Source of the DNA: Bacteroidales bacterium
Lineage (GTDB): Bacteria; Bacteroidota; Bacteroidia; Bacteroidales; Muribaculaceae
Direction: 5' to 3'
Length of the DNA: 64,000 nt
Assembly: GCA_014800685.1 (NCBI GenBank)
Contig: JAAVFQ010000008.1
Span: 62,001-126,000, forward strand
The notes beneath the pieces were generated by a model. That model searched no databases. It saw only the letters and a list, made by a program, of their open reading frames with translations, and was not told where the DNA came from. Of this stretch, positions 1-64,000 are shown piece by piece. The translations under genes were made by a program, and so were the position numbers. Position 1 is the stretch's first letter, and every line of letters begins with the position of its first letter.

Positions 1-921
1 GTTGACATCGAGAAGTCAAACATCATTATGGTAGGGCCCACCGGCACCGGAAAGACTCTCCTTGCCAAAAGCATCGCCAGACTCCTTGATGTCCCCTTCA
101 CCATCGTTGATGCCACTGTGCTCACCGAAGCCGGATATGTGGGCGAAGATATCGAATCGCTCCTCACCCGACTCCTTCAGGCCTGTGACTATGACGTAAA
201 GAAAGCCGAGAAGGGCATCGTCTTCATTGACGAAATTGACAAAATAGCACGCAAGAGCGACAACCCCTCTATCACAAGAGACGTCAGCGGAGAGGGTGTG
301 CAGCAAGGTCTGCTTAAACTCCTCGAAGGCTCCACAGTGCTCGTGCCCCCCAATGGCGGCAGAAAACACCCTGAACAGAAGCTCATCGCCGTAGACACCA
401 AAAACATTCTTTTCATCTGCGGCGGAGCCTTTGACGGTATCGAAAGAAAGATTGCATCCCGACTCAACACCCGGGTGGTAGGATACGGCCAGGATGAGGT
501 GGCCCGCAAGCAGCATCGTGAAAATCTGATGCGATACGTAACCCCTCAAGACCTCAAATCATTTGGCCTAATCCCTGAAATCATCGGACGACTGCCAATA
601 CTCACCAGCCTCGAGCCCCTTGACAAGAAAGCGCTCAGAAGGATTCTCACCGAACCCAAAAACGCTATCATCCGTCAGTATAAGAAACTCTTCCAGCTTG
701 ACGGCAAGGAGCTTGAATTTACCGATGAGGCGCTTGACGTTATCGTAGACAAAGCCGTGGAATATAAACTCGGCGCGCGCGGACTGCGCTCCATCGTTGA
801 GACCGTAATGGTAGATGCCATGTTTGACGCTCCCGGCTCAAAGCAGGACACTTACACCGTAGATGCCGACTATGTCCGCTCCCGCATTGACAAGGCTTAC
901 GGACTCGCGCCGGAAGTCTGA
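1..921 (+). CDS. clpX: ATP-dependent Clp protease ATP-binding subunit ClpX (5' truncated by window edge)
   Basis: Frame is open from base 1 ([33 protein letters not shown]); Walker [13 protein letters not shown] and ClpX C-terminal domain. Confidence 0.95.
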
Positions 922-963
922 CCGCTCTCGCACATAGCGACCTCCCGGACTGCAAACTAATAG

Positions 964-1008
964 CATGACAGACGCAATGTCAAATCTTTGCGTCTGTCAT
1001 GTTTTTTA
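964..1008 (+). terminator. Rho-independent terminator after clpX
   Basis: CATGACAGACGCAA...TTGCGTCTGTCATG followed by TTTTTT. Confidence 0.8.
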
Positions 1009-1037
1009 TTGCATTTTGATATGTGAAGGATTTTTTG

Positions 1038-1045
1038 TAACTTTG
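1038..1045 (+). promoter_or_regulatory. Bacteroidetes -7 box (TAACTTTG) upstream of PBP1A
   Basis: Matches TAnnTTTG consensus; TTTTTTG just upstream. Confidence 0.55.
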
Positions 1046-1186
1046 CGTTTTGAGCGAGTGAGAAAATTTAACGGACTCATAAATGGACAAGCTTAATCTC
1101 ATAAGAATTTTTCATTCTTACCCGGGCCGTTGAAATCTTTAAACTTGCTTGACACCTACATAGTTATCCATCACTAACAGACCCTT

Positions 1187-3586
1187 ATGGCTGACCATAG
1201 AGAATATTATAACACGGAAAACGGAGGCCGTGAAGAACGAAAACAGCGCCGCTCACGGGCTTCAGAGTTTATTAAATGGATGTGGATCGGGTTTCTCGCA
1301 CTCGGCTTCTTCATCTTCCTGCTCTTTCTGCTCATTTACAATGGTGTCATAGGCTATATGCCCCCCATTGAAGAGATAGAAGATCCCCACAACTCTCAGG
1401 CTTCCGTGGTCTATGCCTCTGACGGAACGACCGAGCTGGGACGCTTCTTCCTCTCCTCGGGAAACCGCGTGCCCGTAGACTATGACTCCATCTCAAGAAA
1501 CGTCATTGACGCTCTGATAGCCACTGAAGACGTGCGCTTCAAAGAACATTCAGGCATCGACTTCATGGCTCTCGGACGTACAGGTGTCAAGACTCTGCTG
1601 CTTGGCGACAAATCATCCGGAGGTGGCTCCACCATCACTCAGCAGCTCGCAAAGCAGCTTTACTCCCAGCCCTCGCAAAATCCCTTCAAGAGAGCCATGC
1701 AGAAGCCCATAGAGTGGATGATAGCCATCAAGCTCGAACGCTTCTACACCAAGGAAGAGATCATAACTATGTATCTCAACCGCTTCGACTTCCTCAACAA
1801 TGCCATCGGCATCAAGACCGCAGCTTACACATATTTCGGCAAACTCCCCGACCAGCTCACGGTGCCGGAAGCCGCCACCCTCGTCGGAATGTTGAAGAAT
1901 CCCTCATTCTACAATCCCCGAAGATATGAGGAGCGCACACGCGAACGCCGCAATGTAGTTCTCGACCAGATGGTCAAGGCCGGTTTCCTTTCTGAAACCG
2001 ATGCCAGCTACTATAAGGCTCAGCCCCTCGGCATCAGCTATCACAAAATAGACCGCAAGGAGGGCGGTGCCCCCTATTTCCGCGACTATATCCGCTACAT
2101 GCTTTTGGCCAAGAAGCCCGTAAAACCTCGCAAAGACGACTACAAAAGTAATAACGCATGGCGAGTGGCTCTCAGCAACTATAAGCACGACTCCGTAGCC
2201 TGGGAAGAGAATCCCGTGTATGGATGGATAGAGAAAAATCCCAAGCCCGACGGCACCACTTATAACCTCTACGAGGATGGCCTGAAAATCTATTCGACTC
2301 TGGACCTGCGTATGCAAGCCTACGCCGAAGATGCCGTCTATAACTATGTGGGGGGCACACTCCAGCCCGCTTTCAACGCCGAGCGTTCCCACTCACGCTA
2401 CTGGCCTTACTCAGCAAGCAGCGGCGACATCAATGCCGCCGGCCTCCAGCGTCTCATCAAGAATGCCATCCGCCAGACTTATCGCTACAGAATGATGAAA
2501 GAGGCCGGATGCTCCGATGCCGAAATCGACAAGGCTTTCCACACGCCTGAGAAAATGGTGCTCTTCGCTTACGAACGTAACAAGGATGGCAGACTCGTAC
2601 CCGGCACGATGGAGAAAACCATGACTCCTTACGACTCTCTGCTCTACATGAAATCAATACTCCGCTGCGGCATGATGGCTATGGACCCAGCATCCGGATA
2701 TATCAAGGCCTACGTGGGAGGCCCCGACTTTGAGCATTTCCAGTATGACATGGTATCGCGCGCCCGACGTCAGGTCGGCTCCACAGCCAAGCCTCTGCTC
2801 TACGGCGCCGCTATGGACCAGGGAGAGACACCATGCTCCGTAATAGGCGGCCTGACTCTGAAAGGAGCCCTCACGGCCTCCAACAACAACACTTCGCTGG
2901 CGCTAATCAATCACACCGGCATCTCTCACTTCGCCAATCAGACACTCCCTCTTTTCGGCATCTCCGGACTCATCCCGGCCAACCAGACTCTGGCGCTCGG
3001 CTCCTTCGAGGCTTCAGTTAAAGACATGGTGGGCGCTTACTCCGCATTCGCCAACAAAGGACTGCGCGTAGACCCCGTCTTTATCACACGCATCGAAGAC
3101 AATCAGGGCAACATCATCTACTCCGCTAATCCGCATCGCACCGAAGTGCTCTCGGAAAACGCCTTCTATCAGACCATTGACATGATGATGAGCGTCGTAG
3201 ACAACGGCACAGGACGCCGCCTCCGCTCCAACTACGGCATCACGGCGCAAATGGGAGGAAAGACCGGTACTACCAATGACAACTCCGATGCATGGTTTAT
3301 CGGCGTGCTCCCCAATCTCGTATGCGGCGCATGGGTAGGCGGCGAAGAACGCTACATCCACTTCCTAAACGGAAGCATCGGACAGGGCGCCGGACAGGCA
3401 CTCCCCGTAGTCGGCCTGTTCCTCAAACGTGTCTTTGACGACTCGCGCCTACCTTACACTCAGGATGCCAAATTCACCTTCCCCGAAGGATTCCGCTTCT
3501 GCCCCGGTGGCAACTGGGGAGGCGGTGGCGAGTCTGCAGCCGCCGAGGAGCCTGACGTGGAGGCTGTAGAGGGTGTATTCGAATAA
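1187..3586 (+). CDS. Class A penicillin-binding protein 1A (transglycosylase/transpeptidase)
   Basis: N-terminal TM; EDVRFKEHSGID, GGSTITQQLAKQLYSQ, RRQVGSTAKPLLY and GGKTGTTNDNSDAWF motifs. Confidence 0.93.
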   Translation: MADHREYYNTENGGREERKQRRSRASEFIKWMWIGFLALGFFIFLLFLLIYNGVIGYMPPIEEIEDPHNSQASVVYASDGTTELGRFFLSSGNRVPVDYDSISRNVIDALIATEDVRFKEHSGIDFMALGRTGVKTLLLGDKSSGGGSTITQQLAKQLYSQPSQNPFKRAMQKPIEWMIAIKLERFYTKEEIITMYLNRFDFLNNAIGIKTAAYTYFGKLPDQLTVPEAATLVGMLKNPSFYNPRRYEERTRERRNVVLDQMVKAGFLSETDASYYKAQPLGISYHKIDRKEGGAPYFRDYIRYMLLAKKPVKPRKDDYKSNNAWRVALSNYKHDSVAWEENPVYGWIEKNPKPDGTTYNLYEDGLKIYSTLDLRMQAYAEDAVYNYVGGTLQPAFNAERSHSRYWPYSASSGDINAAGLQRLIKNAIRQTYRYRMMKEAGCSDAEIDKAFHTPEKMVLFAYERNKDGRLVPGTMEKTMTPYDSLLYMKSILRCGMMAMDPASGYIKAYVGGPDFEHFQYDMVSRARRQVGSTAKPLLYGAAMDQGETPCSVIGGLTLKGALTASNNNTSLALINHTGISHFANQTLPLFGISGLIPANQTLALGSFEASVKDMVGAYSAFANKGLRVDPVFITRIEDNQGNIIYSANPHRTEVLSENAFYQTIDMMMSVVDNGTGRRLRSNYGITAQMGGKTGTTNDNSDAWFIGVLPNLVCGAWVGGEERYIHFLNGSIGQGAGQALPVVGLFLKRVFDDSRLPYTQDAKFTFPEGFRFCPGGNWGGGGESAAAEEPDVEAVEGVFE

Positions 3587-3743
3587 CCTCCGGAGAGCGT
3601 CTCCGGCGGCCTCAGTATAATCAAGCGATACCCCACTGACATTTTTTTAGCAATATATTTCCTCAATTCAGATTTTATTGCTAATTTAGCACCCGAATCT
3701 TAGAACTTACATAACAATAAAGAATATAACTTTAGAACCTATT

Positions 3744-5642
3744 ATGAGCAGAAAACTCAAAATTAGAGACCTCACGCTCCGCGACGGGCAGCAGTCGCTT
3801 TTTGCTACCCGCATGAAGCAGGAGAACATCGACAAACTCCTCCCGCTCTATCGCGACGCAAAATTCTATATTATGGAAGTATGGGGCGGCGCAGTGCCCG
3901 ACTCAGTGATGCGCTATCTCGGCGAGTCACCCTGGGATCGTCTCCGCGCCTGCTCTAAGGAGATGAAGGGCATCTCTCTTCTCTCCGCACTCTCCCGCGG
4001 ACGTAACCTTTTCGGATATGTGCCTTATCCCGACTATGTGCTCGAAGGCTTCTACAAAGAGGCTATCAAGAATGGCCTTAACGTAATGCGTATCTTCGAC
4101 GCACTCAATGACATTGACAACATCCGCGAGTCCATCCGCCTCATCAATGAGCTCGGAGGCATTTCAGACGCCGCCGTCTGCTACACAGTAGACCCGAAAG
4201 AAGAGCCCAAGGCTCCTGCCAAGAAGAAAGGCTTCTTCGCTCGTCTCTTCGGCGGAAATGATGAGCCCGCTGCTCCCGAAAAAATCTTCACCGATGACTA
4301 TTTCGTAAGCAAAGCTGTGGAAATGGAGCGCATCGGCGCCAAGATGATCACCCTTAAGGACATGGCCGGCCTCGTGAATCCCTCTCGCATCTTCACCCTC
4401 ATGCCCAAGCTCAAACAGGCTCTGAAGGTAGACGTAGACTTCCACACCCACTGCACTCCGGGCTATGGCCTGGCAGCCGTGCTCACCGCTATTATCAAGG
4501 GTGTTGACATCGTCGACACCAATATCTGGTGGTTTGGCGGCGGCTCTGCAGCTCCCGCCATTGAGCTCGTATGGATCTTCTGCCAGAAGCTCGGCATTGA
4601 GGTTGACGTCAATATGGACGCTGTAGCCAAAATCCGCACCGAGCTTAAAGATGCCCGCAAGGCTCTCGCTGACTTCGACCTTAACAAGGACAAATGGCCT
4701 AACGACTTCGATGAGTTCTACTCCAAGATGCCCAAAGACATCGACGCTGAGTTTGACCGTGCCATCACCGCTGCCACCAACAATGACGAGGCAGCACTTC
4801 TGGATGCTTGCCACAAAATCGAGGCATATTTCGGCTTCCCCAAACCCAACGAACTTGTCAAGAACGCAGAGGTGCCCGGCGGTATGTACTCCAACATGGT
4901 GGCTAACCTCCGTGCCCTCAAGGCAGGAGACGTGCTCGACGAGGCTATGGCCCTCATCCCGAAAGTACGCCGTGACGCCGGCCTTGTGCCCCTCGTGACT
5001 CCTACCAGCCAGATCGTAGGCTCTCAGGCAGTAGCAGTAGCCCTTGACCGTCGTAAAGGCGTGGCTGACTATACCAATAAGAACAATCAGTTCATCTCGC
5101 TCGTGAAGGGTGAGTATGGCCACACTCCCGTAGCTGTAGATCCCGCCTTCCGCGCTCAGATCACCGGCAGCCCCGAAGAGAAGCCCTACGACGTAAACTC
5201 CTACCGCAAGCCGGCCAACCCCACTCTGCCTGAGTATGGCAATGTGAACCTCGCCACCAACGACGAAGAGGAACTCCTTCTCGCTCTTCTCCCCGCCGTA
5301 GCCACCGGCTTCCTCAAGAACAAGCGTAAAGCTGAGTTTGAGGCTAATCAGGCCGCCGCTCCCAAGGTAGAGGCTCCCAAGGCTGAAGAGGCTCCCAAGT
5401 CGCCTGCCAAGCCCGCTGAGACATTCACCGGCCCCGTGCTTCGCGCTCCCATGGGCGGCACTGTGCTCGAAATCAAGGTTAAGCCCGGCGATAAAGTAAA
5501 CAGCAACGACGTAGTGCTCATCTACGAGGCTATGAAGATGGAAAACGACCTCTCGTCTGACATCTCCGGCACCGTGAAGCGCGTTCTCGTTAACGAAAAT
5601 GACGTTATCGGCACTGACCAGGCTCTCATTGAGTTTGAATAA
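3744..5642 (+). CDS. Biotin-dependent carboxyltransferase (oxaloacetate decarboxylase alpha / pyruvate carboxylase subunit B type)
   Basis: RDGQQSLFATRM, DFHTHCTPGYGLA, C-terminal biotinyl domain EAMKMEN; A/P/K-rich linker. Confidence 0.9.
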   Translation: MSRKLKIRDLTLRDGQQSLFATRMKQENIDKLLPLYRDAKFYIMEVWGGAVPDSVMRYLGESPWDRLRACSKEMKGISLLSALSRGRNLFGYVPYPDYVLEGFYKEAIKNGLNVMRIFDALNDIDNIRESIRLINELGGISDAAVCYTVDPKEEPKAPAKKKGFFARLFGGNDEPAAPEKIFTDDYFVSKAVEMERIGAKMITLKDMAGLVNPSRIFTLMPKLKQALKVDVDFHTHCTPGYGLAAVLTAIIKGVDIVDTNIWWFGGGSAAPAIELVWIFCQKLGIEVDVNMDAVAKIRTELKDARKALADFDLNKDKWPNDFDEFYSKMPKDIDAEFDRAITAATNNDEAALLDACHKIEAYFGFPKPNELVKNAEVPGGMYSNMVANLRALKAGDVLDEAMALIPKVRRDAGLVPLVTPTSQIVGSQAVAVALDRRKGVADYTNKNNQFISLVKGEYGHTPVAVDPAFRAQITGSPEEKPYDVNSYRKPANPTLPEYGNVNLATNDEEELLLALLPAVATGFLKNKRKAEFEANQAAAPKVEAPKAEEAPKSPAKPAETFTGPVLRAPMGGTVLEIKVKPGDKVNSNDVVLIYEAMKMENDLSSDISGTVKRVLVNENDVIGTDQALIEFE

Positions 5643-5655
5643 AAATATCTCCGGC

Positions 5656-5709
5656 AAGTAAGTGAGAAAATTTAATGTACATTTACCGTTTGATTTTTAG
5701 AACTTACTT
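5656..5709 (+). repeat. Short (core-deleted) copy of the AAGTAAGT-terminated intergenic element
   Basis: AAGTAAGTGAGAAAATTTAATG...TTTGATTTTTAGAACTTACTT; inverted termini. Confidence 0.65.
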
Positions 5710-5730
5710 AAAACTTACTTAATAATAAAA

Positions 5731-5772
5731 AAGAGGTGTGTAAGGACTAAATTCTTTGCACACCTCTTTTTC
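5731..5772 (+). terminator. Rho-independent terminator
   Basis: AAGAGGTGTG...CACACCTCTT followed by a T-run. Confidence 0.75.
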
Positions 5773-5810
5773 ACATTAAAACCCTGTCTCTCAGATATAG
5801 TTTAATTATT

Positions 5811-5871
5811 AAGTAAGTGAGAGAAATTAATGCTTACATCTCACATATATCGTTTAATTTTTCGAACTTAC
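5811..5871 (+). repeat. Short copy of the AAGTAAGT-terminated intergenic element
   Basis: AAGTAAGTGAGAGAAATTAATG...CATCTCACATATATCGTTTAATTTTTCGAACTTAC. Confidence 0.65.
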
Positions 5872-6055
5872 AAGTAAGTGAGAAAAATTAATGTACATAT
5901 AAAACGAAGTAATTTTGGAGATAATTTCGCGGCGAATCGAAGGAAGATATAAGCATATCTGACTGAGAGACAACGTGAAATTAGCCCAAAAGGGCAAGTT
6001 TTATTGTACAAGAGTTTTCATCTCACATATATCGTTTAATTTTTCGAACTTACTT
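5872..6055 (+). repeat. Full-length copy (184 bp, copy A) of the AAGTAAGT-terminated intergenic element
   Basis: Inverted termini AAGTAAGTGAGAAAAATTAA / TTTAATTTTTCGAACTTACTT; core aligns with copies at 40129-40347 and 46888-47051. Confidence 0.75.
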
Positions 6056-6079
6056 ATAACTTACTTATAAAGTAGCTCT

Positions 6080-6676
6080 ATGAAAGAGAAAGACTTTTTC
6101 AATCAGATAGCCGAGTCATGGGATGCCACCAACGATTCCTCCACTCCGGAGAAAGTAAACGCAGTGCTTGATAAAGCCGAAATAGGCCGCGGTCACCGCA
6201 TACTGGACATCGGCACCGGCACCGGCATTCTCCTCCCCTATCTTGCCTCTCGCGTGGGAGCTGAGGGGAGCATAACGGCCGTAGACCTTGCCGAGAATAT
6301 GCTTGAGAGGGCTAAGAATAAATATGAAGGCCTCACGCCGACTCCTACATTCCTCCTTGCCAATATAGAGGAGGAGGACGTAGAGGGGCGCTATGACCGC
6401 ATAATGCTCTATTGCGTCTATCCTCACATACATAATCCGGAGCAGACACTTCGTCGCCTTGCCGAGAATAATCTCGCGCCGGGAGGACGAATCATAATCG
6501 CTCATCCCACAGGGCGCGATTTTATCAATAATGTGCATCACGAACGCCCCATACACAGTGAGGGACTTGCGGCCGGCACCGACGTAAAAGCTCAACTCTC
6601 AAAGGTCGGACTTCACACCGACATCATCGCCGACGACGCCAATCTCTATATCCTCGCCGTCACCCCCGGATTCTGA
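6080..6676 (+). CDS. Class I SAM-dependent methyltransferase
   Basis: ILDIGTGTGILLPYLA motif I, ITAVDLAENMLERAK. Confidence 0.85.
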   Translation: MKEKDFFNQIAESWDATNDSSTPEKVNAVLDKAEIGRGHRILDIGTGTGILLPYLASRVGAEGSITAVDLAENMLERAKNKYEGLTPTPTFLLANIEEEDVEGRYDRIMLYCVYPHIHNPEQTLRRLAENNLAPGGRIIIAHPTGRDFINNVHHERPIHSEGLAAGTDVKAQLSKVGLHTDIIADDANLYILAVTPGF

Positions 6677-6801
6677 AAGCCGGCCAACCGCAGGCCCGCA
6701 ATAGAAGCTGATGAGAGCTTCAATAGCCCCGGTAAGCCCGAAAATATGAAGAAAAAGATGTGAAAAGCAAGTTTACGTTTGGTTATGTCAGGAAAAATGC
6801 G

Positions 6802-6809
6802 TAACTTTG
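6802..6809 (+). promoter_or_regulatory. -7 box TAACTTTG upstream of rpmE2
   Basis: TAnnTTTG consensus. Confidence 0.55.
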
Positions 6810-6899
6810 CAGGCCGATTCAGTGGGATCGCGACCTGCTGAGAGCGTCCCCTGCCAGGGACGAGGCATATAATTCACTAATTAACTGCAGATTAACACG

Positions 6900-7154
6900 A
6901 TGAAAAAAGACATCCATCCTTCTAACTACCGCGAGGTGGTATTTAAAGACATGTCAAACGATGAAATCTTCATCACCCGCTCCACCGTAGCCTCTAAGGA
7001 AACTATCGAGGTAGACGGCAAGGAGTATCCTCTGGTAAAACTTGAAATCACCAGCTCTTCACACCCCTTCTTCACCGGCAAGCAGAAGCTCGTGGACACC
7101 GCCGGTCGTGTGGACAAGTTCCGCAACCGTTACGGCAACCGCACGAAGAAGTAA
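6900..7154 (+). CDS. rpmE2: 50S ribosomal protein L31 type B
   Basis: [21 protein letters not shown]...[25 protein letters not shown]. Confidence 0.95.
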
Positions 7155-7180
7155 TAGTAAGTGTGATGCTTCAAAATTTA

Positions 7181-7211
7181 AAGCCGACCATGACGATGGC
7201 CGGCTTTTTTA
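7181..7211 (+). terminator. Rho-independent terminator after rpmE2
   Basis: AAAGCCGaCCATgacgATGGcCGGCTTTTTT. Confidence 0.8.
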
Positions 7212-7248
7212 TTCGTGCTGTCTACAACACTTGCCTGAATATGATCCC

Positions 7249-8106
7249 TTATTTCCAGGAGAATTCCACTACATCAGATTCGTAGGTATAATCATCGGAT
7301 GTATATTTTGACACGAACTTCGTGGGGAAGCCCGAGGCGTTGAGGGTCCAGAAATAGGTATATATGTAACTGCTGCCTTCCTCTTCAACCTCCGTCATCA
7401 TCATCGGAAGGTGACGGGTGCCATTGCCGAGAAGACCGGCATAGTAGAGAGGTGCCATCTCGTCGATGTCAATACCTAATGACTCATCGAAAAGCATCAC
7501 GTTTCCCTTATTGGCCACGGGAGTCGTCTGCGTGTCGCTGGTGTAGGAGATAGAATATTCATAGCGGTCGTTGTCATCCGAATCATAGCGCTTCACATTG
7601 GTGATGTCTCCATCCACGTAGGTTATAATATAATCCTCAGTGCCTTCACTTCTCTTCATTGACACCATGCGGTCATCGCTGTCGTACCCGATAGTCCACG
7701 TATCATCTTCCATGCCCTCTTCGGGATAAACCTGAAGCGCATAGGTGATGAAACCTTTCTCATTGAATTGGAGATACATCTCCGATTCTATCTCGCCTTC
7801 CCACATATAGGTCACCTTAGCCTGATATTCAGCACGGGTGAATGAGCCGTATTCGATGTTGATAACCTCATCACCATCCGTGATTTTAGTCACCTGTCCC
7901 TTATCGTTAAAGGTGTAGGAGGCGCCATCAATTACTGCCGGGAGCCCTGCGGTGAATACGTTGGCAGCTGAGGGTGTGGCCGAGACAACCGGAGTTTCGG
8001 GGATTTCGGGATCCGGCTTTGGGCTATCGTTATCGTCGCTGCAGCTTGCGAGCGCAATCGAGGCTGCCAGACATCCGATAGAAGCCATTCTGAAAAATTT
8101 TTTCAT
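7249..8106 (-). CDS. Hypothetical lipoprotein (DUF4595-like repeat layout)
   Basis: Signal peptide with lipobox IALASCSDDND; Y/D-rich YTFNDKGQVTKI repeats. Confidence 0.6.
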   Translation of the reverse strand: MKKFFRMASIGCLAASIALASCSDDNDSPKPDPEIPETPVVSATPSAANVFTAGLPAVIDGASYTFNDKGQVTKITDGDEVINIEYGSFTRAEYQAKVTYMWEGEIESEMYLQFNEKGFITYALQVYPEEGMEDDTWTIGYDSDDRMVSMKRSEGTEDYIITYVDGDITNVKRYDSDDNDRYEYSISYTSDTQTTPVANKGNVMLFDESLGIDIDEMAPLYYAGLLGNGTRHLPMMMTEVEEEGSSYIYTYFWTLNASGFPTKFVSKYTSDDYTYESDVVEFSWK

Positions 8107-8209
8107 CTTCTGTAGGTTTTAGATTAAGAAATTGAGGAGAACAGCCTTTCAGAGACCGTTCTCCTTATATTTTAACGATAAAATGTGCTTGATATTATTT
8201 GCCGCGGGG

Positions 8210-9901
8210 CTAAAGGAAACAAAGAATCAGCACCTGAGCCACTATGACGCGCATAAACATCGTAAGAGGATACACTGTGGAGTAAGCCACAGCAGGAGCG
8301 TCATTGTTTGCCACCTTATTTCCGTAAGCGAGTGCCGGGGGGTCTGTATATCCACCCGACATCAGGCCGAGGATAGAGAGATAATTGAGCTTGTATTTTC
8401 CACGGGCAATAATTCCGACTATGAGCAGGGGAATGACCGTGATGAAGAATCCGTAGACCACCCATAGAAGACCGGTCTCGTTAAATACGGTAGCGGCAAA
8501 GTCTTTTCCGGCCGCAATGCCCACCGAAGCGAGGAAGAGGCAGATTCCTATCTCACGGAGCAACAGATTAGCCGAGGAATTAGTGTAGGTGACCAGATGG
8601 ATTTTCGGGCCGTAGGCCGAGATAAGGATAGCCACCACGAGGGGACCGCCGGCCAGACCGAGCTTCATGGGCACCGACATCCCGGGGAACTGCAGGGGGA
8701 TACTTCCCACGAGAATACCGAGGAATATGCCGATGAACATCGTCACGAGATTAGGCTCGTTGAGTCGCTTCATGGAGTTGCCGAGCTTGTCGGCGAGGCG
8801 CTCTATGTCGGCAAGCTTACCCACTACGGTGATTCGGTCGCCCATCTGCAGGCGAAGCGAGGGAGTCGCAAGGAGGTCTACTCCGGCACGGTTGATTCTC
8901 GTAGCGTTGAGTTTATATCCCATACGGAGACGCAGAGAGCCGAGCTTTACGCCATTATATTCCGTCTTGGTGACGAGAATGCGACGAGAGACTACGGGAC
9001 CCTGCACCATTTCCCACTTCTTATCCACCATCGGGCCAATGAAGCGGGTGAAGATTTCCTCATCCTGCACTGAGCAGACGATAAGCACGAGGTCATTCTC
9101 CTCCAGGACGTCTTCAGCCGTAGGTATTATGACGCTGCCATCAGGCTTCTGGATGCGGGAGATAACAAAATTAGCGCTTATCAGAGTATGGAGCTTGACG
9201 ATGGAGAGACCCATAATAAGATTGTTGGTCACCTGAAAAGTCACCACGTGGGGAGCGAGCTGGGAATCGTTGTTGTGCTCCTCTACCTCACGGATTTCCT
9301 CGTCAACGTTGATTTTAAAGATTTTCTTGATTACGATCATAGTAAGGATGATGCCCACCACGCCGAGAGGATAAGCGGCGGCATATCCCATAGACATCTG
9401 CTGGCTGATGTCGTAGGCGTCAGGATTCACCTGGAGCACAGTTTGCTGAGCGGCACCGAGGCCGGGAGTATTGGTTACGGCTCCTGAAAGGACACCAACA
9501 AGCTGGTCGATAGTGGTAGAGCCGTCAGCGCCCCCCTGTATGTAGTAGATGGCGAGCATGATGACCACGTTGAGCGCAATGCCCGTAAGCGCGAGAGCAT
9601 TCAGCCTGATGCCACCCTCCTTGAAAGAGGAGAAAAATCCGGGACCGACCTGCATACCGATAGAGAAGATGAAGAGTATCAGTCCGAATTCACGGAGGAA
9701 ATGCAGAGTGTCTCCCTGCACTACGTAGCCGAAATGGCCCAAAAGAATTCCAACGAAGAGCACAAATGTGACACCGAGAGAGACGCCGAAAATCTTAATT
9801 TTGCCAAGAAAAATGCCGGCAAAAATCACAAAGGAATACAAAAGAATCGTGCTGGCGAGCGATTCACTTCCCGGTCTGAGCAAGTCAATAATCCATTCCA
9901 T
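8210..9901 (-). CDS. Putative transporter, AspT/YidE/YbjL duplication-domain family with two TrkA-C domains
   Basis: Two TM halves (GIFLGILVG, GGYTDPPALAYGNKVANNDAPAVAYSTVYPLTMFMRV) around RCK_C-like domains. Confidence 0.85.
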   Translation of the reverse strand: MEWIIDLLRPGSESLASTILLYSFVIFAGIFLGKIKIFGVSLGVTFVLFVGILLGHFGYVVQGDTLHFLREFGLILFIFSIGMQVGPGFFSSFKEGGIRLNALALTGIALNVVIMLAIYYIQGGADGSTTIDQLVGVLSGAVTNTPGLGAAQQTVLQVNPDAYDISQQMSMGYAAAYPLGVVGIILTMIVIKKIFKINVDEEIREVEEHNNDSQLAPHVVTFQVTNNLIMGLSIVKLHTLISANFVISRIQKPDGSVIIPTAEDVLEENDLVLIVCSVQDEEIFTRFIGPMVDKKWEMVQGPVVSRRILVTKTEYNGVKLGSLRLRMGYKLNATRINRAGVDLLATPSLRLQMGDRITVVGKLADIERLADKLGNSMKRLNEPNLVTMFIGIFLGILVGSIPLQFPGMSVPMKLGLAGGPLVVAILISAYGPKIHLVTYTNSSANLLLREIGICLFLASVGIAAGKDFAATVFNETGLLWVVYGFFITVIPLLIVGIIARGKYKLNYLSILGLMSGGYTDPPALAYGNKVANNDAPAVAYSTVYPLTMFMRVIVAQVLILCFL

Positions 9902-10107
9902 TCGGTAATAATCTAAAGATTAGGAGCATAAAATCGCGGCAGGCCGGCACCTCGCCATCTGCCGGAGTCTTAACTCCATAAAACTGACTGCAAAGTTAGC
10001 AAAAAAATCCGAACGGCCACCTACAAGCCAATCTCTTTTTTCTTACTGAAGGGACGGAAGCGTGATGTGGAGAGGTAGTGATATTTTGCCGTTAGCCGAT
10101 TTTGTGT

Positions 10108-10115
10108 TATCTTTG
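10108..10115 (+). promoter_or_regulatory. -7 box TATCTTTG upstream of ettA
   Basis: TAnnTTTG with upstream TTTTG. Confidence 0.5.
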
Positions 10116-10212
10116 CAGAGGCAAAGCATTGCCACGGTGCGCGGACGCTCACGGCGACTCCACGGCACTGAATGGATTAAAATATTTATAAGCAATTTTT
10201 CAAGAGGCAATT

Positions 10213-11898
10213 ATGGCTGACGACAAAAAAATAATCTTTTCAATGGTGGGTGTGAGCAAAATCATACCCCCTCAAAGACAGATTCTCAAAAATATCTATC
10301 TGTCATTCTTCTATGGCGCCAAGATAGGCATCATCGGTCTCAATGGCTCCGGAAAGTCCACTCTGCTCAAGATAATCGCTGGCATTGATAAGGAGTATCA
10401 GGGGGAAGTGGTCTTCTCTCCCGGCTATTCCGTAGGCTATCTGGAGCAGGAGCCTAAACTCGACCCGGACAAGACTGTGCTTGAAGTTGTTCGTGAGGGT
10501 GTGCAGCCCGTGATGCAGATGCTCAAGGAGTTTGATGAGGTCAACGAGGCCTTCTGCGACCCCGAAGTGCTTGAAAATCCTGACAAGATGGAGGCTCTGA
10601 TGGCTCGTCAGGCTGAACTTCAGGACAGGCTCGACGCCGCTGATGCATGGAATATTGACAATAAGCTGGAGCGGGCGATGGATGCTCTGCGCTGTCCACC
10701 GGACGACCAGAAGATAGCCACCCTCTCCGGCGGTGAGAAGCGCCGGGTGGCTCTATGCCGCCTCTTGCTCCAGCAGCCCGACATCCTTCTGCTCGATGAG
10801 CCTACCAACCATCTTGATGCCGAGTCGATAGACTGGCTCGAACAGCATTTGCAGCAATATCCCGGCACGGTAATCGCCGTCACGCATGACCGCTACTTCC
10901 TTGACCATGTGGCCGGCTGGATTCTCGAACTTGACCGTGGCGAAGGTATCCCCTGGAAGGGAAATTACTCCTCATGGCTCGACCAGAAGACCAAGCGCAT
11001 GGCCCAGGAGGAGAAGCAGGCGAGCAAGCGCCGCAAGACTCTGGAGCGTGAGCTGGAATGGGTGCGCATGGCTCCCAAGGCCCGTCAGGCCAAAGGAAAG
11101 GCCCGACTGGCGAGCTATGACCGACTGCTCAATGAAGACCAGAAGCAGCGCGAAGAGAAGCTGGAGATTTTCATCCCCAACGGGCCTCGTCTGGGCAATA
11201 AGGTGATTGAGGCCAATAAGGTGGCCAAGGCCTACGGCGAAAAGGTGCTTTTCAACGAGTTGGAGTTCATGCTGCCGCCTAACGGCATTGTGGGAGTCAT
11301 CGGCCCTAACGGCGCCGGCAAGACCACCCTCTTCCGCCTGATTATGGGTCTGGAGAAGCAGGACGCCGGAGACTTCGAGGTGGGCGAGACTGTGAAGATA
11401 GCCTACGTAGACCAGAATCATAAGGACCTCAGCCCGGAGAAGACGGTCTATGAAGTAATCTCTCAGGGTGTGGAGTCTTTCCGTATGGGAGGCCGCGACA
11501 TGAATGCCCGCGCCTATCTTTCAAAATTCAACTTCACGGGAGCTGATCAGGAGAAGAAAATCGGCGTGCTCTCCGGCGGTGAACGTAATCGTCTGCACCT
11601 CGCTATGGCGCTCAAGGAGGAGGGGAACGTGCTTCTTCTCGACGAGCCAACCAATGACATTGACGTCAATACCCTCCGCGCTCTTGAAGAGGGTCTGGAG
11701 AACTTCGCGGGCTGCGCGGTGGTCGTTTCGCATGACCGCTGGTTTCTTGACCGCATAGCCACCCACATACTCGCCTTTGAGGGTGACAGCAAGGTCACTT
11801 ATTATGAAGGCTCGTATAGCGACTACGAGGAGTATCGCAAGAAGAGGGATGGCAACGACACGCCTCACCGTATCCGCTACCGCAAACTCACCGACTAA
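10213..11898 (+). CDS. ettA: Energy-dependent translational throttle protein EttA (ABC-F ATPase)
   Basis: Two Walker A motifs (GLNGSGKSTLLK, GPNGAGKTTLFR), LSGGEKRRVALC, LSGGERNRLHLA. Confidence 0.93.
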   Translation: MADDKKIIFSMVGVSKIIPPQRQILKNIYLSFFYGAKIGIIGLNGSGKSTLLKIIAGIDKEYQGEVVFSPGYSVGYLEQEPKLDPDKTVLEVVREGVQPVMQMLKEFDEVNEAFCDPEVLENPDKMEALMARQAELQDRLDAADAWNIDNKLERAMDALRCPPDDQKIATLSGGEKRRVALCRLLLQQPDILLLDEPTNHLDAESIDWLEQHLQQYPGTVIAVTHDRYFLDHVAGWILELDRGEGIPWKGNYSSWLDQKTKRMAQEEKQASKRRKTLERELEWVRMAPKARQAKGKARLASYDRLLNEDQKQREEKLEIFIPNGPRLGNKVIEANKVAKAYGEKVLFNELEFMLPPNGIVGVIGPNGAGKTTLFRLIMGLEKQDAGDFEVGETVKIAYVDQNHKDLSPEKTVYEVISQGVESFRMGGRDMNARAYLSKFNFTGADQEKKIGVLSGGERNRLHLAMALKEEGNVLLLDEPTNDIDVNTLRALEEGLENFAGCAVVVSHDRWFLDRIATHILAFEGDSKVTYYEGSYSDYEEYRKKRDGNDTPHRIRYRKLTD

Positions 11899-11922
11899 CT
11901 ATATGAGGTCCGTATAAAGGCA

Positions 11923-11960
11923 ACGGCCGTCTGCAATAAGCAGATGGCCGTGTCTTTTAT
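11923..11960 (+). terminator. Terminator hairpin after ettA (possibly bidirectional)
   Basis: CGGCCGTCTGC aataa GCAGATGGCCG then TGTCTTTTATT. Confidence 0.65.
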
Positions 11961-11977
11961 TCTGGAAATGGTTTTGA

Positions 11978-12868
11978 CTACACGAGGTGAGCGATATGCG
12001 CGTCGCGATCGCCTGCGAGGAGGTCGATGACAGGAATTTCAATCATGGTGTAGCAGCCCGGACGCTGACGCATTGCCGCGCGTGCGCAGCATACGAGCAC
12101 CTGGCCCGTAAGGGCAGGATTATTGATTTTCATGTCAAACTCGAAAAGCTGATTGTGGGTCTTTCCGGAGACGCCCTTTCTTACGAGATTGACACCATGA
12201 CCCACATCATTGAGCTCAGCCACCGAGGGAACCGCGATAACGTGGGTTTCATCCGAAGAGAAATATGGGTCGGCCTTAATGGCAGCAGCCACGGGGTCAA
12301 GTTCGTAGCCATCTTCGAGCTCTATATATACCATGCGGCGATGAATGCCGGTGCCCACGGGGATGGTCATTGAGAGGGCATCGCGCACACCCTCGATGGC
12401 CTTCACGGCTACGGTATGACCCATAGAGCGACCGGGGCCGAAGTTAGTATAGGTGACGCCTTCCGGGGCGATAGCCTGCAGCAGAGTGCGCACCACAGAG
12501 TCGCTTCCCGGATCCCATCCGGCGGAAATCACGGCGACAGAGCCGTGCGCTTTAGCTGCCTTATCCAGAGTCTCACGAAGCTGAGGTATCTGCCCGTGAA
12601 TGTCAAAGCTGTCGACAGTATTGATGCCCATAGCAAGAATCTCACGGGCATATTTCTCCACGCTGCGCGTGGGAGTGGCGAGGATGGCTACCTCTACATC
12701 TTTAAGATCACGAATGCTTGCCACAACGGGGATATCAGCCGGAATGTCTGCGCGATCAGAGGGGTCGCGTCTCACGATACCTGCTATTTCAAAATCGGGA
12801 GCCGCCTGAAGGGCTTCCAGTGTGTAACGGCCTATGTTGCCATAGCCAACGATTGCTGCTCTTGTCAT
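11978..12868 (-). CDS. ddh: Meso-diaminopimelate D-dehydrogenase
   Basis: MTRAAIVGYGNIGRYTLEAL, SAGWDPGSDSVVRTLL, GPGRSMGHTVAVKAI. Confidence 0.92.
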   Translation of the reverse strand: MTRAAIVGYGNIGRYTLEALQAAPDFEIAGIVRRDPSDRADIPADIPVVASIRDLKDVEVAILATPTRSVEKYAREILAMGINTVDSFDIHGQIPQLRETLDKAAKAHGSVAVISAGWDPGSDSVVRTLLQAIAPEGVTYTNFGPGRSMGHTVAVKAIEGVRDALSMTIPVGTGIHRRMVYIELEDGYELDPVAAAIKADPYFSSDETHVIAVPSVAELNDVGHGVNLVRKGVSGKTHNQLFEFDMKINNPALTGQVLVCCARAAMRQRPGCYTMIEIPVIDLLAGDRDAHIAHLV

Positions 12869-12934
12869 TATAAAAGAGAGTATTTAAGTAAGTTCTAAAA
12901 TGTGTTATGCATCTGCCCTATTTTACAAACCCTT

Positions 12935-12977
12935 AGAGGGTGTGCCAAAATGAATTTCGACACACCCTCCGGTTTTT
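12935..12977. terminator. Intergenic terminator hairpin
   Basis: GAGGGTGTG...CACACCCTC then CGGTTTTT. Confidence 0.6.
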
Positions 12978-14502
12978 ATATCTGATGCGCGGGGCGCAGC
13001 AGGTCATTAACAGTCTTAACGGGATTAAACGTCTCTGCGGGCACCTCAACGAAAATAGTGTTCCAGTCAGACATGGCTCCATTCCAGAGTCCCGGGCGCT
13101 CCAAGGCCTTAATCTCCACGCCATCCACACTCTTTTCGCTTATGAAGCCTGTGGAACGGTCCACGTGGTCTGTAAGATGAAATTTCCGGCCTTCGAAGTC
13201 CTTTATGGCACAGACAAGATCTACCGGATTAAAATGGGTGGAGCGTCTGAAAATCTCCTCAATCCTCTTGTCGGAGGTGTCGAGCTGCACGCTTTCAAGA
13301 ATCTGGGGACTCACCGTGCCGTCGGGATTATATGCGAGGAAGGGACCACCGCCGGGCTCACCTTCATTTTTCACCATACCGCAGACTCGCATAGGCCTGT
13401 TGAGCTTGGCGAAGATATATGAGGCTACCTGCTCATCGGGCATCACGTCGCTCTTGTCATGCGTGATGCAGAGCACTTCACGGAGGAAGCGGAGCATTTC
13501 AGCCAGCTCCTCGTGCGAGGGAGTTCCTTTCTGGAGGCGACGGCAGTATTCATCCGCCTTTGTTTTGGCGCCCATGAGGATGCCTCCGGCTATCATCTTG
13601 AAACGGTTAGAGACTTCGCGGCGCTGTTCGGGCACCACATTGTCAATATTTTTGATGAAGACCACGTCGGCATCTATATCGTTAAGATTCTCAATTAGAG
13701 AGCCATGGCCGCCGGGACGGAAAAAGAGAGCGCCATCCTTGCGGAAGATTTTGCCATCTTGCGTGACGCATATAGTATCAGTAGAGGGCTTCTGCACGGA
13801 AGTGCCCACTTCGAGCTTCACGTCATATTTCTTACCGACGCCACCTGCTGCCTCCTCTATCTTCATTTTGACCAGCGGGAGATGATCGTCGCTGACCGTA
13901 AAGTGAACTCTCACCTTGCCGTTGCGGTCTTTAATAGTCTCAGCGCCCTCGGCAAGATGCTCTTCGAGAGGGGTGCAAGACGTTCCGGGCACTTTATGGA
14001 ACTGGAGAAGAGCCTTGGGGAGGCGGCCATAGTTGAGACCCTCTTTATTAAGGAGGGCGGCCACTATATCCTTATATCGTTTCTCCTCTATTAGAGTATA
14101 TATGCTCTTGCCGAAGAGAGTGAGGGTGACGAAGTTTAGTCTGGGATAGAATGCGAATTTCTCTATATTGTCAAAGAAAGCTCGCCTGAAGTCGGTATCG
14201 GGCTTATCCTTCTTTCCGTTGAGGAAAGCGTGAAGGTCCTTGAACATTCTTGAGGCCGCCCCGCTCGCGGGAACGAGTTTTACGGCAACTCCGCCGCTTT
14301 CAAGAAATTGATGCCATATCTCAATAGCCTTTTTCTGCATTTCGGCAGTGGGGCGCTTAATGCAATTCTCCACAGTGGCCTCTGCTTCTATATTAAGAAA
14401 GGGGAAGCCATTACGCAGGGCTGCCAGCTGGTCATCAATTTCAGTCTGAGAGATGCCGCGCTCGGCAAGTATTTCCAAGTCTTTCGGGGTCAAATCTGCC
14501 AT
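12976..14502 (-). CDS. DUF4301 family protein
   Basis: LVPASGAASRMFKDL, FRPGGHGSLIENLNDIDADVVFIKNIDNV (nucleotidyltransferase-like). Confidence 0.75.
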   Translation of the reverse strand: MADLTPKDLEILAERGISQTEIDDQLAALRNGFPFLNIEAEATVENCIKRPTAEMQKKAIEIWHQFLESGGVAVKLVPASGAASRMFKDLHAFLNGKKDKPDTDFRRAFFDNIEKFAFYPRLNFVTLTLFGKSIYTLIEEKRYKDIVAALLNKEGLNYGRLPKALLQFHKVPGTSCTPLEEHLAEGAETIKDRNGKVRVHFTVSDDHLPLVKMKIEEAAGGVGKKYDVKLEVGTSVQKPSTDTICVTQDGKIFRKDGALFFRPGGHGSLIENLNDIDADVVFIKNIDNVVPEQRREVSNRFKMIAGGILMGAKTKADEYCRRLQKGTPSHEELAEMLRFLREVLCITHDKSDVMPDEQVASYIFAKLNRPMRVCGMVKNEGEPGGGPFLAYNPDGTVSPQILESVQLDTSDKRIEEIFRRSTHFNPVDLVCAIKDFEGRKFHLTDHVDRSTGFISEKSVDGVEIKALERPGLWNGAMSDWNTIFVEVPAETFNPVKTVNDLLRPAHQI

Positions 14503-14582
14503 AAGGATTCTGATTTTTTAGAACGATACTTACTTAACACCCCGGCGGCTATTAATGTTCAACGAGACGGAAAGCCGGCTAA

Positions 14583-15146
14583 CTACTTGGCGGGAGCGGC
14601 CTTGGTCTTATATCCGCACTTCACTTTGCCCTTGACGATATTATTGAGCTTGGTGCGTATGAGCTGACGGCGTATGGGCGCCACATGGTCTATATAGACC
14701 TCACCGAGCAGATGGTCATACTCATGCTGGATGATACGGCTGAGAAAACCGGTGAATTCCTTCTCGTGCTCCACGAAGTTTTCATCACACCAGGTGAGGC
14801 GGATATGCTCGTGGCGCTTTACGTTCTCGCTGAGGTCAGGAAGCGAGAGACAACCTTCTGCGCGCGACACCAGCGGCGAATCCTCTATCACTTCAAGCTG
14901 AGGATTGATAATCACCATCTTAGAGTCGGCACATTCAGGGAAGGTATCGGCAAGCACGGAGCCGTCGAGCACTATGAGCGCTATGGAGCGGCCTATCTGG
15001 GGGGCTGCGAGGCCTACGCCCTCTGAGTGATACATGGTCTCCCACATGTCATTGATGAGAGTGGAGAGTTCGGGATAATCGGGAGTAATGTCTTCCGCCT
15101 CCTGACGGAGCACGGGATGACCATATAGATATACGGGGAGAATCAT
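14583..15146 (-). CDS. def: Peptide deformylase
   Basis: GVGLAAPQIG, EGCLSLPD, QHEYDHLLG motifs. Confidence 0.96.
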   Translation of the reverse strand: MILPVYLYGHPVLRQEAEDITPDYPELSTLINDMWETMYHSEGVGLAAPQIGRSIALIVLDGSVLADTFPECADSKMVIINPQLEVIEDSPLVSRAEGCLSLPDLSENVKRHEHIRLTWCDENFVEHEKEFTGFLSRIIQHEYDHLLGEVYIDHVAPIRRQLIRTKLNNIVKGKVKCGYKTKAAPAK

Positions 15147-15195
15147 TGCAAGAGAATTATATTAAAATAAATAAGTAAATAATGTCTGAAAAAAA

Positions 15196-16575
15196 TTACA
15201 GTGCTGGAGGGGCGGCTGCTCTCTTGATTTTGCGCACCTGCACGGCCAGCATTATGGCTGAGACGGTTACGGAGAGGAAATCGCTTATGGGGAATGCGCT
15301 CCAGACACCGTTGAGCTGCATAAGGGGAGGGAGAATGAAGAGTAGAGGTATCATGAAGATAATCTGACGTGTCAGAGAGAGGAAGACGGCTTTCCCGGCC
15401 ATTCCGAGCGACTGGAAGAAGTTGGTGGCTACTATCTGGAATCCAACCATCCAGAAGGTGAGCGTAGTGATATGCAGACAGTTGACGGCGCAAGCTATCT
15501 GATCGGGGTCCTGCATGAACATCTTGGCAATCGTCTCCGGACACAAGGCTCCTATCACTGAGCCAATCGTAGTGCATATCACTCCCACTACAGCCGCAAG
15601 GCGCAGGGTTTTGAAGAGTCTGGACGTGTTGCCTGAGCCATAGTTATATCCCAATATGGGCTGCATACCCTGGCAGACTCCTATGACAATCATTACGAAG
15701 ATGGTGACGAAACGATTGAAAACCACTACGGCGGCTATGGCGTTGTCGCCACCATACTTCAGCAGAGAATTGTTGATGATAGCATTGATGACCGAGCCGG
15801 CCACATTTATAAGGAAGGGGGCCATGCCGATATAAAGCACAGAGCGAATAATGGGCCACTGGAAGCGGAATGTGCCTTTCTTAAACCTCAGGTCGCTGTC
15901 TTTGCGGAAGAAATGACCGAGCACGAAAAAGGCCGTCACGAGCATCGAGATGTCAGTGGCTATGGCCGCTCCCTTGATGCCCCAGCCGAAGCCGAAGAGG
16001 AAGAGAGGCGCAAGGATTACGTTCAGGCCCGCTCCTATCAGATTGGTGTACATAGCCTTGCGGGGATAGCCCGAAGCTCGCATCACATTGTTATAGCTGA
16101 AGGTAAGATTCATGAGCACCATGCCGGGAAGAATCCACATCAGAAATTCGCGGGCGTAGGGCAAGGAATTGTCGGAAGCACCGAAGGCTCTGAGGATAGG
16201 CGTGAGAAAGATAGCGAAAAGAGTGATATAGACAAGGCCCACAATCACCGATAGCAGGACGGAGTTGCCGAGAATGAGCTCCGCACGCCTATGATCTTTC
16301 TGCCCGAGCACAATAGAGATTCTCGTGGCAGCACCGGCGCCGATAAGCATTCCAAGAGCCGTAGCGAGATTCATCACCGGAAAAGTGACCGCAATGCCGG
16401 CTACTACATTCGGGTCGTCTATGGCATGGCCGATTACTACAGAGTCAATAATGTTATAAATGGCCATCACTACAGTACCCACCACTGCGGGGAGACTGTA
16501 TTTCAGGAGCATTTTGGGAATCGGAGCAGACCCCAGTTCCTTCAGTCTTATGTCAGGAGCGTCACTATTCTGCAT
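15196..16575 (-). CDS. MATE family efflux transporter
   Basis: About 12 TM; GIAVTFPVMNLATALGMLIGAGAATRISIVLGQ. Confidence 0.9.
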   Translation of the reverse strand: MQNSDAPDIRLKELGSAPIPKMLLKYSLPAVVGTVVMAIYNIIDSVVIGHAIDDPNVVAGIAVTFPVMNLATALGMLIGAGAATRISIVLGQKDHRRAELILGNSVLLSVIVGLVYITLFAIFLTPILRAFGASDNSLPYAREFLMWILPGMVLMNLTFSYNNVMRASGYPRKAMYTNLIGAGLNVILAPLFLFGFGWGIKGAAIATDISMLVTAFFVLGHFFRKDSDLRFKKGTFRFQWPIIRSVLYIGMAPFLINVAGSVINAIINNSLLKYGGDNAIAAVVVFNRFVTIFVMIVIGVCQGMQPILGYNYGSGNTSRLFKTLRLAAVVGVICTTIGSVIGALCPETIAKMFMQDPDQIACAVNCLHITTLTFWMVGFQIVATNFFQSLGMAGKAVFLSLTRQIIFMIPLLFILPPLMQLNGVWSAFPISDFLSVTVSAIMLAVQVRKIKRAAAPPAL

Positions 16576-16591
16576 ATCGGTATAGTTGAAA

Positions 16592-16627
16592 GTAAAAAAG
16601 ACGGGAAAGCGCTAAGGCCATCCCGTC
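16592..16627 (-). terminator. Terminator downstream of tRNA-Leu
   Basis: Minus strand GACGGGA...TCCCGTC followed by TTTTTTACTTT. Confidence 0.7.
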
Positions 16628-16635
16628 GGGAGAAG

Positions 16636-16720
16636 TACAGAAAGTGGGACTCGAACCCACACGACCCTTCCGGGTCAAAGGATTTTAAGTCCTTCGTGTC
16701 TACCATTCCACCATTTCTGC
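16636..16720 (-). tRNA. tRNA-Leu (anticodon TAA)
   Basis: GCAGAAATGGTGGAATGGTAGACACGAAGGACTTAAAATCCTT...GGGTTCGAGTCCCACTTTCTGTA; class II variable arm; CTTAAAA anticodon loop. Confidence 0.93.
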
Positions 16721-16996
16721 AACTCTTTGCGCCTGCAAAGATAGTAATAAAATCCCGTCCATGCAAATTTTATCACTCTTCTCACCAATATCTCACTGAG
16801 GCTCTGCGTATTACTGAAACATTTTTACTTTTTTTTAACAATGAGACTTCCCGATTGTTATACTAATAGATGCGCACCTCTCGCCCGCCATCTATGCGTG
16901 AAGTCCTGACGCAACTTTTAGGAACCCGCTTTTTCAATAATCACGCAATTACTACACAATAAATCCTGAACAACAACACAATAACAACATACCGCT

Positions 16997-17110
16997 ATGT
17001 GGAAATTTGACTTCTGGTCGCTGGTGTTCTACACACTGACCTTCTTCCTCTTTGTTTATCCGGTAGCCTTATGGGCCCGCTGGTTCACCCGTAAATGGAA
17101 TAGAAAATGA
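16997..17110 (+). CDS. Single-TM microprotein 1 (37 aa)
   Basis: MWKFDFWSLVFYTLTFFLFVYPVALWARWFTRKWNRK*; stop overlaps next start (ATGATG). Confidence 0.6.
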   Translation: MWKFDFWSLVFYTLTFFLFVYPVALWARWFTRKWNRK

Positions 17111-17265
17111 TGACAGAAACTCTATGGACCGATTTCGCGGAGATACTGCTCGCAGTCACCGACCGCATCAACACTCCCGCCTGCTGGACAGTATGGGGCT
17201 TCTGGCTGATAGTCACATGGGGACTAAATTTATATTTCGCAAGAAAGAAAGGGGGTGAGAGATGA
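17107..17265 (+). CDS. Single-TM microprotein 2 (52 aa)
   Basis: MMTETLWTDFAEILLAVTDRINTPACWTVWGFWLIVTWGLNLYFARKKGGER*; ATGA overlaps on both sides. Confidence 0.6.
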   Translation: MMTETLWTDFAEILLAVTDRINTPACWTVWGFWLIVTWGLNLYFARKKGGER

Positions 17266-17387
17266 CCGCACAGGAATGCTTCACGCTCCTCTTCTTCTAC
17301 TTCAGTGGCATCTGCACCCTCCTGGGACTGCTGACTCTTGCCGCCTGCATACTCTTCGCTCTCCGCCGGCTCTTCCGCCACCGCTGA
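17262..17387 (+). CDS. Single-TM microprotein 3 (41 aa)
   Basis: MTAQECFTLLFFYFSGICTLLGLLTLAACILFALRRLFRHR*; start overlaps previous stop (ATGA). Confidence 0.6.
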   Translation: MTAQECFTLLFFYFSGICTLLGLLTLAACILFALRRLFRHR

Positions 17388-17408
17388 GTGCCGCTTTTAC
17401 GATATATT

Positions 17409-17443
17409 AACGGCACCGTGCCATAAGTTGGCACGGTGCCGTT
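17409..17443 (+). promoter_or_regulatory. Perfect 15-bp inverted repeat (hairpin, 5-nt loop)
   Basis: AACGGCACCGTGCCA TAAGT TGGCACGGTGCCGTT. Confidence 0.8.
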
Positions 17444-17516
17444 CGTAATTTTGCATCATCGGAAAGGAGTCCGCACCCTCCGCCGCCAAAACAAAACAAG
17501 AAAAACATCACCGATT

Positions 17517-17828
17517 ATGCAGAGAAAAAAGAGATTCAACCCCGGCGACAGAATTTATACGCGCGTGATACTTCAGGGACGACAGGTGGCAGAATATGTG
17601 TTTGATTGCGTCTCGGGAATGTCTGAGCTCATCACAGCACTCCGCTATCGAACACGGGAGCTTCGCGGACTGGCCAGCATCTACGTGCGCAATATGACGG
17701 CCGGCTGGAGCATGGAGCAGCCACTGATGCTCTATCCGGGCCGTTATCCTCAGGGGAGCTCTCCCCAGACCGGAGCCTCACATCCCGCACCCGCTCCGGC
17801 AGCTTATCGCCGCTATATGGACTATTGA
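17517..17828 (+). CDS. Conserved-looking hypothetical protein (103 aa from internal ATG)
   Basis: MQRKKRFNPGDRIYTRVILQGRQVAEYVFDCVSGMSELITALRYRTRELRGLASIYVRNMTAGWSMEQPLMLY; ATG 64 bp after a TAATTTTG box. Confidence 0.55.
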   Translation: MQRKKRFNPGDRIYTRVILQGRQVAEYVFDCVSGMSELITALRYRTRELRGLASIYVRNMTAGWSMEQPLMLYPGRYPQGSSPQTGASHPAPAPAAYRRYMDY

Positions 17829-18580
17829 GCCCCTTCGAGCGCTACAGGCCCTCCGGCCACGCTGTGTGTGCGCAGATACTCGGAAAACTTCTCTTTATAA
17901 GCATCCGAGACGGGGATGAATGTCTCTCCGAAGACGATGCGGGCACGGTCTACTATCGTAAGTTTGCTGAGATTAACTATATAAGACCTATGCACTCTCA
18001 TAAAGCGTTCGACGGGGAGCACCCCTTCGAGCTTTTTTAGATTGACAAGCGAGACTATGCTGAAGGGCTCGCGGTCAAGCACGAAGGTGACATAGTCGCG
18101 GCGTCCCTCTACATAAAGGATAGAATCAAGCGCTATCTGCACCGTCTTGTAGTCACTTTTCACTACGATGACATCCTTGACCAGAGCGCCGTTATGCTCA
18201 AGCGCATCCGACATCTTTTTCCATTCCACACCGCGATTGACAGCCCGCATAAAGTCGGCGAAGGCCACCGGCTTCAGCAGATAGTCCAGAGCATTAGCGG
18301 CAAAGGCCTGAAGGGCATACTGCTCGTATGCCGTCACATAAATTATGCGCGTAGAGCGCGGGGTGATCTGAGCGAGCTCTATGCCCCCTACGCATGGCAT
18401 ATTGATGTCAAGGAATATCAAATCTATCTCGCCGCTTACCACTTCGCGCACGGCATCCTGCGCAGATGCGTATGAGCCTACGAGGCTGAGCACCGGGACG
18501 CGCTCCACATAGTTCTGAATGAGTTCGCGAGCCAGAGGCTCGTCGTCTATTATTATTGTCTTGAGCTTGAGTTGATTCAT
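17822..18580 (-). CDS. LytTR-family response regulator
   Basis: REC domain (LIFLDINMPCVGGIELA, DYLLKPVAFADF) plus LytTR (VEGRRDYVTFVL, MRVHRSYIVNLSKL). Confidence 0.93.
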   Translation of the reverse strand: MNQLKLKTIIIDDEPLARELIQNYVERVPVLSLVGSYASAQDAVREVVSGEIDLIFLDINMPCVGGIELAQITPRSTRIIYVTAYEQYALQAFAANALDYLLKPVAFADFMRAVNRGVEWKKMSDALEHNGALVKDVIVVKSDYKTVQIALDSILYVEGRRDYVTFVLDREPFSIVSLVNLKKLEGVLPVERFMRVHRSYIVNLSKLTIVDRARIVFGETFIPVSDAYKEKFSEYLRTHSVAGGPVALEGAQ

Positions 18581-18642
18581 AAGTGATGAGTAAATAAGTG
18601 AGATAATTAAGCGATAGATGTGAGAAAAATCTATTTAATCTT

Positions 18643-19764
18643 TTATACGGAACTATGTGAAGCCGTTATTATGAGCCTGGCTGTGAAGATGCCATCTATG
18701 GCCTCGGTGACGAGCGTAGCCTTCTCGCCGTAGAGGAGAGAGAGCTGCTGGCGGATGTTGGCCAGGCCGATGCCGTGGGTGTTATATTGCGGCGGCAGGG
18801 GCGAGGGGGTTCCTCCGATGCGATAGGAATTGCGCACCACGAACTCCATGGTATCATTCTCTGCACGAAGGTCGATGTCAATGAAGGCACCGGCGGCCGA
18901 TTTGTCGCAATGCTTGAAGGCATTTTCTGTCAGAGTGAGAAGCACCAGCGGAGGGACGGTGATGTTATCATCCTCCGGCGGGGTAAGGCTCACGGTGAGC
19001 GGAAATCCCGACTCAAGACGCAGCCGCGAGAGAGCGATAAAGTCTCTGACCACTTCGGTCTCACGCCTGACGGAGACCTCGTTGACGTTTGACTCATGAA
19101 TAAGATAGCGCAGCATGGCGCTGAGGTCAAGGATAGCCTTCCCGGCACGCTCCGAAGAGATGGAGGTAAGAGCATAAATGTTGTTGAGGGTATTGAAAAG
19201 GAAGTGGGGATTGAGCTGCGTGCGCAGGTATTTCAGCTCGAAAGCCTGCACATTAGCCTCCGAAAGCAGACGCCGCTGCAGCAGATATTCCCGCTCTTCA
19301 TGCACTCTGATAGCATAAGCGAGCGCCACGGCCAGCACGAGATAGAGAAGGTCGCGGAAAAGAAAAGATATCCGCGGAGGGCCGGGGGGAGGGGCCATAT
19401 CTCCACATTTGGGCGCGCACCGCGCATGATGAATTTCCTTAATGAGACTGCCCACCTCAAGCGAGGCATACACGAAAAAGACCGTCAGCAGAAGATTCCA
19501 TCCGAAGAAGAGCCACGCTTTTTTTTCCGTAAGCGCACGAGGCACTATCAGATAATAATTTATGCAGAAGGCTACGACGCATAGCACCGGGATAGCCAGT
19601 CTTAACGAATCAAAATCCTTCTCTTCTGAGGAAGTCCAGGAAAACTCCAGCACCTGCGGCAGAATGAAGAGTGCCGCGATGAGAAAGATTATGATGAGAG
19701 ACCGTATGCTTCTGGAGCGCACTTTTATCTCTTCGGAGGGTGTGACGATATATTTTTCGCTCAT
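18643..19764 (-). CDS. LytS/YehU-type sensor histidine kinase
   Basis: TM segments then LRTQLNPHFLFNTLNNIYALTS and HGIGLANIRQQLSLLYG. Confidence 0.92.
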   Translation of the reverse strand: MSEKYIVTPSEEIKVRSRSIRSLIIIFLIAALFILPQVLEFSWTSSEEKDFDSLRLAIPVLCVVAFCINYYLIVPRALTEKKAWLFFGWNLLLTVFFVYASLEVGSLIKEIHHARCAPKCGDMAPPPGPPRISFLFRDLLYLVLAVALAYAIRVHEEREYLLQRRLLSEANVQAFELKYLRTQLNPHFLFNTLNNIYALTSISSERAGKAILDLSAMLRYLIHESNVNEVSVRRETEVVRDFIALSRLRLESGFPLTVSLTPPEDDNITVPPLVLLTLTENAFKHCDKSAAGAFIDIDLRAENDTMEFVVRNSYRIGGTPSPLPPQYNTHGIGLANIRQQLSLLYGEKATLVTEAIDGIFTARLIITASHSSV

Positions 19765-20016
19765 TGTCTGAGTATTAACTGAGGCCGGAGGGCCGGTATT
19801 CTACCGTTTTGGGCGGTAAAGATAGACATAAATCCTTTAATATCCAAACGCCCTTTCCCCTACTCTTTTAAAGGTTATAACTTTTCAAGCCAAACGCCAA
19901 TATTTATCCACCCAACCGCTGCATTATTAATTTTTTTTAAGAAAAAGAGATATTCCTCACGCCACTTCTCATAGCATGGCACACAATAAGACGTAAAGCG
20001 CCGACGTTATCCTCTT

Positions 20017-21453
20017 ATGGCTTTCAACAGTTTTAATTTCTGGCTGATATTTCCGCTTGTCTTCATCATTTTCTGGCTGATACCGAAAAGGTATGTAAAA
20101 GCCAGAAACGCTTATCTGATACTGGTGAGCTATGCTCTCTACATGAACTGGAAGCCTGCGTTTGCCCTTGTGCTTCTTTACGTCACGCTCGTCACATATT
20201 ATGGTGCCCGACTTGTCTATCCACGCACTGTGACCCGACGTCCTCTGCGGCTCTGCGTCATCATCACGCTTCTGGCCGCCGGGCCCCTCGTGCTTTTCAA
20301 ATATTATAATTTCGTCAACGACAACATCACCTCGCTCCTCTCCTCCGCCGGATTGCATTTCGCCCTCCCCGGACTCAACTGGGCCATTCCGGTGGGTATC
20401 TCCTTCTTCACCTTTCAGGCTCTCGGATATTTCTTCGACGTATATCGCGGACGCGAGCTCCCCGAAAAGTCTCTTCCAGACTATATGCTCTTCTGCTCCT
20501 TCTTTCCGCAGACAGCCTCCGGACCTATATCCACCACTGCCGAGCTCATGCCTCAGCTCAAGAGAGAAGTCTCTTTCGACTATCATCAGGCCATCGAAGG
20601 TCTGAGGTTAGTGCTTTGGGGGCTGGTGCTGAAATGCGTTGTGGCTGACCGTCTCGGGCTTTATGTAGACACCGTTATGGCCCACTACGAGCACTTCTCC
20701 TCCCTTAACTGCTTCTGGGCCGCTATCCTCTACACTCTGCAGATATATGGAGATTTCGCCGGATACTCACTGATGGCCGTCGGCATCGCAAAGACCCTCG
20801 GTTTTAATCTCACCGACAATTTCCGTCGCCCCTATTTCGCCGACAGCATCACGGAGTTCTGGCGCCGATGGCATATCACTCTCACCCGCTGGCTCACCAC
20901 TCACGTCTATATCCCTCTGGGTGGAAGCCGATGCTCCAAGACCAGACAGTATGCCAATGTGATGACCACCTTCCTCGTCTCCGGACTATGGCATGGTGCC
21001 AACTGGACTTTCATCATCTGGGGCTCTCTGCACGGATGCGCACAGATAGCCGAAAAGGCTCTCGGCCTTGACCCGAAAGGGAAGCTGAGCGCCCATCCGG
21101 CCATCAGGAAGTTCAGGCCGGTGAGGATTATCATCACCTTCCTGATAGTGACCTTCGCATGGATATTCTTCAGAATGCCCACTCTGGCTGACGCCATAGC
21201 CTTCATCGGACGCATATTCTCCGGGATACCCGGAGGAGAATTCATGGAGAAAGCCTCCAATACAGACCGTCTCCTCACCCTCTTTGCCATCTGCCTGCTC
21301 TTTGCCGCTGAAGCCCGCCGGGAATATCTGTCAGAACGACTCTCGGCGCTCGACTCTCCCAAGGCACGCTGGATAACCTGCATGTCGCTTTTCTGCATAC
21401 TGCTCTGCATGGGAGTCCTCGACTCCGGTTCTTTCATCTACGTCAACTTCTGA
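20017..21453 (+). CDS. MBOAT family O-acyltransferase (AlgI/DltB-like)
   Basis: GISFFTFQALGYFFDVYRG, FWRRWHITLTRWLTTHVYIPLGGSR, LVSGLWHGANWTFIIWGSLHG. Confidence 0.92.
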   Translation: MAFNSFNFWLIFPLVFIIFWLIPKRYVKARNAYLILVSYALYMNWKPAFALVLLYVTLVTYYGARLVYPRTVTRRPLRLCVIITLLAAGPLVLFKYYNFVNDNITSLLSSAGLHFALPGLNWAIPVGISFFTFQALGYFFDVYRGRELPEKSLPDYMLFCSFFPQTASGPISTTAELMPQLKREVSFDYHQAIEGLRLVLWGLVLKCVVADRLGLYVDTVMAHYEHFSSLNCFWAAILYTLQIYGDFAGYSLMAVGIAKTLGFNLTDNFRRPYFADSITEFWRRWHITLTRWLTTHVYIPLGGSRCSKTRQYANVMTTFLVSGLWHGANWTFIIWGSLHGCAQIAEKALGLDPKGKLSAHPAIRKFRPVRIIITFLIVTFAWIFFRMPTLADAIAFIGRIFSGIPGGEFMEKASNTDRLLTLFAICLLFAAEARREYLSERLSALDSPKARWITCMSLFCILLCMGVLDSGSFIYVNF

Positions 21454-21466
21454 GGATTCTATAGTC

Positions 21467-22372
21467 ATGAAACGCTTCATAAAGACAATACTGATATTCT
21501 TCGCAGCCATTGCCATAGCCGACATAGCCTTCGGAGCATTATGCCGCTATTTCAGCAAACACGCTCGCGGCGGCGACACTCATAATCAGTATGTCACCAC
21601 AATGATTCAGCAGGCCCCCGTCATCATCATGGGCTCATCAAGAGCTGCCCGCCACTACAATCCGGCAATTCTCGCCGACACTCTCGGCAGAGAGGTCTGG
21701 AACTGCGGGTTGGACGGCAACGGACTCCTTTTTCAATATGGAAGGCTACGGTTGCTGCTGGAAAGATATACGCCTCAGACAATTATCTATGACGTCATCC
21801 CGGCCTTTGACATCCGCGAAGAGGATAATCTTAAGGCTATTAAATGGCTTAACAGATGGGCTGACCATGCCGTGCTCGATTCTCTGATAGACGACGTGGA
21901 TCCGGCCGAACGGATCAAACTCCTCTCATCCTTCTACAGATATAATACCTCTTTCCTTCACATGGCTAAGGATAATGTCGGCTCTCCTCAGATATTTGAC
22001 CACGGCTTCCTGCCCTTTTACGATCGAATGGACTATGACGGTAAGGGTCCCGATGACAAACCTTCCGTCTGGCAACCGCTGAAGCGCGAATATTTTGAAA
22101 AATTCATCAACCTCTGCCGGGAGAAAAACATCCACCTCATTGTGGTATATTCACCCTGGTATAAAGCCCGCTCCAACCGGTCGCTCGAACCGGTCACCAC
22201 ACTCTGCCGTGAGAAAGGGGTGCCCGTCATAGACCACTATGCCGATCCGGATTGGGTGACAGCGCGGGAAATGTTTGCCGACCCTTCTCATCTTAATGAC
22301 CGTGGCGCCGATGCCTTCTCAAGCCAAATAGCATCTGAGATTAAGAAGGTAGAAACCTCAACGTATAAGTAA
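21467..22372 (+). CDS. MBOAT-associated SGNH-like membrane-anchored protein
   Basis: N-terminal TM, VIIMGSSRAARHYNPAIL, C-terminal DPSHLNDRGADAFS (catalytic D-x-x-H). Confidence 0.7.
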   Translation: MKRFIKTILIFFAAIAIADIAFGALCRYFSKHARGGDTHNQYVTTMIQQAPVIIMGSSRAARHYNPAILADTLGREVWNCGLDGNGLLFQYGRLRLLLERYTPQTIIYDVIPAFDIREEDNLKAIKWLNRWADHAVLDSLIDDVDPAERIKLLSSFYRYNTSFLHMAKDNVGSPQIFDHGFLPFYDRMDYDGKGPDDKPSVWQPLKREYFEKFINLCREKNIHLIVVYSPWYKARSNRSLEPVTTLCREKGVPVIDHYADPDWVTAREMFADPSHLNDRGADAFSSQIASEIKKVETSTYK

Positions 22373-22400
22373 CCCCCCACGCTCCAAAAAAACAATCATC

Positions 22401-22814
22401 ATGGGAAGAGTGCTTGCCATAGACTATGGTCAGAAAAGATGCGGAATAGCCGTCACTGACATTCTTAAAATATCTGCCAACGGACTCCCCACACAGTCCA
22501 CACCCAAACTGCTGGATTTCCTGAAGGAATACTGCGCAAGCGAGGATGTGGAGTGCATAATAGTAGGCTATCCGCGCACCCTCTCGGGAGAAGACTCCGA
22601 CAGCATGCGATATATCAGACCCTTTATGGGAAGACTCAGGAAGGCATTTCCGGAAAAACGCATAGAGATGAGCGACGAGCGATTCACGTCTTCCATAGCT
22701 CACCGCGAGATGATAGCCGGAGGATTCACTCGCTCTCAAAGACGCGAAAAGGGACGCGCAGATGAGATGGCAGCCGTCATCATTCTCACCGACTGGCTAC
22801 AGGCCCACTGCTGA
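22401..22814 (+). CDS. ruvX: Holliday junction resolvase-like protein RuvX/YqgF
   Basis: MGRVLAIDYGQKRCGIAVTD, DERFTSSIAHREM, DEMAAVIILTDWL. Confidence 0.9.
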   Translation: MGRVLAIDYGQKRCGIAVTDILKISANGLPTQSTPKLLDFLKEYCASEDVECIIVGYPRTLSGEDSDSMRYIRPFMGRLRKAFPEKRIEMSDERFTSSIAHREMIAGGFTRSQRREKGRADEMAAVIILTDWLQAHC

Positions 22815-22855
22815 CTCTGCGTGTCATAAATTTTTCATTTTCCCACGCCCTGACT

Positions 22856-25075
22856 TCAACTCCTGGTCACCTCTTTCACGCCCTTTACTGTCTTTATTTT
22901 GCGTATTAGCGAATTGAGGCCGTTAACATCCTCAATGCCTATCACCAGATAGCCGTTGAAGAGCCCATCATGCGAATCTATCGAAATATTGCGCAGTGTG
23001 CATCCCTTCTCTTTGGAGATGATAGAAGTGATATTGGTGACTATGCCAATGTCGTCATTACCGATGATACGCAGCGTCACAGGGCGGCTCCCTGAAGAGT
23101 TGCCGTTCCAGTCTACTTTTATTATCCTGTAAGGATACCTACGGCGGATGTTGGCTGCATTGGGGCAGTCTGTGCGATGAATTTTCACTACTCCATCGCT
23201 GCTGATAAATCCGAACACCGGGTCGCCATTGATAGGCGCACAGCATTTGGCAAACTTATAAGAAAGACCCTTGATAGATTTCTCCCCTATTATAAGCACC
23301 TCCTGAGAGGGAGCTTCCTGCTCCTCGGTGTGCAGCTCAAAGTCTTCGGCCGAGGCGCGCGACTCCGGCACGGATGCAGGGGCCGCTATTTCGCAATAGT
23401 CGGAAAGAAACCGCTGCACGTCAATCTTCTCATCGGCCAGGTCTGCGAAAAAATCATTGGAAAACTTATAGCCCGACTTCTTGATAAACTTCATCAGAAG
23501 CGCTTCGTCGAGTTCGAGCTTACGATTTTTGGCTCTGCGCTCAAGGAGCTCGCGGCCGAGCGTGGCCTTGTTGATTTTCGACTCATTAAGCGACTGGCGG
23601 ATTTTATTGCGGGCCTTCGAAGTGACCACTATGCCGAGCCAATCCTGCTTCGGAGTCTGCTGCGAAGAGGTCAGAATCTCCACAGTGTCGCCGTTGGCTA
23701 TCTTATAGTTGATTTTTTCATGACGCGAATTGACTATGGCTCCCGCGCAGTGCGAACCCACATTGCTGTGTATCTGGAAGGCGAAATCGAGCACAGTGGA
23801 TCCCTTAGGAAGACGGAAGAGGTCGCCCTTAGGTGTGAAGGCATACACCTCTTTACCGTAAGGATCGCTCTTCAGATTACGCATGAGCTGCATAGGGCCG
23901 GAATCGGCACTCTCCAGAATGTCACGGATATTATTCATCCACTGGTCAGTGCTATCGCTCTTCACCCCCTTATATCTCCAATGAGCGGCAAGTCCCTTTT
24001 CAGCCACAAGGTCCATACGCCGGGTGCGAAACTGAACCTCTACCCAACGATGGCCCGGCCCCATGACCGTAGCATGAAGAGACTCGTAGCCATTACTCTT
24101 CGGAATGGAAATCCAGTCTTTCATTCTGGAGGGATTGGCAGTATACATATCGGCGAGAATAGAATAGGCGAGCCAGCAGTCGCTCTTCTCCTTCTCGCGG
24201 GGAGTGTCTATGATGACGCGGATGGCAAAGAGGTCATAGATGCCATTTATATCCACCTTCTGCTTCTTCATCTTGGCCCAGATGGAGGAGATGGACTTTG
24301 TGCGCCCCTTGATGTCGAATTTGAGGCCGGCAGCCTCCAGCCGCTCCTTGACGGGAGCGATAAACTCTGCTATATACTTCTCCCTACTCGCTTTAGTCTG
24401 ATTGAGCTTGTCGGCTATCTGAGAGTATATTTCACGGTTAGTGTATTTGAGTGATAAATCTTCCAGCTCCCCTTTGATTTTATAAAGGCCGAGACGATGT
24501 GCAAGCTGGGCATAGAGGAAGTTGGCCTCAAAAGCTACGTCGCGCACCCAAGCCTCATCCGGGTGATGATTGATAGAGCGCATGAGCACCAGATTATGCA
24601 CTATCATAATGATAATGACACGGATGTCTTCGGCCAGCGAGACGAGAAGGCCACGGAAGTTATCCTGATGCACGGCATTATTGCGCGAACTATATTTTAT
24701 CACCTTCTGCATGCCCTTTATAAGGCCGCCGATGTCATCACCCCAATCATTTATCACCTCCTCTACCGTCAGCAATCCTTCATCTACGAAGGGGAAGAAG
24801 AGTATGGCAAGCAGAATATTCCTGTCGGCATCAATCTTCTCGGCGAAGAGACGGATGGTCTCGAGCGTAGAGATAGCATTGCAGACGCCATGCTCATCAT
24901 GCTTTCGCTCCGAAGCAGGCATGAGCCTTCTTAAAGAATCCCCAAGACTCCGACGCTCCGGGAGAGTCAGATTCTTGCTGATATAAGGATGCACGCTGCG
25001 CATCAGCGAGCGCACACGTGCCCTTTCGGTCTCCGAAAGCGATTCGCTCAGGGAGTATATAGGTTCATAGGTCAT
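22856..25075 (-). CDS. Bifunctional (p)ppGpp synthetase/hydrolase, RelA/SpoT family
   Basis: HD-like domain, synthetase KSISSIWAKMKKQ, TGS (AFTPKGDLFRLPKGSTVLDFAFQIHS), ACT domain. Start reset to MTYEP because the longer ORF overlaps the upstream gene. Confidence 0.93.
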   Translation of the reverse strand: MTYEPIYSLSESLSETERARVRSLMRSVHPYISKNLTLPERRSLGDSLRRLMPASERKHDEHGVCNAISTLETIRLFAEKIDADRNILLAILFFPFVDEGLLTVEEVINDWGDDIGGLIKGMQKVIKYSSRNNAVHQDNFRGLLVSLAEDIRVIIIMIVHNLVLMRSINHHPDEAWVRDVAFEANFLYAQLAHRLGLYKIKGELEDLSLKYTNREIYSQIADKLNQTKASREKYIAEFIAPVKERLEAAGLKFDIKGRTKSISSIWAKMKKQKVDINGIYDLFAIRVIIDTPREKEKSDCWLAYSILADMYTANPSRMKDWISIPKSNGYESLHATVMGPGHRWVEVQFRTRRMDLVAEKGLAAHWRYKGVKSDSTDQWMNNIRDILESADSGPMQLMRNLKSDPYGKEVYAFTPKGDLFRLPKGSTVLDFAFQIHSNVGSHCAGAIVNSRHEKINYKIANGDTVEILTSSQQTPKQDWLGIVVTSKARNKIRQSLNESKINKATLGRELLERRAKNRKLELDEALLMKFIKKSGYKFSNDFFADLADEKIDVQRFLSDYCEIAAPASVPESRASAEDFELHTEEQEAPSQEVLIIGEKSIKGLSYKFAKCCAPINGDPVFGFISSDGVVKIHRTDCPNAANIRRRYPYRIIKVDWNGNSSGSRPVTLRIIGNDDIGIVTNITSIISKEKGCTLRNISIDSHDGLFNGYLVIGIEDVNGLNSLIRKIKTVKGVKEVTRS

Positions 25076-25127
25076 GTCGGTATCAATTATATAGGCAATA
25101 GAGGAGAGATCGGTAGAGAATAAGGCA

Positions 25128-26180
25128 TCAGGGATGAGAGCGTATGAAACTGAAGATAGTATCGTATGCTGCATTTCTCACCGGCTCGCGGCTGAGAATG
25201 AGGTCATGCAGACCGGAGTCTATAGTGCAGACCACACGATCATGTCCGAGTTTTTCCCCTCGCTTCTGAAGCATTTCAGGGTCGAGCACGGCATCGCCAT
25301 TCTGGAAATCAGGCTCCCAGTTGCAACCCTCGATATGCTTGCTGGAATGCATCACCAGAATCGGGACCACAATGTGGGAGGCATTCTTCATAAGCTGAGA
25401 CTGCGCCCTGCTGATAGCCCTTATCCAGCTCATCGTCACGGGAGGAGAATAGATCATCTTCCAGTCGGTGTTATATTCCCATTCGCCATGATACTCTTTG
25501 AGAAGGCTGTATGCATAGCCGTCACAATGCCCCTGAGGGATTTTAACATTCTTGGTCACCGCGCCGCAAGCACTTATGACAGGGATGAGGCATTTCCGAT
25601 AGAAGGCATTGAAATCCCACTCCAAAAAGGGAGAATCAGTCACTACCCTCTTCACCCCGACTCTCGCACCCCTCTCGGATGCGAAAAGGGCCACGGTAAG
25701 ACCACCGGTGCTGTGGCCGCCGAGCGTAATGTCGGTGATGCCATCTCTTCTCATCTGAGCGAGAGCAGAGTCGATGTCCTGAAAATATTCCTGCTGGCGA
25801 CGGATATTGAAAGGATATTGCCAGGGCTCAAGGCTCCGGCCATAGCGCCGCAGGTCTACGGCATAGAAATGATAACCGGAATCCACAAACCGCTCTCCCA
25901 TCTCCTTCTGGAAGAAATAATCATTAAAGCCGTGGATATAGAGAAATCCCTTTCTGGAAGGCGACTTGGCAAGTTTTCGCACTATTGTGCTTCTGCATGG
26001 TCCATCGAATGCTTCCCCCTGATTCACATATCGGGCCTCATAACCTTCAAGGATGTCTGGATGCCACGCAGTGTCAGTAGTCGCTCTCTTAGGGCCCTTA
26101 TATTTTTCCCCTGAAGCCGACCCGCCGAAACATATCACAATGGCTAAAAATGCGGGAACAAGAAGAAGTAGTCTTTTCAT
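25128..26180 (-). CDS. Alpha/beta hydrolase (lysophospholipase-like)
   Basis: YIHGFNDYFFQ, LGGHSTGGLTVALFAS, C-terminal GLHDLILSREP. Confidence 0.85.
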   Translation of the reverse strand: MKRLLLLVPAFLAIVICFGGSASGEKYKGPKRATTDTAWHPDILEGYEARYVNQGEAFDGPCRSTIVRKLAKSPSRKGFLYIHGFNDYFFQKEMGERFVDSGYHFYAVDLRRYGRSLEPWQYPFNIRRQQEYFQDIDSALAQMRRDGITDITLGGHSTGGLTVALFASERGARVGVKRVVTDSPFLEWDFNAFYRKCLIPVISACGAVTKNVKIPQGHCDGYAYSLLKEYHGEWEYNTDWKMIYSPPVTMSWIRAISRAQSQLMKNASHIVVPILVMHSSKHIEGCNWEPDFQNGDAVLDPEMLQKRGEKLGHDRVVCTIDSGLHDLILSREPVRNAAYDTIFSFIRSHP

Positions 26181-26437
26181 TTTAATAAATCGTTAGGAGG
26201 CGTCTGTCAGTGGCAAATGACCGCTGAAATATCTTCAATGATAACAACCCACCGGAAAGATAGTTCTGAGAGGTATTTTTTTAAGAACCTAATACTTGTT
26301 TATATCTCTATTAATCAATAATTTGGATATATACATACTTACTTTTCGGCCATCGGGTTGCCTCCTGTCTGTTTATTGGAAAATAATATTACGGATTTTT
26401 TTCTTTAATTTTTCTTTGCTGTGTGAGAAATTCATTG

Positions 26438-26445
26438 TATCTTTG
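26438..26445 (+). promoter_or_regulatory. -7 box TATCTTTG of the citrate lyase operon
   Basis: TTTG at 26415-26418, 19-bp spacer, TATCTTTG. Confidence 0.6.
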
Positions 26446-26530
26446 TGGCGTTAAGCAATCGGAATGTAAAGACATCTCCGGGCCGGCGGACTAAAATCAT
26501 CGTCCGCCAAGGACTTACCCAAAGCAAAAT

Positions 26531-26568
26531 AAGTAAGTGAGAAAATTAATGTGCATATAAAACTTACT
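26531..26568 (+). repeat. Minimal copy of the AAGTAAGT element in the citD leader
   Basis: AAGTAAGTGAGAAAATTAATGTGCATATAAAACTTACT. Confidence 0.6.
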
Positions 26569-26582
26569 CATAAACTATATTC

Positions 26583-26864
26583 ATGGAACTCAAAACCGCT
26601 CATGCCGGAACTCTCGAATCCGGCGACATCCTCATTCAGATCTTCCCTGCTGAAAAGCCGGGCCTCGAGATCGCTCTCGACAGCACGGTAGCTTATCAGT
26701 TTGGCGACCAGATTAAGAAGGTGATAGCCGAGACCGCCAAGGAGCTCGGACTCGAAAATGCCCGCATTTCCGCCACCGATAAGGGAGCTCTTGACTGCAC
26801 AGTCCGCGCAAGAACCACTGCAGCCGTGGTGCGCGCCACAGGTAAAGATGTTTGGGCTGATTAA
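26583..26864 (+). CDS. citD: Citrate lyase acyl carrier protein (gamma)
   Basis: AGTLESGDILIQIFP, position in citDEFXC(G). Confidence 0.93.
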   Translation: MELKTAHAGTLESGDILIQIFPAEKPGLEIALDSTVAYQFGDQIKKVIAETAKELGLENARISATDKGALDCTVRARTTAAVVRATGKDVWAD

Positions 26865-26891
26865 ATCCGTCTTAAATAACTATCCCCTACC

Positions 26892-27779
26892 ATGCAAAGA
26901 CTTAGAAGAACTATGATGTTTGTGCCGGGCAATAATCCCGGCATGATGGCTGATGCCCATATATATGGTCCCGACTCTATCATGCTCGACCTCGAAGATT
27001 CGGTCACTATGACTGAGAAGGACACCGCTCGCCTCCTCGTATACAACGCTCTTAAAACCATTGACTACGGCGACACTGAAATGGTGGTGCGCATCAATCC
27101 GCTCAACACTCCTTACGGCAAGAAAGACATCGAAGCCGTAGTGAAGGCCGGTGTGGACGTTATCCGCATGCCCAAGACAGAGACCGCCGAAGAGGTCAGA
27201 GAAGTGGAACGCGAAATCGAGCGCGTGGAGAAAGAGATAGGATGTCTCGGCCGCACTAAGATAATGGCCGCCATCGAGAGCACTCTCGGCGTAGTAAATG
27301 CCTACGACATCGCCACCGCCTCCCCCAGAATGATGGGTATCGCTCTCGGAGCAGAAGACTATTGCGCCAACCTCAAGGCTCAGCGCACCAAAGGTGGCGA
27401 AGAGCTTCGTCTCGCCAGAGAGACTATCGTGGTGGCTGCTCGTGCTGCCGGAATTGATGCGCTCGACACTGTCTTCTCCAACCTCAATGATATGGAGACA
27501 TTCCGCAATGAAGTGGAATACATCAAGTCTCTCGGCTTCGATGGAAAATCCATCATCAATCCCCGACAGATTGAAGTAGTCAACGAAATCTTCGCCCCCA
27601 AAGAGAAAGAAATAGAGAAAGCCCGCGCTATCGTGGCAGCCATCAAGGAGGCCGAGAAGAAGGGCTCCGGAGTCATTGCGCTCAACGGCAAAATGATCGA
27701 CCGCCCCGTTGTGATCCGCGCTCAGAGAACCATTGACCTGGCCGTTGCGTCCGGCATCCTTTCACCCGAAGAAATCTAA
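26892..27779 (+). CDS. citE: Citrate lyase beta subunit
   Basis: RRTMMFVPGNNPGMMADAHIYGPDSIMLDLEDSV. Confidence 0.95.
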   Translation: MQRLRRTMMFVPGNNPGMMADAHIYGPDSIMLDLEDSVTMTEKDTARLLVYNALKTIDYGDTEMVVRINPLNTPYGKKDIEAVVKAGVDVIRMPKTETAEEVREVEREIERVEKEIGCLGRTKIMAAIESTLGVVNAYDIATASPRMMGIALGAEDYCANLKAQRTKGGEELRLARETIVVAARAAGIDALDTVFSNLNDMETFRNEVEYIKSLGFDGKSIINPRQIEVVNEIFAPKEKEIEKARAIVAAIKEAEKKGSGVIALNGKMIDRPVVIRAQRTIDLAVASGILSPEEI

Positions 27780-27783
27780 TACG

Positions 27784-29319
27784 ATGAACAGCATTAAAGA
27801 AAGAACTCAAGACATCCGGGAAGCCGCAAACCACCTCGGCAAGGAGGTCTTCACTGATAATATATCTAAAAAGACCGAACAGCGCCTCGAGCTCCAGAAG
27901 GTTTCGCCCAAGCTCGCTACCCTCGAAGAGGCTATTCGTAAGTCCGGACTTAAGGATGGCATGACCATCTCCTTCCACCATCACTTCCGCGGTGGCGACA
28001 AGGTAGTCAATCTCGTCGTGGATAAACTCGCAGAAATGGGATTCAAGAACCTGCATCTCGCAGCCTCTTCTCTTTCTGACGTCCACGCGCCCCTTATCGA
28101 ACATATCCGTAACGGCGTCATTACCAAGATTTCCACCTCAGGCCTACGCGGCGAACTCGCCCGTGAGATTTCCATGGGACTCATGGAAGAGCCCGTAGTT
28201 TTCCGCAGCCACGGAGGTCGCGGTTCAGCTATCGCCAACGGAGACCTGCACATTGACGTCGCCTTCCTCGGAGCCTCATCCTCCGACCCTCTCGGAAACG
28301 CTTGCGGCTATTCCCGCTCCGAAAATCCCAAGTCTATCTGCGGCTCTCTCGGCTACGCTCTTCCCGATGCCCAGTATGCCGACAAGGTGGTCATTCTCAC
28401 TGACGACCTCGTGGCTTATCCGAATACTCCCAACTCTATCTCCGAACGCGACGTAGACTTCGTGGTAGAAGTGGAATCCGTAGGCGATTCTTCAAAAATC
28501 GCGTCCGGAGCCATCCGCGACACCAAGAATCCCCGCGACATCCTTCTCGCTCAGCAGGCGGCTAAGGTTATCATCAATTCCGGATATTTCAATGACGGCT
28601 TCTCCATCCAGACCGGTTCCGGCGGCGCCTCGCTCGCAGCCGTGAAGTTCATCCGGGAATCTATGATAGAGAAAGGCATCAAGGCCTCTTACGCTCTCGG
28701 AGGAATCACCGCTCACATGGTGAAACTCCACGAAGAGGGTCTCATTGACCGTCTCATCGACGTACAGAGCTTCGACAAAGTCGCTGCAGAGTCGCTGAAG
28801 AACGACCCCATGCACAAAGAGGTCTCTTCATGCGAATACGCAAGTGCCGATGAGCCCGGCTCAGCCGTTCACTACCTTGACATCGTCATTCTTTCTGCTC
28901 TTGAAGCTGACGTCAACTTCAATGTCAATGTCCTCGTGGGAAGCGACGGCATCATCCGTGGAGCCATTGGCGGCCACCCCGACACTGCCGCTGACTCCGC
29001 ACTCTCCATCATCGTCTGCCCGCTGCTTCGCGGACGCATCCCCTGCATCGTGGATGAGGTGACCACCCTTATCACTCCGGGCTCTACGGTGGATGTCATA
29101 GTCACCGAGTATGGCATTGCTGTCAATCCCCGTCGCCCTGAGCTCGCCGAGCGTCTCAAAGCTGCCGGGCTGCGCGTAGTTGACATCAAGGAGCTCCGCG
29201 ACAAGGCCCTCTCTATTATCGGAACGCCCGCACAGCTCCCCTTCGGAGACAAGACTGTCGGAATCGTCATGAATCGTGACGGCTCCGTGCAGGATGTCAT
29301 CAAGAACATCGCCGAGTAA
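27784..29319 (+). CDS. citF: Citrate lyase alpha subunit (CoA transferase)
   Basis: GMTISFHHHFRGGDKVVNLV, GGHPDTAADS, TEYGIAVNPRRPEL; start set at MNSIKERTQ. Confidence 0.94.
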   Translation: MNSIKERTQDIREAANHLGKEVFTDNISKKTEQRLELQKVSPKLATLEEAIRKSGLKDGMTISFHHHFRGGDKVVNLVVDKLAEMGFKNLHLAASSLSDVHAPLIEHIRNGVITKISTSGLRGELAREISMGLMEEPVVFRSHGGRGSAIANGDLHIDVAFLGASSSDPLGNACGYSRSENPKSICGSLGYALPDAQYADKVVILTDDLVAYPNTPNSISERDVDFVVEVESVGDSSKIASGAIRDTKNPRDILLAQQAAKVIINSGYFNDGFSIQTGSGGASLAAVKFIRESMIEKGIKASYALGGITAHMVKLHEEGLIDRLIDVQSFDKVAAESLKNDPMHKEVSSCEYASADEPGSAVHYLDIVILSALEADVNFNVNVLVGSDGIIRGAIGGHPDTAADSALSIIVCPLLRGRIPCIVDEVTTLITPGSTVDVIVTEYGIAVNPRRPELAERLKAAGLRVVDIKELRDKALSIIGTPAQLPFGDKTVGIVMNRDGSVQDVIKNIAE

Positions 29320-29322
29320 AAA

Positions 29323-29862
29323 ATGAACGTCAACATGGCCCCTACACTGGCAGAGGTTCTTGCCGCCCGCGATAATCGGGCGGCAAGACACGCTCTGCTG
29401 TCAGCGCGCTCTGCAGAGGATGTCACTCTCGTAGCGCTCACTATCGTGACTCCGGGGCCCGTGAAACGTTCTTATCGGAGCGTTGCGGCCGGCAACGCCG
29501 CCTGCATTGCTCTGACAGCCGTCTTCGCTCATAATATTCTTGAGTCGGAGATTTTTGACCTCCCTACAGGCTTTGAGGCCGATTTTCTCATTTCTCTCCC
29601 GGCAGCGGAAGTAAAACGCAAAGCTATGGAGATAGAAGAAAGACATCCTTTAGGACGCCTTTTCGACATCGACATTATCTCGGCAAACGGCACACCGCTC
29701 TCCCGCAAGGATGCCGGACTCCCCGAACGCCGCTGTCTGCTCTGCGACTCTCCGGCAAGGCTCTGCATGAGAGCCGGCAGGCACTCCCGCGATGAAATAG
29801 CGGGATACGTGGCAGGACTTATAGACTCTTATCTTCACTCTTCATCACAAACCCTGAGATGA
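29323..29862 (+). CDS. citX: Apo-citrate lyase phosphoribosyl-dephospho-CoA transferase
   Basis: TIVTPGPVKRS, HPLGRLFDIDII, RRCLLCDSPARLCMRAGRH. Confidence 0.9.
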   Translation: MNVNMAPTLAEVLAARDNRAARHALLSARSAEDVTLVALTIVTPGPVKRSYRSVAAGNAACIALTAVFAHNILESEIFDLPTGFEADFLISLPAAEVKRKAMEIEERHPLGRLFDIDIISANGTPLSRKDAGLPERRCLLCDSPARLCMRAGRHSRDEIAGYVAGLIDSYLHSSSQTLR

Positions 29863-31649
29863 TTCAGATGCCCGAACTCCGCGAAATACCGTTATCTTCG
29901 GGGTGGTTTCGCCGAAAGGCTGCCGACTTCCTCGAAGCCAGGGGACTCGCCCTCGACGCTAACCTCGACACTCTCTTCGGCCTTTACGACGCAGAGGATC
30001 GTCTATGCGGCTGCGCCGGACGTGACGGCAACGTCATCAAATGCGTGGCTGTGGATGAATCTCTGAGAGGCATGAACGCTACTTCTCTGCTCATCTCTCC
30101 ACTGATTAATGAAATTCTTGAAGATGGTGAGTCTGATGTCCTTGTCTTCACCAAGCCTGAAAACAGAGCCATCTTCGAAAGCATGGGATTCCACCTCGTG
30201 GGAGAGGCACCGGTCGCCATCATGATGGAGAGTGATCCTGAAGGGATAGCATCTCACTGTCGTCGTCTCTCAGCACTCACCGCCGGCAAGCCCGGACCCG
30301 TAGGCGTCATTCTCCTCAATGCCAATCCCCTCACCCGCGGACATGAATATCTGATTCGCCGCGCTGCCGACTCCTGCGCCACTCTGGTGCTTATCCCTCT
30401 TGCGGCCAACAAGAATTCCAAATTCTCTGAAGAGGCTCGCACGGAAGCCCTAAGAAGGCTGACGGAGTCTATACCTTCGGCCATTCTCGCCCCTGCAAGC
30501 CCTTACTCCATCTCCGCCGCCACTTTCCCCTCCTACTTCATAAAGGACCCTTCGGAAGCGGCACGCAATCAGATGGTTCTCGAACTGAACATTTTCACTA
30601 ACCACCTCGCTCCGGCCATCGGTGCGAAAGTAAGATTTGTCGGCACTGAACCCTCCGACGCCCTTACTTCACAATATAATGCCCTCATGAAAGAGACACT
30701 CCCAAAACATGGCATTACGGTCGATGAAATAGACCGTCTTTGCGACAAACATGGCCAGCCCTACTCAGCCTCCCGTGTGCGTCAGGCCATAGATGAAGAG
30801 AGGCTGGGCGATGCCCTTCAGATGATAGCCCCGGAAGCTGTCCCGGCCCTCCTGGCCGAAGCTGCTTCGCAGGCGCTGCTGACTGAGCTTGACCTGACTC
30901 CGAAGCCCGGTCTTGTAGACCGCGGCAACTCCGGCCCTCATAAGGATATGACTCCTTTTATGATGGAAAAAAGCATACGCACGCTCACTCCCTATTTCCG
31001 CAGAATGGCTGACGTCACTTTCTTCAACCCTCAGCCTACCGCTGCAGAGCTCGTTGCCATTGGCAATGAGGCCGAAAAGGATATGCTCTCCGTCTCCGGA
31101 GGAGTCAATACACATCGGGGCGCCCTCTTCTCACTCGGCATCGCGGTAGCCGCCGCTGCCCGCCTGATAGCTAAGCGCGTGCTGCTCAACGACATGAATC
31201 TTCGAGCCGAAATCGCGGTCATTGCGGAAGCCCTCCCAGCATCAAAGGGAGAAGTCAGAGAAAGCAACGGCCAGGAGGTGATAAGGAAATATCACATCAA
31301 GGGGGCTCACAAGAATGCCTGTGAAGCCTATCCTCAGCTCTTTGACGAATGGCTCCCTGAATATACCCGCATGAGACGCGAAGGCATCTCTCACCCTCTT
31401 CACCGTCTGCTTCTGCTCATCATCGCATCGCTTGAAGACTCCAACGCGTATCACCGCGCAGGCAGCGAAGGAGCCGACTTCGCTCACAAAGCTGCACGCG
31501 AATGTCTGGACAACTTCTCGGAAGAGAATCTCGAACGCCTCGACCGTGAATTTACCCAACGCAACATCTCCGCCGGAGGAGCGGCCGATATGCTCGCCCT
31601 CACCATTTTTATCTACTCTCTGCTCAATGCCCCTTCTCAACCCGAATAA
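29859..31649 (+). CDS. citC-citG: Fusion: [citrate (pro-3S)-lyase] ligase (CitC) plus triphosphoribosyl-dephospho-CoA synthase (CitG)
   Basis: N-half GVILLNANPLTRGHEYLIRRA and SRVRQAI; C-half LTPKPGLVDRGNSGPHKDM and SGGVNTHRGALFSLG; ATGA overlap with citX. Confidence 0.9.
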   Translation: MIQMPELREIPLSSGWFRRKAADFLEARGLALDANLDTLFGLYDAEDRLCGCAGRDGNVIKCVAVDESLRGMNATSLLISPLINEILEDGESDVLVFTKPENRAIFESMGFHLVGEAPVAIMMESDPEGIASHCRRLSALTAGKPGPVGVILLNANPLTRGHEYLIRRAADSCATLVLIPLAANKNSKFSEEARTEALRRLTESIPSAILAPASPYSISAATFPSYFIKDPSEAARNQMVLELNIFTNHLAPAIGAKVRFVGTEPSDALTSQYNALMKETLPKHGITVDEIDRLCDKHGQPYSASRVRQAIDEERLGDALQMIAPEAVPALLAEAASQALLTELDLTPKPGLVDRGNSGPHKDMTPFMMEKSIRTLTPYFRRMADVTFFNPQPTAAELVAIGNEAEKDMLSVSGGVNTHRGALFSLGIAVAAAARLIAKRVLLNDMNLRAEIAVIAEALPASKGEVRESNGQEVIRKYHIKGAHKNACEAYPQLFDEWLPEYTRMRREGISHPLHRLLLLIIASLEDSNAYHRAGSEGADFAHKAARECLDNFSEENLERLDREFTQRNISAGGAADMLALTIFIYSLLNAPSQPE

Positions 31650-31710
31650 GAAGAGAGCATAGCAGTATCTTTCATTTCAAGAAGTTTCTTTAAAAATTAT
31701 ACCATACAAC

Positions 31711-33960
31711 ATGATTGAACTCATCGACAAAGGTGTCTATCTCCTCAACGGCAAAGACTTCGCTGCCGCCGACACCCCCAACCTTCCCTCTCCCAAAGAG
31801 GCTCGTGAAAATACTATCGCCTATGGCATCCTGCGTGCCCATGACGTAGACGGCGATAAAGGCGACAAGATGCGCATCCGCTTCGATGCTATGATGAGCC
31901 ACGACATCACTTATGTCGGCATCATCCAGACTGCTCGAGCTTCCGGCCTCGAAAAATTCCCCCTCCCTTACGCAATGACCAACTGCCACAACTCGCTCTG
32001 TGCTGTCGGCGGTACCATAAATGAGGATGACCATGTCTTCGGCCTCTCAGCTGCCAAGAAATATGGTGGCATCTATGTGCCCGCTAATCAGGCCGTAATC
32101 CACCAGTATGCTCGCGAAGCTATGGTGAAATGCGGCAACATGATTCTCGGCTCAGACTCCCACACCCGCTACGGCTCTCTCGGCACCATGGGCGTTGGAG
32201 AAGGTGGCGGCGAGCTCGTGAAGCAGCTCCTCCGCAACACTTGGGACATCAATGCTCCCGAAGTGGTGCTCGTATGGCTTGAGGGTGAGCCCCGCAAGGG
32301 TATCGGCCCCCACGATGTAGCTATCTCTCTCGTTAAAGCCGTTTTCGACAATGGCTTCGTGAAAAACAAAGTGCTTGAATTTGCCGGCCCCGGCGTGAAG
32401 CATCTTCCCATCGACTTCCGTAACGGCATCGACATCATGACCACCGAGACCACCTGTCTCAGCTCTATTTGGGTCACTGACGATGAAGTGAAGCATCATT
32501 ATGAAATCCACGGACGCCCCGAAGACTATAAGGAGCTCAAGCCCGGAGACGTAGCATACTATGACGGTGTCATCAAGATCGACCTCTCCAAGCAGGAGTC
32601 TATGATTGCGCTCCCCTTCCATCCCTCTAACGCCTATTCCATCCATGAGCTTCAGGCTGACCCCGAACGCATCATGCGCGAAGTGGAAGAGGATGCTCGC
32701 AAGCGCTTCGGCGAAAAGATCGACATTGACCTCGTAGGTAAGGTGAAAGACGGCAAAGTGCTCGCCGACCAGGGTATCATCGCAGGCTGCTCCGGCGGTA
32801 CTTATGACAACCTCTCGGCTGCCGCCGCTATCCTGAAAGACCAGACCGTAGGCAACGACTATTTCACTATCTCCGCTTATCCCCAGTCAGTGCCCGTATA
32901 TATGGCCACTACCCGCAACGGCATTGCAGAAGAGCTTCTTGAAGCCGGCGTAGTGATTAAGCCTGCATTCTGCGGCCCCTGCTTCGGTGCCGGCGACGTG
33001 CCCGCCAACAACGGCCTCTCCATCCGCCACACTACCCGCAACTTCCCCAACCGCGAAGGTTCTAAGCCCGGTCAGGGTCAGCTCTCCCTCGTAGCTCTCA
33101 TGGACGCACGCTCCATCGCCGCCACAGCAGCCAATGGTGGTGTCATCACGGCTGCTACCGATGTGGAATACAATGACGAGCACGCTCCCTACGATTTCGA
33201 CCGCAAGATATATGACCGCCGCGTCTACAATGGCTTCGGCAAGGAGGATATCAGCCAGGAACTCCGCTATGGTCCCAACATCAAGGACTGGCCCAAAATG
33301 TATCCTATGAGCGAGAATATGCTTCTCGAACTCGCTGCCGTCATCCATGACCCCGTCACCACTACCGACGAGCTCATCCCCTCAGGAGAAACCTCTTCCT
33401 ACCGCTCCAACCCGCTGAAGCTCTCTGAGTTCGCACTGTCACGCCGCGTGCCTGAATACGTAGGTCTGAGCAAGCGCATTCAGAAAGAAGACCTTGAGCG
33501 CCGCGAAGGCAAGACTCCCGCCAACGTAGAGAAAGTGCTTAATGAAGTAGGAGCTTCTGCTGCCGACACTTCTCTCGGCTCTTGCGTCTTCGCTAACCGT
33601 CCCGGCGACGGCTCAGCTCGCGAGCAGGCCGCTTCATGCCAGAAAGTACTCGGAGGCGATGCCAACATCTGCTACGAATATGCCACCAAGCGCTATCGCT
33701 CAAATTGTATCAACTGGGGTATCGTGCCCTTCACCATCGACAAGGATGTGAAGTTTGATTATGAGGCTGGCGACTTCGTATTTGTGCCCGGCATCCGTAA
33801 GGCTATGCTCGAAGGCAAGGAGGAAATCATGGCTAAGGTAGTCACTAAGGACGGCATCACCGACCTCAAGCTCTACTTCAAGAACCTCACTCCCACTGAG
33901 CGCCAGATTCTCGCTGACGGCTGCCTGATGAACTATTACGCTAACCAGAACGCGAAATAA
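31711..33960 (+). CDS. Aconitate hydratase-type hydratase
   Basis: GSDSHTRYGSLGTMGVGEGGGELVKQLL, GCSGGTYDNL, CGPCFGAGD, iron-sulfur aconitase superfamily. Confidence 0.88.
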   Translation: MIELIDKGVYLLNGKDFAAADTPNLPSPKEARENTIAYGILRAHDVDGDKGDKMRIRFDAMMSHDITYVGIIQTARASGLEKFPLPYAMTNCHNSLCAVGGTINEDDHVFGLSAAKKYGGIYVPANQAVIHQYAREAMVKCGNMILGSDSHTRYGSLGTMGVGEGGGELVKQLLRNTWDINAPEVVLVWLEGEPRKGIGPHDVAISLVKAVFDNGFVKNKVLEFAGPGVKHLPIDFRNGIDIMTTETTCLSSIWVTDDEVKHHYEIHGRPEDYKELKPGDVAYYDGVIKIDLSKQESMIALPFHPSNAYSIHELQADPERIMREVEEDARKRFGEKIDIDLVGKVKDGKVLADQGIIAGCSGGTYDNLSAAAAILKDQTVGNDYFTISAYPQSVPVYMATTRNGIAEELLEAGVVIKPAFCGPCFGAGDVPANNGLSIRHTTRNFPNREGSKPGQGQLSLVALMDARSIAATAANGGVITAATDVEYNDEHAPYDFDRKIYDRRVYNGFGKEDISQELRYGPNIKDWPKMYPMSENMLLELAAVIHDPVTTTDELIPSGETSSYRSNPLKLSEFALSRRVPEYVGLSKRIQKEDLERREGKTPANVEKVLNEVGASAADTSLGSCVFANRPGDGSAREQAASCQKVLGGDANICYEYATKRYRSNCINWGIVPFTIDKDVKFDYEAGDFVFVPGIRKAMLEGKEEIMAKVVTKDGITDLKLYFKNLTPTERQILADGCLMNYYANQNAK

Positions 33961-34078
33961 GACACCCCCGATTCTGTCTGCCCTCCTCTCTCATGGGGAG
34001 CGCGGACAGAAGCGGACGTTCACCGCTCTTTTAAAGCAACCATACTCTTAAACCAATCATAATTAACTCCATACAGAA

Positions 34079-35287
34079 ATGGAAAAAATCAAAATGACCA
34101 CTCCCATCGTGGAGATGGACGGCGATGAAATGACCCGTATCCTCTGGAAGATGATTAAAGATGAACTCATCCTCCCCTTCGTAGACCTCAAGACGGAATA
34201 TTTCGACCTTGGCCTGCCCGAGCGCGACAAGACCGATGACAAAATCACTATTGAGGCTGCCGAGGCCACCAAGAAATATGGTGTGGCCGTGAAGTGCGCT
34301 ACTATCACTCCCAATGCGCAGCGAATGACAGAATACAACCTTCACCAGATGTGGAAATCGCCCAACGGCACTATCCGCTCTATCCTCGACGGCACCGTAT
34401 TCCGCACTCCCATCACTCTTGATTCTATCCACCCCGCAGTCCGCAACTGGAAAAAGCCTATCACCATAGCGCGTCACGCTTATGGCGACGTCTACAAGTC
34501 TGTAGAGATCCGCGCTGAGGAAGAGGGCGTGGCTAAGCTCGTCTTCGAAGGCAAAAACGGCCAGAAGGAAGAGGTGGTGATCCACGAATTCAAAGGCCCC
34601 GGAGTGCTTCAGGGTATGCACAACACCGACAAGTCGATACGCTCTTTCGCTCACAGCTGCTTCAAGTTCGCTATCGACACCAAGCAGGACCTCTGGTTCT
34701 CTACTAAAGACACCATCTCCAAGAAATATGACGCACGTTTCCGCGAAATCTTCGATGAGGTTTTCGAGGAATACAAGTCTGACTTCGAGCGTCTCGGCCT
34801 TGAATATTTCTACACTCTGATTGACGACGCTGTAGCTCGCGTGATTCGCAGCAACGGCGGCTTCATCTGGGCTTGCAAGAACTACGACGGCGACGTGATG
34901 AGCGATATGGTCTCTACAGCTTTCGGCTCTCTGGCAATGATGACCTCAGTGCTCGTTTCTCCCGATGGCAAATATGAGTATGAGGCGGCTCACGGCACTG
35001 TCACCCGCCACTACTACAAGCACCTTAAAGGAGAAGAGACTTCCACCAACCCCATGGCGACTATCTTCGCTTGGAGCGGCGCGCTCCGTAAGCGTGGCGA
35101 ACTTGACGGTCTCCCCGAACTCGTAAACTTCGGCAATCAGCTGGAAGACGCTTGCTTCGACACTCTGAACGCCGGCATCGTCACTAAAGACCTTGTCAAC
35201 CTAATGGAGGGAATCACTCCCACAGCTGTTAACTCCGAACAGTTCCTCAAGGCTATTCGCGAAAATCTCGAAAAGCGTCTCGCCTGA
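34079..35287 (+). CDS. icd: NADP-dependent isocitrate dehydrogenase (homodimeric type)
   Basis: [51 protein letters not shown]. Confidence 0.94.
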
Positions 35288-35336
35288 CTCTCACCGGTCG
35301 CCCCATACTGACTACGGAGTGACTGAAACATAGTTA

Positions 35337-35376
35337 CGGGTGTGTCGGAGTGATTGTGACTCCGGCACGCCCTACT
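35337..35376 (+). terminator. Terminator-like hairpin after icd
   Basis: GGGTGTGTCGGAGTgattgtgACTCCGGCACGCCC. Confidence 0.5.
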
Positions 35377-35646
35377 ATCCTTTCTTTAAAGTAAGTATTC
35401 ACATCTTGACTACTCAAGTTTCGCAAACTCTTAGGACATACATAAATTTATTTTTTTGGATACTTACATATAGTTTAATTTTGAATACTTGCTTAGAACT
35501 TAGAAGTTTCTTAGATTATCATCCATATTGAAACTGGCTGTTTCCATTATTGCAACCTTGTGTAGCGCTGCCATTCTCTTTATCTACAGTCAAGACAGCA
35601 GTTACATTCCATATCTCCTGACCCGCCATTCAAAATCATTTGCTTT

Positions 35647-36327
35647 ATGAGAGATTCAATCACAAGAGACCGCCGCATAGACCGCCTGGACGAATATGCC
35701 CGTATCCGTGGCATTAACGACAATAGAATCACTAAAGATTGCGGACTCTCGCTCGGCACTCTCGGAAAATCCAGAAAACCCGGCAAAGACATTTCACTAA
35801 ATACCGCCAGGAAAATCCTTGACACATATTCCGATATTAACCGCGTTTGGTTTCTCACCGGTCGCGGACAAATGTTTGAATCTGAAATTCAACCCGACTT
35901 CATCACATATCCCCTCATTGACACCTCGCTGGCTCAGTGTGGTAAAGCCGACGGACTCTCTGAGGCTTCCAAAATGGAAGACCTTCCCAGAATCGCTATC
36001 CCGGGCATTCCCCGCGAAACAGAATTTTTCATTCAGGCCACCGGACATTCCATGATAAATCATGAGCATCCTCACCTCTCCATTCCTCCATCTTCGCTCG
36101 TGGGCCTCTCCAAAATCAATACCGGGATCATCCGGTGGGGAGAAGTATATGCCGTCTCCACTATTGACGGAATAATGATTAAGAGGCTCCTCCCGGATGA
36201 TAATGACCAAACCATCGTCAGATGTCTCTCCTACAACTCAGAAGAATTTCCGGAGTTTGTCATTCCTAAAGAAGAAATCAAAGAGGTAGCACGCATCACC
36301 TGCGTAGTGCCCGTCATGCTCAGATAA
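35647..36327 (+). CDS. S24 (LexA/CI-like) peptidase family transcriptional regulator
   Basis: N-terminal HTH; FFIQATGHSMI (Ser) and DGIMIKRLLPDD (Lys). Confidence 0.8.
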   Translation: MRDSITRDRRIDRLDEYARIRGINDNRITKDCGLSLGTLGKSRKPGKDISLNTARKILDTYSDINRVWFLTGRGQMFESEIQPDFITYPLIDTSLAQCGKADGLSEASKMEDLPRIAIPGIPRETEFFIQATGHSMINHEHPHLSIPPSSLVGLSKINTGIIRWGEVYAVSTIDGIMIKRLLPDDNDQTIVRCLSYNSEEFPEFVIPKEEIKEVARITCVVPVMLR

Positions 36328-36332
36328 TCCCG

Positions 36333-37613
36333 ATGAAGACTGCCCCTCTATCCCTTATTAAAGCTCTTCCTCACGGTGCCACTTCTCTGCTTGTGGCCGT
36401 GAGCGGAGGTGCCGACTCGGTGGCTCTTTTGCGCTCACTCCACCATCTGGCCGGAGCCGAAAACCTCCACGCCGTGCACTGCAACTTTCATCTCAGGGGC
36501 AGCGAAAGTGACCGTGACCTTAAATTCGTAGAAGCCCTCTGCCACGAGCTGCAAGTCACGCTCACGGTAATACATTTCAATGTCGAGGAATACATGAAGG
36601 AGCATGGAGTCTCTTTGGAAATGGCTTGCAGGGAACTCCGATATGCCGAGTTTCACAAGCTGAAAAAAGAGCTGGGATGTTCTCGCATAGTGCTCGGACA
36701 TCATCTTGATGACAACATTGAGACCATGCTGCTAAATCTCTTTCGCGGAACAGGACTGCGCGGTCTGGCCGCCATGAAGAGCGATGACGGAACCCTCTGG
36801 CGCCCTCTCCTTTCCCTGTCCCGGAAAGACATTCTGGACTATCTTCACGCCCTGGGGCAGCCCTTCGTCATCGACTCAAGCAATCTTGAAAGCGATGTCA
36901 GGCGCAATTTCATTCGCAACGAGCTTCTCCCTCTTCTCGCCACCCGCTGGCCCGGAATCCATAAATCGCTCGCCCTCTCACAGAGAAATTTCCGCGCCGA
37001 CCTTGACATCCTCGACTCCATAGAAATACCCGACAGCTACCTTTCTGCCGAGACTCTTCGCCAGTCGCCATCCCCGTCATTCCTAATTCGCACCCTGCTG
37101 CAGAAATCGGGCATCGCCGGGGGCAGCGTCATTGTGCGCGAAATAGAGAGAGCCATCCGCGCCGGCTCATATCCCCGCCGGTGGTCACTCTCCGGGCATG
37201 AAATTATTCTGGATCGCGACGGCCTCTCTATCGCTGACCGACCGGAGGGGGAGCTTACATCAATCCCTGACAGTCATCCCTTCACATTCGAGCAGCTGAC
37301 CCCTACGGCGAGCCTTATCGCTACGCTGAAACAGCATCCCGACAATAATATCCTCTACACCTCTCTTCACCCCTCACAAATTCTTTTCCGCCATCCACAA
37401 AAGGGCGACCGCATATCACCTCTCGGCATGAAGGGCTCCTCACTGCTGAGCGACATAATGAAAGATGCCGGCCTCACGATTATGCAACGGCGCGCCATCT
37501 GGCTCGCTGTAGACCCGGACGGCCACGTCATCTGGGTCCAAGGACTCAAGCGCTCGCGCCGCCACCTCCTCTCCCCTTCATCAGATAAGGGATATAGAAT
37601 CTATATACCCTGA
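36333..37613 (+). CDS. tilS: tRNA(Ile)-lysidine synthetase
   Basis: VAVSGGADSVALLRSL (PP-loop), GHHLDDNIETMLLNLFRGTGLRGLAAM. Confidence 0.95.
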   Translation: MKTAPLSLIKALPHGATSLLVAVSGGADSVALLRSLHHLAGAENLHAVHCNFHLRGSESDRDLKFVEALCHELQVTLTVIHFNVEEYMKEHGVSLEMACRELRYAEFHKLKKELGCSRIVLGHHLDDNIETMLLNLFRGTGLRGLAAMKSDDGTLWRPLLSLSRKDILDYLHALGQPFVIDSSNLESDVRRNFIRNELLPLLATRWPGIHKSLALSQRNFRADLDILDSIEIPDSYLSAETLRQSPSPSFLIRTLLQKSGIAGGSVIVREIERAIRAGSYPRRWSLSGHEIILDRDGLSIADRPEGELTSIPDSHPFTFEQLTPTASLIATLKQHPDNNILYTSLHPSQILFRHPQKGDRISPLGMKGSSLLSDIMKDAGLTIMQRRAIWLAVDPDGHVIWVQGLKRSRRHLLSPSSDKGYRIYIP

Positions 37614-37808
37614 CACCCCGGTATTATTCACCACCAATCTTCTTTTGGCAGATTTTAGCATACTCTCAGAACAATCCGCCCCACATCTGCGTTATGGATA
37701 GTGACGGCGGCGTTATGTCCGTCTCATAACTCTAATTTTATTACTACAATGGTAAGCGGCACAATCCTACTTACCTTATCGTTTCACTTATTAAGATTAC
37801 TTTAGAAA

Positions 37809-38360
37809 ATGGCTAAAGAATGGATTTGCACCGTATGCGGATATGTAGCTGAAGGCGAAACCGCTCCCGAAAAGTGCCCTCAGTGCGGTGCTCCCGCAGA
37901 TAAGTTCAAAGAACTCGACCAGAAGGCTCTCCTTAAATTTGTCACAGAACACGAAATCGGCATTGCCAAGGGATGCGATGACGAAATGATAAAAGACCTC
38001 AATGCGCACTTCCAGGGCGAATGCACCGAAGTGGGTATGTATCTGGCCATGTCTCGTCAGGCCGACCGTGAGGGCTATCCCGAAGTGGCCGACGCTTTCA
38101 AGCGCTACGCTTGGGAAGAGGCTGAGCATGCGGCAAAATTTGCAGAGCTTCTCGGCGACGTCGTTTGGGACACTAAGACCAACCTTGAAAAGCGCATGCA
38201 CGCAGAGGCCGGTGCCAATGAAGATAAGATGCGCATAGCAAAGAATGCAAAGGCTCAGAATCTCGATGCTATTCATGACACTGTGCATGAGATGGCTAAA
38301 GATGAGGCTCGCCACGGCCGCGGCTTCGAAGGCCTTTACAACCGCTACTTCAAAAACTGA
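37809..38360 (+). CDS. Rubrerythrin with N-terminal rubredoxin domain (reverse rubrerythrin type)
   Basis: [25 protein letters not shown] then diiron [43 protein letters not shown]. Confidence 0.92.
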
Positions 38361-38407
38361 TTCTGAAAACCGGATTCCGCTCTCCCGCCTGGCGGCAGCG
38401 GAACGAA

Positions 38408-38456
38408 TGATAATGGCCGCGCCACGATTTATTCTGACGCGGCCATTGCGTTTTCC
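38408..38456 (+). terminator. Terminator hairpin after rubrerythrin
   Basis: AATGGCCGCG...CGCGGCCATT then GCGTTTTCC. Confidence 0.65.
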
Positions 38457-38493
38457 CCTCTTTCTATAATCCCTGACTTCAGCAACCTCCACC

Positions 38494-40026
38494 GTGGATT
38501 TCACCCCCCTCTTCCGGCCTTACTTCCTGAGACGAGCCCGACGCACTGACCGCTGGGCCACTGACACTACATCCATCCAGCGCTCTCTGCTCAGAAATAA
38601 TATCCGCCACGCTCAGAACACTGAATATGGTCGCCGCTACGGCTTTGACAAAATGTCAAAACTCTCAGACCCTTACGAGACTTTCCGACGTAGCGTCCCG
38701 ATAGTCGATTTCGAAGCCATCAGGCCCATCGTAATGAGAATGATTCAGGGGGAGAAAGACCTCCTCTGGCCCGGCGTTTGCCGCAATTTCGCGCAGTCAT
38801 CCGGCACTTCCGGGGGAAAATCAAAATACATACCCATCACGCCGGACTCGCTGCGCACAAATCATTATCCCGGCGCCTCTGACGCCGTAGCGCATTATTT
38901 AAGGCGAAATCCCTCTTCCAGAATATTCAGCGGCAAAGGATTCATCCTCGGAGGCTCCTTCGCCAATGAACTCAATCTCACCGACAGCAAGGTGCGCGTA
39001 GGAGATCTCAGCGCCACCCTTATCAATGATGTCACTCCACTGGCGGAAGCTGTGAGAATCCCCGAAAAAAAAATCGCCCTCATGCCCGACTGGGACGTGA
39101 AGCTGCCCGCTCTTGCTCAGGCGGCCCTGAAAGCCAATGTCACCAATATCTCAGGAGTCCCCTCCTGGTTTCTCGTAGTTCTAAAACGAGTTCTGGCGCT
39201 CAGCGGCAAGCAATCTCTTCATGAAGTCTGGCCCTCACTGGAAGTTTTCTTCCATGGTGGCATCTCTTTTGCCCCATACCGCAATGAATATCTGCGCATC
39301 ACAGACCCTGCCCGAATGCATTTCCTTGAAACATATAATGCCTCGGAAGGCTTCTTCGCTACGCAAAATGACTTCATCGACCCTGCGCTTCTCCTCATAA
39401 TAGACGCAGGCGTATTTTTCGAATTCGCGCCCGTAGGCAAGCCGGAATTACTGCCCGAAGATGCCGTGCCCGCCGAAGATGTGCAGCCCGGAAAAATCTA
39501 TGAGCTAATAATCTCCTCCACTAATGGTCTCTGGCGATACCGACTCGGAGACACCGTGAAGATAGAGAGCATCAATCCGCTGAAAATAACCATTGCCGGA
39601 CGCACTAAGAGCTTCATCAATGCTTTCGGAGAAGAGCTCATGGAGGCCAACGCCGAGAGTGCGATAGCCAAAGTCTGCAATGCCACCGGAGCCTCGATAA
39701 AAAACTATACAGCCGCCCCCGTATTCGCGGAAGGAGGACGCCGTGGCCGGCATGAATGGCTGATAGAATGGGGCAATAAGCCTGCCTCCATTAAAGAATT
39801 TGCAGCTCAGCTTGACCGGGAACTCTGCCATCTCAACTCCGACTATGAAGCCAAGAGAAACGGCAATATCTTCCTTGACCCGCTCTCTATCGTGACGGCT
39901 CGCGCCGGCCTCTTCGACAGCTGGCTGAAGTCTGCCGGAAACCACAAGCTCGGAGGTCAAAGAAAAGTGCCACGGCTCAATAACACCCGAGACCTCATGG
40001 ACTCCCTGCTCGAAATGAACAAATGA
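38494..40026 (+). CDS. GH3 family (auxin-responsive-like) acyl-acid synthetase (GTG start)
   Basis: FAQSSGTSGGKSKYIPIT, YNASEGFFATQ, GLWRYRLGDTVKI. Confidence 0.88.
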   Translation: MDFTPLFRPYFLRRARRTDRWATDTTSIQRSLLRNNIRHAQNTEYGRRYGFDKMSKLSDPYETFRRSVPIVDFEAIRPIVMRMIQGEKDLLWPGVCRNFAQSSGTSGGKSKYIPITPDSLRTNHYPGASDAVAHYLRRNPSSRIFSGKGFILGGSFANELNLTDSKVRVGDLSATLINDVTPLAEAVRIPEKKIALMPDWDVKLPALAQAALKANVTNISGVPSWFLVVLKRVLALSGKQSLHEVWPSLEVFFHGGISFAPYRNEYLRITDPARMHFLETYNASEGFFATQNDFIDPALLLIIDAGVFFEFAPVGKPELLPEDAVPAEDVQPGKIYELIISSTNGLWRYRLGDTVKIESINPLKITIAGRTKSFINAFGEELMEANAESAIAKVCNATGASIKNYTAAPVFAEGGRRGRHEWLIEWGNKPASIKEFAAQLDRELCHLNSDYEAKRNGNIFLDPLSIVTARAGLFDSWLKSAGNHKLGGQRKVPRLNNTRDLMDSLLEMNK

Positions 40027-40110
40027 CCCCCTCCTCCCACCGACTTATTTTTTTAACACGCAAAATAGCGATTTGCACCATGATTTTTTGGTCAAATCAA
40101 ATTTATTTTG

Positions 40111-40118
40111 TAACTTTG
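40111..40118 (+). promoter_or_regulatory. -7 box TAACTTTG upstream of rho
   Basis: TAnnTTTG with upstream TTTTTTGG. Confidence 0.6.
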
Positions 40119-40128
40119 CATTGAAGTT

Positions 40129-40347
40129 AAGTAAGCGCCGCAGACAGAAATTTAGCCATTTAAGTATGTCAGAGACGCAATGTGATTATTGAAAACAATG
40201 TGTTTTTTGGTGTCAGTTTCTCGGCGATGCGAGTGATGACATTTGCATATCTCGCTGAGAGCCAATGATGAATTAGTCCAAAAGACAAGTTTTTATACCA
40301 CAAGAGTTTCCGGCTGACATATTTCGCCTGATTTTTCAGACTTGCTT
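40129..40347 (+). repeat. Full-length diverged copy (copy B) of the AAGTAAGT element in the rho leader
   Basis: AAGTAAG...; TTTTGGTGTCAGTTTCTCGGCGATGCGA...GCATATCTCGCTGAGAG...GAATTAGTCCAAAAGACAAGTTTTTATACCACAAGAGTTT...ACTTGCTT aligns with copy A. Confidence 0.65.
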
Positions 40348-40647
40348 CCCGGTAAGTTGATTACTCTGACCACTTACTGACACTTCACCTTCAAAAGGCC
40401 TCTTTGCATTGCAAATCTTATCATCTGAGGCCACCGGGACTTAGTGACCCTTACATCTCCCGGATTTTCCCGCTCTGACATTCTTTTCCATCCTGTCTAT
40501 CTCTGCAGGTTGCTTCCTCCATTTTGACAAGCACCTCCATGACGAAAGGACAATGACGCAGACTTTGCCGGCGTCATCTCCCAAACACCCTGACATGGTG
40601 TAGAAGAGTTGCAAGCGAACATACTCCTAACACCCAAAATCTACATA

Positions 40648-42693
40648 ATGTATAATTACGACGAGCTCTTTGCCATGGACATTGACGAGTTGAAGAAACT
40701 CGCTCTGGAGATGGGCATGAAAAAGGCTGAAAGTGCCGAAAAAGAAAGCCTCATCTACCATATATTGGATCATAGCGCAACTGAATTTGCCAAATCCGAG
40801 GCTCAGAAAGTAAGCGGACGTAACAAGACCACCCGTGAAAGAAAGCCTCGGGCAAAAAAAGATACTGAAAGAAAAACGGCTGAAAAGAAGGATGCAGGCG
40901 ACCCGCAACCGGCCGCTCAGCCCGACACCACCGCCGAGAAAAAGGATGCCATCGCCGCAGCCGAGGCTCCTGCACCTAAACGCAGAGGCCGCAAGCCTAA
41001 AGCTCAGGTAGAAGCAGAAAAAGCCGCTGCAGAAGCTCAGACAGCTATCGAGAAGCCGTCTGAAACGCCGTCCTCCGACGTCAATGCAGAGGGCGAGGCA
41101 TCGCCGGAAGAGAAGCCCGCTCCCAAAAAGCGTGGCCGCAAGCCTAAGGCAAAAGCCACTGAACAGGAGCAGCCGGCTCTCCCCCTAACCAATGAGGCTA
41201 CACAAGAGCCAGCCCCTCAAGAGGAAATTCCCGCCCCTGCCGAAACCGAGACCCCTCGAGACAATCAGCAGGCGGCTCAGCAACGCCCCGAAGAGAATCA
41301 GACTCCACAAGCTCATAAAGACAGACCCTCTCTCGACTCCTTCTTCACCCGCGCAAAAGGCAAGACTTTCACCCCTCGCACTCAGAAAGAAATCGAAGAG
41401 GCTGCCATTGCTGCGGCCAAGCAGCCTATCACCCTGCAGGAACCCGGCGCAAACACTCAGCTCCCCGCCCCCTATCAGCCCTCTCAGAGGCTTTCTAAAA
41501 AGCAGATGAGACGCCAGCAGAATCAGCAGAAGAAAAACTTCAATCAGTCTCATCGTCCCGACCTCATCTTCGACTTCGAGGGGATTCTCGTCTCTTCCGG
41601 AGTGCTGGAGGTGATGCCGGACGGATATGGTTTCCTCCGCTCAAGCGACTATAACTATCTCTCAAGCCCCGATGATGTCTACGTCTCTCAGCAGCAGATT
41701 AAGCAGTATGGCATGAAGAGTGGCGACGTGGTAGAGGGAGGCATCCGTCCTCCACGCGAGGGTGAGAAATATTTCCCGCTCTGCCGCGTACATTCCATCA
41801 ACGGGCTCGCCCCCGAACTTCTCCGCGACCGCGAGCCTTTCGAGCATCTCGTCCCCCTCTTCCCCGATGAGAAGTTCGATCTCACCAAAGGCCGTTCATC
41901 CAATATATCCACCCGCGTGGTGGATATGTTCGCCCCCATAGGAAAAGGACAGCGTGCCCTCATCGTGGCTCCCCCCAAGACCGGTAAGACCATTCTTCTA
42001 AAAGACATCGCCAACGCCATAGCCGAAAATCATCCCGAGACCTACATCATCATGCTTCTCATAGATGAGCGTCCCGAAGAGGTCACTGATATGGCTCGAA
42101 GCGTCAACGCCGAAGTCATCGCATCCACCTTCGATGAGCCGGCCGAGCGCCATGTCAAGATTGCCGGCATTGTGCTCGAAAAGGCTAAGCGCCTTGTGGA
42201 ATGTGGCCATGACGTTGTCATTATGCTTGACTCTATCACCCGACTCGCAAGAGCATATAATACCGTCTCTCCGGCTTCCGGAAAGATTCTTTCCGGCGGC
42301 GTGGATGCCAATGCCCTTCAGAAACCCAAACGATTCTTCGGAGCTGCGCGCAATATTGAGAACGGCGGCTCGCTGACCATTATCGCCACAGCGCTCACCG
42401 AGACCTCTTCCAAAATGGACGAAGTGATTTTCGAAGAGTTCAAGGGCACCGGCAATATGGAGCTTCAGCTTGACCGCAAGCTCTCCAACAAGCGTATTTT
42501 CCCCGCAGTGGACATTATCGCCTCCTCCACACGCCGAGACGATCTCCTGCTCAGCGATGAGACTCTCAACAGAATGTGGATTCTCCGCAACTATCTCAGC
42601 GACATGAACTCTATAGAAGCCATGGAGTTTATGAAGAAAAGAATGGAGATGACGCGTAACAACGAGGAACTCCTCGTCACTATGGACAGATAA
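40648..42693 (+). CDS. rho: Transcription termination factor Rho with long N-terminal disordered insert
   Basis: Rho_N ([23 protein letters not shown]), E/A/P/K-rich insert, [30 protein letters not shown]; start set to MYNYD. Confidence 0.95.
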
Positions 42694-42753
42694 TTTGATT
42701 TTTCCGTGAGCTGATTTATCCCTCACCGACTCACCATTTCCCAGCTGACACAC

Positions 42754-43242
42754 ATGGCCGGAATCCAAAAAACAAATGCCGCCCGCCTGCTCGACAAGGC
42801 CGGCATCTCCTACCGCCTCGTGCCCTACACTGTCGACCCCGAAAACCTCGCGGCCGACCATGTAGCGGCCTCTCTCAACGAGGACATCCGCCAAGTCTTC
42901 AAAACGCTCGTTCTTCATGGAGACAAGACGGGATATATCGTCTGCGTAATTCCCGGTGACATGGAGGTCGATCTCAAGGCCGCCGCCCGCATTTCCGCTA
43001 ACAAGAAAGTGGAAATGATACCCATGAAGTCGCTCCTTCAGGTCACAGGCTACATCCGCGGCGGATGCACTGCCATCGGAATGAAGAAGCACTTCCCTAC
43101 TTTCATTCACTCGTCGGCACTCTCATTCCCTACGATTTTCGTCTCTGCCGGAGTGCGGGGGCTTCAACTTGAAATTGCTCCCGCCGATCTTATTGAGGCT
43201 GCCCGGGCCACGGTCGCCGACATTGCTATCCCAATGCTCTGA
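42754..43242 (+). CDS. ybaK: Cys-tRNA(Pro) deacylase YbaK/EbsC
   Basis: KTNAARLLDKAGISYRLVPY, VFKTLVLHGDKTGYIVCVIPGD, GYIRGGCTAIGMKKHFPTF. Confidence 0.92.
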   Translation: MAGIQKTNAARLLDKAGISYRLVPYTVDPENLAADHVAASLNEDIRQVFKTLVLHGDKTGYIVCVIPGDMEVDLKAAARISANKKVEMIPMKSLLQVTGYIRGGCTAIGMKKHFPTFIHSSALSFPTIFVSAGVRGLQLEIAPADLIEAARATVADIAIPML

Positions 43243-43243
43243 T

Positions 43244-44290
43244 ATGAATACTTTCGGAAGAACTCTTCGTCTCACCACGTTTGGCGAAAGCCACGGAGAA
43301 GCCATCGGTGGCATCATCGATGGATTCCCGGCCGGATTCCGTCTTGACCTGAAGGCGGTTCAGGCATTCGTTAGCGCCAGACGCCCCGGAGCATCCCCTC
43401 TCACTTCCACTCGCAACGAGCCCGACATAGTGCAGTTTCTATCCGGCATCTCTCCTGAGGGTATCACATTCGGCTATCCCATCGGTTTTATCATAAAAAA
43501 CTCTGACACACGCCCATCGGACTATGCCAACCTCCGCGACGTCTTTCGCCCTAATCATGCAGACTTCACTTATCAGGCTAAATACGGGCTGAGAGATCAT
43601 CGCGGCGGCGGCCGCTCATCCGCACGCGAGACTGCCAACTGGGTGGTAGCGGGCGCTCTCGCCATCCAGCTCCTTCAGCATCACCACGTCGCTATTGAAG
43701 CCCGACTCGTCTCAGTGGGCAAATGTGGCGACCCCACGCTCTTCCACTCTTACATCGAGCAGATAAGAGCCCTGGGGGACTCTGTCGGTGGATGCGTGGA
43801 GGGCATCATCTCAGGACTTCCGGCCGGAGTCGGCGACCCTATATTTGACAAACTGGACGCTCGGCTCGCCCACGCCATGCTCACCATTAACGGTGCCAAA
43901 GGGTTTGAGAGCGGAGCCGGGTTTGAAATGGCACGAGCTTTAGGCTCTGAGGTCTCCGACACTTTCAAAGGACTTGGCAAACAGGGCTCTCTCACCGACA
44001 CTAATTTCTGCGGAGGAGTGCTCGGCGGAATTTCTGACGGTATGCCCGTGACCTTCCGCGTGGCCTTCAAGCCTACGCCCACCATAGGCCATCCTTTGCC
44101 TACCATCGACTCTGCAGGCAACCCTGCCACTCTCCGCGCTTCCGGACGCCACGACCCCTGCATCGCCGTCCGTGGCGCCCATGTGGTGAAAGCTATGGCT
44201 GCCCTCTGTGTGGCTGACCTTATGCTCTCCGACGGATTCATTCCTCCTACGGCCGTCAATAGAACATACTCTCCAAACCCCGGTCTATGA
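43244..44290 (+). CDS. aroC: Chorismate synthase
   Basis: MNTFGRTLRLTTFGESHGEAIGGIIDGFPAG, YGLRDHRGGGRSSARET; start reset to MNTFG. Confidence 0.96.
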   Translation: MNTFGRTLRLTTFGESHGEAIGGIIDGFPAGFRLDLKAVQAFVSARRPGASPLTSTRNEPDIVQFLSGISPEGITFGYPIGFIIKNSDTRPSDYANLRDVFRPNHADFTYQAKYGLRDHRGGGRSSARETANWVVAGALAIQLLQHHHVAIEARLVSVGKCGDPTLFHSYIEQIRALGDSVGGCVEGIISGLPAGVGDPIFDKLDARLAHAMLTINGAKGFESGAGFEMARALGSEVSDTFKGLGKQGSLTDTNFCGGVLGGISDGMPVTFRVAFKPTPTIGHPLPTIDSAGNPATLRASGRHDPCIAVRGAHVVKAMAALCVADLMLSDGFIPPTAVNRTYSPNPGL

Positions 44291-45237
44291 ATCCCTGGTA
44301 TAAAGACTATTCATCACTGCTGGCCGAAAAGTTTCCCGGAGTTAAGGTTCAGAAAATTTCGGTAGATGCCGGATTCTCATGCCCGAATCGTGATGGGACT
44401 ATCTCCACCGGGGGATGCATATATTGCAATAACCGCTCCTTCTCTCCCTCCTACTGTCAGCCTTCATTGTCTGTCAGCCAGCAGATTAACGAAGGCAAGG
44501 CTTTCTTCGCCCGTAAATATCCCAAGATGAAATATCTGGCATATTTCCAGGCTTATACGAGCACATTTAATTCCGACACTGCGCATCTCCTCTCGCTTTA
44601 TCACGAAGCTCTGGCTCAGACAGACGTCATAGGACTGGTGATCGGTACGCGCCCGGACTGTCTGCCTCTCCCTCTTCTCGACGCTCTGGCGGAAATCAAC
44701 CGTCGGCATACGGTAATGATAGAACTCGGAGCCGAAACCTCCCATAACCCTACTCTGCGCCTTATCAATCGCGGCCACTCATGGCAACAGACCATTGAGG
44801 CTGTTCTCGCCTGCAATGCCAGAGGTCTTGACGTAGGTCTGCATCTCATCGCCGGGCTCCCGGGAGAGACGGAAGAGGATGTCTTGCAGACTGTCAGAAG
44901 AGCTTCCCTGCTCCCGATATCATCCATCAAGCTCCATCAGCTTCAGATTATCCGTGACACTCCGCTGCAGCGAATGGTCAGCAACGGCACTCTCTCCCCA
45001 AGGCTATTCACTCCGGAGCGTTATCTCCAACTCTGTTTGCGGATCGTAGACATCGTTCCCCGCAGCATAGCCATTGAGAGATTCGTATCTCAAGCTCCGG
45101 CCGAACTGCTTGTAGCTCCCCGCTGGGGACTGAAAAATTATCAGTTCACTGACCGGCTGCATAAACTTCTGGGCTCCCGCAATGTCAAAAATCAAGAGGC
45201 AGAGGACTATCCTTCCATTTCCTCCCCCCAACTATAG
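44287..45237 (+). CDS. TIGR01212 family radical SAM protein (YhcC-like)
   Basis: CPNRDGTISTGGCIYCNNRSFSPSY, GTRPDCLPLPLLDAL; ATGA overlap with aroC. Confidence 0.9.
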   Translation: MNPWYKDYSSLLAEKFPGVKVQKISVDAGFSCPNRDGTISTGGCIYCNNRSFSPSYCQPSLSVSQQINEGKAFFARKYPKMKYLAYFQAYTSTFNSDTAHLLSLYHEALAQTDVIGLVIGTRPDCLPLPLLDALAEINRRHTVMIELGAETSHNPTLRLINRGHSWQQTIEAVLACNARGLDVGLHLIAGLPGETEEDVLQTVRRASLLPISSIKLHQLQIIRDTPLQRMVSNGTLSPRLFTPERYLQLCLRIVDIVPRSIAIERFVSQAPAELLVAPRWGLKNYQFTDRLHKLLGSRNVKNQEAEDYPSISSPQL

Positions 45238-45283
45238 CTTACACAAGAACTTACTTTCATAAAAGAACTTACTTCATAAAATT

Positions 45284-46408
45284 ATGAACATTACCTCCCT
45301 TTCCCGGCTCGCTCTGCTCGGTGCAGCCTGCATCGTCGCTCAGAGCGCTTCTGCCGACATTATGCTCAACTTCGCTGAAAAGCCCTCCGCCGACAGCGTT
45401 GTTGTCTCTCGCGTGCTTATTTCCGACCTCACCGCCGGCCCCAAGACACGCAATGCCCCCATGGTGACTGACACCATTTCCATTCAAGGACTCACAGCCA
45501 CAATCCCTGTCACCGATGAAGGGGACGCCCGCTATCGAATAGCTATGGCGGATGCCCCTGCAGCTACGCGAGATTATTTTATTGACTTCTACACCTCGCC
45601 CGGCGATAATATTCAGGTAGCTGTCGAAGCGGTCGACCCTATGCTGTATAAAGTGTCAGGCACCCCGCTCATGGATGGCATAGCCCAAATCAACGCTGCC
45701 CTTGAGCCTTGCGAAGAGCAGCTCATGAGGATTCAGAACGGCCAGCTCCCCCCTACGGCTTTTGCAGAAGTGGCAAAAACCTACGACCGTATCCTCATGG
45801 ACTATATCGAAGCAAATCCCACGGCACCCGCTACTGTTTATGCCATGATTTCGCTTGACGATGAGCCATTCGAGAAATACTATGCACAGATGAATCCGGC
45901 TCTCGCATCCACTCCCCTCTTCCCCTTCCTGAAGGCTGATAAGGAGCGTCGTGACGAGCAGAAGATTCTTGAAGCAAAAAAGCAAGCGCTCTCCACGGGC
46001 ACCACGCCTGCACCCGAATTCACCCTTGAAGACATCAACGGCAAGCAAGTCTCTCTCGCCGACTTCCGCGGCAAATGGCTTGTGCTTGACTTCTGGGGCT
46101 CCTGGTGTATCTGGTGCATAAAGGGATTCCCGGAACTCAAAAAAACCTACGCGCAGTATGATGGCAAACTTGAAGTGATAGGCATAGACTGCGGCGACAC
46201 TAAAGAGGCCTGGAAGGCTGCCGTAGCCAAATACAAACTCCCCTGGGTAAATCTATATAATCCCGACAAACCCGGCAATCTCACTCAAGTCTATCCCGTG
46301 CAGGGATTCCCCACCAAAATAATCATATCTCCTGAAGGCAATATAATGAATATCTTCACCGGAGAGGTGCCCGAATTCTACACCCGCCTCGCCGAACTCA
46401 TAAAATAA
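45284..46408 (+). CDS. TlpA-like thioredoxin-fold protein (secreted)
   Basis: Signal peptide; KWLVLDFWGSWCIWCIKGFPELKKTYAQY (WCxxC), GFPTKIIISPEGNI. Confidence 0.9.
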   Translation: MNITSLSRLALLGAACIVAQSASADIMLNFAEKPSADSVVVSRVLISDLTAGPKTRNAPMVTDTISIQGLTATIPVTDEGDARYRIAMADAPAATRDYFIDFYTSPGDNIQVAVEAVDPMLYKVSGTPLMDGIAQINAALEPCEEQLMRIQNGQLPPTAFAEVAKTYDRILMDYIEANPTAPATVYAMISLDDEPFEKYYAQMNPALASTPLFPFLKADKERRDEQKILEAKKQALSTGTTPAPEFTLEDINGKQVSLADFRGKWLVLDFWGSWCIWCIKGFPELKKTYAQYDGKLEVIGIDCGDTKEAWKAAVAKYKLPWVNLYNPDKPGNLTQVYPVQGFPTKIIISPEGNIMNIFTGEVPEFYTRLAELIK

Positions 46409-46476
46409 CCTTCAGGATGCTTTCGGACTTATCCGGCGTAAATCCGGCAAAGCAATAAAGAAAACATAATAACCTA

Positions 46477-46524
46477 AGGAGGGTGTGGCTGAATGAAATA
46501 ATCTCAGCTACACCCTCCTCTGTT
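46477..46524. terminator. Intergenic terminator hairpin
   Basis: GGAGGGTGTGGCTGA...TCAGCTACACCCTCC. Confidence 0.65.
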
Positions 46525-46553
46525 TAAGGATTCTACGGTTCTCTTGAAAACGC

Positions 46554-46751
46554 TCAGCCTCTGTGCAGATACCTGTAAATCACTACTGCTATGAGGCTTA
46601 CACATATTATGGCGGCCACCATCTCCATTACTAAAAGATTTGACCTGCGACCGGCCGGAGCAAGCATCCCGCTCCATACTCCTACAAAATAGAGCACTGT
46701 GGCCCCCGCTACAATTAAAAATAAGGTTTTTAAAAATCGCGAATCTCTCAT
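46554..46751 (-). CDS. Small two-TM membrane protein
   Basis: MRDSRFLKTLFLIVAGATVLYFVGVWSGM...MEMVAAIICVSLIAVVIYRYLHRG. Confidence 0.5.
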   Translation of the reverse strand: MRDSRFLKTLFLIVAGATVLYFVGVWSGMLAPAGRRSNLLVMEMVAAIICVSLIAVVIYRYLHRG

Positions 46752-46887
46752 TAGAAGTAATTTTTAATCCCGACTGGCGCATCAATTTGCGATTCTGTCG
46801 GCATGGTTCACTGTTGAAGATGCACAAAAATAATAAATATTTCTTAAATATGCAAATTTTCATGACTAAATTGCATTTTTATTCATT

Positions 46888-47051
46888 ATGTAAATGAGAA
46901 AAACTGATGTGCGGTTAAATTTTGGAGATAATTTAATGGCGAAACGAAGGAATTGTTAGACATATCTGTCTGAGCGACAACCGGAAATTTGCTCCATAGA
47001 ACAAGCTTTACACTACAAGAGTATTCTTCTTACGTAATAACCCTTGATTTT
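46888..47051 (+). repeat. Diverged copy (copy C) of the AAGTAAGT element upstream of rseC-rnf
   Basis: TTTTGGAGATAATTTAATGGCGAAACGAAGGAA...CATATCTGTCTGAGCGACAAC..GAAATT near-identical to copy A core. Confidence 0.7.
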
Positions 47052-47111
47052 TGGGGGTGCTTTGTTATGGATATTTTAGCGATATTTTTGGACGGCAATA
47101 ATATTTTTTTG

Positions 47112-47119
47112 TAACTTTG
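47112..47119 (+). promoter_or_regulatory. -7 box TAACTTTG upstream of rseC-rnf operon
   Basis: TTTTTTTGTAACTTTGCAG. Confidence 0.55.
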
Positions 47120-47173
47120 CAGAACGAAAAAGCCGCCTAAAGAAGGCTTGAGCAACGACTATCAAGACCACTC

Positions 47174-47611
47174 ATGACAGAGCGAGAAGACGTTATAGAC
47201 CATATCTCACACCGGGCCGTAGTGACAGCCGTAGATGCCTCAGCTGCTAAAGTCTCGGTAAGCATCATTGACGCAGGCGAATGTGACGCATGCCCCGCTG
47301 CGCGTCTCTGCTCGGCGGCTAACTCCCGTGACTCTCTGACCATCACCACACAGGATGCAGCCTCTTTCCGCCCCGGCGAAAACGTTGAGATAAGAGGCAC
47401 AGAACAGATGCACAGAAAGGCTATCTTTCTGGCAACTCTTTTTCCCTGCATTATTTTGGTAGCCGTAATGGCCGCTGTCTTCATTCTCACAGGCAGCCAG
47501 GGCATCGCAGCCGTCACCGGCCTCGCCGCAATGCTCCTCTTTTTCCTGATCCTCTTCCTCTGCCGCAATAAAATAGCTCACGAATTTCAATTTCAAATTT
47601 TTCATAAGTAG
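47174..47611 (+). CDS. SoxR-reducing system protein RseC family
   Basis: CDACPAARLCSAAN, two TM, first gene of rnf operon. Confidence 0.88.
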   Translation: MTEREDVIDHISHRAVVTAVDASAAKVSVSIIDAGECDACPAARLCSAANSRDSLTITTQDAASFRPGENVEIRGTEQMHRKAIFLATLFPCIILVAVMAAVFILTGSQGIAAVTGLAAMLLFFLILFLCRNKIAHEFQFQIFHK

Positions 47612-47628
47612 GAGATAGTAAAACTATC

Positions 47629-48462
47629 ATGAGCATTATAGCCATATCTATTATCATTCTGGGCATTATCGGCATCTTAGCCGCCGTGGTGCTCTTCTTC
47701 GTAGCCAAGCGTTTCCACGTATACGAAAATCCCAACATCGCTCTGGTGGAGGAGATTCTGCCCGGCGCCAACTGCGGTGCCTGCGGCTATAGCGGATGCC
47801 ACGCTTTCGCAGAGACTTGCGCCGAGGCCTCTTCTCTCGAAGGGCTCTCTTGCCCCGGTGCCGGACAGGAGGGTATGCAGCAGATTGCTTCTCTTCTTGG
47901 ACTCGTGCCCGGCGAAGTGGTCAGAAAAACGGCCATTGTAGCCTGCAACGGCACCTGCGCCCACCGCAAGACTTTCAATCACTATGACGGTGTGCGCTCT
48001 TGCGCCATCGAAGCCGCTTACTATGGCGGCGAGACGCCTTGCGTCTACGGATGCCTCGGTTGCGGCGACTGCGTAGCCGTCTGTCCGCATGATGCTATTC
48101 ACATTGACGAGCAGACGCGCATCCCCGTCGTGGATATCGAGAAATGTGTGGGCTGTGGCAAATGTGTGGCCGAATGTCCGCATGACATCATTGAGCTCGC
48201 TGAGATCTCTCCCGACAAGCCTATTGTCTGGGTAGCCTGCCGCAATCACGACAAGGGAGCCCTCGCTCTCAAGGAGTGTGACGTGGCCTGCATAGGATGT
48301 GGAAAATGCAAGAGAGTATGCCCCTCGGAGGCCGTAGACCTCTCTACTTTCCTCGCACACATAGACCCCGCAAAGTGCATCGGCTGTGGAAAATGCGTAG
48401 CCGACTGCCCAAGAAAATCCATCCTTTATCTCGGCAATCTCAAAACTCAGGAATCCCTATGA
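47629..48462 (+). CDS. rnfB: Rnf electron transport complex subunit B
   Basis: GANCGACGYSGCHAFAE, multiple CxxCxxC ferredoxin motifs. Confidence 0.95.
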   Translation: MSIIAISIIILGIIGILAAVVLFFVAKRFHVYENPNIALVEEILPGANCGACGYSGCHAFAETCAEASSLEGLSCPGAGQEGMQQIASLLGLVPGEVVRKTAIVACNGTCAHRKTFNHYDGVRSCAIEAAYYGGETPCVYGCLGCGDCVAVCPHDAIHIDEQTRIPVVDIEKCVGCGKCVAECPHDIIELAEISPDKPIVWVACRNHDKGALALKECDVACIGCGKCKRVCPSEAVDLSTFLAHIDPAKCIGCGKCVADCPRKSILYLGNLKTQESL

Positions 48463-49775
48463 AGACTTTCAGAAAGGGGGGCATACACCCCGCGGCCGAC
48501 AAGCTGACCGCCGATGCTCCTATCACAGACGTCACGCCTACGTCACTGATTCGCCTGATGCTTTCCCAGTCTATCGGGGCTCCGGCAAAGTGTATCGTTA
48601 AACCCGGCGACACTGTCGCCCCCGGACAGATGATAGCCGAAGCCGCCGGCTTCGTCAGCGCACCGGTGCATTCTCCTGTAGCAGGCACCGTAAAGCGCAT
48701 TGAGTCGGTGAGAAATCCTAAAGGTCTCTGGCAGGAGTCTGTAGTCATTGAGATTGACTCAGACGCTTCTCAGCAGCAACCATCCCACCCTCGCTCGGAG
48801 AAGGAAATGAACGACCTCTCCCCCGCCGATATTATCAAGGAGGTGGGCGAGGCAGGAATTGTCGGTCTCGGCGGCGCCACTTTCCCTACAAGGGTCAAGC
48901 TCTCTGTGCCCGACGGCAAGAAAGCCGACTTCATCCTTCTGAACGGAGCCGAGTGCGAACCTTTCCTCACCTGCGACGACGCTCTGATGAGAGAATCCCC
49001 GGAAGAGATACTTAAAGGCACACTGCTGCTGATGAAAGCCACTTCTGCTCCAAAAGCGATTGTGGGCATCGAAGAGAATAAGCCTCAAGCCATAAAAGCC
49101 ATGCGCTCTGCCGCTTCTGCTTATCCCGAGATCAGCATCGTAGTGCTTCGCAAAAAATATCCGCAGGGGAGTGAAAAGCAGCTGATCGAGGCCCTCACGG
49201 GACGCAAAGTGCCCCCCGGAGCTCTCCCCATTGACGTAGGGGCTATCGTAGACAACGTGGCCACAGCTTTCGCCGTGTGGGAAGCTATCGCCCTCAGACG
49301 TCCGCTCACTCACCGCATTGTGACCGTCACAGGCCCCTCTCTGACGAATGGGGGCAATTTCAGGGCTCCCTTCGGCATCCCCTTCAGCGACCTTATAGAA
49401 GTGGCCGGAGGACTCCCGGAAGACACCGGAAAAGTAATCTCCGGAGGCCCGATGATGGGACAAGCAGCTGCTGACCTCTCCGCACCCACTACCAAGGGAA
49501 CCGGCGGCATCCTCATCCTCCCCGAATCTATGTCGGAGCGCAAAGAGGCCGGCCCCTGCATCCGTTGCGCAAACTGCGTCTCGGCCTGTCCTATGGGTCT
49601 CGAACCATATCTCCTTATGCTGCAGGCTCAGAATTCGCTCTGGGCTGACACCAAGGAGCATAACGCCATGGCTTGTCTGGAATGCGGATGCTGCAGTTAC
49701 ATCTGCCCGGCTCACCGCCCGCTGCTTGACTATATCAAACTCGCAAAGGCACATATCAGGCGTGACAAACTTTAA
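48459..49775 (+). CDS. rnfC: Rnf electron transport complex subunit C
   Basis: KTFRKGGIHPAADKL, GLGGATFPTRVKL, CIRCANCVSACP, CLECGCCSYICP; ATGA overlap with rnfB. Confidence 0.95.
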   Translation: MKTFRKGGIHPAADKLTADAPITDVTPTSLIRLMLSQSIGAPAKCIVKPGDTVAPGQMIAEAAGFVSAPVHSPVAGTVKRIESVRNPKGLWQESVVIEIDSDASQQQPSHPRSEKEMNDLSPADIIKEVGEAGIVGLGGATFPTRVKLSVPDGKKADFILLNGAECEPFLTCDDALMRESPEEILKGTLLLMKATSAPKAIVGIEENKPQAIKAMRSAASAYPEISIVVLRKKYPQGSEKQLIEALTGRKVPPGALPIDVGAIVDNVATAFAVWEAIALRRPLTHRIVTVTGPSLTNGGNFRAPFGIPFSDLIEVAGGLPEDTGKVISGGPMMGQAAADLSAPTTKGTGGILILPESMSERKEAGPCIRCANCVSACPMGLEPYLLMLQAQNSLWADTKEHNAMACLECGCCSYICPAHRPLLDYIKLAKAHIRRDKL

Positions 49776-49841
49776 TCTCTACCCTCTCTTTCGCCTTCCT
49801 GAAAAGATTCTGCACATCACTCTTTTAAGTAAATTACCGAC

Positions 49842-50813
49842 GTGGACTTAACAGTATCATTATCACCGCATATCCACACGCGCAACTCCATCGACCGCGC
49901 CATGTGGAATGTAATAATCGCCCTGATGCCCGCTCTGGCGGTGGCTATCTGGATTTTCGGGCTTCCGGCTCTTTCGGTCACAGCCGTCTGTGTGCTCTGC
50001 TGCATAGCCACTGAGTGGCTCATAGAGCGTTTTATGCTTCATCGCCCCTCTACCATCGCTAACGGCTCAGCCATCATTACCGGCCTGCTGCTCGCCTTCA
50101 ATCTCCCGGCCTGCATCCCTCTCTGGATGGCTGCCATCGGCTCTATCGTGGCCATCGGCATTGCCAAAATGTCGTTCGGAGGACTCGGACAGAACATCTG
50201 GAATCCCGCTCTCGTAGGCCGCGTATTCCTTCTTCTCTCATTCCCGGCCGCCATGACCACGTGGCCCACGGCAATCCCTTCAGGACTCGCACACTCCACA
50301 GGAGCCTCAGCTGCCGATGCCTCTTCTGGAGCCACTCTCCTGCAGTCGCTCAATGCCTCCGGCTCAGCCATAAGTCTTGACAATGTCGACTTCCTCGGAA
50401 TGGCCGTCGGGCAGATGAACGGATCGCTCGGAGAGGTAGGAGCCATTGCCATCCTGATCGGACTGGCATATATGCTCATTATGCGCGTCATCACATGGCA
50501 CATACCGGTCAGCGTGCTGGCCTCGGCTGCTCTCTTCTCCTTCATCTTCGGAGGCAACCCCCTGCTTGACCTCTTTGCCGGCGGTCTGATACTGGGCGCC
50601 GTCTTCATGGCCACCGACTATGTCACCTCCCCCATGACTCACTCCGGACAGCTAATCTATGGCGCCTTCATTGGCCTTATCACCATCATCATCCGCCGCT
50701 ACGGCGCCTATCCGGAAGGTGTCTCCTTCGCCATTCTGCTGATGAACTCTTTCACTCCGCTAATCAACCGTTATTGCCGTCCGCGCGTATTCGGAGAAAG
50801 GAGGGGCAAATGA
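49842..50813 (+). CDS. rnfD: Rnf electron transport complex subunit D (GTG start)
   Basis: Multi-TM; FGGLGQNIWNPALVGRVFLL, MATDYVTSPMTHSGQLIYG. Confidence 0.94.
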   Translation: MDLTVSLSPHIHTRNSIDRAMWNVIIALMPALAVAIWIFGLPALSVTAVCVLCCIATEWLIERFMLHRPSTIANGSAIITGLLLAFNLPACIPLWMAAIGSIVAIGIAKMSFGGLGQNIWNPALVGRVFLLLSFPAAMTTWPTAIPSGLAHSTGASAADASSGATLLQSLNASGSAISLDNVDFLGMAVGQMNGSLGEVGAIAILIGLAYMLIMRVITWHIPVSVLASAALFSFIFGGNPLLDLFAGGLILGAVFMATDYVTSPMTHSGQLIYGAFIGLITIIIRRYGAYPEGVSFAILLMNSFTPLINRYCRPRVFGERRGK

Positions 50814-51430
50814 AAAAATTAGCATCCACCTTTCCTAACATGGTGCTCTCACTCGGCCTCATCACCGCTCTGGCCGGCGCTCTCCTCGGAGTGATATATG
50901 ACATCACCAAGGAGCCGATAGAGGAGCAGGCGCGGCAAGCTCAGATTCAGGCAATCCGCGAAGTGGCTCCGGAGTTTGACAATAATCCGCAGGAGCAGGC
51001 CAAGACCTTCACCATAGATGGCAACGAGTTTGTAGTCTATCCGGCTTATAACAAGGGTAAACTCGAAGGAGCTGCCGTCAAGGGGCTGTCCATGAACGGC
51101 TTCTCAGGTGAGATCGACGTCATGGCCGGATTTAACCTCGACGGCTCCATACGGGACTATCGGGTGCTTCAGCAAGCTGAGACCCCGGGACTCGGTTCAA
51201 GAATGGAAATGTGGTTTCGCGACCCGGCCGGAGCCCGTTCCGTCATCGGCAAGAACCCTGCCGAAACTCCGCTCTACGTAGTCAAGGATACTGAACAGCA
51301 TGGTGCCATAGACGGCATTACAGCTGCCACAATCTCTTCGCGCGCGTTCCTGGAATCACTCCGGAGCGCCTACGAAGCTTACAGGCAATATGCTCTCTCG
51401 GAGAATAATGAGTTAAAAGAACACCTATGA
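50810..51430 (+). CDS. rnfG: Rnf electron transport complex subunit G (FMN-binding)
   Basis: QQAETPGLGSRM, DGITAATISSRAF (FMN attachment). Confidence 0.93.
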   Translation: MKKLASTFPNMVLSLGLITALAGALLGVIYDITKEPIEEQARQAQIQAIREVAPEFDNNPQEQAKTFTIDGNEFVVYPAYNKGKLEGAAVKGLSMNGFSGEIDVMAGFNLDGSIRDYRVLQQAETPGLGSRMEMWFRDPAGARSVIGKNPAETPLYVVKDTEQHGAIDGITAATISSRAFLESLRSAYEAYRQYALSENNELKEHL

Positions 51431-52017
51431 AAAAATATTGGAAAATAATATATGAGGGCATACTCCCCTCCAATCCTGTTTTCGTGCTTCTTCTGGGCAT
51501 GTGCGCCACGCTGGGCACCACATCCTCAGCAATGAACGGACTTATGATGGGCATAGCCACGGCTGCCGTGCTCATCTGCTCCAACGTAGTGGTCTCAGCT
51601 GTGAAAAACCTCGTGCCCGACAAGGTGCGCATCCCGGCCTTCATCGTGATTATAGCTACCTTCGTGTCAATGCTCCAGCTCCTCATCAATGCCTTCATGC
51701 CTGCTCTCAATGCCTCGCTGGGCATCTTCATTCCGCTGATAGTGGTCAACTGCGTTATCCTCGGACGCGCTGAGGCTTTCGCCTCACGTCACTCCGTCTT
51801 TGAGTCACTTCTTGACGGACTCGGATGCGGACTGGGATTTACTTTCGCTCTCACGCTGCTCGGAGCCACAAGGGAAATTCTCGGCACCGGAAAGCTTTTC
51901 GGACTCACACTCTTTCCGGAAGACTACGGTATGCTCCTCTTCGTGCTCGCTCCGGGAGCCTTTATCGCTCTGGGCTATCTCATAGCTCTCGTCAACCGTC
52001 TACGCAAGGTCTCCTGA
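51427..52017 (+). CDS. rnfE: Rnf electron transport complex subunit E
   Basis: NPVFVLLLGMCATLGTTSSAMNGLMMG, NCVILGRAEAFAS. Confidence 0.95.
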   Translation: MKKYWKIIYEGILPSNPVFVLLLGMCATLGTTSSAMNGLMMGIATAAVLICSNVVVSAVKNLVPDKVRIPAFIVIIATFVSMLQLLINAFMPALNASLGIFIPLIVVNCVILGRAEAFASRHSVFESLLDGLGCGLGFTFALTLLGATREILGTGKLFGLTLFPEDYGMLLFVLAPGAFIALGYLIALVNRLRKVS

Positions 52018-52056
52018 CACAACGGATGCCCCCCTAACCAGAAAATCGATTGAATC

Positions 52057-52638
52057 ATGCTTACATATATCTCAATCATCATAACGGCGATCTTCATCAA
52101 TAACATCGTCTTCGCACAGTTTCTCGGCATCTGTCCCTTCCTGGGTGTCTCCAAGAAAATCTCCTCCGCCCTCGGCATGGGAGCCGCCGTGACCTTTGTC
52201 ATTACCCTCGCCACCGTAGTGGGCTGGCTACTTCAATATTATGTGCTCGATCCCTTGCACCTTGAGTTTCTGCAGACCATAGTTTTCATTCTCGTCATCG
52301 CCTTTCTTGTGCAGATGCTTGAAATTATTATGAAGAAGATCACTCCGGCTCTCTACCAGTCGCTCGGAGTCTTCCTGCCACTCATCACCACTAACTGCGC
52401 AGTGCTCGGTGTGGCCATCCTCGTGGTGCAAAAAGGTTTTAACCTCATGGAGTCTGTCACGTATGGCATCGCTACCTCCATCGGCTTTACGCTGGCCCTC
52501 TGGATATTTGCCGGCATCCGCGAACAGCTCTCACTCAGCAGCGCTCCTAAAGCGATGCGCGGAGTGCCTCTGGCTCTTATCTGCGCGGGTATTCTCGCCA
52601 TGGCCTTCATGGGCTTTTCCGGCATAAAAATCGGATAA
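52057..52638 (+). CDS. rnfA: Rnf electron transport complex subunit A
   Basis: INNIVFAQFLGICPFLGVSKK, TTNCAVLGVAILV. Confidence 0.95.
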   Translation: MLTYISIIITAIFINNIVFAQFLGICPFLGVSKKISSALGMGAAVTFVITLATVVGWLLQYYVLDPLHLEFLQTIVFILVIAFLVQMLEIIMKKITPALYQSLGVFLPLITTNCAVLGVAILVVQKGFNLMESVTYGIATSIGFTLALWIFAGIREQLSLSSAPKAMRGVPLALICAGILAMAFMGFSGIKIG

Positions 52639-53038
52639 TAAGAATTAAGCTCCCCAAAGCCACGATACAGAGAGCGCCCTTCCCGATATTGAGGAAGAGG
52701 CGCTCTCGCCATTTCAGAGCCGGTGCATGAGCCTCTGCCGGCCTTTGTTCTATTCTAACTATGGTGTCTTGACGCAGCCTTTCCACCGTGTCTCTGAGGA
52801 TGCGGTCTCGATAACGCCATTTATACACCTCATGGCGAAGGGTGTCGCCTCTGACCTCCACATAAATGCTGTCACGCTCCCATATTGAGTCAAACTGCAC
52901 TCTCACCTCCGTGATACTGTCTCGACTCAGTAGCCAGCGGTCGCGTGTGGTATAGACTCTTTTCGAGCATCCGGCGCAGAGGAGCGTGGTGGCAACCATC
53001 ACACTCCCTATCGCTAACTTTACTCTCGGCATCTTCAT
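52607..53038 (-). CDS. Small lipoprotein-like protein with C-terminal TM (spanin-like architecture)
   Basis: MKMPRVKLAIGSVMVATTLLCAGCSKR (imperfect lipobox) ... IGKGALCIVALGSLILIIRFLCRKSP; ATGA overlap with upstream amidase. Confidence 0.6.
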   Translation of the reverse strand: MKMPRVKLAIGSVMVATTLLCAGCSKRVYTTRDRWLLSRDSITEVRVQFDSIWERDSIYVEVRGDTLRHEVYKWRYRDRILRDTVERLRQDTIVRIEQRPAEAHAPALKWRERLFLNIGKGALCIVALGSLILIIRFLCRKSP

Positions 53039-53445
53039 ATCAGGGCATACTCTTTTGTGGCATCGAAGCAAGGACAAGCCTTCGCCGCAAAATCACGATG
53101 ACCATGAATTTCAGCACCCGGATATTTTCTCTTTAACATCGCCAGCAAGCATCTTAGAGCCTGCTTCTGGACCTCGGTTCTGGTGTCGGCAGGAGTCTTC
53201 CCGTCTTTTTCGAGTCCGCCCACATAGCAGACACCTATGCTCGCGGCATTGTGCCCGAGACAATGCGCACCGACTTCAGCCTCAGGACGCCCGGCGACCA
53301 CTTCCCCATCAAGAAGCACAAGATAGTGATAGCCGATAGAGCGGAAACCTCTGGCTCTATGCCAGCGATCCACATCGTCACGACCAAACGAAACACCGCG
53401 TTTTGTTGCGGTGCAATGTACGATAATTTCTGAGATTCTTCTCAT
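53035..53445 (-). CDS. N-acetylmuramoyl-L-alanine amidase (phage T7-lysozyme-like)
   Basis: EIIVHCTATKRG, GYHYLVLLDGEVVAGRPEAEVGAHCLGHNAASIGVCYVGG, HGHRDFAAKACPCFD. Confidence 0.92.
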   Translation of the reverse strand: MRRISEIIVHCTATKRGVSFGRDDVDRWHRARGFRSIGYHYLVLLDGEVVAGRPEAEVGAHCLGHNAASIGVCYVGGLEKDGKTPADTRTEVQKQALRCLLAMLKRKYPGAEIHGHRDFAAKACPCFDATKEYALI

Positions 53446-53468
53446 GAACTAATGATTTTAAGGATTAA

Positions 53469-53552
53469 TATTAGGATTTAGGTATTAGGATTTAGGTATT
53501 AGGATTTAGGTATCAGGTATTAGGTATTAGGTATTAGGTATTAGGTATTAGG
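53469..53552. repeat. Heptanucleotide tandem repeat, 12 units
   Basis: (TATTAGG ATTTAGG)x3 TATCAGG (TATTAGG)x5, all in phase. Confidence 0.95.
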
Positions 53553-53734
53553 AAGTATGAAGGAGGAGGCGCCTTTTAAAAAAAATAGACACCTCCTCTA
53601 CTCTCCTCCCACCTCTTAGAGAGATTAATGATTATAGCACAAAGAGAGATTTTGGCAAGAACGCGCCCGCTCCCCGCAAACTAATTGTGGGCCCATTTTA
53701 ACACTTTAACGGACTTTTGGACTTGACCCCTAAA

Positions 53735-53800
53735 TTGCTTCAACTGCTTGCTTCGACTGCGGGCATTGACCGCTTGCTTAAACTAAATTGCTTAGACTGC
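53735..53800. repeat. Degenerate 13-14-mer tandem repeat, 5 units
   Basis: TTGCTTCAACTGC TTGCTTCGACTGC GGGCATTGACCGC TTGCTTAAACTAAA TTGCTTAGACTGC. Confidence 0.8.
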
Positions 53801-53803
53801 AAC

Positions 53804-53842
53804 TAACAAAAACAAGAGCCTTTCTCACGAAAAACTCTTGTT
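53804..53842 (-). terminator. Terminator downstream of tRNA-His
   Basis: Minus strand CAAGAG...CTCTTG followed by TTTTTGTT. Confidence 0.6.
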
Positions 53843-53874
53843 GTCATGTATAATCAATTAACCAATTCTTAGTG

Positions 53875-53949
53875 GGTGAAAGATGGGTCTCGAACCCACG
53901 ACCTACGGAACCACAATCCGTCGCTCTAACCAACTGAGCTACATTCACC
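53875..53949 (-). tRNA. tRNA-His (anticodon GTG)
   Basis: GGTGAATGTAGCTCAGTTGGTTAGAGCGACGGATTGTGGTTCCGTAGGTCGTGGGTTCGAGACCCATCTTTCACC; G-1 encoded, C73. Confidence 0.93.
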
Positions 53950-54213
53950 ATTTGCCAATCCGAAGCGACACCCACTAAAGGCTCCGCAAGGGCGCCTCCC
54001 CGGAAAAGCAATGCAAAGTTACAACATTTTTTCGCATACACCAAATTTTTTTGTCACTTTTTTTCATCTTTTTTCACTCTTTTTCCTTATATGTCATATA
54101 ATCAGAATTTTACAAATTATTTATTTTTTCATCCCGACTCTCTATTCATCTGCTGTCTCAGCAACCTCTTTCATCGGGACCGCGAACACATACACTGCAT
54201 TGTGCGTTTTTCT

Positions 54214-54272
54214 ATTAGCCAAAAAGACAAGTTTTATACTCCAAGAGTTTCATATCACATATATCGTTTAGC
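54214..54272 (+). repeat. Right half (copy D) of the AAGTAAGT element, abutting yccF start
   Basis: TTAGCCAAAAAGACAAGTTTTATACTCCAAGAGTTTCATATCACATATATCGTTTA. Confidence 0.65.
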
Positions 54273-54274
54273 TA

Positions 54275-54643
54275 ATGTCTGTAATTCTCAATTTAATCTG
54301 GGTAATATTCGGTGGATTCATGATAGCCGTGGAATACGTTATTTCCGGTCTTGCCATGATGCTGACCATAGTAGGCATACCCTTCGGACTTCAATGCTTC
54401 AAGCTGGCACGAATAGCGCTCTGGCCCTTCGGCTCAGAGATAGACTCGACAGGCTTTCCAAGTGGTTGTCTGGCAGGAATAATGAATATTATCTGGTGGT
54501 TTCTCGGCGGTTTTGGCATAGCCCTCACTCACCTCTTCTGGGGGCTGCTATTTTGCATCACCATCGTCGGCATACCCTTCGGCAAAGAGCATTTCAAGCT
54601 GATGCACGTAGCTCTTTTCCCTTTCGGCAAGAGTATCAGCTGA
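54275..54643 (+). CDS. yccF: YccF domain-containing membrane protein
   Basis: NLIWVIFGGF, IVGIPFGLQCFKLARIALWPFG and repeat IVGIPFGKEHFKLMHVALFPFG. Confidence 0.9.
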   Translation: MSVILNLIWVIFGGFMIAVEYVISGLAMMLTIVGIPFGLQCFKLARIALWPFGSEIDSTGFPSGCLAGIMNIIWWFLGGFGIALTHLFWGLLFCITIVGIPFGKEHFKLMHVALFPFGKSIS

Positions 54644-54723
54644 CTCTCGCCGCCCACTCTAAGTAAGTATTGAAATTAAAGTAAGAATACTTACCTATCA
54701 CACCATCATTTTCTCACTTTCGT

Positions 54724-55503
54724 ATGGAAGGTCTCTTAATAGGATTATTACTACCCTTCGCAGGCACCACGCTCGGAGCAGCCTGCGTGCTTTTCATGAA
54801 GAAGCAGATACCGTCTCGACTGCAGAAGGCCCTGACCGGATTTGCAGCCGGAGTCATGGTGGCCGCCTCCGTGTGGTCGCTGCTCATACCCTCTATCGAG
54901 ATGAGAGGCGGCGAAGGGCTGACGGCGATTTTGCCGGCCACCATAGGATTTCTCGGCGGCATTCTTTTTCTCCTCTTTCTTGACTCCGTGATCCCACACC
55001 AGCACATAGACAGCTCACTTAGCGAGGGGCCGAAATCTCATCTGTCGAAAACTGCGAAGCTTGTATTTGCCATCACTCTGCATAACATTCCGGAGGGGAT
55101 GGCCGTAGGGGTGGCCCTTGCAGGCGCCATGGAGCATAATTCCTATATGCCAATGGCCGGAGCGCTGGCCCTCTCCATCGGTATCGCCATACAGAATTTC
55201 CCTGAGGGAGCCATTGTCTCCATGCCACTCAGAAGCGCCGGAAACAGTCGCGGCAAATCTTTCCTTATGGGTAGTCTCAGCGGCATTGTGGAGCCTATAG
55301 GCGCTATGCTCACTATTCTTCTCGCCTCAGTGATACTGCCTGTGCTCCCCTATCTACTCTCTTTTGCAGCCGGCGCCATGATGTATGTGGTGGTAGAAGA
55401 GCTGATTCCTGAGACACAGGAGGGGAAACATTCCAACCTCGGCACTCTGGGCTTTGCTGCCGGGTTTGCGCTGATGATGATACTTGACGTTGTGTTGGGT
55501 TAG
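54724..55503 (+). CDS. ZIP family metal transporter
   Basis: ALTGFAAGVMVAASVWSLLIPSIE, ITLHNIPEGMAVGVALAGA, NFPEGAIVSMPL. Confidence 0.92.
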   Translation: MEGLLIGLLLPFAGTTLGAACVLFMKKQIPSRLQKALTGFAAGVMVAASVWSLLIPSIEMRGGEGLTAILPATIGFLGGILFLLFLDSVIPHQHIDSSLSEGPKSHLSKTAKLVFAITLHNIPEGMAVGVALAGAMEHNSYMPMAGALALSIGIAIQNFPEGAIVSMPLRSAGNSRGKSFLMGSLSGIVEPIGAMLTILLASVILPVLPYLLSFAAGAMMYVVVEELIPETQEGKHSNLGTLGFAAGFALMMILDVVLG

Positions 55504-55526
55504 AAGGATATATATACTAAAAAAAG

Positions 55527-55565
55527 AGAGCGGCGTGAAGGTGATGTCCTGCACGCCGCTCCTTT
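55527..55565. terminator. Intergenic terminator hairpin
   Basis: GAGCGGCGTG...CACGCCGCTCCTTT. Confidence 0.65.
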
Positions 55566-55587
55566 AGGATTATGCCCGGGGGCTTTC

Positions 55588-55881
55588 TTAAATAGATTGC
55601 TCTACAGTCCAGACGAAAGCCCTGAGGCCGAGAAGAGGTCTCTCCTCATCGAGCTTTCTGAGTCTTTCGAGAAGAGGCTCCACGCGGTCATCTTCCACCA
55701 TAGTTATGGTGGCAGTGGCCAGCGAGGGCCACGCATGGCTGCCATAGTGGGGCTCACCGGTTTTGCTTCCGCGGCCCTGCACGGTGCCGAAGGAGGTGAA
55801 TCCGCGGCAGGAAGTGCGGTCGAGGGCTTCGATGATTTTCTCGTGGTGAGCCTGGTCGTATGTTATGAATATAGCTTTCAT
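55588..55881 (-). CDS. PG0541-like transporter-associated small protein
   Basis: MKAIFITYDQAHHEKIIEALDRTSCRGFTSFGTVQGRGSKTGEPHYGSHAWPSLATATITMVED; PII-like size, follows RND permease. Confidence 0.65.
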   Translation of the reverse strand: MKAIFITYDQAHHEKIIEALDRTSCRGFTSFGTVQGRGSKTGEPHYGSHAWPSLATATITMVEDDRVEPLLERLRKLDEERPLLGLRAFVWTVEQSI

Positions 55882-55906
55882 AGAAATATGCTTTAGAGTG
55901 GGAGAT

Positions 55907-55980
55907 TAAGTAAACAAGTTTTATTGTACAAGAGTTTTCATCTCACATCTATCGTTTAATTTTTCAAACTTCCTTACTTA
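55907..55980 (+). repeat. Right half (copy E) of the AAGTAAGT element between RND permease and PG0541-like gene
   Basis: AAGTTTTATTGTACAAGAGTTTTCATCTCACATCTATCGTTTAATTTTTC near-identical to copy A. Confidence 0.75.
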
Positions 55981-58900
55981 TTCGATGTCTCAGCCTGAGC
56001 CTCAAGGCTCTTGCGAATCTTCTTGCGGGTCTTGCGCACTCCATTTCCGGCGAATACGCAGTAGAGCACAGGGACGAAGAGGAGCGTAAGAATGGTAGAG
56101 AATGTGAGACCGCCGATAACTGCCGTACCCATCGGCTGCCACATTTCGGCACCCTGACCCGACCCTACAGCCATCGGCACCATACCGAGGATAGTGGTGA
56201 GAGTGGTCATGACCACGGGGCGCAGACGAGAACGTCCGCCGTCGATTACGGCAAGGCGAATAGACATGCCACGCTCGCGGTTGAGCGTGATATAGTCAAT
56301 GAGCACGATACCATTCTTCACCACGATACCGATAAGCATAATGGCACCGATCATAGACATGACGTTAAGCGTGTGTCCTGTGAGCCAGAGTATGATGAAG
56401 ACTCCAGAGAAGGCGAAGAGGAGCGACGTCATGATGATGCCGGGATAAGTAAGCGACTCAAACTGTGCAGCCATCACGATATAAACGAGGATGATGATGA
56501 GCACGCCGAGAATAATAAGGTCGCCGAAAGAGTCCTGCTGGTCTTCGTAGCTACCTGAGATGCCGATAGAGATACCTGGCGGAAGATGCATTTCATCAAT
56601 CTTGAGCTGAGCTTCAGTCACAATCTGGTCGAGGGGCACGCCGTCCACTACAGTCGAAACGGTGATGAGGCGTTCGCGGTCTTTACGCTCGATAGTAGGA
56701 GGAGTGAATCTCTGCACTACAACTCCGAGCTCCTTTAGCTTGACGGGCTGTCCGGCACCACTCATGATAGTGATGTTTTCTATGTCGGAGATAGAGGTGC
56801 GGTGGTCAGGGTCATACATGACCTTGATATCATACTCCTCTCCATCCTCGCGGAATTGAGAGGCAGTGGCGCCATTGATACGGTTTCGCAGATAGTTGGC
56901 CACCGTGGCCATGTTAAGGCCATAGAGGGCGAGCTTCTCGCGGTCGAAGTCAACCTGATATTCGGGCTGATAGTCAGAGCGAGAAATGGTGATATCGGCT
57001 GTGCCCGGGATTCCGGCGAGAATGTCGCGGAGCTGGGAAGCCACGGAGTCAGTTTCTGCGAAGTCATAGCCATAGACTTCGAAGTCCACAGTGGCCTGAC
57101 CACCCATAGACTGTCCGCGTCCGCCACCGATATTGACCTGCGCCTTCTTGAATTCCGGATAACCCTCTTCGATGTCCTTACGCATTGAGGCCGCAATCTC
57201 CTTGATGCCACGCTCACGGTCGCCGGGATCAGAGAGGCGAATATTCATTGATACGATATGGGAGCCGTTGTCGGAGAGCGAAGCGTATGTGTTATCAGTA
57301 CCGGCGGGACCCACCGTATAGCTCGACACGAGGATTTCGGGATATTTCTTGCGCCATTCGGCATCAAGACGCTGCACGGCTTCCTGCGTGATTTCCACGC
57401 GGGTGCCGATAGGGGTCTCCAGAGAGACGCCGAGACGGCCGTCGTCTTGAGTCGGGAAGAACTCCGTGCCGACAAATTTCATGAGGAAAATAGAGCCGAC
57501 AAAAATAGCAAGACAGACGATGATGGTGACCGTCTTATGGCTCACTACCTTGCGGAGCACTCCGGCATACCAGTTGTCGAAGCCATTGAGGACTCTTTCG
57601 ATAGGCAGATACAGCACATTGTAGAGGCGGCTGTGATGCTGCACTCTGCGCAGCCACTGCGAACATAGCATCGGCGTCAGAGAGAGTGCGCAGGTAGTGG
57701 ATATAATCATCATGATGGTGACCATCCATCCGAGCTGACGGAAGAGGACACCGGTCATGCCGGTGACGAGGGTGAGGGGGAAGAAGACGGCGATAAGTGT
57801 TAGCGTGGATGCGATAACGGAGATAGCCACCTCGTTGGTGCCGTGGACGGCAGCCTGCTTTGGATCGGCCCCTCGCTCTATATGAGTGGTGACGTTTTCA
57901 AGAACCACGATGGCATCGTCGACCACCATACCGATTGAGATGGAGAGCGCCGAGAGAGAAACGATGTTGAGCGTATTGCCTGTGGCATACAGATAGATGA
58001 ACGAGGCGATAAGCGAAACGGGGATAGTGATGACGATAATCATAGTGGCTCGCCAGCGACCGAGGAAGACGAAGACCACAATCATCACAAACAGGAGCGC
58101 ATAGAGCACAGTCTCTTCCAGCGAAGCGATAGTGTTGCGGATATTATCCGAGGTATCCACGATGACACCGAGCTTTACGTCAGAGGGGAGGCGCTTCTGG
58201 AGGTCGGGAAGCATCTTCATGACCTTCTCGGAGATGGCCACGGAGTTGGCTCCTGATTGCTTCTGGATGATAATCATGGCACCTTCATGTCCACCCACAT
58301 AGGTCTGCTGAGTGCGCTCCTCGAGGGAGTCGTCCACGCGCGCCACGTCACGCAGATAAATCGTGCGTCCGTTATAGGAGCCTACGGGGAGATTACGCAG
58401 CTCCTCCGTCTCATCAAACTCGCCCTGAACACGCATGGCAAACGTGTTGGAGCCGACATCGAAAGAGCCGCCGGGGATATTGCGGTTTTCCGCACCGATG
58501 ACGCTTGAGATCTGCTCTACGGTGAGATGATAAGCCTCAAGTCTTGCGGGGTCGCAGTAGATATGCACCTCGCGCTTCGGGGCACCGGAGATAGAGACCG
58601 AGCCGACACCATCGACACGGGCAAGGGGGTTGGCCACATTGTCGTCCAGAATCTTGTAGAGACCGGACATGGACTCCTGGGCCTCTACCGAAAGCAGTGC
58701 GATAGGAATCATATCGGTGGAGAACTTGAAGATAATCGGGTTCTCACAGTCATCCGGAAGGGATGACTTCACCATGTCGAGCTTGTCTCGCACGGAATTG
58801 GTGAGCACGTCGATGTCATAGCCATATTCAAACTCAAGCGTGATGACAGAGGTATTCTCGCGTGAGTTGGAGGTGATATGCTTGAGGTGCTCAACGGCGT

Positions 58901-59114
58901 TGAGTGAGTTTTCAAGAGGCTTGGTGACATTCTGCTCAATGTCTTCTGCACTCGCACCGGGATACATCGTGATGACCATGATGGTGTTGGTGTCGATGTC
59001 CGGATAGAGGTCAATGGGGAGTTTGGCCAGTGAGAAAAGGCCGAGGATGACTACAGCCACGAAGCATAGAGTAGTCATCACGGGGCGCTTGACGGCCGAA
59101 CCATATAGACTCAT
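55974..59114 (-). CDS. RND efflux transporter permease (AcrB family)
   Basis: GVDDAIVVLENV-like SIGMVVDDAIVVLENVTTHIERG, YPGASAEDIEQNVTKPLE, 1046 aa. Confidence 0.95.
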   Translation of the reverse strand: MSLYGSAVKRPVMTTLCFVAVVILGLFSLAKLPIDLYPDIDTNTIMVITMYPGASAEDIEQNVTKPLENSLNAVEHLKHITSNSRENTSVITLEFEYGYDIDVLTNSVRDKLDMVKSSLPDDCENPIIFKFSTDMIPIALLSVEAQESMSGLYKILDDNVANPLARVDGVGSVSISGAPKREVHIYCDPARLEAYHLTVEQISSVIGAENRNIPGGSFDVGSNTFAMRVQGEFDETEELRNLPVGSYNGRTIYLRDVARVDDSLEERTQQTYVGGHEGAMIIIQKQSGANSVAISEKVMKMLPDLQKRLPSDVKLGVIVDTSDNIRNTIASLEETVLYALLFVMIVVFVFLGRWRATMIIVITIPVSLIASFIYLYATGNTLNIVSLSALSISIGMVVDDAIVVLENVTTHIERGADPKQAAVHGTNEVAISVIASTLTLIAVFFPLTLVTGMTGVLFRQLGWMVTIMMIISTTCALSLTPMLCSQWLRRVQHHSRLYNVLYLPIERVLNGFDNWYAGVLRKVVSHKTVTIIVCLAIFVGSIFLMKFVGTEFFPTQDDGRLGVSLETPIGTRVEITQEAVQRLDAEWRKKYPEILVSSYTVGPAGTDNTYASLSDNGSHIVSMNIRLSDPGDRERGIKEIAASMRKDIEEGYPEFKKAQVNIGGGRGQSMGGQATVDFEVYGYDFAETDSVASQLRDILAGIPGTADITISRSDYQPEYQVDFDREKLALYGLNMATVANYLRNRINGATASQFREDGEEYDIKVMYDPDHRTSISDIENITIMSGAGQPVKLKELGVVVQRFTPPTIERKDRERLITVSTVVDGVPLDQIVTEAQLKIDEMHLPPGISIGISGSYEDQQDSFGDLIILGVLIIILVYIVMAAQFESLTYPGIIMTSLLFAFSGVFIILWLTGHTLNVMSMIGAIMLIGIVVKNGIVLIDYITLNRERGMSIRLAVIDGGRSRLRPVVMTTLTTILGMVPMAVGSGQGAEMWQPMGTAVIGGLTFSTILTLLFVPVLYCVFAGNGVRKTRKKIRKSLEAQAETSNK

Positions 59115-59142
59115 CTTCTTATAGTTTTAATGTGAAATGAAT

Positions 59143-60201
59143 TTACTTGATAACTCTTACCTCCATGCCGTTGGCAAGACGGTTCATGCCGGAAACGACA
59201 ACCTGCGAGCCGGCATCTACACCTGAAAGGATCTCATATCCGGCATCGAGACGCTGTCCGAGAGTGACCTGATTGTAGGATACTTTTCCATCTTTATAGA
59301 CATAGACGTAATGATTTCCTGAGCCTTGCTGCTTGACTACGGCTCTATCGGGCACAACGACGTGGCGAGAGACGCCAAGATTGAGAGTGACGCGGCCGAA
59401 CATTCCCGGAAGGATACGGTCTTGCGAATTGGGGACGGTGATTTCCACGCCGAAAGTGCGGGTCTGAGCGTCGACGGTCGGAGACACCATAGTGATAGTG
59501 CCGTGAAACTCTTCAGAGCCGTAAGTGTCAAACTTGACAATAGCGGGCATCCCCTTCTTCACTTTGGAGAGTTCAGACTCGGAGACATTAATGACAATCT
59601 TGACAGGCTGAACCTGAGCCACCGTCAGGATGGGGAGCTGTCCGGTCATGTCGCCCGGGTCGTAGTTACGGGCAGTGACGACTCCGCTGATTGGGGAGAC
59701 GAGCACGGTGTTTTCAGCAGCATTCCGCAGAGTGCGCTCAGCCTGAGCCACGGCGTTCTTTGCATTGATGAGCTGAGTCTCCATCTGGTCTACGGCCTGC
59801 TTGGTGCCGCCGCCGATTCTGTAGAGTTCGAGAGCACGGTTGTAGTCGGTCTGAATGTTGCGAAGATTAGCCTTGGCATTATCCACCTGAAGCTGATAGG
59901 TAGCAGCGTTAACGTCGTCGAGGAGAACGAGCTTCTGACCTTTGCTGACGCGCATGCCATCATCCACATAGATGTCGCGTATGCGAGCGGAGAGCTGTGC
60001 GGAAATGTTGTTAATTTTCTCAGCCTCGACGCTGGCGGTGTATTCACTTATCTGGTTGACGTCACGGGCGTCTACTGTTTCCACCTTTACTGTAGGGGCC
60101 TCCTCTTTGGCGTCTTTGCCATCGTTTTTGTCCTTATTGCAGGCGCTCAGCGTGAGCAGCAGAGCCAGAGGGAGTGCGAAAAGATATGCTGATTTTTTCA
60201 T
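59143..60201 (-). CDS. RND efflux periplasmic adaptor (membrane fusion) lipoprotein
   Basis: Lipobox LTLSACNKD; VSPISGVVTARNYDPGDMTG, IYVDDGMRVSKGQKLVLLDD. Confidence 0.93.
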   Translation of the reverse strand: MKKSAYLFALPLALLLTLSACNKDKNDGKDAKEEAPTVKVETVDARDVNQISEYTASVEAEKINNISAQLSARIRDIYVDDGMRVSKGQKLVLLDDVNAATYQLQVDNAKANLRNIQTDYNRALELYRIGGGTKQAVDQMETQLINAKNAVAQAERTLRNAAENTVLVSPISGVVTARNYDPGDMTGQLPILTVAQVQPVKIVINVSESELSKVKKGMPAIVKFDTYGSEEFHGTITMVSPTVDAQTRTFGVEITVPNSQDRILPGMFGRVTLNLGVSRHVVVPDRAVVKQQGSGNHYVYVYKDGKVSYNQVTLGQRLDAGYEILSGVDAGSQVVVSGMNRLANGMEVRVIK

Positions 60202-60261
60202 TTGGTGTGATATTTTTTCTGGGAATATGATTTCTGAGAGTATGATTTAAAGGGTGTTATC

Positions 60262-61767
60262 TCATCGGCGCGCGGCGTTTGCAGGGAGAGCTACGCCGGC
60301 CTTTACCAGCGCATCCTCCTTTCCGAGCAGGAGGTCGAGTTCGCTTGTGGAGACAAGGTAATTATAGATAGCCTGATAATAAACGAGTTTGGCGGAGGTG
60401 TCGGCAAGCTCAGCGTCGCGGAGACTAAGATAAGTGGCAGCTCCGATCTCAAAGCTCTTCTGCATGATCTGATGAGCTTTTTCGGCCTGTCGCACGCCCT
60501 CGGCGCTTGTGGCGATCTGGCGAGCCTCCTGGTTGATATTGTCAAGGGCGAGATCGACCTGCATATTCAGCGAGTTGAGCAGATTCTCCCTCTGGAGTTC
60601 CAGTTCCTTCTGCTGCACTTCAGCCCCTTTCAGACCGTAGTATCTTGAACCTCCGGAAAAAATCGGGACGTTAAGAGCGAGCCCGACGGTGCTGTAGGGG
60701 TGAAACTCCTGATTGCGGAAGGGAGAGCCGTTGCTGAGCGAGTTCCAGTTGATATTGAAAGAGGCGGCGAGCGTAGGGATGAAAGCGAGTTTCTTCATCT
60801 CTACATTCTGCTTGGCGAGCTGAGCCTGGAGGTCGAGAGAGCGAAGCTGAGTGTTATTGTCAAGCGTTCTCTCGCGGAGGGCATAGCCATACATCTCCTG
60901 CTGCATATCCTTGAGGGTGACATCAGGGTCAATATCGACGGTCTCATCGAGGCCCATAAGCACTTTAAGCTGTAGCTTGCACTGCTTGATAGCGATTTCG
61001 GCCTGGAGGAGTTCGGGCTCAACATTCTTCACCTGAACGGCAGAGCGAAGCACGTCATATTCGGTGGCCGTTCCTACTGAAAACTGCTTCTCATAAACGG
61101 AGGCATTGAGACGAGCTATGTCATAGTTTTCCTTTATGACCTCATAGCTGGCATTAGCGAGAAGGAGGGCGTAGTAAGCCTGATTAATCTGATTGACGAG
61201 GTCAAGGCGGGATGCGCGTGCCGATTCAAGATTCTGAAGAATCTGAGTATCGCTGATTTTAATAGACTTCCATAGCTGCGGAGCGACGAGAGGGAGAGCT
61301 GCGCTGAATCCGAAGTTCCATGTGTTGTCGCTACCCATCTTGAGGCTCTGGCTCTGGCCGCCCATATCCATGCGGATGGTCTGAAGTCTGATAGAACGCT
61401 GATATGCGCCTTGAAAATCGATGGTGGGCCATAGCTGCGCCTGCACCTCTTTTTTGCTCCAGTCGGTGCGTGTGATTTCAAGGTCGGCAATTCTGATGAC
61501 CGGGCTCTGTTCGAGAGCTATTTTAAGACATTGTTCGCGAGAGAGGGTCACTCTCCGGCCGCCGATTGTAATTTCCCGGGCCGGGAGAAAATGGGGCATA
61601 GTGTCCATGTCGAGAGAGGGCTGCATCGCGGTAGGATTCGTGTGAGCCTTCAGCGAATCGGGCGAGGCGGCGGGAGTGGCTGCCGTCATCAGTCCGAGGC
61701 AGCCGGCCGTCATGGCAAATGCTAATGTAAGTCGTTTCATTATGGTGTAGTGATAAGTATATTGCAA
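60262..61767 (-). CDS. TolC family outer membrane efflux protein
   Basis: Two OEP repeats, signal peptide; VGLALNVPIFSGGSRYYGLKGAEVQ. Confidence 0.92.
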   Translation of the reverse strand: MQYTYHYTIMKRLTLAFAMTAGCLGLMTAATPAASPDSLKAHTNPTAMQPSLDMDTMPHFLPAREITIGGRRVTLSREQCLKIALEQSPVIRIADLEITRTDWSKKEVQAQLWPTIDFQGAYQRSIRLQTIRMDMGGQSQSLKMGSDNTWNFGFSAALPLVAPQLWKSIKISDTQILQNLESARASRLDLVNQINQAYYALLLANASYEVIKENYDIARLNASVYEKQFSVGTATEYDVLRSAVQVKNVEPELLQAEIAIKQCKLQLKVLMGLDETVDIDPDVTLKDMQQEMYGYALRERTLDNNTQLRSLDLQAQLAKQNVEMKKLAFIPTLAASFNINWNSLSNGSPFRNQEFHPYSTVGLALNVPIFSGGSRYYGLKGAEVQQKELELQRENLLNSLNMQVDLALDNINQEARQIATSAEGVRQAEKAHQIMQKSFEIGAATYLSLRDAELADTSAKLVYYQAIYNYLVSTSELDLLLGKEDALVKAGVALPANAARR

Positions 61768-61801
61768 GTAAGTATATGCGAGTAAGTTTGAATCCTGATA
61801 T

Positions 61802-62524
61802 TTATTTTATATTGTCCATACCGGTGAGGGTATTTCCGGGTGTGAGCGCATCGAGAATTTCCATGCCTTGAGGAGAAGCGATGGTGCGCAAAAATCCGAT
61901 GGTGATGGCATCGAAAGCCTGCACTATAGTCAGTCCGGGGGGAAAATTATCCTCCATCCTCTTGAGCGACTCCATCTGCACCTTGAAGAGACGGCAGCTC
62001 AGCAGGAAGTCAATGTCGGGACGAAACATTCCCTCTTTGACCCCTATTTTATAGAGATTAGCCATCCACTCATTAACCATTTCCTCGTCAACATGATAGC
62101 GAGCATGGATCTGGGGGTAACACTCCTCCATGTCGTTAAAGAAATTGACATTGACCTCGCGAATCATGTCGCGGTGATAACTGAAAATGAGAAGCAGAGC
62201 CTCCATCACATTGGCGGCTTTCTGAAAACTTTCAAGGTCGCGTTCATGCATTTTCTTGTGGAAATAGTCCATGACGCATATCACCATCTCCTCCTTGCTT
62301 CCGAAAATTTCATATAGAGTGCGCTTGGAGATGGAGAGAGCTTTCGCCACATTATCCATCCTCATACCACGGAAACCATGCTTATGCAGGATGTCTCCGA
62401 TCTTGTCAAGGAGTTCGGGGGTGACACGCGCATCAGCGTGAGAGGATTCTTCTATATGAGTATCAATCATAAATGGCCACAATTTTTCGGGCACAAAATT
62501 ACAACAAAAAACTGAAAACCGCAA
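61802..62524 (-). CDS. TetR/AcrR family transcriptional regulator
   Basis: HTH FRGMRMDNVAKALSISKRTLYEIFGSKEEMVICVMDYF; first gene of RND operon. Confidence 0.9.
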   Translation of the reverse strand: MRFSVFCCNFVPEKLWPFMIDTHIEESSHADARVTPELLDKIGDILHKHGFRGMRMDNVAKALSISKRTLYEIFGSKEEMVICVMDYFHKKMHERDLESFQKAANVMEALLLIFSYHRDMIREVNVNFFNDMEECYPQIHARYHVDEEMVNEWMANLYKIGVKEGMFRPDIDFLLSCRLFKVQMESLKRMEDNFPPGLTIVQAFDAITIGFLRTIASPQGMEILDALTPGNTLTGMDNIK

Positions 62525-62580
62525 TAGGGTTTTCAGTTTTCAGAATCTTTAACAGAGCGTCAATCTACGGCTGCCGGAAG

Positions 62581-63996
62581 TCAGGGTACCACGATTTTTC
62601 GGGTTTCGCCCTCCCCCACAACTATGTAAATGCCGGAAGGGACATCGGCGGAAAGCGAACCTTTACCCTCGGTCACGACACGACCGTCGGCTCCATACAC
62701 CCGGAAGCCACCGGCACACTCCACGCTGATGACACCCTTGGATGCGCGCACCTGAAGGGAAGCCGGGTCATCGGCCACGCCGCCTGCTCCGAGCATATAA
62801 TCCTTGTCTTTGGAGGGGTCGCCCCAGAGTATCTTATTGGTGCGCAGGTCTCGGACATAGAGTAGACTTGTGGGAGTGCCGCTGTCAGGAAGTACATATA
62901 TAGGATAGACCGGATTGGAGGCTATATTTTCGCCGATTGGGCCGATGCCGGGAAGCCATTCAGCCATCCACTGCACCTCGCCGGTATATTCATTATTCCA
63001 TGAGAGCAACTTCACCATCGTCTCCTTGCCATCGATGTCACGCTTCTCAAATCCGTTCACCTTATACGGCCGGCTCACCCCTGTCAGATAATCGGCATAA
63101 TAATTTTTATCGGCCGAGACCGTCCCGCCCGCTACGCTGAATTTATTGAGATATGGCGCTATATCGCCTTCCATATCGCGAGGATTGCGGGTCTTATCTT
63201 TGAAGTAACTCGACCAGAATTCACCCGGAATCTCGCAGTCTGCCACTGCCATGCAGAGGTTATAGCCACAGTCATTGTTTATCTTTGAGATGTATGCTAT
63301 CACCGGCGCCTCCGACAGGTCGGCATCAAGGTCCTCATAAAGATACATGGGATAGCAAGGCAAACTATTTTCGCCGATGGTGGGGACCGACGTCTCCTCT
63401 CCGAGTCTCATCCTGAATATCCTTCCGGTCTCATCGTTGTAGACCACCCATTCGCGATGCAAGAGACCCGATTCCTGTGTCAGAATATTGACCGGCGTGG
63501 GAGTCTCGGTTATATCTATGCCAAAACTTACTCTGTAAGGATTGCCTGTCATGCCCGGCGCCGCATGGATATCCACGTCCATGTCAAGCAGATAATGACC
63601 GGCGGAGAATCCCGGGAATGACCATGTGATGTCATACAGAGTAATGGAGGAGCCAGCCGGATTCTCATTTTCAGCATCGTCACCGGCTATACCGTTCTGA
63701 TAAGACATGAATACGCACTTTACATATATGCGGTTCTCCTTTACCTGAATATACTGGTAGGGCTCGGGAGCGGTCCCTCCGGCGGCTAAGCCGGCGGTAA
63801 TGACATTGTGAAGGGTATAATAAAGTGTGTTGTCCTTGACATATATCTCCTGAGTGGGAATAACGTTTGTGGTGGCAGAGGTGCCCACGGGGGTGTATGT
63901 TATATCGCCATTGATCCATCCGCTGTCGTCCGCCTTGACCTCCGGCGGAATCAGGCTGCAGAGCATAATCGCTGCAAATAGAACTAACTTTTTCAT
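62581..63996 (-). CDS. Secreted protein with C-terminal T9SS-type-A-like sorting domain
   Basis: Signal peptide MKKLVLFAAIMLCSLIPPEVKA; C-term GVISVECAGGFRVYGADGRVVTEGKGSLSADVPSGIYIVVGEGETRKIVVP. Confidence 0.55.
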   Translation of the reverse strand: MKKLVLFAAIMLCSLIPPEVKADDSGWINGDITYTPVGTSATTNVIPTQEIYVKDNTLYYTLHNVITAGLAAGGTAPEPYQYIQVKENRIYVKCVFMSYQNGIAGDDAENENPAGSSITLYDITWSFPGFSAGHYLLDMDVDIHAAPGMTGNPYRVSFGIDITETPTPVNILTQESGLLHREWVVYNDETGRIFRMRLGEETSVPTIGENSLPCYPMYLYEDLDADLSEAPVIAYISKINNDCGYNLCMAVADCEIPGEFWSSYFKDKTRNPRDMEGDIAPYLNKFSVAGGTVSADKNYYADYLTGVSRPYKVNGFEKRDIDGKETMVKLLSWNNEYTGEVQWMAEWLPGIGPIGENIASNPVYPIYVLPDSGTPTSLLYVRDLRTNKILWGDPSKDKDYMLGAGGVADDPASLQVRASKGVISVECAGGFRVYGADGRVVTEGKGSLSADVPSGIYIVVGEGETRKIVVP

Positions 63997-64000
63997 AACT

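What the first reader, a model, noticed from the sequence alone, without database searches (positions are those of the whole stretch)
16997..17387. Tricistronic operon of three single-TM microproteins missed by the ORF track
Three consecutive ORFs of 37, 52 and 41 codons are chained by start/stop overlaps (ATGATG at 17107, ATGA at 17262). Each has one Trp/Phe/Leu-rich TM segment followed by a basic tail (WARWFTRKWNRK; YFARKKGGER; ALRRLFRHR), predicting C-terminus in the cytoplasm. Three translationally coupled small ORFs of the same topology in different frames are unlikely by chance. They could be accessory subunits of a membrane complex, a sensor modulator (a LytS/LytTR pair is next door) or a toxin-like set. 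I recognise no family.
Basis: partly seen in the sequence, partly recalled or inferred. Interest (0 to 1): 0.75.

Follow-up and report, generated by a model that had tools for sequence, protein, structure and literature searches.

The report
Orphan operon of three membrane microproteins
A gut-type Bacteroidales genome carries three tiny overlapping genes, each predicted to make one membrane-spanning peptide with a positively charged inner tail; they look like real genes but have no detectable relatives anywhere we searched, so their job is unknown.

Summary
Three ATG ORFs (37, 52 and 41 codons; 16997-17387, + strand) are chained by ATGA overlaps. Each has one strong membrane span and a basic C-terminal tail. 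By in-silico tests they are very probably real genes: this is the only three-ORF transmembrane chain in 2.10 Mb of its genome, none arose in 56.8 Mb of simulated sequence, its summed codon score beats 99.75% of simulated chains, and ORF1 has a gene-like A-rich start. ORF2 is the weakest by codon usage. ORF3 lacks its own start context, as expected of a coupled cistron.

The cassette is an orphan. No convincing relative was found in 111 congeneric, 397 family or 394 order genomes, nor in phage, plasmid or family libraries. The same search does find a true 48-aa membrane protein in congeners. Three congeners keep the flanking tRNA-Leu/103-aa-gene junction with only about 120-230 bases between, so the extra ~610 bp are best read as a gain.

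The proposed link to the neighbouring LytS/LytTR pair is not supported. The best reading is a recently gained operon making a small hetero-oligomeric membrane assembly. Its biochemical role is inferred, not shown, and selection could not be tested.

The parts
16776..16996 (+). AT-rich (40% GC) leader of the cassette: presumed promoter/5' UTR, with a TTAACA-18-TATACT sigma70-like site (16835-16864) overlapping a 7-bp inverted repeat TAACAAT-N11-ATTGTTA (16836-16860); no Bacteroides-type TAnnTTTG box
   Evidence: promoter function is inferred only
16997..17110 (+). ORF1, 37 aa, MWKFDFWSLVFYTLTFFLFVYPVALWARWFTRKWNRK; one TM span, basic tail
   Evidence: codon score 78th percentile of in-frame gene segments; start context 99.6th percentile of random ATGs
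17107..17265 (+). ORF2, 52 aa; predicted amphipathic helix 2-21, then TM helix 24-50, basic tail; 5 Trp; starts in ATGATG over the ORF1 stop
   Evidence: (single-sequence AlphaFold2, mean pLDDT 89.5); codon score only 14th percentile of genes
17262..17387 (+). ORF3, 41 aa; one TM span, tail ALRRLFRHR; ATGA overlap with the ORF2 stop
   Evidence: (50th percentile of genes); weak own start context, as expected of a coupled cistron
17409..17443 (+). perfect 15-bp inverted repeat, 5-nt loop, -33.8 kcal/mol for the 66-nt stretch (z -8.2): probable terminator; its right arm lies in the promoter region of the 103-aa gene
17446..17453 (+). TAATTTTG (-7-type box) of the downstream 103-aa gene, conserved in G051 and G076 (TAACTTTG in G034); the cassette lies upstream of it
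16635..16720 (-). tRNA-Leu(TAA), left flank; its promoter box TATCTTTG lies at 16743 (- strand)
17517..17828 (+). 103-aa conserved gene of unknown function, right flank; kept beside tRNA-Leu in G034, G051 and G076

Best explanation
Three genuine microprotein genes form one operon, gained in this lineage as ~610 bp (about 16,780-17,390) between the tRNA-Leu promoter and the promoter of the 103-aa gene. One transcript starts in the AT-rich leader and probably ends at the hairpin 17409-17443. Ribosomes initiate at the A-rich ORF1 start and re-initiate at the two ATGA overlaps, so the peptides are made together in linked amounts. Each inserts N-out/C-in as a single span with a cationic tail in the cytoplasm. 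The most likely product is a small hetero-oligomeric inner-membrane assembly that docks on, and tunes, a larger membrane enzyme or transporter, in the manner of other single-span accessory microproteins. Shown computationally: gene-likeness of the chain, overlaps, spans, charge pattern, absence from relatives. Inferred: expression, coupling, insertion, mutual assembly, partner and function.
For: Unique 3-chain of TM ORFs in the genome and none in 56.8 Mb simulated. Codon score, leader A content and Trp count all exceptional versus 2825 null chains and versus the 27 other three-ORF chains of the genome. ORF1 and ORF3 codon usage gene-like. ORF1 start context at the 92nd percentile of real gene starts and 99.6th of random ATGs, while ORF3's own context is poor, fitting coupling; A-rich upstream positions are positive determinants in Bacteroidetes (PMC6847099). 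TM spans and tail charges. ORF2 modelled alone folds as helix-turn-TM helix with pLDDT 89.5. Strong hairpin just after ORF3. Flanks without the cassette in relatives whose MatE is 82-86% identical.
Against: No homologue, so no evidence of purifying selection on any frame. ORF2 codon usage is weak. No canonical Bacteroides promoter box upstream. The T-run after the hairpin is poor. Nothing identifies a partner, and neighbouring genes do not co-occur with the cassette. No expression data.
Confidence: 0.45

Rival explanations
1. Translated proto-genes: the ORFs arose de novo in the lineage from extra intergenic DNA, insert in the membrane, and have little or no dedicated function yet.
For: Orphan status in all collections searched and lineage-restricted locus. 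A 'TM-first' path for new genes from thymine-rich DNA was proposed in yeast (PMC7005711).
Against: Host-like codon usage in ORF1 and ORF3, gene-like ORF1 start, neat ATGA-type overlaps and uniform topology are more order than fresh non-coding DNA should show. The ORF region is 52% GC, unlike the AT-rich leader.
Confidence: 0.2
2. Toxin-like or membrane-permeabilising set (type I toxin-like, holin-like or multi-peptide bacteriocin-like).
For: Size, single span, cationic tail and intergenic location resemble small hydrophobic toxins (general knowledge); a lineage-restricted cassette fits a selfish element.
Against: No PADLOC, PHROGs (best E 0.051), NCBIfam or Pfam match. No TAnnTTTG antisense promoter inside the cassette. 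No immunity, export or antitoxin gene in the insert. Toxin sets are rarely three coupled cistrons (general knowledge).
Confidence: 0.15
3. Remnant or domesticated coat-protein module of a filamentous phage (inovirus).
For: Inovirus structural proteins are 30-90 aa with one TMD (PMC6813254). ORF2 has the coat-like plan of an acidic amphipathic helix, turn, TM helix and basic tail. Overlapping small coat genes with N-out/C-in topology are known from Ff phages (general knowledge).
Against: No pI/Zot ATPase over the cut-off in the genome (best 13.7 vs 20.3 bits). No phage gene family nearby. No hit in phage records and no fold match in viral or PDB libraries, though short helical models seldom score.
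Confidence: 0.05
4. Chance ORFs in non-coding or regulatory DNA.
For: No conservation; ORF2 codon score ambiguous.
Against: Rarity and combined gene-like signals.
Confidence: 0.1
5. Decayed remnant of one larger three-span membrane gene, broken by frameshifts.
For: Three spans in three frames, one after another.
Against: Concatenated 130-aa protein has no Pfam hit and no convincing hit in relatives. Each break carries an in-place ATG overlap, and the charge pattern repeats per ORF.
Confidence: 0.05

Closest known systems
Single-span accessory microproteins of membrane complexes (CydX of cytochrome bd, KdpF, AcrZ, MgrB; the psbE-F-L-J row of photosystem II as an operon of such subunits)
   Same: 30-60 aa, one TM helix; in the psb case several in one operon
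   Different: No sequence match; those sit beside their partner genes or have known partners, while this cassette stands alone between a tRNA and an unrelated conserved gene (comparison from general knowledge)
Inovirus small coat proteins (pVII/pIX/pVIII type)
   Same: Size, N-out/C-in plan, basic tail, overlapping cistrons; ORF2 helix-turn-TM helix
   Different: No pI ATPase over the cut-off in the genome; no phage sequence or fold match
Type I toxins and other small hydrophobic toxins
   Same: Short, single-span, cationic end
   Different: No antisense RNA promoter found, three coupled cistrons, no family match
De novo transmembrane proto-genes (PMC7005711) and orphan small genes of E. coli O157:H7 (PMC4765031, PMC5597208)
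   Same: Lineage-restricted, short; membrane-prone in the yeast case
   Different: Ordered three-gene chain with largely host-like codon usage

Membership tests
Single-span accessory microprotein (as a kind, not a homologous family) | Under about 60 aa with one TM helix | tested here: met
Single-span accessory microprotein (as a kind, not a homologous family) | Gene beside, or co-occurring with, the partner membrane complex | tested here: not met
   LytS/LytTR and MatE occur in relatives without the cassette. Not decisive: some such peptides are encoded far from their partner
Single-span accessory microprotein (as a kind, not a homologous family) | Physical association with a larger membrane protein | not testable with these tools
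   needs co-purification
Inovirus (filamentous phage) module | pI-like (Zot) morphogenesis ATPase, the only universal marker (PMC6813254) | tested here: not met
   best 13.7 bits, cut-off 20.3
Inovirus (filamentous phage) module | Short structural proteins, 30-90 aa, one TMD | tested here: met
Inovirus (filamentous phage) module | Sequence relation to known phage proteins | tested here: not met
   Viral-contig scans failed technically
Type I toxin-antitoxin | Small hydrophobic peptide | tested here: met
Type I toxin-antitoxin | Antisense RNA against the toxin mRNA | tested here: inconclusive
   no TAnnTTTG box on the - strand within the cassette; other promoter types not excluded
Type I toxin-antitoxin | Growth arrest on expression | not testable with these tools
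   needs a bench test
Any Pfam, NCBIfam, PHROGs or PADLOC family | Profile match | tested here: not met
   (best E 0.051)

The most novel reading that the evidence does not exclude
A previously undescribed, lineage-gained three-peptide membrane system: three co-translated single-span microproteins that assemble with each other into a defined hetero-oligomer (channel, scaffold or coat-like structure) with no relation to any known family.
Probability: 0.2. Interest if true: 0.65.

Novelty: new variant of a known kind. Interest (0 to 1): 0.4.

Why it matters
If translated, this is a compact natural case of a whole operon made only of orphan single-span microproteins, gained at a mappable site with empty sites in relatives. 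That would allow a direct test of how new membrane protein assemblies enter a genome, and it shows that complete operons of sub-60-codon genes in Bacteroidales may go unannotated.

Tried and rejected
Weak hits of the concatenated protein in family and order genomes (E 1e-4 to 1e-1) were inspected for a sample with short open frames (L072, L077, L238, L246, L251, L252, L256). None shows a matching chain of small ORFs. A true 48-aa TM control gives the same kind of noise, 36-52% matches mostly in ~500-aa frames down to E 5e-4. The idea that 'acgcaactttt' at 16910 is a recurrent sigma-factor site was dropped, since other copies are mostly inside genes. A Shine-Dalgarno reading of AAGGGGG before ORF3 was dropped because Bacteroidia ribosomes do not recognise such sequences (PMC9976891, abstract). 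tRNA-Leu neighbourhoods of 30 genomes were checked for similar inserts; of these only the own genome, G034, G051 and G076 keep the tRNA-Leu/103-aa junction, and the latter three are empty. Scans of viral contigs failed. The ORF2 scan of genome contigs found no relative, but it needs exact 8-residue stretches.

Full report
Observation. The three ORFs are present exactly as described: 16997-17110, 17107-17265 and 17262-17387 on the + strand, with ATGATG and ATGA junctions. Octanol-scale spans are strong in all three (-15.6, -14.7, -13.0 for 19 residues) and each C-terminal flank carries +3 to +5, against 0, -3 and -1 on the N side, so N-out/C-in is expected. ORF3 has no Trp; ORF1 and ORF2 have five each.

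Is it chance? 112 pieces covering 2.10 Mb of the window's 2.13-Mb genome were collected and scanned. Demanding three ATG ORFs of 30-90 codons, overlaps or gaps of -8 to +3, and a TM-like span in each gives one chain in the genome, this one, and none in 56.8 Mb of order-2 Markov sequence. Without the TM demand there are 28 chains in the genome; this one ranks first in synonymous-codon score (+7.3; next +3.4), leader A content (0.47; next 0.35) and Trp count (10; next 7), and most of the others lie over long genes. Of 2825 simulated chains 0.25% reach the codon score and none the A content. The criteria were chosen after seeing the case, so these figures are indicative.

Per ORF the support differs. 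Codon scores: ORF1 78th percentile of gene segments, ORF3 50th, ORF2 14th. Start context by a weight matrix from 974 gene starts: ORF1 92nd percentile of genes and 99.6th of random ATGs; ORF2 43rd and 94th; ORF3 8th and 52nd. A strong first start and weaker later ones fit translation by coupling. In the Bacteroidetes member Flavobacterium johnsoniae, adenines at -3, -6, -12 and -13 promote initiation in place of Shine-Dalgarno sequences (PMC6847099).

Homology. None of the three has a Pfam, NCBIfam or PADLOC match, and PHROGs gives only E 0.051 for ORF2. The 130-aa concatenate has no Pfam match. PDB sequence searches give nothing for ORF2 and ORF3 and only chance-level KcsA matches for ORF1 (E 0.81 or worse). 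ORF2 was searched in all 111 held congeners and the concatenate in 397 family and 394 order genomes; only the own genome matches convincingly. Phage and plasmid records: none. As a positive control, a genuine 48-aa single-TM protein of the same genome was found in three congeners at 83-94% identity, and its chance matches reach E 5e-4 in long frames, the same kind as the weak hits here. Viral-contig scans failed technically and metagenome contigs were not open, so those sources are untested.

Locus history. In G034 and G051, whose MatE is 82% and 86% identical to the window's, MatE, tRNA-Leu and the 103-aa gene are in the same order but only about 120-180 bases separate tRNA and gene. In G076, whose 103-aa protein is 44% identical, the gap is about 226 bases. 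Alignment shows the tRNA promoter kept to about 16,780, and the 103-aa gene's promoter region alignable from about 17,390. The extra ~610 bp thus hold leader plus ORFs, and three empty sites favour gain over loss, though repeated loss is not excluded. Source unknown: the DNA matches nothing else in the own genome beyond trivial repeats, and GC of the ORFs (52%) equals that of the window.

Neighbours. Nearby genes are ordinary: diaminopimelate dehydrogenase, peptide deformylase, MATE exporter, LytTR regulator, LytS-like kinase, a DltB-like acyltransferase, RuvX, Rel. The LytTR homologue occurs in 49 of 111 congeners, and G034 has the pair in place without the cassette, so there is no sign of a functional link. 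A probable terminator hairpin (15 bp; 66-nt stretch -33.8 kcal/mol, z -8.2) follows ORF3, although its T-run is poor. Upstream there is no TAnnTTTG box (consensus in PMC7366714), only a TTAACA-18-TATACT site overlapping a perfect 7-bp inverted repeat that has no other perfect copy in the genome.

Mechanism. ORF2 modelled alone gives helix 2-21, a turn at 22-23 and helix 24-50 with mean pLDDT 89.5; the first helix is mildly amphipathic (shuffle p 0.049). No fold match. I infer a surface helix plus TM helix, with ORF1 and ORF3 as simple spans, co-produced and most likely assembling together on or beside a larger inner-membrane protein. This is the most ordinary job of such peptides; nothing here shows the partner. 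Toxin-like action, translated proto-genes and a filamentous-phage coat remnant remain possible; the last loses ground because the genome has no pI/Zot ATPase over the cut-off, the universal inovirus marker (PMC6813254).

Verdict. The finding is real as an observation and very probably a real, orphan operon. Its function is open, the LytS/LytTR idea is not supported, and selection could not be tested.

Noticed in passing
window 17517-17828: 103-aa protein (GDRIYTRV...AEYVFDC...GMSELITALRYRTRxLRGLAxIYIRN) belongs to a conserved family with no Pfam, NCBIfam, PHROGs or PADLOC match, found in several congeners and beside tRNA-Leu in G000, G034, G051 and G076.
   Followed up: partly
window 17483-17495: Leader motif CCGCCAAAACAAA upstream of the 103-aa gene is kept in G034 and G076 and recurs once more in the own genome at L200 (- strand, 14882), next to a tRNA-like stretch; role unknown.
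   Followed up: partly
window 17409-17443: The right arm of the hairpin aligns with ancestral promoter DNA of the 103-aa gene (TGGCACTGTG in G034), so the terminator-like repeat may have grown out of that promoter.
   Followed up: partly
window 16836-16860: Perfect inverted repeat TAACAAT-N11-ATTGTTA over a sigma70-like promoter; no other perfect copy in 2.10 Mb, possible operator.
   Followed up: partly
L149 10577-10910 (counted on the - strand): Another two-gene chain of small TM ORFs (48 and 61 aa); the first has 83-94% identical copies in three congeners, so it is a real small membrane protein.
   Followed up: partly
window 12976-14502: 508-aa protein without an NCBIfam match at 1e-5, conserved at about 72% identity in G034 and G051.
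   Followed up: no
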